In this document: positions 1-64,000 of the stretch, in pieces
How the letters are laid out: every line of letters begins with the position of its first letter
How positions within the stretch are numbered: the stretch's first letter is position 1
NCBI GenBank assembly: GCA_033439255.1
Contig: CM065882.1
Location: forward strand, 2,356,001 to 2,420,000
Length of the DNA: 64,000 bases
Direction of reading: 5' to 3'
Source: Hericium rajendrae
Lineage: Eukaryota > Basidiomycota > Agaricomycetes > Russulales > Hericiaceae
Position numbers and translations under genes: made by a program
The notes under the pieces: model-generated
The model's input: only the letters and a program-made list of their open reading frames with translations
Databases searched by the model: none
What the model was told of the DNA's origin: nothing

Positions 1-718
1 CTTGAGTTCCGAGGCGATAACGCTGCGTGTGCGTCTGGTGCTCTGCTTCGTCACTTCATCCCTACTGGTCTGACTGGACCTGTGAAGACACCTGTTGTGC
101 TAGATAGTCCTCCATCAGGAAAGAACTTCGGCGACGTCTTGGCAGACGTATCGACGACGACGTACCACGCTGGAGACACGGTCAACGCGCAGTTTGTCGG
201 TGCCAACCCTAGGGTGCGTGCTTCACAGGACAGCTCATATCTCATTCCTTCCACTGAAACATTGCCATACACTTTTTATAGAACAATTTCAGGCTAGAAG
301 GTACATTCCTAACTGTTGAGCAACTCGTCAGTGGGTCTTGGACAGCCGTACGGTCGGACTCGCATCCTTCAACCACCTATCAATGGAGCCGGACGAATGT
401 TGTACGTTCTGGCTTCTGAAGCCGTGCTCAGCCATTCATGTTTGCACCTGCAGCTCGCTGGTACAAGCACCGTCAATATAACATGGTAAGCATGCACGTA
501 TTATCTTCCCTGCTTGCTGCGTTAAAGCCGTCGGGCAGGACAATCGAAGATGGCACGCCTAGTGAGTCCTCGCATCGCGCTCTTCCGCCAATCTTCTCGA
601 TTTAACGGCCGATTTTGTAGGTGGGACCTATCGGATATCGTATTTCGGCGATTCGAAGCCTCTTTTTGGTCCTATCACATCGTTCACCGGCCAGTCTTCT
701 GAATTCACCGTCGGATAA
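1..718 (+). CDS. Neutral ceramidase, C-terminal part (5' end outside window)
   Basis: Neutral ceramidases hydrolyse ceramide to sphingosine and fatty acid. Only the C-terminal immunoglobulin-like domain is inside the window. Exons that join in frame are 1-213, 282-401, 454-485, 539-561 and 621-718; each intron has a GT donor and AG acceptor. Visible family landmarks are the GKNFGDVL stretch, the FVGANPRNN segment that spans the first junction, LEGTFLTVE, and the closing YRISYFGD...FTGQSSEFTVG before the stop. The first 80 bases may hide a further intron, because the frame there reads less like the family. The family assignment is from recalled motifs, not from a search. Downstream lies a tRNA gene on the same strand. 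Confidence 0.88.
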
Positions 719-922
719 ACGTGATGATGTGTATATGCCAGAAACAAGGAAGGCAGACTATGTAGCTGACATTGCATGGATTTCTGGGGTCATGTATCTA
801 CTGCTGTGCATAAAGTGCAGATTCAAATGTTCTAATCGAACTGCGTTATGCCATTCTGTACAACGTGTTCAGAGTTAGGTAGTAGAATATGATTAGGTGT
901 TTTGTATGATAAATGCATTGTA

Positions 923-1026
923 GCCCGCTTAGCTCAGTGGTAGAGCGCGCCACTCGTATAGAAAACTTCGATCCTTTCCCAGATTTCGGCATGGTGAGGT
1001 CGGTTGTTCAATCCAGCCAGCGGGCA
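923..1026 (+). tRNA. tRNA-Thr(CGT) with a 32-nt intron
   Basis: A full cloverleaf can be drawn. The acceptor stem GCCCGCT pairs with AGCGGGC, followed by discriminator A at 1026. The D arm is GCTC-AGTGGTA-GAGC. The anticodon stem CGCCA (948-952) pairs with TGGTG (992-996), the anticodon CGT is at 955-957, and the T arm is GGTTG-TTCAATC-CAGCC. The intron at 959-990 sits one base after the anticodon, the canonical place for eukaryotic tRNA introns. A T-run follows about 20 nt downstream (1049-1058), a plausible Pol III stop. It reads ACG codons. Confidence 0.9.
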
Positions 1027-2750
1027 ATGTTTTGGTTGTACCATCCTTTTTTTTTTCTTGGTAGGACTTATGTGATATGTTGGTGTCTGAAGATACGAGG
1101 GTAGACAGAGTTCGAACGCGCCGCAGAAAATTAACGCGTCTGAAAATCCAAGTTGATTACGTTCCGTTCCAGCGCGCCCGCCGCGTTAACGCCGCTGCGC
1201 CATCCCGGAGGTGTCGCTACTTGGTTTTCCAGAAAAATGCTTCAGAAATACACATCGCGATATGGAGTAGCGCAGTAAGCTTTCGCATCGAAAGCGGTAC
1301 TTGCACTGACTGTGTTATCAGCTTTATGGTCAGAAATAGCTCCGTATATGGGCCCGAGTAAGTACTCCTGCGAGTATGGTACATCCTAACAGCCATGTTA
1401 TCGTAGCCCTACACCAGACAAGATTGGATTGTGGACATCCAGCTTGCAAACACACATGGCTTTCATGTCCAGAAGTTCGTGGGGGGTTTCTTCTCCGATC
1501 ATGGGTCTCTTCTAGCGACGGGTTTGCGTTGAACGTCGGACGCGAGGATTGGCAAAGAGCCCGCGTGGTGGTTTTGATACATATTTAGAGATGTATCTGA
1601 TCCAATACACCAATCAGCTCGGTCCCTGGTGCGACTACAGATGATGCAGACTTTCTTTCAAGACACCTGGAGCTCATTGCTTTCCAGCCTAACCAGATGC
1701 TGTACACTGGCAAAGTCCTCGTGTCCACATTTTCTGGAAAAATCACTGCTTTGGGCAGAATTCCGCCGAGGAGGGCTGGACTTTCGTGAAGAAGTGATTG
1801 TCAAAGATTACACCAGTCGGTTCCTTGACCTGCTGTCGAAGTGCTCATTGACACATGCTGTATTGTGTTCCAGATCCATTTCATACCAGCATTCTTTATC
1901 GATCCGGCCACGTTACTCTTTTCTTTCGCCAATAGACAGTATATTCCATGTGGAGCCTATCCGTCGCTCATATCAAAATTTTGGCAGCTGGCATCTGCAC
2001 CTTTCTCGATCTTCATCGAGTGAAGAAATCTGCCGTCCAAAACTCAACACCGATAAACACCACCTTGCTCACTTAGGCCATCGAACATACATGGCTACTG
2101 TCTCCCCTTGTTTTTGAACAGTACGCAGCCTCATTCCTATCATCTCGTCAGTGACGAGAAAAGCGGGCAGCATTATGGTGCGGATTCGTGGAATAAGAAT
2201 GTATGCGCCTTGTTTCCCCGAATTGTGCTAGAGCTGACCACCCCGAGGACAGTGGATGTATCGCGGCGACGACTGGCTGCTAATTCGTCGCTGAGAGTAC
2301 ATCCTGTACATTGCTCCAAGATTGACGTCGTCCAACTACTTAGTCTCCTGGAATGGTACTTATTTGCATCGTACACCATTGAGTGTTCAATTCAGCCAGC
2401 GGGCATTTTTTTGACTGACTGTACGAGTAAAACAGTGATATGTGGAGGATGGACGACGTTGAGCAGCCGTTGACCGTCAGCCATCATACGTGCTAGGTAT
2501 GATCTCTCTTTCAACAGCCAAGCGAACCTTAATGACGGACGGGAGTAGAATGACGTCAGTGGGCGACGCACGATCGGCGGGGCTGCAAGGCTCGGAGCGG
2601 GCCAGGGCAGTGCAAGGGCTCGGACTGGCTAGTCTGCTTTCCGATACCGTCGACTACAAAATGCGGATTTCGCCCTTTCCCCTTTCTCTTTTCATCCACA
2701 CCTCCCCCTCCACTCTAAACGCATAAAGCACACGCTTTGAAGCTTTCGAT
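1027..2750. other. Gene-poor stretch between tRNA-Thr and the coiled-coil gene
   Basis: No convincing gene is seen. Open frames at 1629-2117 and 2108-2473 lack recognisable motifs and do not connect by splice sites into a longer product. The stretch 1648-1830 reads as a plausible exon in more than one frame and could be a decayed coding fragment. A second copy of the tRNA 3' end lies at 2381-2406 (listed separately). The last 100 bases are pyrimidine-rich and probably form the promoter and 5' UTR of the next gene. Confidence 0.4.
2381..2406 (+). repeat. tRNA 3'-end fragment (T arm plus acceptor strand)
   Basis: The sequence repeats the last part of the tRNA-Thr at 1000-1026 with a few mismatches: the T loop TTCAATY and the block CAGCCAGCGGGCA are shared, and a T-run follows as it does after the real gene. 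No matching 5' half is seen, so this is a remnant and not a functional tRNA. Confidence 0.6.
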
Positions 2751-4059
2751 ATGCAGTTCTTTTCCAAAAAACAACCAGACTCACCAGAGTCCCCCAGCTC
2801 GCCGTCAGGGCCGGAACGCGACGACGCGCATGCGCTCCCCGGCGGGCCCTCGCCCGATACGCGGACCTCACCCACCTCCCAGCCCTTCGCGGTGCCCGAT
2901 GGTCCGAACGGCGGCGGCGCAGGCGCAGAACCAGACTCGCCGCACGTCGCGATCGCGCCGGGCGCTGCGAGCAACGGCAACGCGAACCCCCAGACGCAAG
3001 GACGCAGCAGAATTTTCAGAAACCCCACGTCCGCGTCTGGAGCCGCTCCACCGCCCACGCATCCCGACACGCATCCTGTGCCTGAGAAACAATCTGTCGG
3101 CCCTGACCTTGGCGCGGGCGCGACTGCAGCGCGCAGCTCCACCGATGCTGCTGCACCCTCCGCCATCGGAGACGACGTCCAGCGTTCAGGCAGCGTGGCG
3201 TCGCGCGGCACCGAGCCGAAGTCCATCCTGCGCAATTCGCCGCCCCTCGCCGCACGAAGCTCGCCGAGCCCGTCCCCAGGCGGGCACCCCGCCAGCCCGG
3301 TCCCGGGGTCTGTCACGTCGCACGAGACGGGCAGGAGCCGCGACATGAGTGGGAGCGCGTTTGCTTCCGGCGCGGCCACGTCGGGCACGCCGGATGTGGA
3401 CCAAAGCTTGCACGATAGGGTTACGACGGCAGATGAGGGACTGGCGCCGAAGGACAAGACTAAGATCACCAAGGAAGAGCGTACGTGCCTTCATTTCGAT
3501 GATTATGGACGATGGAATAACCTGTCTTTGCAGAGAAACACGGACGGACACTGTCCACGATTATCAAGGGCGAGGCCGCGACGGAGAAGGCGGCCCTTGA
3601 GGTGGCGATGAAGGAGCTCTCCGAAATACAGAAGTTGCAGAGGGCCGCCGTGAAGGTAAATTTATCAGTCATGCCGATACGCACAAACACTTACAATGCC
3701 GTTTCATAGGAGGAAGCCCAAATGCATACCCAACATGCCCGCGCCATGTCCGAAGCGCACAAGGCCGAGATGGATTTCCTGGCTGCACGCAGCAACCAGG
3801 AGCGGAGCCAGACGGCGCTGCGCACGGCGGAGGAGACACTGGAAGAAAGCCGCCGACACGCGCGCGAAACGACGGACATGATGCGCGACAAGATGGACGA
3901 GATCGAGCGGCTGCGCGCGATGAAGCAGGCGGATGACAGGGAACGCGTCATCAAGGTCAAAGGGCTGTCGGGCGAGGTGAGTCCCATGCATCCACAGATC
4001 GAATGCAAGCTGACCTTGGTTTGCAGAGGAGTGGATTCAGCAAGTTCTTGGGTAGCTGA
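2751..4059 (+). CDS. Unrecognised Ser/Pro-rich protein with C-terminal coiled coil
   Basis: Four exons join in frame: 2751-3480, 3534-3655, 3710-3976 and 4027-4059 (383 aa). Residues 1 to about 240 are low complexity, rich in Ser, Pro, Gly and Ala, and probably disordered. Residues 240 to 375 are rich in Glu, Lys, Arg and Ala with heptad-like spacing, consistent with a coiled coil. No catalytic motif, signal peptide or membrane segment is seen. A structural or scaffold role is only a guess. A 272-aa antisense frame over exon 1 is a composition artefact. Confidence 0.75.
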
Positions 4060-5269
4060 GTGGCTGCTTGCTTTCGAGTCATGCTGCGATTGGGACATGA
4101 GTTCGTATTCAGGAAGAAATGCAGGAGATAATTTAGGGATATTACGGTTTCTTATCTTCTTTGTAATACACGACCATTCTTGTGTTGTTACCCAGTATCT
4201 ATTCGCGGACCAGGGCTGAACCATGATAATGACTTGCGTACATTGCGGGCTGTGAGCAGGCAGATGTCTCTTCGAACAAGACGAAGGACGCCGTCATTGC
4301 GACGAAAGAAACAACAACTGCCAGAATGAGTATCTACACGGGAAGGACCAATTGGGAGAAGCAGGTATTAAATATTAAAAGATAGAGAGCGATGATGTCC
4401 AGTTCATCGAACGTGGAAGAGAAAAAGCAGTATATGTACAACAATAGAAAAAAAATGGAATAAACAGATCATATAAGGATCGAAAGTGAACAGAGCACGT
4501 TGAAAGCAATCAAGAAGTCTTCTAACACGATGAACTGAAGTACGGAAAGGGCAACAAAGTGAATGAATGAAGCAATGATAAGATGCAAGAGAAATCAGTT
4601 GGCAATTGACCCTGCGTGAACGAAGAGCAAGCGCCGACGTTGGAGGAACTGGAACGAGTGAGGTGGGTGCCGGACCCATTCTGGCACGGGTAAAGCAGTT
4701 CGGACATATCTGGACGAACGGACAAGACCGGCCGACTAGCGAAGCAAGAACCGTGATACGGGACCATCCCATGATGCGGGAGCGAGACGATGCGAGTGAA
4801 GGAATGTGTGGGGCGTAGGAATGACCAGACCGAATGAATGTCAGTGAACTGGTGTACAGTGAATCAGAATGAAGGAGCGAATTGGATACAGAGAAGGATG
4901 AGGGTGATGATGGACTGGATGTGATGACGATCCGAACGTCCTATTCCGGTACCTCATTGAGAGACATTAAGGAGTGTGAGAACCGGGAAAAGGTGTGGCG
5001 AGTAGATAGAGGAAGAAATCCAGAATAGAAAGCGGATATGGCTGCGATCCGGCACTTGAGCGCCAGGCGAGTCGGAGGTCTAGGAGATGGTGGGATATTT
5101 GAGTGGTAGAGATAGTGTTTCGATTGAGTGGTTGGAGCGATTATGCGTATTGTGTAATGGCCTGGGAACAGCACCGTCTCGAGTGGGATATATGATATGG
5201 CTGTTGTACAGATGATACAGCGTACGTCGTACGCGGTGCCGAAGCGGAAGCCAAATATGCATCGGCCGC
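4060..5269. other. Intergenic region between convergent genes
   Basis: About 1.2 kb with short open frames only, purine-rich on the plus strand. It lies between the 3' ends of two convergent genes and so would hold both 3' UTRs. Nothing else is seen. Confidence 0.5.
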
Positions 5270-6726
5270 TCAGTGCAGCTGGAATGCATCGCCTAAGCCC
5301 AGGCCAGAACCGGAGATGATCTCAACGGGTTCATGAGCTTCGAGAGGAGCCATGGGCACAGAGCTGAAGCTGATACGCCTGGCAGCACGAAGAGGTCGCA
5401 CCCGACGGAGGGTGCGAGGCGGCGTGCAAGGGCACGGCGTTTGGGGTTGAAGCGCAGGAATTTGTACGCGCAGGAAAGGTTGCTCAGGCTGAGGTTGTGC
5501 AGGTATCGGGGGAAGCTCAGGGCCGAACATAGATGGGTTGCGTTTGAGCGTCGCGCGGGCGCCAGCAGGAGGGGCACAGCCGTTGTGCTTCTTCGGCTTG
5601 CGCTCTTCAATGGAGTCGGGCGTCAGAGGGGCCTGCCTGCGCACCTTCTTCGCCGATCTGGTGCAGGCCTTGCTATCCTCGTCCGAACACGTGCTATCGG
5701 TCACGAACGAAGGAGCACGCTTCAGAGGCTGGCGAGGAGCACCAAACGAGTCGGTCCTACGCGTTTTGCGTGCAGTTGGACCAAAGACGGGCAAAGTGTG
5801 CATGTCTGACGAGCTGGAGAGCGTGGAGCTTGTCGAGCGGCGAGCCAAGCTCATAGAAGAGCGTGACGAATGCAACGTGGTAGAAGATGGGGTGGACGGT
5901 CCGTGGGAATAGATGCCGTTAGAACTCGGTCTGCCTTTCGATGATGGGGGCGAGAATAAGGATGGTAAGCTGGGTTCGGAAACACACGGTCAGTGCGTTC
6001 AAGGTGGTTCGAGATGCTGTGGAGGATATTAGCGGCTAAAAACTCTCGAAATAGAGTTCCGTACCGAGAGAAAGGATCGCTGTTCCTATCTGCACTCAGT
6101 CTTGCTGATTGCATGAAGTCCATACTAGATTGCCTATACAGCCGTCGGGTGCCGATGTTGGTGGTCTGCCGAAGCGGCGCACCACCTTCGTAAGGTAGAT
6201 CCTCTTCCTCAATGGTGTTCCGACGCTTCTCCTCGGCAGCATCTCGGGCTCGTGCACGGCAGAGCTCAATCAACTTTGCGCGAGTTGCACGGAGGGAATG
6301 AGGCCAATCATTGGGGCCTTTAACTTGAGAAACACCACGAGCAATTTTGTCCAGAAGGTTAGAAGGAGGGACGGGTCCATTAAAGGGAGTGAGGATGTGG
6401 GCCGGAAGGGCGTCCATAGTCTGTATTGTCGAGTTAGGGACAAGATCTGATAAATGACGGTAAAAACGCACCCTGGACAAGAGACGAATCTGCTCTGGTG
6501 TCCACTCAGCCTGGAGTTCGTCATCCGCCATATCAAAATTCGAGCTGGTCCAGCTATCTGAGCTCTTCCTGTTGGAAGAGGATGGGAGAAAAACAGCGGT
6601 GTGAATGGGGGAACCGCAGCTCGGGGTTCGAGGCGTGGTCTGGGACAGCATTGAAGACCTGCGCCTGGGCAAAGAAGGATGGGGCATGACCAGAGCAAGC
6701 GGGGGGACTGAGTGGGGAGCAGGCAT
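5270..6726 (-). CDS. Unrecognised 467-aa protein
   Basis: Two exons, 6726-5988 and 5934-5270, join through a 53-nt intron whose acceptor is AAAG. The open frame does not continue across the junction without splicing. The N-terminal 60 residues are Ser/Pro-rich. Residues about 60-200 hold a charged, probably helical segment beginning ELQAEWTPEQIRLLSRVRFYRHL. The C-terminal half is basic and low complexity, with several Ser-Pro and Thr-Pro sites and Arg/Lys clusters that could act as nuclear signals. I do not recognise the family; a regulatory nuclear protein is a guess from composition. Confidence 0.7.
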
Positions 6727-7498
6727 GATTGCCTGGCTGGACGAGAGATAAAAGAGAGCGAAAGGGAAGGAAAGGGATAGGATTGTGGTGGTCAGGAACA
6801 GAAAACGGCCGTGTGCTGATCCCAGATCTGGATCACCACAACTCCTTCAAACTCCGCCCCCAGCCATCACAACGCGAACACGCCGGCCCTAAACAACACG
6901 CGCCGTGCTTTTCTGATCGTCCACACCTCATCAGAATCTCGCACGTTTCACTTTCACTGGACCCCCCTTACGCCACAAAGTTCATCACTAGAATAGAACA
7001 TCTGCGTTGCTCTCACGACTTGTCCAATCGCATCGGTTGTGGGTTGAATGCGACTCGGAGCACGGAGTCGCTCAGCAATCGGAATCAAAAGCGTAGCATG
7101 TAACCAGTAATTGGCCTTCACGTCGAGATTGACCATTAAGTCTATCCAGTCGAAAGCTCTACTTCAAATTTTGGTTCACAAGCTACGTGCTATCATCGGA
7201 GATGTCTCCAACTTGCTGTTACTGTCCCTCCGGATTCAGTAAGTTGCAATCACCTCGGTGTCTCGCAGATCGCGGTCAAGAGACATCATGCTCCTTCTGA
7301 TTGATCTTGTCCGTATTACAAAATTGAGAAGGAAAGACCTCTACGTCACCGTCTTGCGGATAAGACTATAATCGCCGGGGCAGACGCCTTCGACTCGGTT
7401 TCGAAGCCTCGTTTAGGGCTTGCTATTGTCGGCAGAACTCCTGTTGCGACGAACCCCATTTACATTCTCACCTGATGTACTGGTATCGGGCGAAGGGC
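6727..7498. other. Intergenic region
   Basis: Contains the presumed promoter of the minus-strand gene ending at 5270. No gene, repeat or RNA was recognised in the rest. Confidence 0.45.
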
Positions 7499-8307
7499 CT
7501 AATCCCACCTCGCCGTCCCCAGATACCAGTGTACGCTCCAGTCTGGGAGGAATCTTAGCCTGAAATTGCCGCCATTAGCCTGATAGTAAAATGGACGGAA
7601 GCATTCAGAATGGATCCAGTACTGAGCTTCTTCTACGTTCAGGTGACCCGTATTATAGCAATCGACGAGACAGGGCAATCTGGGCCACCATATCAACTTC
7701 GTCCCGGTGGGCCGCATTCTGGGTACGTTCTTCGGTGTATACGTCCCACGCAAGAAGATATTCGGATGCTCTTGACCTAAGAATTTGGTGCCAGAGTGAT
7801 CGGGAGATGGCCTGGGCTGATGCGCTCAATGACAAGACTACCGCCAGTCCTGGACTGCTTCTTGGCAATTGACAAAGTTCGCATCCGAGAGCGATCTCCA
7901 AATTCCGGATCGCCCGCAGCAGGAAAACGCACAAATTTACCGGCATAGAAAAATCTGCAAGATATTGAGTACTGGTTGTGCATCCTCGTGAAGACCATCC
8001 TGCCGTCATAGAATATTGGACCTACCATTCAGTCCGATTAGACGCCGGACTACTTCGAAAAGCGAGTTAAATCAAACCGGGGATATACCTGAAGAATAGA
8101 GTGGAGGGACATAAACACCAGCAACCGCACTAACGGGTGAAGCAGCAAGGTTATCCTGCAGATATGCAGCGACATGAGCTACGGCTTGGGCTTCACACCA
8201 GTATATTTTGCGGTACGAATGCATTCCTTTCAAAGCAAGGCTATTGCTAAGATACAGCAGGACAGCCAAAAGTCGTCTGATATTAGCCGGAAATTTAGAC
8301 AGGTTCC
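7499..8307 (-). CDS. Unrecognised spliced gene, possibly partial
   Basis: At least three minus-strand segments look coding and join in phase. Segment 8307-8089 (reading NLSKFPANIRRLLAVL) splices through GTATAT to 8021, where the frame continues GPIFYDGRMVFTRMHNQYS. A donor near 7867 (GTAGTC) can join a 3' segment that ends WYLGTARWD before a stop at 7499-7501. An internal GTAAAT at 7940 is an alternative donor. No start codon is obvious, so the first exon may lie upstream of 8307 or be missing. I do not recognise the protein. The gene may be decayed; exon ends beyond the first junction are uncertain. Confidence 0.4.
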
Positions 8308-8418
8308 CTGATAAATGAGATCAGAGATACGAATCAGAAATCACCATTTGTCCCATACTCACAATGATGTACACACACCTCAGCTCCTGCCCACCGTCTA
8401 GTTCCCCTGCATCATCGC

Positions 8419-8751
8419 TCATGCATCCGAGAGCAACGCAGCGGAAGCGGCCTCCGCCGCCTCGATTTGTCGCTGTCTCCGCTCAGCAATTTGTGCCCGC
8501 TTCTCCGCGATGAGGACTCCAGCGCGTTCATCCCACTGGATGCGCCCAGTAGCCTGCAAATCCGAACGTGACCATGGCGATAACGTGTCCCCCGGGGTCT
8601 GCTCATGCGAATGGTCAGTCATGTAGCCACCTCTCTGGACGTCGGTGGGGTACGCACTGTCGAAGATATTACGCTTCTGGATGCCTAGCTGGCCGATGCG
8701 CGCTGCAAGGCCGAAGAGAGAGAACCCCAAAACATTACTGAGAAGCGGCAT
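8419..8751 (-). CDS. Small membrane-segment protein, possibly mitochondrial
   Basis: Unspliced frame of 110 aa from the ATG at 8751; the frame stays open to an ATG at 8865, which would add an Arg-rich 38-residue leader. I prefer 8751 because the segment that follows it (LLSNVLGFSLFGLAARIGQLG) is a good hydrophobic helix near the N terminus, and because 8865 leaves under 170 bp to the divergent gene. The C-terminal third is Ala/Glu/Arg-rich and probably helical. The layout resembles small inner-membrane proteins of mitochondria, but no family is recognised. Confidence 0.55.
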   Translation of the reverse strand: MPLLSNVLGFSLFGLAARIGQLGIQKRNIFDSAYPTDVQRGGYMTDHSHEQTPGDTLSPWSRSDLQATGRIQWDERAGVLIAEKRAQIAERRQRQIEAAEAASAALLSDA

Positions 8752-9034
8752 GTAGTTTCTGTGTGGTGAAATAGGGCACAGGAGCCGTATGAATGTGGTT
8801 GCTGTTGGACGCCGATCTCGACGTCGACGCCTGGAATCGGGAACGGAGACGATAAACAAACTCAAACAACGGCCTCACGCACTACTGACCGGCGCTTGAT
8901 TGATATCCTGCGAGTACACAATTACACAGAATCCTGTCTGAATCCTCCAGCCTGCTTGATATACTCTCCACGAAATCTTCTTGGTACAGTTGAGCACTGC
9001 TAACGATCTCAAGACCATAAACACATCTCGCAAC
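8752..9034. promoter_or_regulatory. Shared promoter region of two divergent genes
   Basis: The start codons of the small membrane protein (8751, minus) and the TPR protein (9035, plus) are 283 bp apart with no gene between, so both promoters must lie here. No specific factor site was identified. Confidence 0.5.
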
Positions 9035-10031
9035 ATGTCCGAAGCCGTCCCCGAACCCATCCTCAGTCCTGAAGTGGAACAAAAGTTGAGCGTGGCCCGA
9101 CAGAAGAAGGATGTCGGTGATCAGGCCTTCAAGGCAGGTAATTTGAAAGAAGGTTAGCAGTGGCGCGTATCTCTTGCATTTTCATTGCCTTGCGAGCTCA
9201 CATTGCATATCTGCAGCTCTGATGGGATATCATCAGGTCAGTGGATATCATTACACCTGTAGACTAGCTGTGGCGTCTTACGATCGTGCTTTGCTGAAGT
9301 CTCTGCTTTATCTACAAGGGATAGACAAGTGAGGTCAAGTGTCCTTACGGCGAATTTCTTTCCTGACTACTCTTCAGGTCTGGTCTGAAGACCGCGCTCT
9401 CGCCTGCTCCCTCTCTGGCGGAAGCCGGCGCACCCAAACAAGAGAAGACAGTCGTATGTTCTGTGTCGATTACATTTAGCTGATAAACTGATTCATAACT
9501 TGGTTCTTAGGCCGACGAGATGATTGAGAAGATCTACGCAAATATGTCGGCGTGTCACATCAAGCAGGAGAACTGGAAGCGAGCACTTGAAACAGCGGAC
9601 AAGGTACAGCACGCAGCGCCACGTGCTTTCGCAGTCTGGCTCATCACCAATATAGGCACTAGCGAAGAATGCGGACAACTATAAGGCGCTGTTCCGCAAA
9701 GGGAAGGCACTGGGAGAGCTAGGATATTTCGAGCGCGCGGAAAAGATTCTCGAGGATTTGGTGCAGAAGAACCCTGCAGGTACTTTCGGGTTTCCAATCC
9801 AGTCCATTTTGACGTTCTGAAGATGCGTGACAGATGCGGCCGGGGTCGCCGCGGAGCTGTCCAGACTGCGAGCGATTGACAAGGAGCGAGAACGGGTTCA
9901 CAATCAGAAACTCAAAGGTGAGCAGGCGTTTCAATATGTGATCATCATTGATCGGTCTCACACGCGCACCAGGCTGGCTCAATCGCGAAAAGAAAACTGC
10001 ATCAGTGGCGGAAGAAACCACGGCGGCATGA
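9035..10031 (+). CDS. Small tetratricopeptide-repeat (TPR) protein
   Basis: Eight exons join in frame: 9035-9152, 9217-9236, 9300-9328, 9378-9453, 9511-9603, 9656-9779, 9834-9917 and 9973-10031 (200 aa). TPR helices are visible: GDQAFKAGNLKEALMGYHQ near residue 27, a central repeat with ANMSACHIKQENWKRALETADKAL, and KALFRKGKALGELGYFERA. This order matches the TPR part of co-chaperones and FKBP-like immunophilins, but no isomerase or J domain is present. It probably binds partner proteins in the cytosol. Exon 2 is only 20 nt. The gene diverges from the small membrane protein upstream. Confidence 0.82.
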
Positions 10032-10369
10032 TCAATGCCTAGATATTCAAGCTGTAGTAGGAGATATTGACACGATACAGGAATATGCCTGCCTGTATAC
10101 TATTGTTACCCTGTTGTCCACCGAGGACCTGCCGTTTTCTTGTTTCATGACATGCACTCTGAGGTCTTTGCTGAGAGTGCATCCTGGATTTGTGGTAGTT
10201 CTCGACCTGCATGGATCTTTTTTGACATATTTTGACCTGGGAAACAGGTGGATTGTGACAGACCCCGTGATATTGTGACAGACGCGTTCTTCGTGACGTC
10301 GACGCGCCGTGGCGACTTTCGCTCGAACTCCCATCTCCTGCTGACTATCGTGGTGGACTACTGTGCCAG
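10032..10369. other. Intergenic region upstream of TERT
   Basis: 338 bp between same-strand genes. It would hold the TPR 3' UTR and the TERT promoter. Two similar TATTGTGACAGAC-like stretches near 10249 and 10270 are seen, of unknown meaning. Confidence 0.4.
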
Positions 10370-13300
10370 ATGTCCGGCCCTTCTAGTATGAGCGCAAACA
10401 TCTTGACAACATATTACTTTAATGTAGTGGATTTGCATACATATCTCAGAAACATCTTAGCACTTCCGAGCGATTGCCAAACGGATGATGCTGTGCTTCG
10501 GTCCACCGACTCCGCGAAGTTCAGGGAGTTTGTTACAGGTTCGTTTGTTACGTCGAACATCCCATACGTGGATCTGCCTGGTGAAGGCCGTGCGCACTTC
10601 AACATAGTGGAACCCTATGTCTACATGCACGACGTGAGTGCCTATCTTCAATGAATGGATCTGGTCAATATCTTACTTCCTTCCAGCTCATCGATCGTGC
10701 TCAAGAAAAGCTTTTGAACAACACGATCAAGGTCAAGAATGTCATTACCGAAGGATATCGCCTGGTAGCTTCCTTCACGACCTCTCATTGTTCGTGAAGT
10801 GCTGAACACGCCCTAGAACAAGGGCGAGGGACACATCGGACGGACCAGAGTAGGCGTCTCAAACCTCTTCGTAAACACAAACATCACTGCACTGCAAGGC
10901 CCGGAATGGGAGCGACTGCTGCAGAGGTAAGTTCAGTTCATAACGCCGAGCTATTATCTGACCAGTTCGCAGAATCGGCGAAGATGCCATGTTCCATCTG
11001 CTGACGGAGACATGCGTTTTCGTTCCTCTCCCCAATGACTGCCTCTGTCAACTTACAGGAGAGCCCATCATTTCTCACAAAGTTCCATTTCCATCGGGAT
11101 CTCGCATGGCGTCGATACTGCCATCAATTGAGAGCGCGACACGCCTAGATGTCAAGCGTGGTTCGCATGGCACTATTGACGAACGACCACTCAAACGGCC
11201 TCGTATAGCAAGCGATCGTGGCGAAACAAAAGGGCCCGTTGAAATTGTATTCTCGCGAGCACGACTCTTCTATGCACGCCCCTCTTATGTCCCGCACACG
11301 ACTTTCATTGTCGCCGGACTGCCATTGCAGCGTCAGTTCACAGCTACATCGAATTACCACAGGCATCTCACTGTGGGTTGATATAGATATCCTTAATCGC
11401 CTCAGACCGTCGTACGGCCCCATGAAGAAGACCAAAGTGGGCATGACAAAACAGGACATTGAACGGCCGCAGATGGAGGACGCACGACACCTCGCCAAGT
11501 ACATCTTTCCGCGACAATATGGTCTTTCAAATGCATTTACGCCGACTTCGACACCAAGATGGAGCGCAAGTAAACTTCCGGACTACGCAGACAGGGAAGA
11601 TGAAATCAAGGCGAGTGGGCCATGAGGGCAGAGACATAGACCCCAGATGTCACCGTGCTTACGCACCGCCTCTTAGGGAAAGTCGCTCAAGACTCCAAAG
11701 CGAATCAAGCCAGCTATCAAATATCTGGAACAGATGATCTGGAGACATGGCAAATGTAAGTACAAGGCATTGAGGGACATGGCTTGTCCGTCTCGGGTTG
11801 GTCTCTCCGTCATGCTGCATCTATGGCATGTTGTGCTCATAGGCACCGATAGCTGAGCCAAGACAAAGAAAAGTCACTCGATAGCAGCGTCATTCTCGTG
11901 AGTCTCGTGGTAACCTTGATTATGAGGCAAATTCTAAAGGGCATGCAGGAACTCATGTCTGAAGAGTCGATACACCTCGTCTCGCAGCATTCTGAAACTT
12001 CCGCGCATATCTCGATGGATACTTCGAATTCTACTGTTCGACCGCTCGGTCTGACACAGGCCGAAGCTGCATCTAGACACAAACCTCGCTTTGCAGAATT
12101 TGCATGTGGGCACAACGAGGTGACCACGTTCCCGCATGGATACGGCGATAAATTTAGCGAGCATTTAGGTGTTCCGTTATGCCGTCTTGGTTACCAGAGC
12201 GGTCATTCCGAAAGCACTGTGGGGAAGTGACGAGAATTTCAAAACAATGATGAACTGTATGTTATTTTCTTACGCACGCTTGCGACCGTTGATAACAGTG
12301 CTGTTGTTAGCGGTGAAAGACTTCGTGACCTACAGGCGATTCGAAACCGTGTCTCTTCACCACGTTTTGCAAGGTCTGAGCACAACAAGCTGCAAATGGC
12401 TGGCACCTGATGCTTCAACCTCAACGGGCAAGCGTCATCTCCCTGCTTCGGACAACCTGAAACGTCGCGAACTATTGGAAGAGTTCGTGTTTTGGTACTT
12501 CAATTCGTTTTTGCTCCCGCTGCTGCGCGTGAGTTCCGTTATATTTTCTTGTTGTGATATTTGAAAGAACAGATGACATGCAAAGACGACATTTTATATC
12601 ACCGAGTCGTCTGCGTTTCGAAATAGGACGCTCTATTTCAGACAAGACGACTGGCATGTGCTTTGCGCACCACTCGTAGATCGTCTCACAGGCTCAACGT
12701 TCCTCAAACTTGACCAGGTGAGAGATGTTCCTCCTATCCCCTCTTCACTTGCGTTAAAAATGAGATTGTTCCATAGACTGAGGCGGAAGAAATTCTTCGT
12801 CAGCGAGTGCTGGGATCATCTTTCGTGCGCTTGCTGCCAAAGGATACGGGCGTGCGCCCCATCGTCAATTTAAGCCGCAAGGAGAGTCAGCAAGCGGTGA
12901 GATGGACGTACAAATTATACGACTAGCGGAGGTACTCATGGCTATCCAAAGGATCCATTTAGGCGCAGTCGATCTATCAATGATATCTTGCAGGCAGCAT
13001 TTCTGATCCTTACTTATGAGAGGGTACGCTTCTTGCTCCAATACTCCACGCGGCTTCCAATTCGACAAGCTGCTATTTTCTATCACAGGAAGCTCGTCCT
13101 GAGCTAGTCGGGTCGGCCGTGTTCGGCCTCAATGAAATTCATCGTCAGCTGAAATCATTCAAGGCTCATCTTCTATCAACCCATTCATCAGCACATTTGT
13201 GAGCATGAGCGAAGCGCCAGTGGAATAATGGAATAACTGATCGACCCTGCGTCCCGCAGACCGAAACTGTACTTCGTGAAAGTCGACGTACAAGCCTGCT

Positions 13301-15098
13301 TTGACACCATCGAGCAGAAACGATTACTGCAGATTCTGAAAGACGCTATTACCGAGGTGAGTAGCATTTGATACGTGTTTTGCACATTCTCATAGAGTCA
13401 TTTGCAGGACTCCTACATGCTGCAACGGTATGGCAAGGTGAACCAGACCGCTGGCAAGATACAACGCAAATTTGTCAAGAGAGCAATCCCATCAGGCAAG
13501 TCCTTTGTCCCGCAGCACGCTCATATCATCTGACCGCTTGCAGATGACCATCCTCATTTCCTGCGATATGCTACACAATTGGCAGGGTTGCTACGACATG
13601 CGATTTTCGTTGATCAGGTGCGCGAGTAGTATAGTAACCGTCTTCGAGCATCACGGCTGACTCTGGTGTATTTGCTACTGTAGGTCCATTATAGGACCGA
13701 AGCGAAAGAACCCATTTTAGAGCTGCTAGAACAGCATATCACCGAAAACATTGTGAAGGTCAGGGCTTCATAGGATGTGCTAATTATAGCAACCCTCATA
13801 AATGCCGTATAGATGGGCCAGGATTATTATCGCCAAGCAATTGGAATTCCTCAAGGCTCCGTTCTCTCAGCGGTGTTATGTTCTATCTTCTATGGTGACT
13901 TGGAGAAAGAGCATCTCCAATTCACTCATAACCCAGATAGCGTGTGTCAAACATCTATCGGAGAGCTTCATTCAGCGCTAATGCCCGTCAAGCTTCTATT
14001 GCGTCTCATAGATGACTATCTGTTTATCACAACAGATTTATCGAAAGCGAAGAGATTCTTGACCGTAATGAAGAAAGGTCAATTACTACCCTAACCACGT
14101 CTCGCCCATCCGAATGCTAACTACTTACCTGGGCAGGACATCCAGAATATGGTTGCTTCATCTCGCCTGACAAGACACTGACAAATTTCGACTACGATGA
14201 ATCAATCATGAATGTGACTGGGCCAAATCAGCAATGTATGTGTCTTCCCCTGCATACAAAACGCGGCTACTGACAAATATAGCTTTTCCGTGGTGCGCAT
14301 GTCTGATCAACATGAGCGATCTGTCTGTCACAGCAGACTATGAACGTTATCACGATAAATGCAAGTGTCGAGAGAATTTTAATGTGTTTACATGTTTGAC
14401 TGTGAGCGCAGTTCTCATCGACTCCTTGACAATCGGTCGCGGTAGACGGGCGGGGGCGACGTTCGTGCATAAGATGTTGCAGTAAGTCACATTGAGCTAT
14501 CCTGCTAATCTTCCACAGCTGATCTCGTGCTCAATAGGCAGTTCAAAACGAAGAGCCATACTATCTTTTGCGATACTAGCCTCAATCCCGAGCATGTGGT
14601 CTACCTCAACGTTTACCAGAACTTCATGCTCGTCGCAATGAAGATGCACCACTATCTCAAATGTTGGGGCCTAAACATCAACAAGAATGCCACGTTCATC
14701 CAGAGTTTGTCTCGATGCAATACTCCATTCTGCATTTTATTTATAATCCTGAACAGAAACGATAGCCCAAGTGATTGACTTCGCATATGCAACCATGCAC
14801 GCGAAGATATTCCGTAAACCATCAGTCAATCGCAAGGGTAGTAACAAAAAGGCAGTCTTCATCTGGTAGGTCCTGTTTTACAGCCTTGGTTCGGGAAATG
14901 CATACCGACGGCGATGTGCTCCGCAGGCTAGGAAGCAAGGCTTTCTACACTGTCTTTGCTCGCAAACCTACCTGCTATCAACAGATACTCAAGCGCCTCC
15001 GTTTTGAACTGTCATTGCGCAAGACACAGTCATGCAAGGCCAGATTCCGTCAGGTCGTAGAGCAGGGAAATAAGATGATGGATCAACTGTCATTCTGA
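10370..15098 (+). CDS. TERT: Telomerase reverse transcriptase
   Basis: Catalytic protein subunit of telomerase, which extends chromosome ends from an RNA template. Twenty-four exons join in frame to 1,159 aa: 10370-10633, 10687-10764, 10817-10926, 10973-11331, 11387-11610, 11677-11796, 11853-11897, 11940-12119, 12169-12256, 12311-12528, 12586-12717, 12777-12907, 12963-13023, 13089-13198, 13260-13356, 13408-13495, 13544-13617, 13684-13758, 13813-14077, 14137-14235, 14283-14481, 14538-14704, 14757-14837, 14884-15098. Landmarks in order: HILNRL and KYIFPRQYGL in the RNA-binding domain, the T motif AVLVTRAVIPKALWGSDENF, RT motif 1 YFRQDDW, motif 2 LPKDTGVRPIVNL, motif A KVDVQACFD (Asp 13285-13287), motif B GIPQGSVLS, motif C LIDDYLF (two Asp codons 14011-14016) and motif E FPWCACL. 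All catalytic Asp are present. Uncertain points: the exon 12/13 join, a possible 42-nt intron at 11898-11939, and a 51-nt in-frame GC-AG segment at 14361-14411. Confidence 0.93.
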
Positions 15099-15322
15099 AT
15101 TTCTGATTGTCCGCATGTCGTTCATTCAGTGTTTCTGAAAATGGAAACCAACATTTATCCTTGACTCAGGACGAGCCATCACAAACCAGAAACAAATAAG
15201 ATACAAGAGCAAACAGATGAGATTGTAGAATAGATGACATGTCGACGGGAAGTTGACAGCCTACAGAGTGAATGCCTGATGCGCACCACATTACTTCTGG
15301 CCCATCCTCCTCGTCAAGCTTC

Positions 15323-16632
15323 TCAAACGGTCCGCGTTCCTCTTCCTCCTCTCAACATCCGCCTCCACACTGGTGCACTCCTCATGATGCCAGCGTTCGC
15401 CTTCGGTGCCACCGTGTAGGACCCGAGCTCCCTCTGAGGAATCATCACCGCGTTCTTCCTCACCCTGTTGCGATCGCTCTCCTTGGCCCTGGCCAAGATC
15501 GCGTTGAGACGCTCCGGACGCACGACGGTGCCATCGTCCATAATATCTTGGGCGATGGGAATGGCACGGTCGCGGTAGGAGGCAGACCGCTTGATGATAG
15601 GACGGGACCAACTCGACACAAGTCCATTGGCAATCCGCGCGATGTCAGGGGTGACACGCTTGCACTTTGTGTAGAAAAGTACGACACGGACCGAGCTTTG
15701 ACTCCTTGAGGACGTTAGTGTCGATGTACTCGAGCTTCTGAAGCGTCTCCATGAACTCTCTCTGGATATTCAGGGCAGGCAAGGACCGGTCAGGCAGTGG
15801 CTCCAGCCATCGACGGACACCCTCGAGCAAATTGTTGTCCACAATTGACTGCGAAAGGCCAGTTCTGTAGGATAATGTCAGCATCTATAACAGCTCACAA
15901 AATGGAAGTTGCTCGTACTTGCGCAGAACCTCCATGACCTGGGGAAGCAGCCGCAGCTTTGCAGTCGCTGGTGACTTTTCCCTGTTCGATTTCTCGTCGT
16001 CCTCAGCAGCCGACAGCATCGCCTCTCGCAGACGAGACACTTCCTCATCTGCAAAGCGGTCTAGCACGTCCTCATCCTTCTTCTTCCTCTTGGGCCTCGA
16101 AGTTTTCTTCGACTTGAGAATCGCGTCAATTTGCATATCCAGTCTCAGCTTGTTCGCTGCACACATGCATGAGTAAGCTTGCTCCAAGACAAACCAGCAT
16201 GCGAACGAACACACCTTGCTCCGGAGGCAACTCGCTCAAATCCTGCTCCGTAGGCTGCGTCTTTCGCTTCCTCTTCCTCGTCGGACGACGACCCATGTCC
16301 TCCTGATCGTCCTCCCGCCGCTTGACCCGCTTCTTTTTTGGCACCTGCCTCTCCTGTACATACTCGTCTCCAGAGTCCCCAGAGGACTCTTCGACATCAG
16401 CCAGAGGCGACCTGCGCGGGCGCTCGATTTCCTCCTCTGCAGAAGCCTATGTTAAAGACAGGATCAATGGAAAGGACTGAACTGCAGCACGTACCATCGG
16501 CCTCGGGCGCGTCTGAAAGCTCAGAATCAGAACCGAAGATATCGCGCTCGGCGAATGCCCTCTGTTCAGATATATATTAGCATGCTGTATTCCTGTGAAT
16601 CAATTGTCTCGACTTACATCTGCTGAAGCCAT
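15323..16632 (-). CDS. IWS1: Transcription elongation factor IWS1/SPN1, with apparent frameshift
   Basis: IWS1 binds SPT6 and elongating RNA polymerase II. Exons: 16632-16618, 16561-16495, 16436-16215, 16156-15919 and 15864-15323. The N-terminal half is acidic, then Lys/Arg-rich with nuclear-signal clusters. The TFIIS N-terminal-like (LW) domain is recognised by IDAILKSKK, LRLLPQVMEVLRK, GLSQSIVDNNLLEGVRRWLEPLPDRSLP and IANGLVSSWSRPI. In the last exon the frame breaks near 15688-15692: one extra base separates KESKLG from RVVLFYTKCKRVTPD. Read as given, the product ends 17 residues later at 15645. The downstream frame stays open for over 120 residues and matches the family, so either the base is a sequence error or this copy is recently damaged. 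The gene is convergent with TERT. Confidence 0.85.
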
Positions 16633-19058
16633 GTTTGAAAGGAGCGGCGACTGAGGAATATGATTATGGCTGCTGAATGTAAGTGAGGACGGTGCGAGGT
16701 GTGGGCGTTAAGGCGTTGTGGCGGATATGTCAGAAACAAACAAAGCCAAATAGACACCTGCAACATCATGACAAAGCCTTGTTGGCATCGTTGCAGCCCG
16801 AGTCGACCATTATCATCACGTTGAAGGCAACAGTTGCGATGGCTCCTCGATCTCCGTTGCATGAATTGTCGATTTTCTCCTATTTGCATTACCCCATTAA
16901 TGCCGTGAATCCGAAGTTGGTGGCTCAACTTTGGCGGTAGTTTTTCCAGCGCAAATGTTGTTGCCAAGGTTGTTGCCCATGGTAAGCGTTTTTGTCAAAC
17001 GATTACTGATCCACGTTTTCTTTTAGTTAAACTTCTACTGTAGCATCTTATGTCATCAAAACAAACTGTGATCTTGCAATTGGCGGTCTACCTCCGTGCA
17101 ATGGTAGCATGCATGATATCCTGCGATGCGTGCAGTCAACCGTGCATGATGGGCACGTTCTCTTCACAATCCATTCACCACGCCGCAAATTAGCTATCGA
17201 GGGCTAAGCACTGCTTGTGTTGTCCCTGTAATGGACGGATGCTAGGAGATCTTCCTGATGTCCTCCCGATCTACGGTAGGTTTCGGTTACGCTCACCCTC
17301 CACAGTCAGCACGCGCCCATGATCAGTGAAGAGACGTTCCGTCCCTGCATCCTGCTTGCATGAGGCACTTGCAGGCATGGCCTGCAACGCTGTAATAGGC
17401 GCCATTTGGATCCCCTTGCCGGACGAGGTGGCCGCCTTTGCGAATGAGTTCGTTGGGGCAAGTTCTACTAGTATGTCTGCGCGCGATATGTCGTGAACGA
17501 CCTTCAGCGGATACGCCTTGACGTCAGACGTGAACCGTCGGCTATATACACAGCCTTTGCCAAGTCAATCGTCAAGGTTTGCAAGACCGGGAGCAGGAAT
17601 TTGGATAGGTACGCGCCGCCACGCGATGTCGGTCCATCACAGGGCGGCCCTGGCAGGGGTCATCTAATATCTTGTCTGCTGCTCTTCCGATGACGGAGCG
17701 CGTCCTTCCGGGCTGTCGACACTTTCAGCGAAAGTTGCGGGCAGGGCGGCGTGTGGTGGGACGAGCACGAGGCGTGGAAATGCGCACCTGTTTGGCGGCC
17801 AGACGGAAAACTTGACGGGACATCGACCAGCTGAAGATGGTGCGTCATCTCGAATTGGTGAGATAAACCTTTTTCCTTCCTTCCTGTGCGGGTGTCGTAA
17901 CATCACATCGGTGTCTTAAGACTTACGAGTCTAAACGGCGCCGAAGAAATGCAGCACCAGGCGACGGTCCAAATTAAGTACATGGCAATTCGAGGTCAGC
18001 AGCAACCAGGTCGGCTGACCGACGGCATCGACTCTCCGAGATCAAAATTCTTTCAGATCGCGCAGGATCAGCGAGCAGGTCGGTGCCTGCTGGCACATAG
18101 TGCTCGTGGGTTTCAGGTTGACAACTGGTCGACATCTCTGTCATTTTGCCTCTAATGAGCACAATGGATAGGCTAGCAGAATTAATACGCCGGGAACCGG
18201 GCAAGCAGGACAGGCTGCTGCTGTTGGTCTTCTGACTGCTGCACTGCCAAAGCATCTTATCAAGGACTGGAATGCGGATTCATCAACACGGTGGGACTGT
18301 GATAGCCCTCACAAACGGATAAATCGGGCGGTCTATCGCCGCTTGCGGAGATTCCAGTCGCTCGGATCTTCGTTGCGATGACAGAAGGCGGGCAGCGAAC
18401 CCGAACGGAATGAGACGAAATGTTAATTGCAACCGGAAGCACTCCAGACCGACGAAATTTAATGCTGCATGAGGGAAACATGAGGGACTAGTGAGCGGCA
18501 AAAAGTGCAAGCAAGGACAGGCAGCAAGCAGAGGCTTGTTGAAATCATTTGTGCCGGGCGTCAAGGGACTGACGCGTTGGCAGAGGTTGGCAGGGAGCGC
18601 CCACGGTGACCATATACGGAACTAAATTGTAAGCGAAAGGCGTGTTCGTCGTTGGTGCTTCTGTCATGGAGCAAGCGCGTCAGTCTGCATGTTCAAATAT
18701 AATCTTCCCCGTCCTCCCCGTCCCCCACGATCGGGACCAACTATTGAATACGATTCCTGCGGTTGGAAGGGTGCAGTGACCGTAGTGAGGTGCAGTGCGG
18801 ATGTAAACTGCGGGGAGAACGTTGGCTGCGAGCAGGATAGGATGGGAACAGATGCGGAGGATCGAGGAACAGAGACGGCGGCAGTGGTTGGCGGAAAGCT
18901 GATCGATGATAAAGTCGACCACAATTATGTAACGATTTTGGCGCACAATTCAAAAACCAGTTGCCTGCTCTCGACGGTAAGTCGCAAGCCCATCCTACCC
19001 GTCTTCCCTCCATGGCCCACACCTTGTCATAATCCCCCGTCAACCCCTCCCTTGTCCC
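16633..19058. other. Gene-poor intergenic region
   Basis: About 2.4 kb between divergently placed genes (IWS1 on minus, F-box-like on plus). Only short frames occur, none with recognised motifs or with splice sites that extend them. The proximal ends should hold the two promoters. No repeat, tRNA or transposon end was recognised. Confidence 0.4.
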
Positions 19059-20980
19059 ATGGCGCTGGCTAATTTATCCGCTCGGACCCCTAGCCTCACC
19101 CGCTCTGACCGCACGGCCTCTTCAAGCGAGCATGGGTTTCCCATCACTCCCCCCAACCATTCCTCGTCGCCGTCCACAGCATCTTCCGTTAACGTCAAAT
19201 CCCGCGTTCGGTCCAGGGTACGCTTCAGCGTTGACGAGATTCGCAAGTTCCCTCCCCAGATGAGTTATGTATCGGATCCTAGCGGTGTTCCTGCTGCGGA
19301 TGCCTTGCAGGAGCCTCGCGTCTTATCCCGTCTTCTATGCTATATCGACTGGAGCGACGTGCAGTCCTTGGCGCGGGCTTCAAAAGAGTGCAGAACGACT
19401 CTGCAGCTTCCAGCTCTTCGAGAAGTCATTTTGTCTCATTTCGTCCCTGGATATTGTTTCTGTCGAAGTCATGCCGATGCGATAGCGTTCAGAGACGTTA
19501 AGGTCGATCTTGAAGTCCTCGAGTTGTTCAGTATGTCCTGCAGTTTTCCTATCTTGGTCGTAATCTAAGCGAGTCGATAGTGGCTTCGCAAGAGCTTCAG
19601 ATGCATGAATACCCCATACATGCTCTAAAGTTACTTTCCGCGCCAAGCCTGACGTTCTCTCAAGTACTGAAGACACAAAGATATGTCGCTTTATGCCAGG
19701 CGCACTCTCGACTTGTTCTCCTCCTCCAATCCCTCATCCACAGCTCGTCGCTTCCCTTTTCTGAAGAGCCGGATGACACCCGATGGACACCTCGGACATC
19801 CCCCAAGCAGAATGTGCGTGAGCTCGTATTCCCAGCACCGCTCTCCTACTTCGGGAAGAAACCTCCCTCAGCGGATCAAAATGTACCTTCCCCAACGAAG
19901 AAGCGCCGTGGTCTTCTTACTAGTTCCGCCGCTGTCGCACATCCGGCTCGTCGAGCCTCCGAGGATGGCACGATTCTCCGTAGTCCTACCAAGCGTCTAT
20001 CTGTTTTCGGAGGGTCGAAGGCTACTCCGCCTCCTTCAGAGGACCCAGCAACTTTGAAGCACTACGGGGAGACCTGGAGGAGCTGTAAACGCACGCTCAG
20101 CACATCAGGGTCGCTGTCCGACGGTGGAAGGACGCCATCATCGACATCACGAAGGCCGCCTCGTCGGTTTGTTTCCAGAGCTGAATCGAGTCGGTCGTCA
20201 CTGGATCAGAGCCCTTCCCCATCTACTCATGGCCTTGGGACTGCTTCGTCCCCTCCGGCATCATCTTCATTGCACGATATCCGCATGGCGACCTCGCGAC
20301 TCCGCGCTCCCATATTGCGTGTTTTTCACCCGTGCACGGAAGTTGACGAGAATGCAATAGCCGCCTGCGAGGCTCAGCTCGACGAAGCCGGTCTTTGGGA
20401 GCATCTCTCGACAGGTGACATCGTCTGCAATCTGGGATACATGCCCGCCGAGGAAGAGCACAACTCCAGCAGCGACGTGTCATGTGAGCCTGGCAGCCCG
20501 AATAGCATCTGGCTGCTCTTCGACGGACAGGCCCTTGTGCCCTATGCCCCGCCCGCTCGGCTCCCCCTCGCGGATCCCCTCACGCTGCCTTCACCCCTGT
20601 ACTACGCGCACATCTTCCCACCGCCGACAAACCCCACGTTCATGCTCACGCTGCCTCACTCAGCCGCGCCGCAGTTGTCGCTCGTGCACCTGCCCGTCGA
20701 GGTTAGGAGCCCGCAATCCCCAAGTGGATTCGTGCGGGTGAAGCGATACAAGTGGATCGCACGTTTGCCTGCGCAGGCGCGGCCGGGCCTCGGCGAAGGC
20801 TGGCAGGGCCAATGGGTGCTCGAAGGAGAAGGGACCTCCGAGGGCAAGGCTATGCTACTTGAGGCGATCCGGGGCGCCCACATAGAACGCAAATGGGAAC
20901 TCGTCGTCGAGAAAAGCAATGGCGCGCGAACGTGGCTGAGGTCCGTACAAATCTGTCACATCGGGCTTGCGCGTATCTGA
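19059..20980 (+). CDS. F-box-like protein, fungal, otherwise uncharacterised
   Basis: Two exons, 19059-19530 and 19581-20980, join through a 50-nt intron (623 aa). Residues about 85-135 (VLSRLLCYIDWSDVQSLARA and the following CRTTLQLPALREVILS) have the spacing of an F-box helix bundle, which would link a substrate to the SCF ubiquitin ligase via SKP1. The middle part is Ser/Pro-rich and probably disordered, with many Ser-Pro sites. The C-terminal 200 residues form an ordered domain rich in Leu, Trp and Pro that I do not recognise. An additional 3' intron near 20948 cannot be excluded, because the last 15 residues look less constrained. Confidence 0.7.
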
Positions 20981-21584
20981 CTTTCGTTCTAGACTCTTGT
21001 CGGCATAGTCTCATTCAAGTTGCAGCGATACCGGGGTCCGAGGGATGGAACTGCTTGTCAATTAAATGCCTCGTGCTCTTTGAATGCAACTAACTGCCTG
21101 CAAGAATTCTGATCTGCGAGTACCGCATTTATGTCCATTCACTCCTTTATCATACATATATCTATTTTTTCCGGCGGCTGTGGCGCTTCAGACAGCTGCA
21201 ACTGGACGGGTACTGTACATTCACCACCTACGGACCGCGCACTTCCTTTTACTGTATCCTATTTTAATAAACCACCTAAGTGCCTTGCATCTGTACTTGA
21301 TGACAGCTACGGACCCATTTGCATCCGCAACTAACGAACATCTACCTCCCGCTACATCGCTCAGCCCACTTCACTCACGTTACATTCACGCCGAACATTT
21401 TACACAACTTTTTGCTCTGTTGCTACGCGCTACATAGTATATATTACATGATACCTGTAATGCAGTTGATGGTGCCGCATTCCTTCTCGGACAGATGCAA
21501 TCTAAAATGACATGACAAGCTATACCTTCTTCAGAGACGAATCGGAATGCTTGCGGTTTGCTCTATTAATAACACGGCCCCTGT
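20981..21584. other. Intergenic region between convergent genes
   Basis: AT-rich, with only short open frames. It should hold the 3' UTRs of the F-box-like gene and of the disrupted binding-protein gene. Nothing else is seen. Confidence 0.45.
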
Positions 21585-22814
21585 TCAAACCAATCGTGCG
21601 ATGTTGGTGTCTACGAAGTCTTCCACGTTGAATGGCTGGGCCTCGAGAGCATTGATGGCCCCGGCTTTCCGAAGGACGCTGGTGAAGTGAGGGGGCGACG
21701 CATATCAGGCGTGTATCGATGGCACGTTGGGCGATCAAATGCAATACATACTCGAGCGTCTCTGTCACAACTTTCCTAGGGATTGCCGCGCAATCCTTAG
21801 GGTAATTCACTGTCTTCAGCCATGCCTAAAGATTGCCCATGATCGTCAGTGACGACGATCAAACGATGATAACTGTGCATGTACCTTGATATCTTCTTCT
21901 GGGTAGCCAAACTTCTCCTTTATGAACTCAATGTCATCGCTGGATCTCTTTTCCGGGGCGTCAAACGCGGTCGCGTAGGTCGACAGTGTCTTCAGGAAGG
22001 TCCGGAGCGCATCAGGCGCCGCTCTCTCTGGGTGCGCAGCAATTAACCACGAGGGCCAGGGCGTCGGCACGGAGCCAATCTACAAGGGAAGATACAAGCC
22101 ATTTCAGAATGAACGTGCTCCGCTGAAGCAGCCCTCCGAGAAGCGTGACCACTCACAAAGCGCACTTCCCCCGCATCCAGGAAGGGCTTGGTCGTGAACC
22201 ATTCCCACATGAAGGCGCTCGTCGTGCCGTCATTCACGGAATCGATCAGCCCACGGATGTCGTTGTTGACTTGCCGGTAATTTAATGAGTCTTATGGTGA
22301 CTGCCGCGCTGAGAGCACCGGGCCTACCTTGGAACTGCAGCTTGTCCGTGGGCCAGCCCTGTTGGAGCGCCATCACGTACGCCATCGTCTGGCTCCCGCT
22401 GCCTTGCCTCGAGATGCCAATCTTTGTGCCCTCCAAATCCTTGATCTCGTTGTACGGGGACTGTTTGCCGGTGATGACCGCCCTGGGCCGGGATGTATGA
22501 ACGACTTCGGATGGATGATGTTCTTCCCAGGACTCACCAGTTCAAGGGCGTGGTGACGTAGCTTCCCACCAGCTTGTACGCCTTGGACCCCTTCGCGATC
22601 CCAGAGATAAGTGGATCTGTGAGCGCACTGAATGCAAAGCATAGGTCTAGATTCGCAACGGTCATGGCACGCGCATTTCTGAGCTCACATGGCTACATCG
22701 ATCTCGTCGTTCGTAAGTCGAGAGATCAGTTGACCCGTCCCACCTGCGGGATGTGGTTAGATACGTCGAATAGAAACCTCCCCCGAAGGAAAAGTGCGCA
22801 CTGGGGCACTCGAC
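21585..22814 (-). pseudogene. NMT1/THI5-like periplasmic-binding-fold protein, 3' part, cut by nested transposons
   Basis: Exons on the minus strand: exon 2 remainder 22809-22802, then 22743-22689, 22627-22538, 22482-22328, 22269-22157, 22079-21885, 21825-21752 and 21678-21585. Landmarks of the fold: SGTGQLI, DEIDVAIALTD, KLVGSYVTTPLNWAV, DLEGTKIGISRQGSGSQTMAYV, FMWEWFTTKPFLD and PWPSWLIAA. This layout matches the eukaryotic substrate-binding-like proteins related to pyrimidine-precursor (thiamine) enzymes; the ligand is unknown. The first exon and most of exon 2 are 16.7 kb away at 39470-39626. The two parts share the 5-bp duplication TCGAC at 22810-22814 and 39470-39474. With the insertion left out, nine exons would encode 292 aa with no other defect visible, so the break is recent. 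As it stands, a functional product is unlikely. Confidence 0.85.
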
Positions 22815-22881
22815 TGTTGTAGTTAAGAGTCAACGCGCGCGACGCGCCGTGATCATGTGATATACTCGGACTGCATAGTTA
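22815..22881 (+). repeat. 5' LTR of the Copia element, left part
   Basis: 67 bp identical by eye to 38164-38230 in the 3' LTR. It stops at the TA where the 10.8-kb element is inserted. Confidence 0.9.
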
Positions 22882-23609
22882 CACCGCAAGATTTTGGCCA
22901 GGTTGTGACGAGCTGTGAGCATTGTCTGAGTCACGCCGCGCGATTCTGTTGTGTGAGGCCCTCCCCCAGCTGGCTGCCATGTCTTGCGGAAATAGACTCA
23001 GGCTGGATCCAGAGCATATGTGCGATCAGCCGCGTTGTATTCCTTGTTTCACCGTCATATCCACCCTCATTGTTACAGGACCTGTACATCACACAGCCGT
23101 TTCCTTATCTTATTGTCATGTATAACCTCAGCTTTGTTCTCGAAGAATAACAATGTCCAGTCCTCCCGATGTCTTAGGCCACACGGTGGTGCCCGACTGT
23201 GCTCCTCAGATATGTCAATCGGGGTGGATACCATGTGGAGGTGCACCTGCGGGACGGTCGCGCTCGCATGCGGTGTTCAGCTGCATAATTGTGTGGTTTC
23301 AGCGAGGCCGGTATCTTCTGTAGCCATGGAAGGCCAGCTGCTAACAGGAGGACATGCCATGACAGACAGCACGCACGCGGCGTGAAGTTGACAAAATAAG
23401 TACCTACAACGAGCATGGAAGACAGCTGTGGACATATGACAGATAGCTTATCGGCGGGGTCCACTGACCTGCCTTTTCGTGTTAAATTTCCTGTCGCACT
23501 GCAATTGACCACTGGCATAATGAAAGTTTTGAATGATTCATATTGCAGCTACAGTATTACAGCACAACCAAAGCGAACGAAAGATCTGGATTGTATGGAA
23601 GCAGAATAT
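22882..23609. other. Left subterminal region of the 10.8-kb element
   Basis: Non-coding as far as can be seen. It holds the terminal repeat and the presumed 3' UTR of the 327-aa gene. Only short open frames occur. Confidence 0.45.
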
Positions 23610-24959
23610 CTAAGCGTGGGCAGCGACAATGCCCTCAATGATCTCATCGACGCTCTGCTGGCGCTCGTCTACGGCGTCGTCATCGATTTCTGTCGCGTCG
23701 CTCCCGTGGACTTTGCGGTCGTCATTTAGATACTTCATAAAAGCTCTGCAAATCCAAGATGAGCAAGGGATGCATAGAGACCCGATGATAGACGCACCTC
23801 TTGACCTTCCTCATGTCACCATCGGACATCTTCCGTATCCAAGCCAGACGCTTATCGACACTGTCCCAGAAGCCGTCACTATCGTCCTTGGAAGATACAT
23901 AGAGCGCGCGCTGACAGATGAATCGAAATAATGAGCAGATAACATTTTAGGGATACATGATGACGTACCATCATTGCCACACGGCATGCAAGTGGCACCG
24001 TAACCTTGCAAGTTGTCTTGCGAACGAATAGAAGGGCGAGGGTGTATATATCCATGGCTTCATCCTTGTCGCCAAGGAGGCTTGCCTTGAGCTGCAAAAG
24101 CCTAAATGAAAGTGATGTTCGAAAATCAACGAACACACTTACATTTTTCTTCCATTGCGAGCGGAGTTGCGTGAGCGCATCTGAGACTGCGGAGACGACC
24201 TTGCTCCAGTCGGATGGGATTTGTTCTATGTGGAGCGGCAAACCAGGTCGGAACTTCTTCAACACGTTCTACCAAGGATGAGTGACAACACTTTTATTAG
24301 CGACACTGCTTGATGCAGTAAATGAGACTGACGACTTGCTAGAACATGATCGCGCGGAACATCGCCTTTATAGGCACGGATTTTTGCCGAGAGCAGCACA
24401 GAGATTGAATACTCATGAATATTTTTCTGCGCCGAAATCAAACTCAGCACGGAAACGTCGAAAGCAGAAAGACGGCAGACCTTGAGATCATCCGTGACCT
24501 GAAAAGGTGCCGTATTGACAATAATCTTGTCGACCTTGTTCTGGAGTGCGAGCTGGTTTACAAAGAGCTTAAACAGCTGCTCATTTGCACCACCCTGCAC
24601 AGAAAGAAAGAGATAAGACAGTGAATGCGTAGTAAAGGATAAGGCCCTACCTGTACAAAGTGCTCAACCTCGACAACCTGCTCGCTGCGAAGTCGCTTGC
24701 GCTCAGCGTAGCGTCTTGCTGCAAGGACCAGGTTACCGGCACTGATCACTGGGGCTGGGATTTGTGGTGTCGACCCAGATTCGCTGCCGTTGTTCTGAGG
24801 GCCTTGGCCATCGGCAGACGACTCCTGATCTTCGCCTGAAGTTGAGGCTGGATGGCTGGCAGGAGGCAACTGAGCCGGCAACAGAGAGGGAGAGCTTGGA
24901 GGGGAGCTATTCGCTTCCATCGCTGCCATAAATGGATCAACTTCCGTAGAATCGGACAT
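23610..24959 (-). CDS. Unrecognised 327-aa protein carried by the 10.8-kb element
   Basis: Exons 24959-24651, 24594-24481, 24426-24340, 24268-24143, 24091-23969, 23886-23798 and 23745-23610 join in frame. The third intron (24339-24269) uses a GC donor, GCAAGT. The N-terminal 75 residues are Ser/Pro-rich. Then come a helical basic stretch (LAARRYAERKRLRSEQVVEV) and an ordered region with DWSKVVSAVSDALTQLRSQWKK and FWDSVDKRLAWIRKM. The tail is acidic. I recall proteins of this shape as multi-copy accessory proteins of mushroom-forming fungi without known role, but cannot name a family. It may bind DNA or act in mobility of the host element; that is inference. Confidence 0.7.
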
Positions 24960-25794
24960 GGTGGACGGAAGGTGTGATGTGCAAATGGCTGATGGTGGGG
25001 GTGTGGGGGCCGTTGGAGATGAAAGCACACACCCTTTATGCCATCTGGCAGTTTGCCCAAGCACAGCGTGCCTCGGGCGCCGTCGCCCATGCAATTGTGT
25101 CGATGTCTCAAAGCACTTTGTTGGAGAGCAAGAGGACAATGCACGATTCCGGGGAAGTCGCCGCGGCGCGCGTCGCGATTGTGGCTGAGCGCTGAGCGCT
25201 CGTGCATTATCTTATCTCTCAATCTCAGTAAGTTAAGTTCACCACGCCGAGTCTTGCTGTTCTCACTCATCTCTCTCAACTTACATCGCAGGTATCGGTA
25301 TCAAACTCGGATTACGGAGTCAATCAATACAAGGACATGCCTCGCGCGACAACAGTGCGTGACGCGCTCGCAGGATTCTGACCCTCTCGTCGTCCCCCAC
25401 ACTCTCTGGATGCAATCTATTTGGACGACTGAACGTTTCACACGATGCGCGGCGTCGTGCACCGTACAATCGAGGTGCGTTCGTACTGCTTTGCGATATT
25501 CCTTGTCGCTGAGTCTGTGATTGCGTGTAGATTAGCTGTGCGGAGGGAAATAATCTGCATTTGGGCATTGAAGGCAGCGCGATGACAGAGCCGATGCAGA
25601 ATACGTACATTGCCTGGAGTCAATAGTCTCGTGCGATGCGCATGCTGATTTCCTCACAGGGTCCAGCTGCTCTCGACGCTTACGACTGATGACTGCAGAG
25701 TCGTCATCCCGGGTTTCTGTATGTCCGCTGACCTGCTAGCCAACAATGCACGAGCTCACAATTTTCGTATGCAGATGATCGCGTGCACCCGCAG
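24960..25794. other. Region between divergent genes in the 10.8-kb element
   Basis: Promoter region of the 327-aa gene, then short plus-strand frames. A start at 25445 with a splice to 25531 gives a short possible exon pair ending at 25628, too weak to call a gene. Confidence 0.35.
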
Positions 25795-26235
25795 GACAGT
25801 GCCGGCTGTTCACGCTCCTCAAGAGCATGACACAGATGCCCGCGTCGCTGCTCGCCGTGTGCTGCCGTGAGCCCTCCTTCATGATACATTGCATCCAAGG
25901 CTCCGGTCCCCGCAGTAAGCCCTTGCCCACTCCGCTCGCTCACTGGCACTAACCCCAACTCTGCAGACACAACCGTCATCCCCGCGTCCGTGACCGCACA
26001 GGTGTCCATGCCGCGCATCGTACCGGACCAAGATGTCAAGACGATCGGCTGCGCGCTCGCAGCCCATCTCCACGTGTCCTTCGCGGCGCTCAAGTCGCCG
26101 AACAAGCTGCGCGTCGTACTCGGGCACAGCGCAGACTGTTGGCTCGGTGACCTCATGCACCTCCATTTCTGTGCGCTGGAGCGCATGGTGCGCGACGAGC
26201 GGGGGATCGAGCTGCTGCAGATCTGCGAGGGCAGG
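25795..26235 (+). CDS. Two exons of an unrecognised gene or gene fragment
   Basis: Exons 25795-25914 and 25967-26235 join through a GT-AG intron and read continuously (about 129 residues; LLAVCCREPSFMIHC, TTVIPASVTAQVSMPRIVP, LRVVLGHSADCWLGDLMHL). The reading is too protein-like and too well phased to be chance. A start codon upstream of 25795 and the continuation after the donor at 26236 were not found. It may be a captured host-gene fragment inside the 10.8-kb element. The family is not recognised. Confidence 0.45.
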
Positions 26236-26552
26236 GTGTGTTTCCTTCCATGCTTGTTTTAGTGTCGTTGTTGTTAGCTGGACGCATACTAGTCGATTCC
26301 GTCCTCTTCCTCTCGGAGGCTTCCACCCTGCGCGAAGCCACCGTGCTCGTGCTCTCGCCATGCGGTTGAGACAGTCGACAGTGTGTGGGCATTCCCTCAC
26401 ACAGACTCACCTGCAACTGCTATGTCCCACTTGCATCCGCAATCACAGTGAGTACTTGTTCAATGGTTTGGCCATGGGTGCAGACATTCACATATGAATG
26501 ATGAGTACTTTAGAGTATATGTTAATTCAAATTGCTTTAATTCTCTTTTGGG

Positions 26553-29500
26553 TCAATGTCCATCTTCACCACCATCCCGTGCCTTCTTCCGTGCTGCGCG
26601 TTCCTTTTTCTTTTTTTGCTGTGTCTCGCGTAGCTGGTGAGCTATGTCGCTATGGCGTTGATGCCGTTCATTGTCTGGGAACACAGGGATAGGGCTGGTA
26701 AGGTGTCGAGGTAATGCTCGACGGAGGAGATGTGCATTGTGCAGTGCATGTAGGTTGATAATATAGGCATCCAGTGGCTGATGCTCGATGAATGCTTCAT
26801 GTTGGTCTGAGTCCATGCGCTCCTGTTGTACTGGTCGTAAACCTGATGCTTCGCATTTAGCTGCCTGGCAGTCATGTTGTACATTGACAATAAATTGAAC
26901 ATCCTGTGATCAGCTATAAGTACCTTCATATCAATGGGACAACAAATATAAAACATACTAGAGCTTGGACAATTATGAAGTGTTTCTCTTCAAAGCGACG
27001 ATGAAGTTGTGGCATTTCATAGAGTGGATGCCGCTGTGTCCCTACTTGGAAGACATCCAAGACTGCTATGGCATCAAGACCACTCTCAGCTGACAAGATT
27101 TCTATGATCTTTCCAATAATTGTCTCTTCCTGTCCATGAAAGAGAGTTAGATGAGAAAATCAGAATAGTTTCAGGCTTACCTGATTGTTGAGAGTAGAAA
27201 TTGCAAAAACCCAGGAGCCAATGATACATCTATCTTGTGAAGCAGATGTGAGATATATGGCAGGGTTCCATATATCTCTGATCTGCTGGAAGGCAGCAGC
27301 ATTAAGAGCTTGTGAGGCATAAGTAACATTCCATGGCTTCTGTGGTGGTTTCTTGGTCTGTTTGTCATTTGCCTCAAGTCGAACACTACCTTTATTTATG
27401 AGCATAATTTAATATGAGGTCATCAAATTTATAGATACTAGTACACTCACCTGGTATAGCTGCCTTTGTATCTTTCCAGCCAAGATGATTCTGGATAAAT
27501 GGATGATGATGTATAAAGTCTTGAATAGTAGCACTGGGATGCTCCCAGTCACCATCAGGTGTTGGCCACCATCCTCCCATGATGCGATGCTTTAAGCCCT
27601 CCTGATCAGCCAACTGTAAAGCAATATCCCGGCTTGGTGAGCGATGATTGGACAGAACTGAGCACATGCGAAAAATGGCATTGTAGCATTCATAGATCTC
27701 TGTGGCCATGCCAACAAGAGGACCAAAACGACGTGCATCATCAGGAATGTGAACAAGGAGATGAATCTTGATCTTTGAGAGTATCTTTGTAGGATCAATA
27801 AGTGCAAAGATATCCATGACATTGGCCACAGCAATCTTGACATCTGCCTAATGTATAATAAAAATTAGTTCTTGAAAATATATATAAAGTAGCTTTTATA
27901 ATCACTCACCATGTATTGTTCCATATTATCAATTTCTGGCACCCAGAGTAATGCCATAAGAATACCCACAGCCTTCCATAGACAAAAGGTGTTCTCATCA
28001 ACCAAATCATAAATATGAAAGATACTTGTCTGTCCAACAGTCTTCAACTGCCGTCCAATTAGAGAGTTTGCATACTGCATAATATATCCAGCACGAATGG
28101 GAGGAATTGTAAGACCATCTGTGTTTGTGGCCTGGAGCCTTCGTGAATAAGTTGTTTTGTAATTGAGGTCCAATGTGAATGTGAATGATACCAGACATAT
28201 TTAATGATGCCTAAGAGGATAACATGGAGAATCTCAATTGGTGTGTCTTGATTCACATCAAATCCTAAAATTATATTCAATAAAACATTATTTATTTAGT
28301 TGAAAAATAAACACAAAACCTTTGATGTCTAGATTGCCATTCATTACCTTCTCTGGATTTTCAGAAATCCATTCTTGCAATGCTTTGTAGACTTCCTCCT
28401 TTGATTGTCCTTCTGAGAATCTTGCACGAGCCTGTTGAATAAGATACTCAATGGTTGGTTGAATGTATGCATCTTTTACTCCAGTCTGGGTTTGTTGTTC
28501 CTGTACAGGCTTGGCAATACCTCTACATGCAAGGTTAACCTGTTTTGCAGTCTCTGCACGTGTGTCTGCTGCAGTTCGCAGCTTGCCAGGCTGAGAATAT
28601 TTTCAAATCAGATATTTCAAACCTAAAAACAAGATGCAAACCTTGAATAGACTCTGAAATCCAACATCTGTGGCCTTCTCCTCCTCACTTCCACCAACAC
28701 AGCATTTACGGCAATTGCAGTTAGCCTGAACTCCAATATGACCAGCCTCTTCACTTTGCATTGGATTGTCAGATGGCTCAGCATTGAGGCAAAGGCGAAA
28801 TCGAGCACTGTCGCCTGTAGCTGCATCATACACCTTGATTGGAGTCTTTTGAGTTGATCTTGAAAATTAAGATTAATGCTATAATGTTAAAAAGTTAAAA
28901 GCACATACTCAACAAGTTCTTTAAATGCCTGAATCTGTTCACTAACTGTGGCATTTGGTGATGTGAAAGAAAATGAACATGAAATTCTTGCTGCAAGAGA
29001 TGACGAGGAAGATTACGATGGGTGAAATATGTATTCCAGTGTTTGTTCCATGATTTTGAGCGATTACCAGAGACATCATCTCCAAACAAGTCAACAAAGC
29101 TTGTGTATAAGGGATCACCATCAGCCTTTGCACGTAATGGGTTTGGCATCTTCTTCATCCATATCTCAGTACAGGATGCTAAATCAATGACCAATCAATT
29201 TTAAACAAGGTAAAGATGAAATATATTATGAGCATACCTGCTAGATATGGAAGAGCACCTTTATCTTGAAGATCAAGGTAATTTTGAACAAGATCACTTG
29301 CTTGAATGAGAACTTGAACATTGTCTTCAATTTTGTATCCATCCTGCAAATCTTGATATAAGCCTTAGCTTATAACAAAACTCAACATAAAATTTACCTC
29401 ACTCTCAATCAAGTTGTGTCCATCAGCATACATCTTGCCTTTCCAGAGAACCCATCGAATTGGAACAACAAAAGTACCAGTCTTCATCTGTGCTATCTCA

Positions 29501-30755
29501 TCCACATAATAATGTTTTGATCCATTTTCATACATAGGGGTCAAGAGCGAAGAGTCCATCTCTTTTTGCCACTTTTCACCATGCCAGATTTCTGATATCG
29601 GACCATTTGGAATCTCAGGATAGAAATGAAGGTGTGGCCGAACAAGAGGATTTGAATAGTCCTGATAGTAAGGTGAGTAAAGGGTCATCTAAAAGTAGAG
29701 ATAATATACCTTTGCAATGATAGATCGTATATCATTCATGAAGAAGATATTCCCGTGCATCGACCGGAATCGATGTGTCGGGATGCCACAACGTGCCCGG
29801 AGATTGCTTTGCACTTTTCGTAAATGGTCTAAGCTAGGCACATCATGCACACCACTCTGGCGTAGAAGCCAGAGTATGACTGACATCATCGAATCTGACA
29901 TCCTGAGTCGGGGAAGATTGTCGATGGTGTCCAACAAGAATAGCTATGGTAATATCCCATGTCAGCTTGAGCACACTGCACCATTTGGGTTGAAAAGCAT
30001 ACCATCTTCGACTCGTATGGGAACCATTCCGATTCACGAGATGGGAGCTTTGTATTACCATCATCAAATTCCAGCCGGTGTATGTCCTCGCTCTCCGGTG
30101 CGTGAATCCCTAATCATATTGCAAAAGACATCAATGTGGTGTAATGCGTCAACAACATATACGTACTCATCTCTTGCAGAACATTCGTGAGTGTATCATC
30201 GACGTCGGGGTCCATAAGATCCCCAACTTCGAAGTCCTCGTCAGCTCCACCCAGCCGTCGTCCAGCTGCTTCTGCATCCCAAAGTCCAAAGCCCTCAGTG
30301 GCCTTGAGGAATTGGCTGCGCTCGTCAAGGTGAGTCAGAGCGTCAGTGCCCATATCGAAATCGGTGTTCGACGGCTCGTAGGTATCCCACATCTGAGTCT
30401 CTTCGGCACTTGTGTCTTGCCTGATGTTCGAGCGGGACTGTCCAAGACCGAGAGAAAATGCTGGCAAAGATGGGATGGTAGCTGGCTGCGCGAAGGCTGT
30501 CTGCACGTTCTGAAGTGCAGCTTCAATTTGCGTAGCATGGCTCTGCCGATCTTGCTGATCAAGGAGAGACTGGGCATGCTTAGCTGTCCTGAGATGTGCG
30601 GATACGTTTTTGGACACGATCCACTGCTCGTTCTCGGGAAGTCGTGCACATACAGTGCACTTTGCCGTTTTTCGATCTTCCGAAAAGACGATATCTATGA
30701 CAAATTCAGCAACTGAATCTTGATGAAGGAAAGTCCTCACATTCCGGATATACAT
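26553..30755 (-). pseudogene. Long transposon-type protein gene, interrupted by frameshifts
   Basis: Phased exons: 30755-30167, 30109-30003, 29943-29710, 29661-29398, 29343-29238, 29178-28909, 28858-28642, 28590-28320, 28264-27910, 27847-27451, 27389-27181, then less certain exons to the stop at 26553. The N terminus has a C2H2-like motif (CTVCARL ... HLRTAKHAQ). The middle holds [18 protein letters not shown] and [18 protein letters not shown], typical as I recall of a large multi-copy agaricomycete family with no experimental function. The C terminus is Lys/Arg-rich. Two frameshifts are seen, near 28970 and between 28150 and 28210. The part from about 26850 to 29700 is much richer in A and T than the exons upstream. 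It is the best candidate for the mobility gene of the element, but no catalytic triad could be defined. Confidence 0.6.
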
Positions 30756-31310
30756 TCCTGGGAGGCATTATTGCTGCAGCTGTGCTTTAAGTTGCTGGAG
30801 AGTCGAGTCGAAGTCAAGCACTGGAGCAGTCGAGCGTACGAGTCCGACAGTGGTCCCGGTCAGTCCCCGATTGGGTCCTTCTAACTTTTCGCGCGTGAGC
30901 ACTGAGTGGGAACGTGCGGGAACCTCTCTCTTTCGTGCGCTGCTCTCACTTATGTAGGTCGATTTTTTCACAATGCCCGCTGGGTCCATTGGGTAGACCA
31001 GAGCCATGGTTCGTTGTGTACTTGCTCGTTCGGTTTCGCTTATCTCAGACTCGGACTGACTCCTTTGTCCCGCTCTTCTAGGGATCCCCCACTTTGACTG
31101 GCTCTGACCACCGTGCAGGTGGTCGAGCGGTCGCGCGCTGCCCAGCAACCTCATTGAGCAACAAGTTGGCGACTTCTATGTAATGCAGGCGCACATCGAC
31201 ACGCTGCAGGGCATGTTTGGTGCGAGGTGGTGTGGGTTGGGATAGATGCGGGACAGGCGCGGGACAAGGCAGTCGTTGCAGCCTGGTGCGCGCGGGAGTC
31301 TTAGCGTGCC
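30756..31310. other. Region upstream of the transposon-type gene
   Basis: A minus-strand frame from 31154 to 30768 (beginning MRLLGSARPLD) ends just before the start of the long gene and could be a short upstream gene or an untranslated exon. No motif is recognised. Confidence 0.35.
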
Positions 31311-31954
31311 GAGCATGCAGCAGCTCGTGCGCGACGGCGCGATCGGCGACGTGCGCTTCTTCCGCGCAGCCGTGACCGACTGAATCAACGAGAACAGCAA
31401 GGGGCACAAGATGCCCCGGCACACGTACCCCGATGTGCGTGTTCCTCTCCCTTTCTCGGCCCTCACTGACTCTCATGCAGACCTAAGGCCACTTCCTCCT
31501 CGACGGCGGTGTGCACTTCGCCACGGCGCGCTGCACGCTCTTTCCGAGCCTGCTCATGCACCTCACCGCCCTCTCCTCGCTCAAAAGTCTTTCCTTGCAC
31601 CCTCTGGCACTCTCGAAATCACATTCGCCGCGCCCGCGCTCGGCGCCGGCTATGGCTATGTCCTCACCGGCTCCAAGGGCTGGTTCGACGTCGCCAACAC
31701 GCTCGCGCAGGACGGACAGCCCGCGCGGCAGCGCGTCGTCGTACACGCGGTCGACGAGAAGGGCGAGGTGAGCGAGGAGGTCGTAGAGGAGTGCGTGCGC
31801 CCGTCGAGGCGGAGCTGCAGAGCTTTTCCGAGGCACTCAGCGGGGAATGGCGACGGCACGCAGGGCCCGCACGCTTGCAGATGTCGTGGTCGTGCAGGCC
31901 GCGCTCGAGAGCGCTCGGCAGCTCGTGGATCTGCAGGCACTCGTGACCGTGTAA
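31311..31954 (+). pseudogene. Broken Gfo/Idh/MocA-type oxidoreductase fragment
   Basis: The frames together read like the C-terminal domain of the NAD(P)-dependent Gfo/Idh/MocA family: QLVRDGAIGDVRFFRAA, then LLDGGVHFATA with the family's GG-H pattern, GYVLTGSKGWFDV, ELQSFSEALSG, and a closing VVVQAALESARQLVDLQ before a stop at 31952-31954. An in-frame stop at 31379-31381 and at least two frame changes show that it is not functional. The N-terminal Rossmann part is not seen. It lies inside the 10.8-kb element and so looks like captured and decaying host sequence. Confidence 0.7.
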
Positions 31955-32354
31955 GATTGATGTGTGAATGAATGGCAAGCTATGAAATAGTAAAATGTAC
32001 GACCGAATATACAGTGAGAATATCCCGTGGAAGACGGTGTCTGGCAAGCACACTGCATGAGCCTTGTGTACACAACAAAGACATCTGTTTGTTACTCTGA
32101 ATCCACCATCGGCATGCTAAAATCTACAGCACCCAGTCTCTCTGTAACATACGACAACTGCCCATGGTCAGACAAGCGACTGCGTTGGGTCTGCTCGGTA
32201 TATTCATAGGGCCATGCGGTTCGGCGAGAAGGCGTGTGAGGCGGCCTCGGTCCAGTATGTGTCGCAAGTCGTGAATACGATGCGCACGACTTGATAGCCA
32301 GGCGAGCATATCGGGCAACCTGCATAGATTAATCAGCACGTTAGTCGTCTGAAG

Positions 32355-33117
32355 CTACTCGTTCTGTGCATGTGTCAAACTGCGCCGTACCGAGACTGCC
32401 TCTGACCAACGGAGCATCGGCTCTGATAACCCCTAGGAAAAGAATATGATTAAGTATCTTATCGTTTACCACAGTGAGACGCACTGACCTTGTTGATGTT
32501 GATTGGTTCCATAGCCAGCCAGGCAAAGAGATCCGAAATCATACCTCTTGGCTGCTTGAAGGTAATCTCCTCACCATTCTCCATACTTTTGTACCAGTCC
32601 GGGGCAAAGATGTCATTATAGTAACCCTCATGGTGCTCAAGGATAGCGGCCGGACTCTCCTGCCACCACACAAGTACACCCGATTCAGGAGATAAGGAGA
32701 CGGTGAGGAGGAGGATGGAGTTATCGATATCGACAGTGAAGAGCTCGTTCGCGTCCGTTTCGCACTACAATTTAATGAGCAAATGTTACATATGGCAGTA
32801 AAAAATAAACGCACCGGACGACGGACCTTCTTCAGTCGACAAAGCACCTCCTCGGGGAAAAGACTTGTAGTAGGGAGTCTAGGATCTGCTCGCGCATAGT
32901 TACTTATGTTAGCTTGAATCCACTGATCGAGGGGGGTCGGATATCCAGGGTCGTCGCGCCATTGGATCATACGTCGGCCGGCGACCGTGTCAGGATTGTA
33001 CGGATTAACGGGGAATGCAGGCGTCTGCGACGAGGAAGGTCGAATCGAAACAGGAAGGCGCCGCGGGCGCCGATGTCGAACGGGAGGGGAAGGCGTCAAA
33101 GGCGGCGTCGGTGCCAT
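32355..33117 (-). CDS. Unrecognised 218-aa protein carried by the 10.8-kb element
   Basis: Exons 33117-32815, 32764-32489 and 32432-32355 join in frame through GT-AG introns. The N terminus is Pro/Arg-rich; then come PLDQWIQANISNYARADPRLP, VDIDNSILLLTVSLSPES and MISDLFAWLAMEPININK. No signal peptide or membrane segment is seen. The gene is intact, unlike its neighbour the oxidoreductase fragment. The family is not recognised. Confidence 0.6.
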
Positions 33118-33658
33118 GACTGGTGGATGTCGAACGTCCGCAGCCAAGTCAGTTCAGTAAACACGACAGGACTCAGCAATCGGCAGTATTTGCTATAATG
33201 ATCAAGACCTGGTCGGACACCTGGATGTGAGCTGGGATCCAGCCTCTGCATGTCTGCCAGGGCACATCTGCGACAGACAAAGGACAATCTGAGACTCACC
33301 TCGCCCAATGATAGAAGCGGCGTGCTTCCGCCGCCTGCAAAACAGAAAACAACAATAAAGATACCACATGTCCTCACCCAAAAGTGTCCCACATGCGACA
33401 TTAATGCCTACTCTCCGGCCATCAGAGACACAGCCCATTTGTCGAGGGTGAAACTAGGTCCCAAGGAAAGCCAGTACTGAGCTCAGACGCAGCCAGTCTC
33501 AGATAGATCACAGAACAGAACAAGATAATTGCACGCGGAGGTTATAAAGACATTAGTGCTGTAAGACATACAGGTACGATGCTATTGTCGTGTATCTGGC
33601 TACCAGTATCTAAGCTGACGTTATCAGCCTCGGCCTACCCGACGCGACTCTTGCGGTG
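33118..33658. other. Right subterminal region of the 10.8-kb element
   Basis: Holds the promoter side of the 218-aa gene and the right terminal repeat. Short frames only. Confidence 0.4.
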
Positions 33659-33892
33659 TACCTTACGAAAAACTTTTCTTTCTCCCCTTCCCTCAGTACT
33701 CTATCCGAGATACTGAGGTCAGTACTTACTTTATTCCCCCTTCGTTCCGAGACTGATTTTACCTGTAGAATACATTGGTTATTTCCTCGCAGGTATTTAC
33801 TTACAGTCTCGTCAGTACTCTATCCGAGATACTGAGAATACATTGGTTATTTCCTCGCAGTCGCTAATCGCTCCGCTCGTTGCCCCACAATA
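33659..33892 (+). repeat. 5' LTR of the Copia element, right part
   Basis: Resumes the LTR after the 10.8-kb insertion; the first two bases are the duplicated TA. It contains an internal direct repeat (CAGTACTCTATCCGAGATAC and GAATACATTGGTTATTTCC each occur twice) and ends CCCCACAATA. Confidence 0.9.
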
Positions 33893-33962
33893 GATTATGA
33901 GACCTGGTCTTTAACTGAGCCCCAACACAGTTTTTAATCAACGTACCATCAATTAATCGACC

Positions 33963-36900
33963 ATGGGTAGCACCACCGCGAAAGCCCCCTCTCTGACGCC
34001 GTCCGCGGATGCGCCGTCGCTCACTACGCCTCGGCTGCCAAACCGTCTCTACGACGTACCATTCCTCGCGGATGACGGCAGCAACTACATGTCCTGGAAG
34101 TTCAGGACCAAGATGGTCCTCGAAGTCCGCGGACTATGGGTGATAGTGGAGGGAACTGAAAAGGAACCAGTGGCCAGCGCGACCGATAAAGAAAAGGAAG
34201 CCTGGCGCACCAAGAACCGTGACGCGCGAGCGCAGATATGCCTCACGCTCAATGAAGAGCCCCTCAACACCGTGCTGGACACGACGACCGCGGAAGCGGC
34301 ATGGAAAAAGTTGAGCGAGCGGTACGAGGGCAAAGGCGAACAGCGAATCGCTTACCTCATTGGTGAGCTCTTTCGGAGCACGTTCACGGACGACGCCCCC
34401 CTCGAGCCGCAAATTAACGGCATGCGCCGCATCGGACACACGCTCACGGCGCTCGGCAACAAACTCGACGACAAGCTCATCGCTGTCGCCCTCATATTGT
34501 CCCTCCCCCCTTCCTACGACACCCTGAAGACGATCCTCACCTCTGCGCCATCACTCGACATTGATAACGTCACGACGCAGGTTATGCAGGAAGAGCAGCG
34601 CCGCCGCGAGTCCGCCGCGACCACCGCCTTCCTCGCACGCTCTTCAGGCGGCAAGAACTTCTCCAAGGGCCCCTCCGGTGGATCCCCCGGCGGCGGGTCT
34701 GGAAAACCGAAGGTCTATTGCAAGTTCTGCAAGGCGAAGGGACATACCAGGGACGAGTGCCGAAAGCTCAAGGAAAAGGAGAAGAACAATAAATCTTCCT
34801 CCAGTTCCAAGGCCCCGGCAGGCGACGCCGTTGCGAAAGTCGCGATGGTTCGCGAACCCGACGACAGCGCCATTCGCGTCTTCAAGGCATCAGCCGACGC
34901 TCTGGCAAAGCGCCCCGATCTGACGACCAGATGGCTCGTCGACTCGGGCGCCTCACGAATTATGAGCTGCGTCCGCGATTGGTTCACGACGTACCAGGCG
35001 TTCGATACCCCGCGCAAAGTCTGGCTTGGCGACAACTCGTCCATCGATGCCTACGGCGTCGGGCGCATCCCGGTCCTCATGCAGGCCAAAGGCGAATGGC
35101 ACAAAGTCGTCCTCTCAGACGCACTTTACGTCCCGGATCTCCATGGAAATCTGATCTCAGTTTCGCAGATCACCCGCCGCGGCACGCGCGTCCAGTTCTT
35201 GGAGTCGTCCTGCGAGATCTACGATCAGCAAGGCACACTCACCTGCGAAGGCCGCCTTGAGGACAATCTGTACATTATCAATGCTCGATCAGAAATTCCG
35301 GAAGCCGCCCACATCACTATCGCCGAGCCCGGCACCGACCCAACCAATCTTACCGCGTTCGTGGCTCGGACAAAAGTTGCGCGCGCGGACCTACAAACCT
35401 GGCACCGCCGCCTCGGCCACATCAATACCGACTCCGTGCTGCGGATGGTAAAGAAGAGTATGGTCACGGGCATGGATATTGTGGGCTCCGCCAGCCGCAA
35501 GGCCCTAGGCACCTGCGCTCCCTGCATTAAGGGGAAGCAGTCCCGCGAAGACGTCCCAAAGACGACCAACACGCGGGCGACCGAACCACTCGGCCGCCTA
35601 TTCTCGGACGTGTGCGGTCCCATGCAGACGCAATCCCGTCAGGGATTTAATTATTTTGTGTCCTGGATCGACGACTACTCGCGCAAGGCCGCAGTTGACG
35701 GCATCCGACACAAGAGCGACGTCCTTGAGCACCTCAAGGCTTTCGTCGCAGCGGCGGAACTTGAATCCGGTCGCAAACTCAAGGTTCTGCGCAGCGACGG
35801 TGGAGGCGAATACGTCTCACGCGAAGTCCGCCAGTTCCTCCGCGACAAGGGGATCAAGCACGAGACAACCACTGCCGACTCTCCGGAGTTCAATGGTGTC
35901 TCCGAGCGCTTCAACTGCACGGTTATGGAGATGGCCCGTCCCATGCTGGAAGACTCTGGGCTCCCCAAGTCCTTCTGGTTTGACGCCGTCGAGTACGCAA
36001 CGTACATCCACAATGTCGTCCCCACGCGCTCTCTCGCCACAAATGTCACACCGCATGAAGCTTGGACGGGCAACAAGCCCGACGTCTCGCTCATCCGCAC
36101 CTTCGGGTGCCGCGCGTTCGTCCATATCCCGGACAGCCGCCGCCGCAAGCTCGACCCCAAGTCCCTCATCTGCACCTTCATTGGCTATGCCAAGCACCGC
36201 AAGGCATACCGCCTCGTGCATCGTCCTACAGGGCGCATCATCGAGTCGCGGGACGTCATCTTCGAGGAGACACCAGACCACGAGCACCTCGAACGTGTCC
36301 AGATCGAAGTCGACCACGAGTCCGACACGTCTGGAGGGGAAGGAATCGCAGCGCCCGTCGCGCCAGAGTCCGCAGACTCCGAGGCTGAAGTCACGGAGCT
36401 CTTGGATGCCGACGAACATCCAGCCGTATCGCACACGGTGCCGCCTGCACCCCCCCAACTTCGACGCTCCACACGCAATGCACACGCGCCAGTCGCCGAC
36501 GACGATGCACGCTATCGCGTCACGTCGTACGACAAGAAGACGCTCCCTCAGCCAGCGGGCGCTCCGCCGGCCGAAGAGCACGTCAATTCTGCACGCGCAG
36601 ACCCTAACGGTGATCCACTCACCTACAAGGAGGCGATGTCACGCCCCGACGCAGCCGAATGGCTCGCAGCCTGCAACGAGGAGCTCCACTCCTTCAAGCA
36701 GATGGGCGTGTACGAAGAAGTTGACCGACCGCGTGACCGCAAGGTCGTCAACAGCAAATGGGTCTTCCGCATCAAGCGAGGCCCCAACGGCGAAGTCGAG
36801 AAGTACAAGGCGAGGCTCGTTGCGAAGGGGTTCACTCAAGTCGAAGGAATTGACTTTGATGAGACGTTCGCCCCTGTCGTCAAATTCACCTCCCTACGCA

Positions 36901-38156
36901 CGCTACTCGCACTCGCCGCCAAGGAGGATCTCGAAGTCCACCAGATGGACGTCAAGACCGCGTACCTACACGGTGAGCTCGAAGAGGAAATTTACCTCCA
37001 GCCACCGGCAGGATTCGGTGTGCCAGAAGGCAAAGTCTGGAAGCTCATCAAGTCAGTCTATGGGCTCAAGCAGGCAGGCCGAGTGTGGTACTTACGCATC
37101 AAGAGTGAATTCGAGAAGCTCGGATACACTCGCATCGACTCCGACCACTCGTTCTTCACGAAGTGGGCCCGCGAGGACGGCACGATCCTCTATGCCGCCA
37201 TCTACGTCGACGACATCATCCTCGTCTCCAACTCGATGGACGCGCTCCTCGAGGCCAAGGAGGCACTGAAACGCCTGTTCAATATGTCAGATCTGGGCGA
37301 GGTGCACTGGGTCCTCGGACTTGAAGTCATCCGCGACCGGAACGCCCGCACGATCGCGCTCTCGCAGCGCCGATACGTCGAGGAGATCCTCGAACGCGCG
37401 GGCTACTCGGACGCACGCCCCATCGCAACTCCGGCGCTCGCAAACGAACACATGGCAAAGGTCGACGCACCTGAAGTCGACGTCCTCACGTACCAAAGCG
37501 GCATTGGCTCGCTGATGTACGCTATGCTGGGGACGCGCCCGGACCTCGCGTACACCGTCGGCGTGCTGAGCCAGCACACGGCGAAACCGGGAGAGGCTCA
37601 CCAGCGCGCGCTCGTACGCGCGTTCAAGTACCTTCGAGGCACTGCTGATTATCAGCTAGTCTTCGATGGGAAAAAGCCATGGGAACTTACCGGATACGTG
37701 GACGCTGATTGGGCGGGCGATGTGAACGACAGGCGTTCCATTTCTGGATACACCTTCCTATTGGCTGGAGGGGCCGTCAGCTGGAGCTCGAAGAAGCAGA
37801 ACACGACCGCGTTATCCAGCACAGAGGCCGAATACATCGCGGCCGCGCACGCAGCAAAAGAAGCCACATGGCTACGCACCTTCCTGGGCGAAATCGGACG
37901 ACCGTGCAAGGCGGCAACGCTCCTCCTCATGGACAACCAATCGGCGATGGCAATAGCGCGGAACCCGGCGTTCCACGCACGAACGAAGCACATCGACGTG
38001 CGTTACCACTTCCTAAGGGAGAAGGTGGAGGCGGGAGCAATTAACTTGCAGTACGTACCTACGGGCGACCAGGTCGCGGACGTACTCACGAAGGGCTTGG
38101 TCAAGGCCAAGCACGACAAGTTTTCTGAAGCTATGGGCATGCGCCACGCTAGTTGA
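33963..38156 (+). CDS. Copia Gag-Pol polyprotein (intact, 1,397 aa)
   Basis: One open frame in the Ty1/Copia order. Gag-like region to about residue 230; zinc knuckle C-X2-C-X4-H-X4-C near residues 252-267; aspartic protease LVDSGAS near 325; GAG-pre-integrase HHCC beginning WHRRLGH near 480; integrase Asp, Asp, Glu at about 548, 611 and 641; reverse transcriptase from about 900 with VNSKWVFRIKR and YVDD near 1081; RNase H with GYVDADWAGD near 1245 and SSTEAEY. No stop or frameshift is seen, so the element may still be able to move. Retrovirus-like envelope functions are absent. The long antisense and alternative frames here are composition shadows. Confidence 0.96.
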   Translation: MGSTTAKAPSLTPSADAPSLTTPRLPNRLYDVPFLADDGSNYMSWKFRTKMVLEVRGLWVIVEGTEKEPVASATDKEKEAWRTKNRDARAQICLTLNEEPLNTVLDTTTAEAAWKKLSERYEGKGEQRIAYLIGELFRSTFTDDAPLEPQINGMRRIGHTLTALGNKLDDKLIAVALILSLPPSYDTLKTILTSAPSLDIDNVTTQVMQEEQRRRESAATTAFLARSSGGKNFSKGPSGGSPGGGSGKPKVYCKFCKAKGHTRDECRKLKEKEKNNKSSSSSKAPAGDAVAKVAMVREPDDSAIRVFKASADALAKRPDLTTRWLVDSGASRIMSCVRDWFTTYQAFDTPRKVWLGDNSSIDAYGVGRIPVLMQAKGEWHKVVLSDALYVPDLHGNLISVSQITRRGTRVQFLESSCEIYDQQGTLTCEGRLEDNLYIINARSEIPEAAHITIAEPGTDPTNLTAFVARTKVARADLQTWHRRLGHINTDSVLRMVKKSMVTGMDIVGSASRKALGTCAPCIKGKQSREDVPKTTNTRATEPLGRLFSDVCGPMQTQSRQGFNYFVSWIDDYSRKAAVDGIRHKSDVLEHLKAFVAAAELESGRKLKVLRSDGGGEYVSREVRQFLRDKGIKHETTTADSPEFNGVSERFNCTVMEMARPMLEDSGLPKSFWFDAVEYATYIHNVVPTRSLATNVTPHEAWTGNKPDVSLIRTFGCRAFVHIPDSRRRKLDPKSLICTFIGYAKHRKAYRLVHRPTGRIIESRDVIFEETPDHEHLERVQIEVDHESDTSGGEGIAAPVAPESADSEAEVTELLDADEHPAVSHTVPPAPPQLRRSTRNAHAPVADDDARYRVTSYDKKTLPQPAGAPPAEEHVNSARADPNGDPLTYKEAMSRPDAAEWLAACNEELHSFKQMGVYEEVDRPRDRKVVNSKWVFRIKRGPNGEVEKYKARLVAKGFTQVEGIDFDETFAPVVKFTSLRTLLALAAKEDLEVHQMDVKTAYLHGELEEEIYLQPPAGFGVPEGKVWKLIKSVYGLKQAGRVWYLRIKSEFEKLGYTRIDSDHSFFTKWAREDGTILYAAIYVDDIILVSNSMDALLEAKEALKRLFNMSDLGEVHWVLGLEVIRDRNARTIALSQRRYVEEILERAGYSDARPIATPALANEHMAKVDAPEVDVLTYQSGIGSLMYAMLGTRPDLAYTVGVLSQHTAKPGEAHQRALVRAFKYLRGTADYQLVFDGKKPWELTGYVDADWAGDVNDRRSISGYTFLLAGGAVSWSSKKQNTTALSSTEAEYIAAAHAAKEATWLRTFLGEIGRPCKAATLLLMDNQSAMAIARNPAFHARTKHIDVRYHFLREKVEAGAINLQYVPTGDQVADVLTKGLVKAKHDKFSEAMGMRHAS

Positions 38157-38163
38157 GCGGGCG

Positions 38164-38298
38164 TGTTGTAGTTAAGAGTCAACGCGCGCGACGCGCCGTG
38201 ATCATGTGATATACTCGGACTGCATAGTTACCTTACGAAAAACTTTTCTTTCTCCCCTTCCCTCAGTACTCTATCCGAGATACTGAGGTCAGTACTTA
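38164..38298 (+). repeat. 3' LTR of the Copia element, left part
   Basis: Starts TGTTGTAG directly after the short purine-rich tract GAGCGGGCG and runs to the GTACTTA target of the 1-kb insertion. Confidence 0.92.
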
Positions 38299-39298
38299 TG
38301 GTGAGGGGCAACGCATAGGGATTTAAACTCCGAAACCGTCCGCGCCACATCCCCCTCAACGCTTGAGAGACATGGTAGGGGGAAGTGTGAGCTTCCACGG
38401 CCGCGCGAAAATTCAATTATCATCGTGTTAAATCATAACAAATCGATTGGAGATGTTTCTATAAATCAAATCTGGAAAAGCACTGTTCGTTTTCGGTAGG
38501 GCCTCATGAGCAGAACAGCTTTCAGGTAGGTTCGTGCACTTTCGGGACAGTTTTGGTACTTTTAATTTATCCAAATGACTGGGACAGATTTTAGATGATT
38601 TATGGTAACATTTTCCTAATATACCTATGCGCGAGGGGGTCAAAGTTTCCCCCACCCAAAGCAGGCCCGAACGGGCATAAGCGCCCAGCGAGACGCGCGC
38701 AAACGCGCTTTACATAATCAAATTTCGACGCGTCGCGTGCGTTGATCAAGCCAACAAAAAGGCGTTCGACCTCTGCCTCACTCCCTACAGCCATAACGTT
38801 GTGATCTAACACTCCAATAGTGTTTGTAAAGTCATTAGAAAGCATTTGATTCAAGCCTTATTCAAGATTAGCAGGGCTAGAATGAGAAAGGAGAGTAGAA
38901 CGGAGAGATCAGTACTGCTTCTCTCGAAGCTCATTGAAAGCCAGATTGGGGTCATGGTAGTATCAAATTATCATGAGACTATCTTATATGAGTATTAGGT
39001 GTGTCCAAAGCTCGCCAGAAGGCCCCGTAATCTCGGACGAAGGGGACTGAATGAGAATGATGAAGGGGCCTGAGGTACACATTAAATTCTCTCGAAATGG
39101 CTTTTGTACATGCCTTGTACTCTTGCAAATAACTACTTCTTTTCATTTAAAAGCTAATCTGAATTTATTATATTTTTCTGGAGGTTCCGATGTTGAGAAT
39201 CTGTGCGCGCTCGCCCGCGACCACATCCTCGAGCACATTTCGTGCGTGAGAGCAGCACGTGACCTGGACGCTTTTCGAAGCGGCGTTGCCCCTCACCA
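38299..39298. mobile_element. 1,000-bp non-autonomous element with 16-bp inverted ends in the 3' LTR
   Basis: The left end TGGTGAGGGGCAACGC is the exact inverse of the right end. GTACTTA stands on both sides (38292-38298, 39299-39305), while the 5' LTR has it once. If the last base is assigned differently the duplication is 8 bp (AGTACTTA). No open frame of note lies inside, so the element must be moved in trans. The superfamily cannot be fixed from the ends alone. Confidence 0.88.
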
Positions 39299-39305
39299 GT
39301 ACTTA

Positions 39306-39469
39306 CTTTATTCCCCCTTCGTTCCGAGACTGATTTTACCTGTAGAATACATTGGTTATTTCCTCGCAGGTATTTACTTACAGTCTCGTCAGTACTCTAT
39401 CCGAGATACTGAGAATACATTGGTTATTTCCTCGCAGTCGCTAATCGCTCCGCTCGTTGCCCCACAATA
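39306..39469 (+). repeat. 3' LTR of the Copia element, right part
   Basis: 164 bp completing the 299-bp LTR, identical by eye to the corresponding part of the 5' LTR. Confidence 0.92.
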
Positions 39470-39626
39470 TCGACCAGAGTGAATGTCTTCCCTCCGTCGG
39501 CTTCAGCATACTGCAGCAGCGGGGAAGAGAAGTGTTCCCTGACTAATGTTCAGAAGAATCACGAATCTATGAGATACGCATATGGGAGATTGGATGAAAT
39601 ATACCATATCCAACCCGAAGAGCCAT
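39470..39626 (-). pseudogene. NMT1/THI5-like binding-fold protein, 5' part
   Basis: Exon 1 is 39626-39605 (MALRVGY plus one base). A 62-nt intron follows, then exon 2 from 39542 to the insertion point at 39470, reading REHFSSPLLQYAEADGGKTF. It runs in phase into the remainder of exon 2 at 22809. This N terminus is the expected first strand and helix of the fold, so the pair is one gene split by the transposons. Confidence 0.85.
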
Positions 39627-40225
39627 TATGAGTCGTGATGGCAACGATTGATGTCCTGTCTTTCAGGTTATGAAGGTCATATACAGGAGATCTGAAGAGA
39701 TCTGACTTTGGTCATGACATCACATCATCGATCGATCTTATCTTATCATCCCGGAATGCAACGATCTCGTATGCTCTGCTCGTGTGCTCGAGGCAAACAA
39801 TGGGATAAGGATCGGAGAAAACCTGCGATGAGTTCACCCCGAAAGAATTGAACCGGTGGTTAATGATCGAGCTGAAGGTGCACGCAGCCACTTGTGGGAG
39901 TCTGTGACATATGAGTGCAGAGTTTACCACAATTATCACTCTGCAAAGGGCCTGTCTAGAGAACCACGACGACGAACACCATAATGTGAAGCTGGCTGTA
40001 GATATGCAAACGACTCGGATTGCATACTTACAATGGCGTATCACTACTCAAAGCAATTCCGACGAGCATCGTGCTGACAGTCGCCCGAAGCCGAAGGCCA
40101 GCCTACCTGAAGTCTCACAACCGTTATGGTCCCGGAATGCGTAACAATGTTCGGTTGGCGGCATGGCGTTTTGCCTGAGGCGAAAAGAATAAATACAACA
40201 TTGCCTTAATTCGAACTCGTTTCGA
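39627..40225. other. Intergenic region upstream of the disrupted gene
   Basis: Holds the promoter of the disrupted binding-protein gene and the 3' UTR of the YIP4-like gene. A minus-strand frame at 39712-40044 has no recognised motif. Confidence 0.4.
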
Positions 40226-41541
40226 CTACTGGATAAGTATCATCCATGCCAGAATGAAATAGAAAAGTCTGCAAAGGATATTCAATAAAGCTTAGCTCAT
40301 GTGGAAGGTGATGAGCTTACAATAGCGGGTATACAGCCAACAAAATACGTTGCGGCTCGATTTTCGTGCCGTCCAGGAAGTTAATGGAAGCTGTAACCAG
40401 TTGTTGATTTAGAGATGAGCAATAGGGAGAAAAGAAACCTTACCCCATATGCACCAAACCCACGCGAGAATGGCAATTGGTGCTCGCACATAGATGATAC
40501 GAACGAAACACGAGATAAGGGCTGCAATATCGAGAGGGGCCACGCAATAACCCAGCACGCAAAGCCCTTGGAAAAATGATCTGAAGCGCGTATCAATGGA
40601 CTGCTATGGGCAACTCGGTTCTCAATTAGCTTACACTCGTCCTCCGAGAAGCTGAGGAGGAAGCGTCAGTCGCCATAAAGATACAACATAGCTTACAACA
40701 TAAATACCTTGGCTTGGATAGTTACTACCAGCGAACCGACGCAGATCAGCACAACTACGGCGGTGAACGTACCCAACGACTGGTTCGCTGGTGCCTATTG
40801 GATGTACACGTTAAGAGTGAGATAGCAGAACAAGCACGATGCTTCGGCAGCTCACGTTCACGCTAAGCATGATGGCCAGAAGTAGACACAGGAACAGCGG
40901 GCCCCATAAATCCCAGTCTCTGTGCAGCTCGATTGAGCCAATCATTACACGTTCTATATGCGTTGAAACACACCTAAGCACTTCTCTTCCACCTCCTTTT
41001 CTCCGAGGATACAACACTTGAATCAGTTTATTCCATACAGACAACAGATCTCGGCCCTGTAAATGCGTTTACTGCGGAACAAGCGGCACGCGACAGACAG
41101 CCACGTACGATCGTTGTGGTAATGGGTTCATCAAGTGTATCTACGCCTGTATAACTGCGACATATGGAGAGTCAAGCATAAATCGCGTGATATCGAGGGG
41201 CACACGCACCGCGTCTCAACCCTTACGCCTCCGAAGGTGTGCCGCGAAGCGTTTGGAGGTTGTCTGGTTGGGGCTCCAATGTTTCCTGAGAGTTCAGGAG
41301 CAGGAGAGCCAGACTCTGAAGCTAATTGGTCGGTTTGCCGAGCCTTGCCTTTGTCAGGTGCGGGCGATACTTGTGGTGAGGGATGCGAGTAGCCGGGGAT
41401 GTCATCCTCATTCAAGTCGTCATCGTCATCTGCGGAGAGGTCAATACGCTGATTCTATTTTTTAACATGATAGATGTGTGACTTGCCTGCCTGTATGAAT
41501 TGCGACGTAGATGTCAAAGGCGTTGAAGCGTCCATGTCCAT
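40226..41541 (-). CDS. YIP4: Yip1-domain Golgi membrane protein, YIP4/YIPF6-like
   Basis: Yip1 proteins are five-span membrane proteins of the early secretory pathway that interact with Rab GTPases. Ten exons: 41541-41487, 41429-41210, 41154-41109, 41056-40974, 40919-40856, 40794-40708, 40651-40635, 40580-40444, 40390-40321 and 40268-40226 (273 aa). The first intron uses a GC donor (GCAAGT at 41486). A cytosolic N terminus of about 135 residues is followed by the family signature RDWDLWGPLFLCLLLA. Five hydrophobic segments follow, including SLGTFTAVVVLICVGSLVV, GLCVLGYCVAPLDIAALIS and ILLAVYPLLLFYFILAW. The exon at 40651-40635 is only 17 nt. The gene is divergent from RPT2 with 200 bp between the start codons. 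Confidence 0.88.
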
Positions 41542-41741
41542 GGTGTGTGCTGGACGTGCACCCGGGCTGCCGCGACTGCACTGGCACTGGCAGAGCTCTG
41601 GTGCGATCACGAGCCTTACGTAAGCACCTGTAAGCACTTACGCGTTCTTGGACTGACGCGTCCCACTCGCTGCTCTCTCACTTACCACCACCTTCACACC
41701 ACCGTTTCCAACCCGTTTTCTCCTCAGAGGCATCGTTCATC
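41542..41741. promoter_or_regulatory. Bidirectional promoter region between YIP4-like and RPT2
   Basis: Only 200 bp separate the two start codons, so both promoters must lie here. A near-palindromic TACGTAAGCACCTGTAAG stretch around 41618 is seen; no factor site can be named. Confidence 0.5.
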
Positions 41742-43358
<1,617 letters not shown>

Positions 43359-43889
43359 TAGCCATACATTGTCGTGTAATTATCTTTGCGTCTGGGCGCT
43401 CTTTTCAGGCGGGTGTCATCTCGAATTACACTATTGTTTTCTTTACCAACGTGTGGCCCTTGATTGGACGTTGAAGAGCACAAGTTGGAAAACTGCCTGC
43501 CTGCTTTTGCAGGATGATCTTCGGACCACCTCGCTTGACGTGCTGACGGAAAGTCAGGATGGGGCTGCTTCTGGGGAAGACGACGGCGGCATCACTTTGT
43601 CGCTGTCAGGCATCTCGCTCAGTAGGACCCCTGAGTATTGGTACTGAGGCCGTTTCGGCCTAAGGCAGTTGGTGTACGGACACAAAATTTTTTTCGGCCA
43701 GAATTTGTCGGGACTAACAACGGCATCAAGGTCCCTAGGGTCCGATTTGTCCGGATTCTCGAAACGGCCTCATAGAATAATGAAATCACTAGTAAACAGT
43801 AGTTACGATGGCTACAGAGCTCTCATAGTAAACTAGTAGTGATACGGAGCATAGAAAACACGGTATTATCCATGCTACGCAAGAAAATA
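43359..43889. other. RPT2 3' flank and left flank of the transposon block
   Basis: Contains the RPT2 3' UTR, the 128-bp inverted-repeat element (43645-43772) and a short AT-rich stretch before the transposase stop codon. No gene is seen. Confidence 0.5.
43645..43772. mobile_element. 128-bp inverted-repeat element (MITE-like)
   Basis: Starts TGAGGCCGTTTCG and ends CGAAACGGCCTCA, a perfect 13-bp inverted pair. The left end is itself part of the palindrome GGCCGTTTCGGCC. No coding capacity. It may be an independent miniature element or the left end of the transposon that encodes the adjacent transposase. Confidence 0.6.
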
Positions 43890-46800
43890 TCAGTCTTCCT
43901 CCTCCTCATCACTCGGTGCCTTCTTCCTGCTTCGAAAATGCTTCATTGCAGTGGCAAACATTGGTAGTTTCTTGCTGAGTGTGTCGAAGATATGAGCAGC
44001 GTCTGCTTGTAGCTCGAAGCTGCCAGGATTACTGGCTACCCGAGCAGCCATTCGAGGGAATAAGCAAAGGAAGGACATGGAGGGCGCGAGTATGAATTGC
44101 TTGGTGTGCCAAGCAGCTGTCGCCTTCGTGACCGAGGCAAATTGACGTGCACGAATATATTGGAAGGCCTGCACCGCAACGAAGGACAGGCTTGCGATAT
44201 TGCCGGCTTCCTGTACTGAGCAGTGTTTGCCATACCTACCGTTAGATTTTGAATAGAGCGCGATGACTGAGCGAGCAATGATAAGTACTTGCAGCTCAGA
44301 TATTGATATTCGAGGCCTTGGACTTACCGTGTCCGACCATGAGACCATTTTCTGTGAAAACAACTCCATAATCGCCTATGCGAAGTGGCCGCATCGAAGA
44401 GATACAAGCGCTGACTACATAGTCAAGCATTGGCGCTTTAGCTTGAGTAAAGGCCTTCTTTCGCTTTGTTAAAACCTACACGTATTTTATTAGTCTCGAC
44501 GCCAGACATGTGAAATAATCTAAGACGCACCTTGGTCGCATTGGTGTCCGACGCAAGGCGAGCGTTTGCGACATTTCCGGATTCTTTCTCGATCCAGCGA
44601 GCAGCTCGCTCATAACCTGTCCCGATTGCTCGTTCCTGTTGCGACCTGATGATCTCGTAGCATTGCTTGAGCAATTCTTGGCGAATGGTGAGTGTCGCAT
44701 TGGTCGAGCTCTCCGAATCGAGTTGCTTTGCGTTCGCTTGTCGAGTACCCTTGGCAGCCTGGTGGGTTTGATTGCGGCGCCGAATAGACACCAGCACGGA
44801 GAAGTCGATGTCGTCCTCGGTGAGGTATCCCAAACCCAACGGTCGGGTCGGGTCATCGGGCAAGTCAAGCGGTGCGATGTGCGGGGCGATATCCATACCG
44901 GCCACGTTTGTCATGGCGTCTCGAATCTCATCGTACTGCTGAGCCTGCAGATCAGGTAGTTCCTCTTCTTCAGGCAATGATTGACTAAAGTTCATATTAG
45001 AAGCATGTAGAAGAAACGGAAGCTCAGAACTCACATCTGCATAAACTCATCCGCTGCAACTGCGAGTGCCGCAAACTTGATATTCAGGAATGCTTCGTCG
45101 TCTTGATTGGAGAATCCAACGCCGAGCGTCCCAGCTTCTTCCGCATCGATGAGGTCTTGAAGCTCTTGAGCTTCGCAGATTGATTCCTCATCCGCATCAG
45201 AGCCTGTCTCATCAGGTTGAACTGTATCGTCGCCGTCCGCAGATGTGCCAGCGCCGTCGAGCCCATACCAAGAGGCAATCCCAGGAAGCCCCACCGGGAC
45301 ATTGCTTGTAGGCCGCGTCAGATATGCCGTCTGAATGCCAAGGAGCGATACCAGAGCCTCGGCATCTTCGCAGGCCTCTTGAGAGATCCGAGAGATTTCG
45401 GTATCATCTGGATACAATGCCAATGCATGTAGATCAGTACCTTTGGCAGCAAAGTACGTGTGTGTATATCCGCTTGCCCGTGCCTTCGCATCACCGGTAG
45501 TTGCTCGAAAGGCGGCCTCCTTCAGCTTTACTCGCAACTTGGGGATCATGTGGAGGAAATCGAGCATCGTGAAGTCCTTTACTATGCGACGGGCTTCACC
45601 AAAGACATGCTCGCAGGGCTCACTTGAATGTAGCCAGGGCAGTAATGGAAATGCATCGGGGAGGTGGTCACGATGGATCAGAAGGAGGCCGAGGATGCCA
45701 TGGATGAGGATGTCAGCGATGTCTGCAGCTTCGCGTGATAGAAAGTATTGGGCCACTTTGTAACCGGCATGCTGTAAATAAAGTTTCCACATGGTCAAGA
45801 AGTACTTGGCCCTCAAAGCCATCTTGATGCGCTCTGCATGGGGGATTTGACGGTTCTGGTAGGCATCGACAAGCTCCCCGAAGACAAAGAGATAGATGAT
45901 TTCACCGAGATACTCCGGGTGGCGTCGTGCAAGAAAATCGAGAGTATCAGCTGAGAATAGGCGTGTCGCGGCGTTGTCGTCCTGGCGATCGAGCTTGTTC
46001 ACATCTCGATGATACAATGGCGAGCCATCTTCCATCGCCATTTGTCGAACGTGCGCATAGACAGCGACATAGTTCCCAAGAACAAGAAGACGAGCACCAG
46101 AGAATAAATTGTTGCGGAATGTCTTCAAGGCATGCTTTGAGTCTTGAATCATCACAATCGGGTAGCCGTTAAATGTTGGTACAATGACGTCGAAGGTGGA
46201 GGAGGGGTCAAAGAAATTGGGAATAGACTGTTGTATCTGGCCCGTTCCGCAGCTGGTAAGAAGGCGCTGCAGACTGCGCTCACTCTCAGTTCCATCGCAT
46301 GCATATGAGACAACACGGATGTTGTGAGCGAGTAGCCCGTTCACGAGGGGCTCTAAGTACTCAAGCAGATCACCAGCGGACATTGTACCCTCGATTGGTA
46401 TTGCCGCCACGATGATCGGCGCGACTTTGGGTAACGGGATCTGGATACACCAGAGGCGCACCTAGACAATATCAATTAACACGACACTGCTAGCGCAAAG
46501 GAAAAGCGCCACGTACTTTTGTGGCCTTCACCGCAGAGGCATCGCTTATCGTCCGCTTGAGGTTGTCAGGATCAGCGACTCGCAATGGCTCCCCAGCGGC
46601 GCCGACTAGAAAGATCCCTTTCTCGACTGAATCCCAATATATTCTCCAGGAGGCAAACAGCTTGGTATCGTCGCAGCTTAAGGCAACCGGCCCATGATAG
46701 TCAAGAGCCTTGAGTTGCTCAGCAACCAGCGAGTAAGTCCGTTCACAGATCTTCATAGGAAACTTAGGCTGACGCGCTTCCTTCTCGCTGTAGAAGATGT

Positions 46801-49800
46801 CAGTAGCTAGACGATTATCACGCTTAGTTAAGTAAGGGACTTGCCGGAAACTGCGTTGCGTTCGAGCAGCGAGATGGTCGCTTAAAAATCGATGTACCTC
46901 GGGACTCTGAATGCTAACGATATGGATGAACTCGTCATAGGAAGGCGAGTAGCGGAAGTTTTGCATGCCGACGCCACGTTCCTCACGATCCAGCTTCGAC
47001 ACCATTGCTTCGACTAGTCCTGTGAAGACTTCGCGGCCCTTATACTTACCTTTCAGAACGCCTTTCGCATATTTGACTGCTGGTGAGTTTCTTGCGTCCT
47101 AATAAGCATACGTGAGTACGTGTCACCGATAGCCAGCTAGATGTTTAATACCGCAGTTTCAATGAGTTCCTTTACTTCAATCGTACGAGCGTAGATTGAG
47201 CCTAGGATGCCAGGACGCCATCGAGTATTTGTATACTTGTAGTTCTTGTCCTTCGGTGTCTTCTTAGATAGGACAGATCTGAAGCGATGGTTGCCCAGGA
47301 CCGTTATGCAGTGTGAGCATGGCAAGATCCGTCCATCAACTGTTGTATTACCCTGGGATACCTCGTGTAAGCACTCCGTCGAAAAGACACGCTGTTCTTC
47401 ATGGTCGGTGCGCCATGCATGTTCATGCTTTTGAATGTCCTTGACTACTTTCTTTTCGTCCTCATCTAGCTCTGCCCACTCTTTGCTGTCAAATCGCTCT
47501 GCTGCAATCGTTGGGATAGAACGTGCACCACCACCTTCAGCCCCGGAGCGCACCGTGTACCGAGCGATCCGTGGGTCATCCTTTGCTGTTAAGCCAGGGC
47601 AAGGTAACATCTTCTCTTTTCCTTTGGACGACCCAGCAGCACATTCCTTGGTAGACTTGGACCACAAGCTCGTAAGCATTTGCTCTTTCATCTCGCCACT
47701 ATCATGCTCATTGCCGTCGCATTCTTTAACGTGATGGAGGAACCGTGAGGCAGAATAGATGTCTTGTCCGAGGATAATTTTTCCGCAGATGGAATGACGG
47801 GCGTCGATAGCGTTGTTGGGAAAGAACTCGACATCACGATCTTTTTTGGTGAGCTTTTCCTTCCATGTCTTCAGCTTTTTGATACTTGGCCTGAATGCTT
47901 CACTTCTCGCATTCTCGCGATTCTCGCGAGCGGCGGTGGCTGATCGACTGATACCCACTGCACCAAGATTGATAGCATCTCCGGCTAGAGGTGTTTCCTT
48001 TGCAGGTGTCTTCTTCCGTGTCAAACCCTTGCCAGCTGATTCCTTTCGCAGAGCCTTCTGAGCAGATGGCCCCACCGAGCCGGCTTCGGATGCACCTGAT
48101 ACAGAGCTACGACGACGTTTGCGTAGGACTGATGCTGTGTCTGATAGCTGTCGCCCCATAGCCTTGATGCCTGTCCGAACTGAAGACGACAGGCTGGCAA
48201 TTGGTGATCGAGCTCGCTCACGATGCGGTGACTTGATAGGTTCGCCTTCCTCGGCACCAGGCGCTTTGGTGTACGACTTGGTGAAGATGCTAAAGAAACG
48301 AGGCTTTGCTGGCGACTTTGGATGATTTTCAGGCATCTCAGCATCCTTTGACGCTGCCTCGTTGCGTAAAGGTGTGTCATCCAATGCAGATAGGTCTGGG
48401 TGGCTTGAGTATGCGTTACTAATGTCGCCTTCTCTGCTTCGCAATAGGTTCTCTTCACTGGATGCTTCATGGGACCCCTTGCTGATACTCTGCGGAGGCA
48501 TCCGCGAAGGGTTGAGTAGATGCGCCAGAGAAGGAGGCCCAGGTGCTGCGCCTTCGTTTTCTGAGCCCGGGCTACTGTATCCAGCATCTAACGAGAATGA
48601 ACAATCCGAAGATGCGCTCTGGGGGATGCTAAACGTGTCGATAGCGCTGGAATCCGGACTCGACGGTATGTCTAACCCAATGTTATCCCTGTTTGATGGC
48701 TCATCATCGATGTCGCTCTCCGAGGGCACAGCAGGTGTATCTAGCCTTTGCGGCTGCGTATCCAGGTCAGATACATTTAGAAACTTAGTCAAGAGGTACG
48801 TACAATTGACCTAGAGTTCTCCAGCAGCGTCAAAAACCACTGACCCCTCTCCATGCCTTTCCGCGCTCTTGTCCATAGTGGATCGTTGAGCGCCGCATGT
48901 GCAATCGTGTTTGTTGTACACAATCCACAGGAAATCACGTCGCTCTGTGATCCGTGTTCAAGCGTGTCACCCAGTATCTCGAATGGTCCTCCAAAGCGAG
49001 CACGTAGCCACGCCTGGACACCATCAAAGAACTTTGACGGTAGATGTGATTGATGCACAAGTGAGTCACCTGTAATGTACCATTTAGGTCATGGTCATAC
49101 ATGTAGCTGATTCGAACTCACCGTAGGCTATAGTTCTCGCGTCAAAGTCGATTTGCACAGCAATCCAGTGATTCGAACGGACAAAGCCTGGATAGTACAA
49201 GATGCGTCGACCCGAGTCCTTTACCAGCGACTCATATTGCAGGACAGTAGCCTGCCAACTAGATGGCTCGTCGACATCACGCCAGTTATCTGCGACTCGC
49301 GTGAGCGCTCTTGAAAATATCGTGTTGCCAATAACGACGCGCGAAGCGATTGTTTTATCCCGACGGGTACGTGATCCTATTGAAGCCATCATCATGTCCA
49401 AGTGGATGTCCGCTAACCAATGTTGCCCCAGGAGGTGAGATAGCTCAAGCATACTTGTAGGGATGTCGAAGCAGCGAACCTGACTGTTCCAGCCCGTCAA
49501 TTCGAAGAAGGTACGTATCTTGTCGAATAATGCTGTTGTCGTGGGGCTGCGAGACTCCCTTGCTGACCATGCATCACATTCTGTCCATGTTCGCTGCCCT
49601 TGGATCGCGAGCGCCATGGCTTTCCAGTATGTCAAGATCCACAACGGAAGGCGGTCGCTTCCATTATTGACACGGATGTCCACAATAGACCGGGCTCCAA
49701 GGCGGTCTTGCTTTTCGAATGCAGCCTCTAGTTGCTGGATCTGAGCAATGCTGGGTATTTGACGGGCAAGTATTGCAGCTGTCATTTCTCGTGGCTTATC

Positions 49801-50068
49801 AGTGCTGAACCATTTTTTTGCCTTCATTAAGGGGATATCGAGTGATAGTAGGGGGAGTTGGAGATTTAAGAGTTGAGCTATGGGAACATTATTGGCTGGT
49901 ATGTTGGATACTGTTGCCGGAATGGTAAGGATACTGTTGCCAGGACCTGAGCCCCCATCATCATCGTCCTTTTATTGTTCATGAGCAAAAAATGAAAATA
50001 GAGTCAACATCGAAATCATTGGGTCAACTCACGGACTCTATATTGATGGGAAGAGTGATTGACGACAT
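43890..50068 (-). CDS. Transposon protein: Ulp1-like protease fused to DDE-type transposase (1,919 aa)
   Basis: Nine exons: 50068-50033, 49968-49122, 49069-48804, 48753-47152, 47098-46517, 46461-45035, 44984-44531, 44475-44328 and 44287-43890. No stop or frameshift is seen. Residues about 260-345 match the Ulp1/C48 cysteine-protease pattern: His in SNHWIAV (279), Asp in GDSL (296), Gln in SQSDV (336) and Cys in ISCG (342). Residues 385-900 are a disordered, basic linker. The transposase part has Asp in SCDDTK (1061), Asp in YACDGTE (1167), the Asp-X2-His-X2-Lys motif QDSKHALKTFRNN (1218) and Glu in SSEPCEHVFGE (about 1392-1395). The last motifs resemble P-element/THAP9-like enzymes, but the family is not certain. 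The 3' exon structure around 44260 is less sure. Confidence 0.85.
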
Positions 50069-50644
50069 CCCGTGCGTTCGGCGGTGAGGGCGCGAGGGAA
50101 AAAGAAGTCGTCCACGCCGCGAAATGCTAAAACGAACTTGCAAAAGTCGCGTCGTTGTTAAGGTGACCATCTAGAAAAAGGGCCTGCTCAAGGCTTGAAC
50201 CCGAGAGCATTCCGGCAAGAGTGTTGAACAGAATTTTATTTTAACCACTACACCAATCACACTATACATTGTACGGACAATGAAATGACCTCGACCCAAG
50301 ACAGACTTGCCCGTACGGATACCTGAACTGACCTCCCGAGGTTGGACACCCCATTTGTCGGGATTTTGAGCCGGCCGTACCGGCCAAATCCACATTTCCT
50401 GTACGGATCCCGCAACGACATCAGTACTGATTGACAGGGGTCCTCGCTCAGTGCGTGCCGAACACTTGCCCCATACTTACCCGACGCGACCCACGGGGCA
50501 TGTGATAAGTGAGTCCGGGGCAGGCGCGCTCACTTCACCTGAAGTGCCCCACAACGCCGAACTTGAGTCGTATATAGCCTTCGGAACTGTTCAACCACCA
50601 TCAAGTACTTCGGATTGATCTAGCTCACCAATTTCAAGGACATC
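50069..50644. other. Right flank of the transposon block
   Basis: Contains a tRNA-like sequence (50175-50268, minus), the palindrome GGCCGTACCGGCC at 50373-50385 that mirrors GGCCGTTTCGGCC at the left flank, and two TGTACGGAT-like copies. A TACCCGACGCGAC stretch near 50479 also occurs at the right end of the 10.8-kb element (33637-33649). The last part is the citrate synthase promoter. Confidence 0.5.
50175..50268 (-). pseudogene. tRNA-derived sequence
   Basis: On the minus strand an A-box-like TGGTGTAGTGGTTA is followed about 45 bases later by a B-box-like GGGTTCAAGCC, and a T-run follows. The acceptor and T stems do not pair well, so it is not a functional tRNA. It is either a decayed tRNA of the Glu/Gln type or a SINE head. 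Confidence 0.45.
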
Positions 50645-53172
50645 ATGGGCCGCCCTGTTGAGATTAACGACAGCCTCACCGTGCACGACAACCGCACAGG
50701 GAAGACGTATACTATCCCGTTCGTACATCTCCCCCAGTTTGTGTAACCGCAGCTGGCTTTCTGATCTTCAATATCCCCCTTCACCAGGATCGTGGATAAC
50801 ACCGTGTCAGCTACAGCGTTCAAGGCAATCGCTGCGCCGCGGAAACCGGCTGAACGCGCGGAGAACGAGACGGAGAGAGGCCTTCGAGTCTTGGACAAGG
50901 GATTCTTGAACACAGCCGTCATTCAGAGTAAGATCACGTACATAGACGGTGAAGCTGGAAGTGCGTGTATCATCTCATTTCGACCTTGGAAGCTATGAGA
51001 TTGACCATGAACGTGAAGTCTTGCGGTACAGGTGCGTTCAGCTTAGCTCTTTAGTTGCCATCACGGAGCGTTATTCATGGATGCACGTAATCTAGGGGAT
51101 ATCCTATCGAGCAACTCGCTCAACACTCGTCGCATCTGGAGACAGCATATCTTCTCATCTATGGCTCGCTCCCCACTCGAGAGCAGTTCTCGGTGTTCGA
51201 GGGCGAAGTCCTGCACCACAGCATCGCCCATGCAGACGCTGAAGGCTTCTTCCGTTCCTTCCGGTCCGTCTGCATTACCGTCTATATGACAACTGTAATG
51301 GCTCATTCCGGCTGAAGCTATGACGCGCATCCCATGGCAATAGTGACCAGCGCATTTGCATACCTTGGGTCGTACTATCAGGAGGCGAACCCATCGTTAC
51401 AGGGTGAGTGAGCATTAGACTCGGAATTCTGGTTTGGACGCTTACGAGCTAGGAAACTAGGCCAAAGTCTGTTCACGAAAGGAGACCAGGCGTCACTAGC
51501 GAACATGGACAAGCAGATATATCGACTGATCGGCAAGGCTACTACACTGGCAGCGTAGGTCGTCTTCCCATTCCTTTGCCGCTATTCTTACCTCCGTCGC
51601 AAAGTATGGCGTTCCGCGTTCGTCAAGGTCGTGATTTCGTGATTCCACCAACCGGTCTGAGCTATACTGCCTCGTACGTCAATTTCAATTGGATGACTTC
51701 GACATGTGTTCTGATTGGCTCGAAGCTTCCTGTACCAAATGGACTATCTTGGCCAGGAGAACTACCGACCCTCACCGGTCCTTGAGAAGGCGCTCGACGT
51801 GCTCTTCTTACTTCACGCAGATCATGAGCTCAACGCATCATGTACGACCGTATTGCAAACTGGCAGTTCGCTAGTAGACCCTTACTCTGCGGTTGCGTAC
51901 GTGTCTTTGCACGTTGTCTTGCCAGTGCGATATTGACTCTGAAATGGATACATAGCGCTGGATGTGCATCGTTATAGTAAGTTGCTTTGTCTGTCCTCGT
52001 GGTCAATTTTCTCACTGTGATTTCAGTGGACCCCTCCACGGTGGTGCGAATGAAGCGGTCATTCGCATGTTGATCTCTATTGGCAGGTATGTACACTTTC
52101 GGCTCAGTGTCTCCAATCCCCTTATCGTAGGATGTCTTCAGTCCAGAAAACGTCCCCGCTTTTCTTGCAGCTGTAAAGCGTCGGGAGAAGGTCCTTTCTG
52201 GCTTCGGACACCGGTGAGCCCCTTCAGTTTTCCCCAGTGTGATTGGATTCTAAGACCGACTGTATCACAGCGTATACAAGACTGTGAGTCTTTCAACTAC
52301 CAAGCCGGTCTAAGTCTGACCTTCGTGTACCACACCAGTCTGATCCTCGCTCGTTCATCATCCGCAAAACGGCAGACGAGGTGTTCAAAGTGTATGCCTA
52401 TTTCCGGCAGCTCGTGTCCCAGCCGCTTATTCTGAAGTGTTTTTAGGACCGGTAAAGACGAGCTTTTGGAGACTGCCATGGCGTTGCACGACGCAGCCAT
52501 CAAGGACGACTACTTCGTCAAGCGGAAGCTCGCACCTAATGTTGACTTCTGGTAAGCTTTTCCTCGTGGCTCAGAGGAAATATCGCATGCTCAATACGAC
52601 GTCCTCTCGAACAGGAGGTATGTCTTGGCATCATGAAACGGACCCAATGTAAAATTGACGTTTTTTGTAACTTAGCGGTTTGATATACCGTGCCATGGGT
52701 AAGTTACCACGCAAGGCTGCTTCCGTCTTCTCATGCTGTTTCAGGCTTCCCGATGGACTTCTTCCCCGTCCTTTTCGCCGTCCCGCGAGTTGTTGGATGG
52801 TTAGCGCACTGGAGACAGGTATGATTTCTTGATGTTCTCCAGAGGCTTCGATCTGACGCCATGTGGTATAGATGATGCTGCAGGATGGTGGTGTCAAGAT
52901 CTGGCGCCCACGACAGGTTAGTATCACCAGCTCTCATGTGTTGGCCGGTGATGAATCTTGTACGCAGGTCTACGTCGGCTCTGGCAAGCGGGATTATGTG
53001 CCTGTAAGCGAGCGATCTGCTGTGGAAGGGCTCAAGCTGTCGCCGATTCCGGTGGAGCATTCAGGGTGAGTGATACATCTCAGTGTTGTGATTCCACGCA
53101 TCTCACTCAAAGCTTCGCAGGATCACCAAGAGGACGAGGTTAGCGGAGTTCAAAGGAAAGAGCAAGCTGTGA
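50645..53172 (+). CDS. Citrate synthase, peroxisomal form (C-terminal SKL)
   Basis: Condenses acetyl-CoA and oxaloacetate to citrate. Twenty exons encode 488 aa: 50645-50718, 50788-50960, 51019-51031, 51096-51263, 51318-51403, 51461-51554, 51605-51673, 51726-51896, 51956-51976, 52027-52086, 52142-52213, 52271-52283, 52339-52391, 52447-52551, 52615-52617, 52676-52698, 52745-52818, 52872-52916, 52968-53065 and 53121-53172. Exon 15 is three bases. Landmarks: [13 protein letters not shown], the active-site His in HADHELNAS, the His in [11 protein letters not shown], the Asp region [20 protein letters not shown] and [13 protein letters not shown]. The product ends SKL, a type 1 peroxisomal signal, and the N terminus lacks a mitochondrial presequence, so the glyoxylate cycle in peroxisomes is the likely site. 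The CoA- and substrate-binding residues look complete. Confidence 0.95.
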
Positions 53173-53529
53173 ATGTTGGTCGTGCAGCTGAGAGGATCTC
53201 TTTCTTATTACTATCTGTACATCACGATGGTCTCAATGCAATAATATCTGAACTGCATCATGTTTTTTTTCGGGCTTGGTAGTCCGCGTCATCATCCCGT
53301 GGGGATGGGGAAATAGCAGGCGGATTGATCATTGGATACGGATAATGGTGTGCCTGAAGATGGAGGCTACAGCGCCCGGTACCATGCGGCATGTCTCCAA
53401 CGTTCTTTGCCCACATTTTTGTCCAACGTTGAACGTAGACGGTTTCCCTCCAACCCGCATTACCTCTCCAGATACTTTGGGTCTTGTTCCCTGTCCAATC
53501 TAGTTTCACTAGCTCTTGTCTGTACCAGA
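53173..53529. other. Intergenic region
   Basis: Citrate synthase 3' UTR and promoter of the next gene. Nothing else is seen. Confidence 0.5.
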
Positions 53530-54394
53530 ATGTTCACCACGCTCTTTACCGCTACTCTCCTTTCCGTCGCCGCCATCCGCGGTGTTCGCGCCGATTTTGC
53601 TATCAACAGCCCGGAACTGGTTCAGGTTTGCAGTTCTTTTCACCAGCGGTGATTGGAATGTGCTGAAGGATGCGTTCGTCCAGTGCCAAGATGCCCACGT
53701 TAGCTGGCAGCCTACGAAGGCGCCGTACAACTTGATTGTTGTTCCCGGCGAGGACGCTTGCTCGGATGCGCTGTCAGATTTCTCTTCTTTCATCCCCACG
53801 CCGGCACTGAAGTATTCGTTGTGATTTTTTCCAGTGCTGATCTTGGCGACCACAATGGAACCACCATGACCTGGAACGTCCGTTTGCCTGCGGGCACGAA
53901 AGTCATGCTTTCTCTGGAGGATGCTACTACCGATGAGGCTTGGAGCCAAGTGGTGAATAATGTTCTTCATCTATTCATAGTTCTTCACTAATCTGCTCGG
54001 TCACGCAGCTCACTGTTCAGCCGAGCAATGACACTTCCTGCCTTCCTGGAGCCCAAGCCTCGTCCAGCTCTGCGTCGTCCAGCTCTGTCTCGTCCAGCTC
54101 TGTTCCCGCCACCAGTTCTGTTTCTGAAATATCCCTCGTGACCGCGGCGACGACGTGAGTCCAGCATCCTTCCTCTGCTGCACATCAGTTGACGGTATCC
54201 TGGCTTGTAGCTTTTCTGCGCCCCCTTTCCCCACCGAGACCCCGAGCACGGACACCAACAGTATCGCGCCCCTCGCCGGCGCCGCCAACGCGGCCGCGAA
54301 CCCCTTGGGCAACGGCGGCCTCGCCCTGCGCCAGCTGTATACCCCCGCCATGCTCCTCAGTGCGCTCGGCACCGCGATCTTCATCGCCCTCTAA
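53530..54394 (+). CDS. Secreted Ser/Thr-rich GPI-anchored protein
   Basis: Five exons: 53530-53625, 53684-53772, 53835-53949, 54009-54154 and 54211-54394 (209 aa). A signal peptide (MFTTLFTATLLSVAAIRGVRA) is followed by DFAINSP, an Ig-like domain of about 100 residues (SWQPTKAPYNLIV, LGDHNGTTMTWNV, PAGTKVMLSLEDA) with conserved Cys, then a Ser/Thr-rich region and a C-terminal hydrophobic tail ending LSALGTAIFIAL that fits GPI attachment. Fungal proteins of this shape sit in the membrane or cell wall; some relate to Kre9/Knh1-type beta-glucan proteins. No enzymatic motif is present. Confidence 0.8.
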
Positions 54395-54888
54395 GTCGAA
54401 AAGCCATTCACACACTATATACCACTTCTCGACCCTGTATTCCCCTCGTTGTACCACCTCCATCTACGGCCCCCGGGCAGCTCTCTCTCTCTATCCCTTC
54501 TTGTTTGGTCTCATTGTTCGGGATGTCATCCAGCGCTGGTGTCCTGGCGACGGTTGGATGTACATCTCTGTGCCTGTAATCTCGCTTGCTGGATCGCATC
54601 TCAGGCGCTGGATGTGTTGCAGATTTTTGAAGGATTTTGTGTCTTGTGACCATATTGGCTTGCGCAATATCATTATTTTTTTGGTTACACAATCACCAAC
54701 GATGGAAGGGTCGGCATGCTTGATATACGACAGAAATCGAAAGAATTTCCAAACAAGAAATATCGAAAAATTTTGATCAGGAAAATAGGGAAAATATTGA
54801 ACGTCAGTAGAGAATTTTCATCTTGACTGAGAAGGAAGGGAAACACGAAATGGTCGGCGGTATCCCGGAAAATCGATGGGCGTCCTGT
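54395..54888. other. Intergenic region between convergent genes
   Basis: Holds two 3' UTRs. Short frames only; the last 200 bases are AT-rich. Confidence 0.5.
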
Positions 54889-56769
54889 CTAATATAGGAC
54901 TTGTGGGTGGTGACATGGCGAGGAAAGGGAGTTTGAGCCCTGTGTCATTAGTGAAATGCGAGCAGCTCTGCCCGGAAGTGTCTTCGGGTCGAGCAGCTTC
55001 TGCAGGCCCGCGACATCCTCTTCTCCAGGAATTGTAGCAAGGCTGATAATCGCCCTTGATTAGTGCAACGTCATCACGTCTCGTGGGCATGAACTGACAT
55101 GCTTTCCAGCGCCGGCAGGACAAGGAAACCGTCCGTAAAAGCGTTGTACTCAGCTAATTCATCCAATGCGTGCCGAGTGTCGTCGCTGTCCAGCGCACGG
55201 GCGAAAGCAGAGTCTGCACCCGCGGCATCTATGATGGTCTGTCGGAAGACATTCGCTAGCTTAATCGTCATCTGGTCCTCTTCGCCCGGTATTGAGGAAG
55301 AGAGCCATAGCGGTAAACGAGCACATCGCCAGAGAGGACGGATGGTCGTGCACTGCCAATCAGCAATTGACACCTATGTGCCCAACAGTGCCAGTGAGCA
55401 ACTTTGACAGTGAAACGGTAGCGCCGAGAAACGCACGATCTTTGATGGGTCCTCTTCAGAAACAAAAATATTCTTGGGGCTGATTTCATGCAGATCAAGA
55501 GAAAATGCGGCAAGATCCTTGTCGTCCTCATCGAGGCCCTGGGCATCGTCGTACGAGATCGCACAGCAACCCGGAGCTGCGCTCGACCTGCAACTGGCTG
55601 CCTTCCAGCTCGTGCTGATACTCAGGAGACGCGGCCTGTGTGAAAAGCGCACGCACACAATCCAGCTCACGCTGGGCACATGCGATGAAGTACGCACGGG
55701 CGGTACGGAATGGTCCCCGATCGAGCGATAACGATGCGCGCCCGTCAATGTAAAATGACGGATGAGTGAGCGGACCGATCCGTGGTGGGCTTATCGATGG
55801 AGACGAGCTGCTCGAAGAGGTGGGCGGATCAGAGTGTTCAGGGGTGACGACGGAAGGAGTAGACTGCCGATAGCGGAGAAGGTATGGCGTGAAAGCTCCA
55901 GCATGTACTTGGCAAGCTGCGCTACAATCGTAGCTTGACATTCTGATGGAAGATTTTGCCATATGGAGTCGAGCTTCACCCCGGGCGGCTGAGAAGCGTT
56001 AAGATGAAACAATTAAATTCGTAACAAATCCACCTTGCTAACCTTTTCAAAGAGTATATGGGGCCCTAGAGGATGCCCTGGATCAACGCTGTAACAAAAG
56101 ATCTTCTGCGCAGGAATGGACGTGTTTTCAGAGATGTATTTGATAGTAGCCACCTAGCCATGGGCTTTAATGGTGCAAAGGTGCAGTGAAGCTAGCGGAG
56201 AGGTGCACCTCGGATTCTATGATGATTGCGGGCACATTCGAGTTCGTTATCCGCGCGAGAATGGTGGAGCCATCATCAACATTCACTGCAAAGGTCTAAA
56301 TGTTCCGATTAGTGAAGACATAGAATGTTCAGTTGATGGTTTACTTACCCTAGCGATTTCATCTAATACCCGTCAATGGGGATACACATGGAACAAGAAC
56401 AGCCGTCACCTTTCCCGATGGCATCGATGCTCTTCACGTTCTTGCTGATGATTTCGGTTACCGTTTTGCCAAGCAGGTCAAACTCACTCTGGTTTAATGC
56501 GAAGTTCGGGATGGAGACCATGGCGAAGAATCGGACGGTTCCTTCCCGAGCAGCATCGGGGCATTTATAGAGAACGAGATTAGGATTCCCGCGTGGAGCT
56601 AGAGGGCACACGTGTTGGACTCGGTCATCGCATAGCCTATCCGACATAAGTTTTCATCTGCGCGAACGCCCATTGTAATGGATGTGTGGCCCGGAAACGG
56701 TTCCTTGAAGGCCTTGTCCTCGGCATTATCCTGTACAAATCCCGGGGAAGAGTCAAGATTCTTAGACAT
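54889..56769 (-). CDS. APH-family (aminoglycoside phosphotransferase fold) kinase-like protein
   Basis: Kinase-fold proteins of this fungal group resemble AIM9 and choline/aminoglycoside kinases; the substrate is unknown. Confident exons on the minus strand: 56285-56209, 56153-56043, 55988-55852, 55789-55622, 55587-55437, 55373-55099 and 55042-54889. The reading shows GSTILARITN, the nucleotide-lobe EVATIKYI, PLGPHILFEK, GPLTHPSFYIDGRASL, DLHEISPKNIFV (catalytic-loop position) and IADWQCTTIRPLW. The intron 55621-55588 is only 34 nt and may hide a small error. The 5' end is unsure: an upstream frame (56647-56410) with NFALNQSEFDLLGKTVTEI fits the start of the domain, and 56769 is the first ATG beyond it, but the Gly-rich loop that should follow is not found and may sit in a tiny exon. 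Confidence 0.65.
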
Positions 56770-57514
56770 CAGTAAACGTACAGTTACAGCAGGGCATCAG
56801 CCGCAAGCCTGACGTGGTAAATCAAATCACATGGTGCTGATTCAGAATGGTTGCGAGATAAATCCCTGCAAGGTGATAATGCCTGAGCAAAATGTGAGAG
56901 ACGAAGAAAGACGGCCTCGACTGTCGGCGCTTACGGATGCAGCGGCGACGTGGAGTAGCCAAATCCGGATTTCGACAACACCACTACGCTTGCGAGCCCA
57001 TCGAAATCTTTATCATGTCGGTGAACAGCTCTGAAGCAAGTTGGCATACGGTGTGAGCTGTTTTCAATCTCCGCGCGCGAACTTGTGCTGAAGGGAATGA
57101 AGCACCGTCCGAATACCGTTCGCCAATGCCAAGCATGCTGAAATCGCGAAGCAGGTCATTGAAGTAGATCGAGAGCTGCAGCCTCAAGCCGTAAAGAGAG
57201 CCTTGTCCACGGAAGATGAAGTACTCATTGCGTAAGTGGACAACAGACAAGGTCGAAGCGGTGAAGTTGGTCTGACCGTTCGATGGCAGGACGTTTTCAA
57301 CCCTGACAGTCCGCTTAGCGCGACTCGTGCTTAACGCATTCCTAGAGAATGTAGATCTGGTCGTGCGGACCATTAGCGAGTTTAGCGAGGACGCAGAACG
57401 GCCGCCGTCATAATACAATGCCGCCGAGAGCAGATGTGTATGATTTCAAAACATCATGTAGTACAATTGTAGCACTATCCAATTTTGACTTCTTCGCTTT
57501 TACGACGTCCCCAA
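56770..57514. other. Region between two minus-strand genes
   Basis: A minus-strand frame at 56984-57418 reads protein-like (for example STLSVVHLRNEYFIFRGQGS) but has no recognised motif, no clear start and no splice partners. It may be a further small gene or a decayed one. Confidence 0.35.
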
Positions 57515-59042
57515 TTATGCCTCGGCCTGAGCCTCAGTCTCCTCCTTGCCGCCCGCATTCTTCTTCTTGCTCTTCTTGCTCTCCCTCAGCTTCTTGGACA
57601 ACAGCTCCTTCAGCTCCTCGTCCTCCAACTCCCTCTCGGTCTTGACGAGCTCAGGCTTGTACCAGACGGGCGGGTGGGTAAGTAATGACGGTCCACCAGG
57701 CAGGAGCGCGATCGTGAAGTGGAATGCAGCCACGAACGTATCCGATGGGGTATACCTATGCAATTCAATGAGGTCGGTACCAAGATCGATCCTGAAGAGG
57801 GACTTACACGACTTCGTAGGGCTTTACCAGACTGTGCTGGACGGCCTCCGAAAGACCCATGCGCGCGCGCTTCTCATCCTCCAGAACGCGGACGTTGAAG
57901 GGGAAGGGGCCGGCCTTCTTCTGCACCTCAGTGAATACAGCACGCGACGTCTTCAGCTTGAGCTGATATGTGACATTCGAGTCTCTCTGGTAGATCGTCG
58001 TCCGCGAGTCCTCTAACCGTGCCTGGGATGGGCCAAGCATTGATACGAAATTACATAGCGAGATGGTTGTAGACACTCACCTTGCCATCTTCACCTGAAG
58101 AGATGAGAATATCAATGCCATACACCTCGCCTTCAGCGAAGGTCGCGGTCTCAAAGTCACGCTTTTGCTGCTCAGATGGATTCAGAATTATGCGCTTCTT
58201 GCCGTCAATGATGTTCTGGGTCTGCTGGCAGGAGAGCATGCCTGCAAATGTCTCCGTTAATTTTTACGTCTGATAAAAGACAAGGAGTTGCCGTACCCTC
58301 AACAGGCTTGCAATCCCAAGCCGCTGCGGTCTTCGCCACGGCATCGGTGACGGTCCAGTTCTTCGTGCCGACCTTGACAAGACGCATCGCGACCTCGGCG
58401 GCAGTCCATGCCGCCTTGAGCACGTCCGCACGTCTGCCGGTGACGGGCTCTGCCTCAGAGGCACCGACGACCAGGGTCTCTGCGCTGATGGAAGCAAAGC
58501 CATCGATGTGCGCTCCGACGTGGAGCTTGACGACATCGCCCTTGGCGAGGACCTGGTTGGACGTGGGATCCGAGCTGCGATGCAATTTTCAGCCAGAGCG
58601 CGGGTCGCGTGCAAGAAAACAAAGGAAAACGTACGCGAGGGGCGAATAGTGGGCCACGCAGTTGTTTACGGATACAGACGTTGGGAACGCAAGGCCTGCG
58701 CGCGCCGTTAGACGGCCTGCGATCGTGCGAGGGGAGGTAGCGCACCTTTGCTGACTTTGACACCCTTTACAGATTTATTGTACACGGCACCGGTGCCCTC
58801 TTCGATCAGCTTGTCGCCCTCGATGCACAGGTCGATGATCTTCGCTCCTTCTATAGACAGCTCGACGAGCTTCTTCATTACATTATTGACAATGTCTGCC
58901 GCCGCCTAGATACCCGATCGCAGGCGAATCAGCGCTTTCCTTCGCTTGTCGAGATGCAGCAAAAGACACAAACTTTGTATTTCGTGATGTCGGCCTCGGC
59001 GGTCGAGCGCGGCTTTTCGGCAGGCTTTTCAGAGTCGGACAT
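57515..59042 (-). CDS. Ebp1/PA2G4-type methionine-aminopeptidase-fold protein
   Basis: Seven exons: 59042-58974, 58905-58746, 58695-58635, 58574-58297, 58241-58081, 58022-57808 and 57755-57515 (394 aa). The order of landmarks is that of the proliferation-associated/ribosome-export factors with a creatinase fold: AADIVNNVMKKLVEL, IDLCIEGDKLIEE, GLAFPTSVSVNNCVAHYSP, GDVVKLHVGAHIDGF, KKRIILNPSEQQK, EVYGIDILISSGEDGK and a C-terminal Lys-rich helix ending KKSKKKNAGGKEE. The metal ligands of true methionine aminopeptidases look incomplete here, as expected for this non-enzymatic group. A role in ribosome biogenesis or translation is inferred from the family. Confidence 0.9.
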
Positions 59043-59381
59043 GGCTGCTGTGAAATATACAGAGACGAAGGCAGAAAGGTAGGGGGAATGGGAAGTGGCC
59101 AGGGAGGAGTCTCTTTGGCGACTATGAACGCGGCGAACTTCGAAGTCACCTGCCAAATTGGGCATCCACGGCTCCAGGCGCGGTGACGAAACGCGACAAA
59201 AAAAACCAATGAATTCTGACTACATATCCATGCGTGCTCTATAAGTTACGATAGCAAGTCGACGGGGGAATGGTGGGTATATACAAAGTGTGTGAGAATA
59301 AATAAGCGAGATTGTGGTCAGGATATATACCGCCCTTTTCCAGAGTATGTGAGAAAACGGCGCAAAGCAAACAGATGAAAT

Positions 59382-61487
59382 CTAATGCGTGTGTGCATGT
59401 CCGCCCGGTCTATCGTCCTGCGGCATTCCAGATCCCTTCCCATGATGTGAAGTGTTCGATGTCTCGGACTCTTTGGGGCTTTGTTTCCAGGCGACAAAGC
59501 CCCGCACGCTCCTGCATACGTCAGAACGCGGCTTCGCCTGTGCGGAGGCTGAGCTGCGTCGGATGGAGCTGCCGTCATCAGAATCGTTCGTGCGGTTGCG
59601 CCAAACACGCCACTCTGGAGGGTCCCCCGATGGCTCGTTCCATTGCAGTGTTGACTGCATCAAGTTGCGCATGCCGATACGATCCATCATATCGCTGAAT
59701 ACCGCCGGGAGTCAGACGTCCGCAGAAAGCTGGCCAGAGATGCCGAATCGTACCTCTCCCAATTGAACCACGCGGTCTCAAAGTCATCGCGCGTCGTCGT
59801 CTTGTCATTTTTGTCCTTCGGGACGATCTTGGGCTTTTCCTCAACAGGTTTTAGTTCTTCGCCAGGTTGGGGTCCTTTGGGCTGCTCTTTCTGCAGGACC
59901 CGCACCTCCTCATTGTCCACGACGGCCGGTCCTTCTCCATAGAGCTTTTCATACGTCATCCATATGTTTTCTTTGCAGCCTTTGATCATCGCCACCATTC
60001 TGGCCAAGTGCATCGGCGCCCAGGAAGACATAAAGTGGGATGGCGCATCCGATCCTGTCAGTACGGAAGAAGTATCGGGCTCTTCCTTGACGGTGGCCTG
60101 CCCCAGATGGCGATAGAGCATGGGGTTCACCAATTGCTCGACTGCCGACGCCATGCCATCGTCACTGAAGCGACGGCAACCACTATTGCTTAAAGGCGCT
60201 ACAGTGCTGCCACGGGGTGGTAACAGTATGTCCAGGGAAGGGATAGCACGGTAATCCTGGAATATGGTGGATAAGTACAGTGGAAGGACAGACGTCACTT
60301 GCGATGTGAGGAATCGCTCGCTCAGCATCTCTTCCCATGCTGCCTTGAGTTTGGAGTGGTCCAAGGAGTTCTCGCCTCGGTCAAGTTCATATGGGCGCGG
60401 AGGCGCGTACTGGTCTAGCTCTTGACCCTCCAGAAGGATTCGCGAAGGATTCTCGGTAGACGTGGGGGTCTTCATGTCGGCCCACATATCACATGAGTAC
60501 ACCGAATGTGTTTGTGTTCGTGTTGAGTTGCGCGAAGAAATCGTTTCCGGTTGCGGCATGAGCCTGGCGATTATAGGTTTGGACGGCTTTTCGGAGGAGC
60601 AAGGGAAAATAAGATCCTCTTCGATGACCTTCAAACACGGTGACATCAGTATTCTGCAGTATATAAGCATCAAGCACACGATGCAGACCTCCAGGGTCCC
60701 GCCGACAATCAGGACTCGGTGAATTTCCTGAAGAATGAAGAGTGCGACAATTAATTGCCGCACGTTGATATCTGTATCTGGAAACAGACCTCAAGGAGAC
60801 CTTGCCACTAAAAAGACTAGTATAAGTTCCTGTCAAAGTTAAGGCTGGACAGACGTACCCTATCTTCTGGTATTCCCAGTGATGCATAGGAGATCCTGAC
60901 CAAATCGAATGTGCAATCGAGAAATTCAAGAGGCCTCAAACTATTGCGGCAGCATACGCGTGTCAGACGGCATTGAGTGCATGAACGCGTTTTTCGACTT
61001 ACAAATCTCCCTGCATCCACATGATCCGGTCACTGAGATTGGCGGTCACGGCCAGATTCTGCAGCTTTGGCTGGACATTAAAGATATCAAGACCAACAAT
61101 TCGGCATTCCTTTACATTCGTTCGTTAGCACGCCAGGCTAATAACACGCCGGTACAGTAAACGCACAGGATACTTGCGTGCCATTTCAATTGCCCAGGAG
61201 CCACACCCACAGCCTAAGTCAAGAACCATCCGTGGATCCGCGTGGAATTGGTTCATGGTGAGCCCGCTTGAAAGGCGAGTCATGAACGTAAGATCCCAGA
61301 CGCTGCTGTAGACGCGACTGAGCATGACCTAGTTAGGGCGATAGGAGGTGGCTCACAAGTCTACCAGTTCATGTGAGTATGTCAATGGGTATACGAAGGG
61401 CGTCGACTGCCTTTTGCCTCTGGAGTCGACGCTTGCCTGGTCGCCGTTATAGTCACGGACGGATGAAGCCTCGGTACCCTGGGTCAT
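59382..61487 (-). CDS. SAM-dependent methyltransferase (class I) with long C-terminal region
   Basis: Eight exons: 61487-61357, 61317-61167, 61109-61003, 60940-60859, 60807-60790, 60727-60689, 60628-59754 and 59694-59382 (571 aa). Motif I is VLDLGCGCGSWAIEMA near residue 75; VGLDIFNVQ is the acidic loop, and GDF, FDLVRISYASLGIPEDRW and EIHRVLIVGGTLE follow as in class I methyltransferases. The C-terminal 300 residues are partly low complexity (EEKPKIVPKDKNDK) but contain an ordered WEEMLSERFLTSQVTS segment and a closing DRIGMRNLMQ motif recalled from other basidiomycete proteins of this type. The substrate is unknown. One exon is 18 nt, another 39 nt. The first intron (61356-61318) is only 39 nt. 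Confidence 0.88.
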
Positions 61488-62007
61488 GATGAAGGAATGA
61501 AACGCGCACGCGCGAGAAGCCCAAGGCCGAATAGAAGAGAAAGAAGTGGGTTAGGAAAAAGCGAGTGTAGGACGGCCAGAGGAAGTACACATGACAACGC
61601 GATGGGGCAGACGGTGAAGACGTTGGACTCTCCAAAATCGAGATCAGGTCACGGCAACTTCTGTGAAAAATACGGCAACCGTTCAGTTCCCAGGGGCCGG
61701 TCTCGCAACCTGCCGCACCTACCGTATCACCGAACTATTTCGCCAATGACATCGTCAATATAATATCCGCTGACGAGCGCTGACGGACCCCCTTACAGAC
61801 TTTCGTTTATTCACGGAGGTTGGCACTCGGAGGCAGTCGAATAAAAGCCCACGGAAAGTCACCCAATGACATCGTCAATATAATATCCGCTGACGAGCGC
61901 TGACGGCACACGGAGGTTGGCACTCGGAGGCAGTCCGACCGACCGGCCCGCTCTCCCCGCCCCCCGACTCTCGCCACCGCGCGCCCGACGTCAACTTCAC
62001 ACACGCC
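61488..62007. promoter_or_regulatory. Divergent promoter region with duplicated blocks
   Basis: Between the methyltransferase (minus) and NDUFB8 (plus). Two blocks occur twice in the same order: about 43 bp beginning AATGACATCGTCAATA at 61745 and 61864, and about 27 bp CACGGAGGTTGGCACTCGG at 61815 and 61911. This is a local duplication upstream of NDUFB8. Confidence 0.7.
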
Positions 62008-62524
62008 ATGTCCGCCCTCCAGCGCGTCGCCGCACGCGTCGCCCTCAAGCCTAAGCATCTCACTCTATCCCGCAGGGGATATGCTGCTCCTACTGCCCAT
62101 GAAGAGCCAGATCCCCAGCTCCACGGCTACCCCCAACTCCCCAACGTTTCCAGGCAGACGCTGCCTCCAAAAGGATGGTGGGACTGGCAGATGAGACGCA
62201 ACTTTGGCGACGTCGTGCGTCATCCCCGCCATGACAGACAAAATTCCATTACTGAGCTGATGTCTACAGATGCATGAGCGGGACGAGTTGTACTCCATGT
62301 GGGGACCGGATTTCGCCCCCATCCCTCCTGCTACAGCACTCCGTCAATTCACTATCGCCGCCCTCGGGTTTGTTGGGTTCGGCTTGCTTGTCAAGTATGC
62401 CCTCATCCCAGAGCGGCCAAGCGTGCCTCGAGAATATCCTTTTGATGGCTTGGTGGCGGAGCTTGGTGGTTTGGAGGAGAATAAGGTCCGCGCCATCTTC
62501 CAGCGTTTACAAGACTTTTTCTGA
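62008..62524 (+). CDS. NDUFB8: Complex I accessory subunit NDUFB8
   Basis: Subunit of the membrane arm of mitochondrial NADH:ubiquinone oxidoreductase. Exons 62008-62214 and 62270-62524 encode 153 aa. The N terminus (MSALQRVAARVALKPKHLTL) is basic and amphipathic, as a mitochondrial presequence should be. Family landmarks: GYPQLPNVSRQ, PPKGWWDWQMRRNFGD, HERDELYSMWGPD. One membrane segment follows (FTIAALGFVGFGLLVKYAL). The length fits fungal homologues. Confidence 0.88.
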
Positions 62525-63302
62525 CTATTCGCTTGCCTTTGACAGTCGCGGGTCGAGACTTTAGCTGACGATGAATAAACGCTAGACTGCTATCCCGTCA
62601 CCTTTGCTTTCTGTGTTCAGACTCTGAATAAACTCACTTTTTGCGGTCCGTTGATGAGCGTTGCCTCCTGAACCAAATGCCGCAGAACACAACAGACGAA
62701 ATCTTCAAGAGACATTGCGTCTTGGATGTGTAGAAATTTGGACGAAATCTTTACCGTTTTCCAGTCAGCTCCTAACTACTTCCGGAGCAGAGATCAGCGC
62801 TGCGGTAACCGCTGTCAGTACACGCAGCAACGTACAGTTCCGACACACGAATGCAATCCCTGGCTAAGTGAACCCGCCGGAAATGCTACAGTACTTCTCG
62901 TCATAGTCGCTTAGATGCTTAACCATGGGACTTTATTCAATTGCCTTACATTGTGGCTCTATTCGCTGGCTTATCGGTCCGCAGCGGGCGGACATGAGGA
63001 TGGTGCTTCTCTCGGTTTTCCATCGTGGCTGCCGTGACCACCTCCAAGCGGCTGCGCAATTTATTCCTCTTCCCTGCATTCACGGAAAAAGAAGGTTGGG
63101 AGGGTTGAATGCACCATTTTGGAGCCCAAGGTATTACGGGATTTTCAGATCTAAAGTACAGCGAGGCTAAAACCCTGTAGGAAATATGGAGTCGAAGTCG
63201 CTCGAAGCCGTGTACACGGTCACACCAGGCCGGCGCACCACAGATTCGCGATGTCCACCTGGAGATCCCCATATCAAATGAGTATAATGAAATATGACGC
63301 GC
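62525..63302. other. Intergenic region between convergent genes
   Basis: 3' UTRs of NDUFB8 and RAD2. Short frames without motifs. Nothing else is seen. Confidence 0.5.
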
Positions 63303-64000
63303 TCAATCATCACCGGCACTACCCCCGCTAGCGATACCGCTATCTCCATTCTGAACTTCCGCGACGGCCGTGCCCTTCCCTTTGTTTACTGGACGGGGAC
63401 GGGGACGCGGCCGTGCCCTCGGTGGTGGCGGCGTCGCAGCACCATCACGCGGCTCATAATTGGACCCTGATTCGCTCGCGTCGTCAGCGAGGTTATCCGC
63501 CTCGCTCCCGGAGGATGCAGCGCGCTTGCGCTTCCTGCTCGACCCTGCCGCTGCTCCTGATCCGCGCCCTCTCCCCCTGCCAGTGCCCCTTGCCTTCCCT
63601 CTTCCCCGTCCACGCTCTCTTGCAGTGCCAGCTGCTTTCTTCGCTGCAGGGGCTTTGCCTTTTCCCTTTGCTTTACTCGACGATGATGCCTCGTCGTCCG
63701 ATCCGGAGGATGTCCTTTCAGTAGGCTGCGGTGAAGACTCGGAGGAACTACCCTGCTTCTTCTGTTCCTTGCGGAACGCCGAAACAACCTCCTGGAGCCG
63801 CTTGCTGGTGTACGCGGAACGCTTGCGCGGCGCGTACGTGCCACTGCCACCAGCTTGAACGTCAAAGAACTCGTTGAGATTACCCTGCTTGTTGAGGGCC
63901 TGAGCCTATCCACGCGTCATGTTAGCAAAGATAAAAGTATGAAGATAAGGAGAACACGCACCTGTTGGCGCCTGTTCATCTTCTGGATAATGGGCAGCAG
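63303..64000 (-). CDS. RAD2: DNA repair nuclease RAD2/XPG, C-terminal end (5' part outside window)
   Basis: RAD2/XPG makes the 3' incision in nucleotide-excision repair. Only the last 13 codons of one exon (64000-63962) and the terminal exon (63905-63303) are in the window. LLPIIQKMNRRQ followed by GNLNEFFD fits the PCNA-interaction region downstream of the nuclease core. YAPRKRSAYTSKRLQEVV fits the family's basic tail. The rest is Ser/Lys/Arg/Gly-rich, with several nuclear-signal-like clusters (SSRKRKRAAS). No catalytic residue lies inside the window, so the identification rests on the tail motifs and is moderate. Confidence 0.65.

Follow-up and report, generated by a model that had tools for sequence, protein, structure and literature searches.

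PMC12730594 describes the CMCT transposases as sharing a series of motifs, D, D, C(2)C, H(3-4)H and E in that order, with mostly CA..TG ends and target duplications of 2 to 5 bp. A 64,000-nt window of the Hericium rajendrae genome (GCA_033439255.1, contig CM065882.1, positions 2,356,001-2,420,000 of the forward strand) contains a 10,777-bp element in which we found the corresponding features: the motif order in its transposase, and CAC..GTG ends with TA in all four double-ended copies. We put at roughly 80% the probability that it is a three-gene, TA-targeting cut-and-paste transposon of the CMCT kind (CACTA/EnSpm, Mirage, Chapaev and Transib, with Plavaka and ESTA).

The element occupies positions 22882-33658 of the window and its ends, CACCGCAAGA...TCTTGCGGTG, are of the CACCGCAA type. 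Its left terminal inverted repeat (22882..22891, plus strand) recurs elsewhere in the genome and borders an interrupted Copia LTR, whose left part lies at 22815..22881 (plus strand) and whose right part lies at 33661-33892; the right repeat (33649..33658, minus strand) reads TCTTGCGGTG on the plus strand. A TA duplication is found on the left at 22880..22881 and on the right, at the border with the LTR, at 33659..33660, so that the uninterrupted LTR reads GTTACC and the interrupted one GT-TA-CACCGCAAGA...TCTTGCGGTG-TA-CC. When both pieces were compared with the partner LTR (38164-38298 plus 39306-39469, excluding its own 999-bp insertion), 299 of 299 bases were identical with 0 differences, in agreement with the earlier note, to which the LTR copies had looked identical. 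The exact boundaries that the note had drawn from the LTR, with 10-bp inverted repeats and a TA duplication, were likewise confirmed to the base, and we estimate the chance of a 10/10 inverted match at LTR-fixed borders at about 1 in 10^6 (4^-10). The window alone would also permit a 3-bp TAC duplication, which was excluded because the other three double-ended copies show TA and then TAG. A TCGAC duplication flanks Copia on both sides, which makes the order Copia first, element second a sound one. The element's arrival at this site thus postdates that of Copia, as the note had proposed, and the nested insertion supplies both an exact empty site and a sequence of events.

A pattern search of the genome with the left end gave five matches, and none with the reversed control; the left end of the C6 copy was recovered additionally by BLAST. 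The right-end pattern gave six matches (four right ends, the left end of the window copy and a weak one in C14) and its control none. Besides the window copy, the double-ended members of the family are two further full-length copies, at C5:633592-644518 (hereafter copy 2, the partner of the window copy in the dN/dS and indel comparisons) and C6:3110533-3120409, and a 1.9-kb derivative at C7:1972351-1974240. TA was present on both sides of each of the four, and single left ends in C3 and C4 both adjoin TA as well. The absence of other copies of the ends, or inner genes always found without them, had been named in advance as evidence against the element; in this one genome, other ends and inner genes lying with them were both found, and the claim of a mobile DNA element was borne out by its exact ends, its TA duplication and these further copies. 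Within the 1.9-kb C7 element no host fragments were detected, its interior matching the genome only at short repeats adjoining the element itself, and C6:3117695-3118884, covering most of the interval between the transposase and the gene called g218 below, yielded none either, with no match elsewhere in the genome. Of subterminal repeats there was no sign, every 7-mer in the outermost 350 bp at each end being present at most twice.

The transposase gene (26553..30768, minus strand), which the earlier note had not named, was modelled with about 15 exons and an estimated length of about 1,130 aa, and carries two single-base frameshifts in the window copy. A longer upstream start was dropped, as comparison with the copies placed the start at 30768. 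By eye, the N terminus shows a C2H2-like finger, and the motif order, matched visually to the one that PMC12730594 describes, is the DD-C2C-H3H-E of the CACTA/EnSpm-Plavaka-Transib (CMCT) clade. The motifs of the window copy (DDVSGN, SDNPM, CRKC, HLLVH and MATEIYE) recur in the same order in diverged relatives: L019 and L021 retain all five, L020 the four within its coverage, and L023 spans the last one only. In L022, one of the five diverged relatives, N replaces D in both acidic motifs, and this is probably a decayed copy. Four of the nine genome matches are close relatives (at least 77% amino acid identity over one exon). No intact transposase was found among the window copy, copy 2, C3 and C6 (the latter without 345 bases); copy 2 is damaged by a deletion across a splice acceptor, and the C3 gene is split by a 51-kb insertion. 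Given these frameshifts in its transposase, the window copy either underwent decay once it had landed or relied for its movement on a source acting in trans. No family reached its cut-off when Pfam was searched with the transposase exons and the spliced protein, although Pfam holds a Plavaka model, and no match was obtained in a PDB sequence search. The sole transposase-related Pfam match, DUF4218, which we take to be linked to CACTA, lay far below cut-off (E 0.045 and 0.083) alongside other chance-level single-exon hits, and the placement in the clade is thus one by motifs rather than by a scored family or tree.

Two further genes, both intact and on the minus strand, lie on either side of the transposase. 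The earlier note had listed them as genes of 327 and 218 aa; their intactness held, while their lengths changed to 335 aa by model in seven exons for the first (g327, 23610..24959) and 282 aa in four exons for the second (g218, 32092..33117), the latter because that reading frame is conserved in diverged copies. No significant Pfam or PDB sequence match was obtained for g327, nor for the first 193 aa of g218, which were those scanned. The best PDB matches (apolipoprotein A-I, E 0.036, for g327; E 0.21 for g218) were rejected as chance; a match of g327 to ACAS_N in Pfam (E 0.0017), below the cut-off of that family, was rejected too. Exon 2 of g218, folded by itself, gave a mean pLDDT of 49.6, a quality too low to support a fold search. 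All 24 genome matches of g327 fell at the four loci holding a close relative of the transposase, as did all nine of g218, and neither gene had a match outside these loci in the 46.8-Mb genome, where searches scored only the top candidates and absence elsewhere is to be read as a lower bound. In the single pair compared, window versus copy 2, dN/dS was 0.151 over 332 codons for g327, 0.272 over 282 codons for g218 and 0.118 over 958 codons for the transposase, the lowest of the three. The exons of g218 contain no indels in this pair, and those of g327 a single 6-base gap at the C terminus. In addition, g327 persists in copies diverged to 55-68% nucleotide identity, and tblastn recovered it in C6 as four exon blocks with one stop, which falls in intron sequence separating two of the aligned exon parts. 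These results indicate purifying selection on g327 and g218 between the window copy and copy 2 and, given their co-occurrence with the transposase at four loci, that they are not random cargo. Automatic annotation would probably label them host genes; being co-inherited with a CACTA-type transposase and without significant Pfam or PDB matches, they are direct candidates for fungal transposition partners or anti-silencing factors.

The transposase is present in all three full-length copies and in C3, and its orientation relative to g327 is inverted in C3 and C6 with respect to the window and copy 2. The C3 locus is composite: compared with the window, g218 is 81-86% identical, the transposase 66% and g327 68%, and g218 stands 8 kb from the transposase, so that two elements may be present there.

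In the window copy the transposase is flanked on both sides by captured pieces of host genes, three in all and each on the plus strand. A fragment including introns (25446..26318) is 80% identical to C3:1223777-1224654 and absent from copy 2; no Pfam match was found on the pieces scanned, and we presume from its appearance an M20 dipeptidase, Dug2-like by name. The second (31109..31354) is about 70% identical to C2:2430704-2430913, a leucine-rich/F-box-like host gene by eye with no Pfam match, and its first part is found in copy 2 too. The third (31320..31988), also present in copy 2, is 77% identical to C2:1876920-1877624, a Gfo/Idh/MocA oxidoreductase gene (PF01408, E 2.9e-17), and has out-of-frame gaps; it is the broken metabolic gene reported at first reading. 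Between the window and copy 2, the captured block 31109-31980 shows seven gap runs, four of them out of frame, against one gap run in 538 columns of the non-coding right end, which makes the indel contrast weak by itself. Such copy-specific host fragments are an instance of gene capture in which the capturing element is a full-length, cut-and-paste one and its host a fungus.

A working model can be proposed from these observations. The CACCGCAAG ends would be bound by the DDE transposase, with its N-terminal zinc-finger-like motif, which would cut out the element and integrate it at TA, generating the 2-bp duplication seen at the copies. The two accessory proteins, kept by selection in the one copy pair compared, most likely take part in this process as well; they could be partners that bind the ends, in the manner of plant TNPA, or could counter silencing, as TET/JBP proteins of other fungal transposons do. 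The host-gene pieces entered as genomic DNA, one of them clearly with its introns, probably via template switching during break repair, and are now decaying. A more detailed version, which we put forward tentatively, is that of a distinct basidiomycete CMCT lineage that depends for its transposition on three proteins of its own, namely the transposase and two proteins inherited with it that have no recognised fold; transposase and g327 may have been ancestrally divergent, head to head as in C3 and C6, and an inversion of the transposase would have followed in the C5 lineage, where host fragments flank the inverted gene.

The size, multigenic content and host-gene fragments of the element could also suggest a new large cargo transposon, with the two intact genes as host cargo of use to the fungus, on the pattern of Starships. 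We consider this improbable, as g327 and g218 had matches, among the top candidates scored in this 46.8-Mb genome, at the element's own four loci only and g327 is kept across strongly diverged copies, whereas the true host fragments do have host paralogues and out-of-frame gaps. The "mixed cargo" of the earlier note is accordingly reduced to the three host-gene fragments, since both intact genes show purifying selection and accompany the transposase at every one of the four loci with a close relative of it, and the transposase places the element near known CACTA/EnSpm-Plavaka relatives. Host-gene capture has been reported for plant CACTA elements (PMC8978399), and the element might by extension be a Pack-type one, that is, a known EnSpm family with transduplicated fragments in which all non-transposase genes are chance acquisitions. 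This seems the least probable reading, given two genes intact in two copies, present at four loci and under purifying selection, and a duplication of TA instead of 3 bp. Because transposase orientation differs between copies, it could be argued that the ends belong to a non-autonomous shell moved by an unrelated transposase, the CMCT-like gene being a nested passenger, and the captured fragments flanking that gene on both sides in the window would fit. This too has little probability in our judgement: the gene is found in every full-length copy and in C3, its dN/dS is below those of g327 and g218, and ends of the form CAC...GTG together with a 2-bp duplication are in keeping with a CMCT enzyme as described in PMC12730594.

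The preferred reading, a three-gene CMCT transposon, can finally be set against known systems. Helitrons have no inverted ends and no target duplication and encode a helicase, unlike this element with its inverted ends and TA. Starships carry a tyrosine-recombinase captain at one end; no such family appeared in Pfam scans of the element pieces given, and the inverted ends and DDE-type gene argue against a Starship. Among the matches listed from the open-licence literature, judged by titles and the starts of abstracts, no described element matched this one. The enlarged En/Spm elements of Chondrus crispus (PMC6431247) are likewise oversized, multigene and CACTA-type (16-20 kb, 4-5 ORFs), but their host is a red alga and the likeness is one of description, not of sequence. 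Gene-capturing plant CACTA elements (PMC8978399, PMC8903248) also carry host-gene fragments, whereas the fragments here flank the transposase to left and right, within an element of full length whose two accessory genes are constant. According to PMC12730594, KDZ elements (Zisupton, Kyakuja) differ by their 8-bp or 7-bp duplications. PlavakaA and PlavakaB (PMC12730594) share the CMCT motifs and have duplications of 2 bp and of 2 to 3 bp, respectively, but end in TGT..ACA and CATCA..TGATG, in contrast to CACCG..CGGTG here. ESTA, an EnSpm-like group in the same source, has a TA duplication and CMCT-type motifs, the likeness being one of description and not of termini or sequences. Fungal EnSpm/CACTA elements (PMC12730594) have 5'-CAC..GTG-3' ends, the D-D-C(2)C-H(3)H-E order and extra genes (TET/JBP), but a 3-bp duplication instead of the 2-bp TA, and the extra genes here are two accessory genes without significant Pfam match. 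From these sequence features, we read the element as a variant of the already known CMCT kind.

The element is 10,777 bp long (window 22882–33658) and interrupts a Copia LTR, which begins at 22815, breaks off after 22881 and continues from 33661. Perfect 10-bp inverted ends and a duplicated TA accompany this break point, and together they bore out the exact borders and the TA duplication proposed in the earlier note. The partner LTR (38164–39469), which has its own 999-bp insertion, is identical to the interrupted one at 299 of 299 comparable bases, and TCGAC is found on either side of Copia. As the LTR is interrupted by the element and Copia has its own TCGAC flanks, Copia was inserted first and the element second, in agreement with the order and the identical LTRs that the earlier note had described. 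The LTR identity suggests that this move is young. The insertion in the partner LTR (38299–39297, inverted ends GGTGAGGGGCAACGC, 8-bp repeat AGTACTTA) is a small non-autonomous DNA transposon that may be hAT-like.

Searching the assembly (46.8 Mb, 19 contigs), in which the window lies at C5:2356001–2420000, for both ends, as had been proposed, returned two further full-length copies and a shorter derivative, all flanked by TA. Left-end DNA was matched, besides the window, at contigs C7, C4 and one more place in C5, and right-end DNA at the second place in C5. Copy 2 (C5:633592–644518) is full length and aligned to the window in four blocks: 22882–23015 (75.6% identity), 23631–25234 (86.9%), 26511–31107 (89.5%) and 31109–33658 (88.9%). 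The third copy, diverged and 9,877 bp long (C6:3110533–3120409), was read save for 345 bases; its left end was placed by three queries that begin at one base; two are clear (E 6e-6 and 8e-7) and the third is weak (E 0.12). Both ends were present in the 1,890-bp derivative (C7:1972351–1974240), and only left ends were found at C3 and C4. TA stands on both sides of all four double-ended copies and adjoins both single left ends. With end patterns built from these same copies, the left-end pattern of 22 bases was found, with up to 3 mismatches allowed, at five places and the right-end pattern at six, namely four right ends, the window's left end and one weak match in C14, whereas the reversed control patterns of both ends gave 0 matches. 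The weak match (C14:1606324–1606346, 3 mismatches) lies beside CA instead of TA. The family is a real, well bounded, multi-copy transposon.

Comparison among copies placed the transposase gene on the minus strand, from 30768 to 26553. Its product shows, by eye, an N-terminal C2H2-like motif, and then DDVSGN, SDNPM, CRKC, HLLVH and MATEIYE in that order, motifs that hold the putative catalytic residues. The sole transposase-related Pfam match was DUF4218, far below the cut-off. The ends, CACCG..CGGTG with TA, agree with the description of CMCT elements by Kojima 2025 (PMC12730594). Five diverged CMCT-type relatives, 34–42% identical over one exon, were detected in the genome: L019 (C6:285099), L020 (C11:1876046), L021 (C18:237991), L022 (C8:104540) and L023 (C8:893155). 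Within the 3-kb pieces compared, L019 and L021 have the full set of five motifs, L020 has the four that its piece covers, and the L023 piece covers the last motif only; L022, with N instead of D in both acidic motifs, is probably a decayed copy. Compared with copy 2, C6 and C3, the window transposase is frameshifted twice, each time by a single base, and in the transposase of copy 2 a deletion spans one splice acceptor; thus, no checked copy is clearly autonomous today (C6 checked save for the 345 bases). The single-base frameshifts could possibly stem from assembly error. The 3' part of the gene (26553–29700) has a GC of 0.40 versus 0.52 for the window, and is likewise AT-rich in copy 2, C6 and C3 (0.39–0.42).

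Two accessory genes on the minus strand, g327 (23610..24959) and g218 (32092..33117), had been read as intact cargo genes of 327 and 218 aa. Intact they are, in both the window and copy 2, but exon models give 335 aa in 7 exons and 282 aa in 4 exons, and the cargo reading was not supported, as their best-scoring matches in this genome are confined to loci with a close transposase and their dN/dS is low. In the genome search, in which the best candidates were scored, transposase matches of at least 77% were four out of nine; g327 had 24 exon matches and g218 nine, every one of them at the four close-transposase loci, and neither gene was matched at L019–L023. Nei–Gojobori dN/dS (custom script, one pair of copies, window versus copy 2) was 0.118 for the transposase (958 codons in 11 exon stretches, leaving out roughly three exons at and beyond the frameshifts), 0.151 for g327 (332 codons) and 0.272 for g218 (282 codons). 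In C3, too, the g327 reading frame is free of stops. No significant relative of either was detected in Pfam or among PDB sequences (g218 by its first 193 aa). Both genes behave like element genes rather than cargo, and they may act in end binding or anti-silencing.

In the window and copy 2, the transposase, g327 and g218 all run in one direction; in C6 and C3, transposase and g327 lie on opposite strands with their 5' ends face to face. This head-to-head order is probably ancestral, because the C6 and C3 transposases are no nearer each other (61.7% identity) than to that of the window (63.6 and 64.2%). Less weight is given to C3, since this locus is a composite (g218, which lies 8 kb away, is 81–86% identical to the window, the transposase 66% and g327 68%) and its transposase is split by a 51-kb insertion with inverted ends. 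That insertion (C3 about 2476512–2527825) is bounded by inverted repeats that extend over at least 351 bp at 98.6% identity, with more related repeats inward and perhaps an 11-bp target duplication; from its ends, it is possibly a giant element. Another insertion, of 7.4 kb (C3 2457880–2465334), lies within exon 2 of the g218 homologue.

Captured host DNA flanks the transposase on both sides. Fragment 1 (25446–26318) matches a gene at C3:1223777 with 80% identity, across introns as well as exons, and is absent from copy 2, which has in its place about 1.1 kb, including 103 bp 80% identical to C4:2952087, within a gene model whose product has an MMS19 domain (PF14500, E 2.4e-77). Fragment 2 (31109–31354) is about 70% identical to C2:2430704, and fragment 3 (31320–31988) is 77% identical to the Gfo/Idh/MocA gene at C2:1876920 (PF01408, E 2.9e-17); the block 31109–31980 is common to the window and copy 2 (86%). 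Fragments 1 and 3 show several out-of-frame gaps relative to the host genes, some possibly intronic, and the broken metabolic gene of the earlier note is indeed the Gfo/Idh/MocA fragment with such gaps. The contrast in indels between the captured DNA and the exons of the accessory genes is weak by itself; the control, the non-coding right end, has only one gap run in 538 columns (window versus copy 2).

Judged by titles and abstract starts, none of the matches listed from the open-licence literature describes this family. Fungal transposases linked to TET/JBP were reportedly described in 2014. Published accounts describe 16–20-kb En/Spm elements with 4–5 ORFs in a red alga (PMC6431247), captured gene fragments in plant CACTA elements (PMC8978399) and 2-bp direct repeats adjoining animal CACTA relatives (PMC1636069). 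The family is ordinary in mechanism; what is unusual in it is the presence of two constant accessory genes and a TA duplication with CAC..GTG ends.
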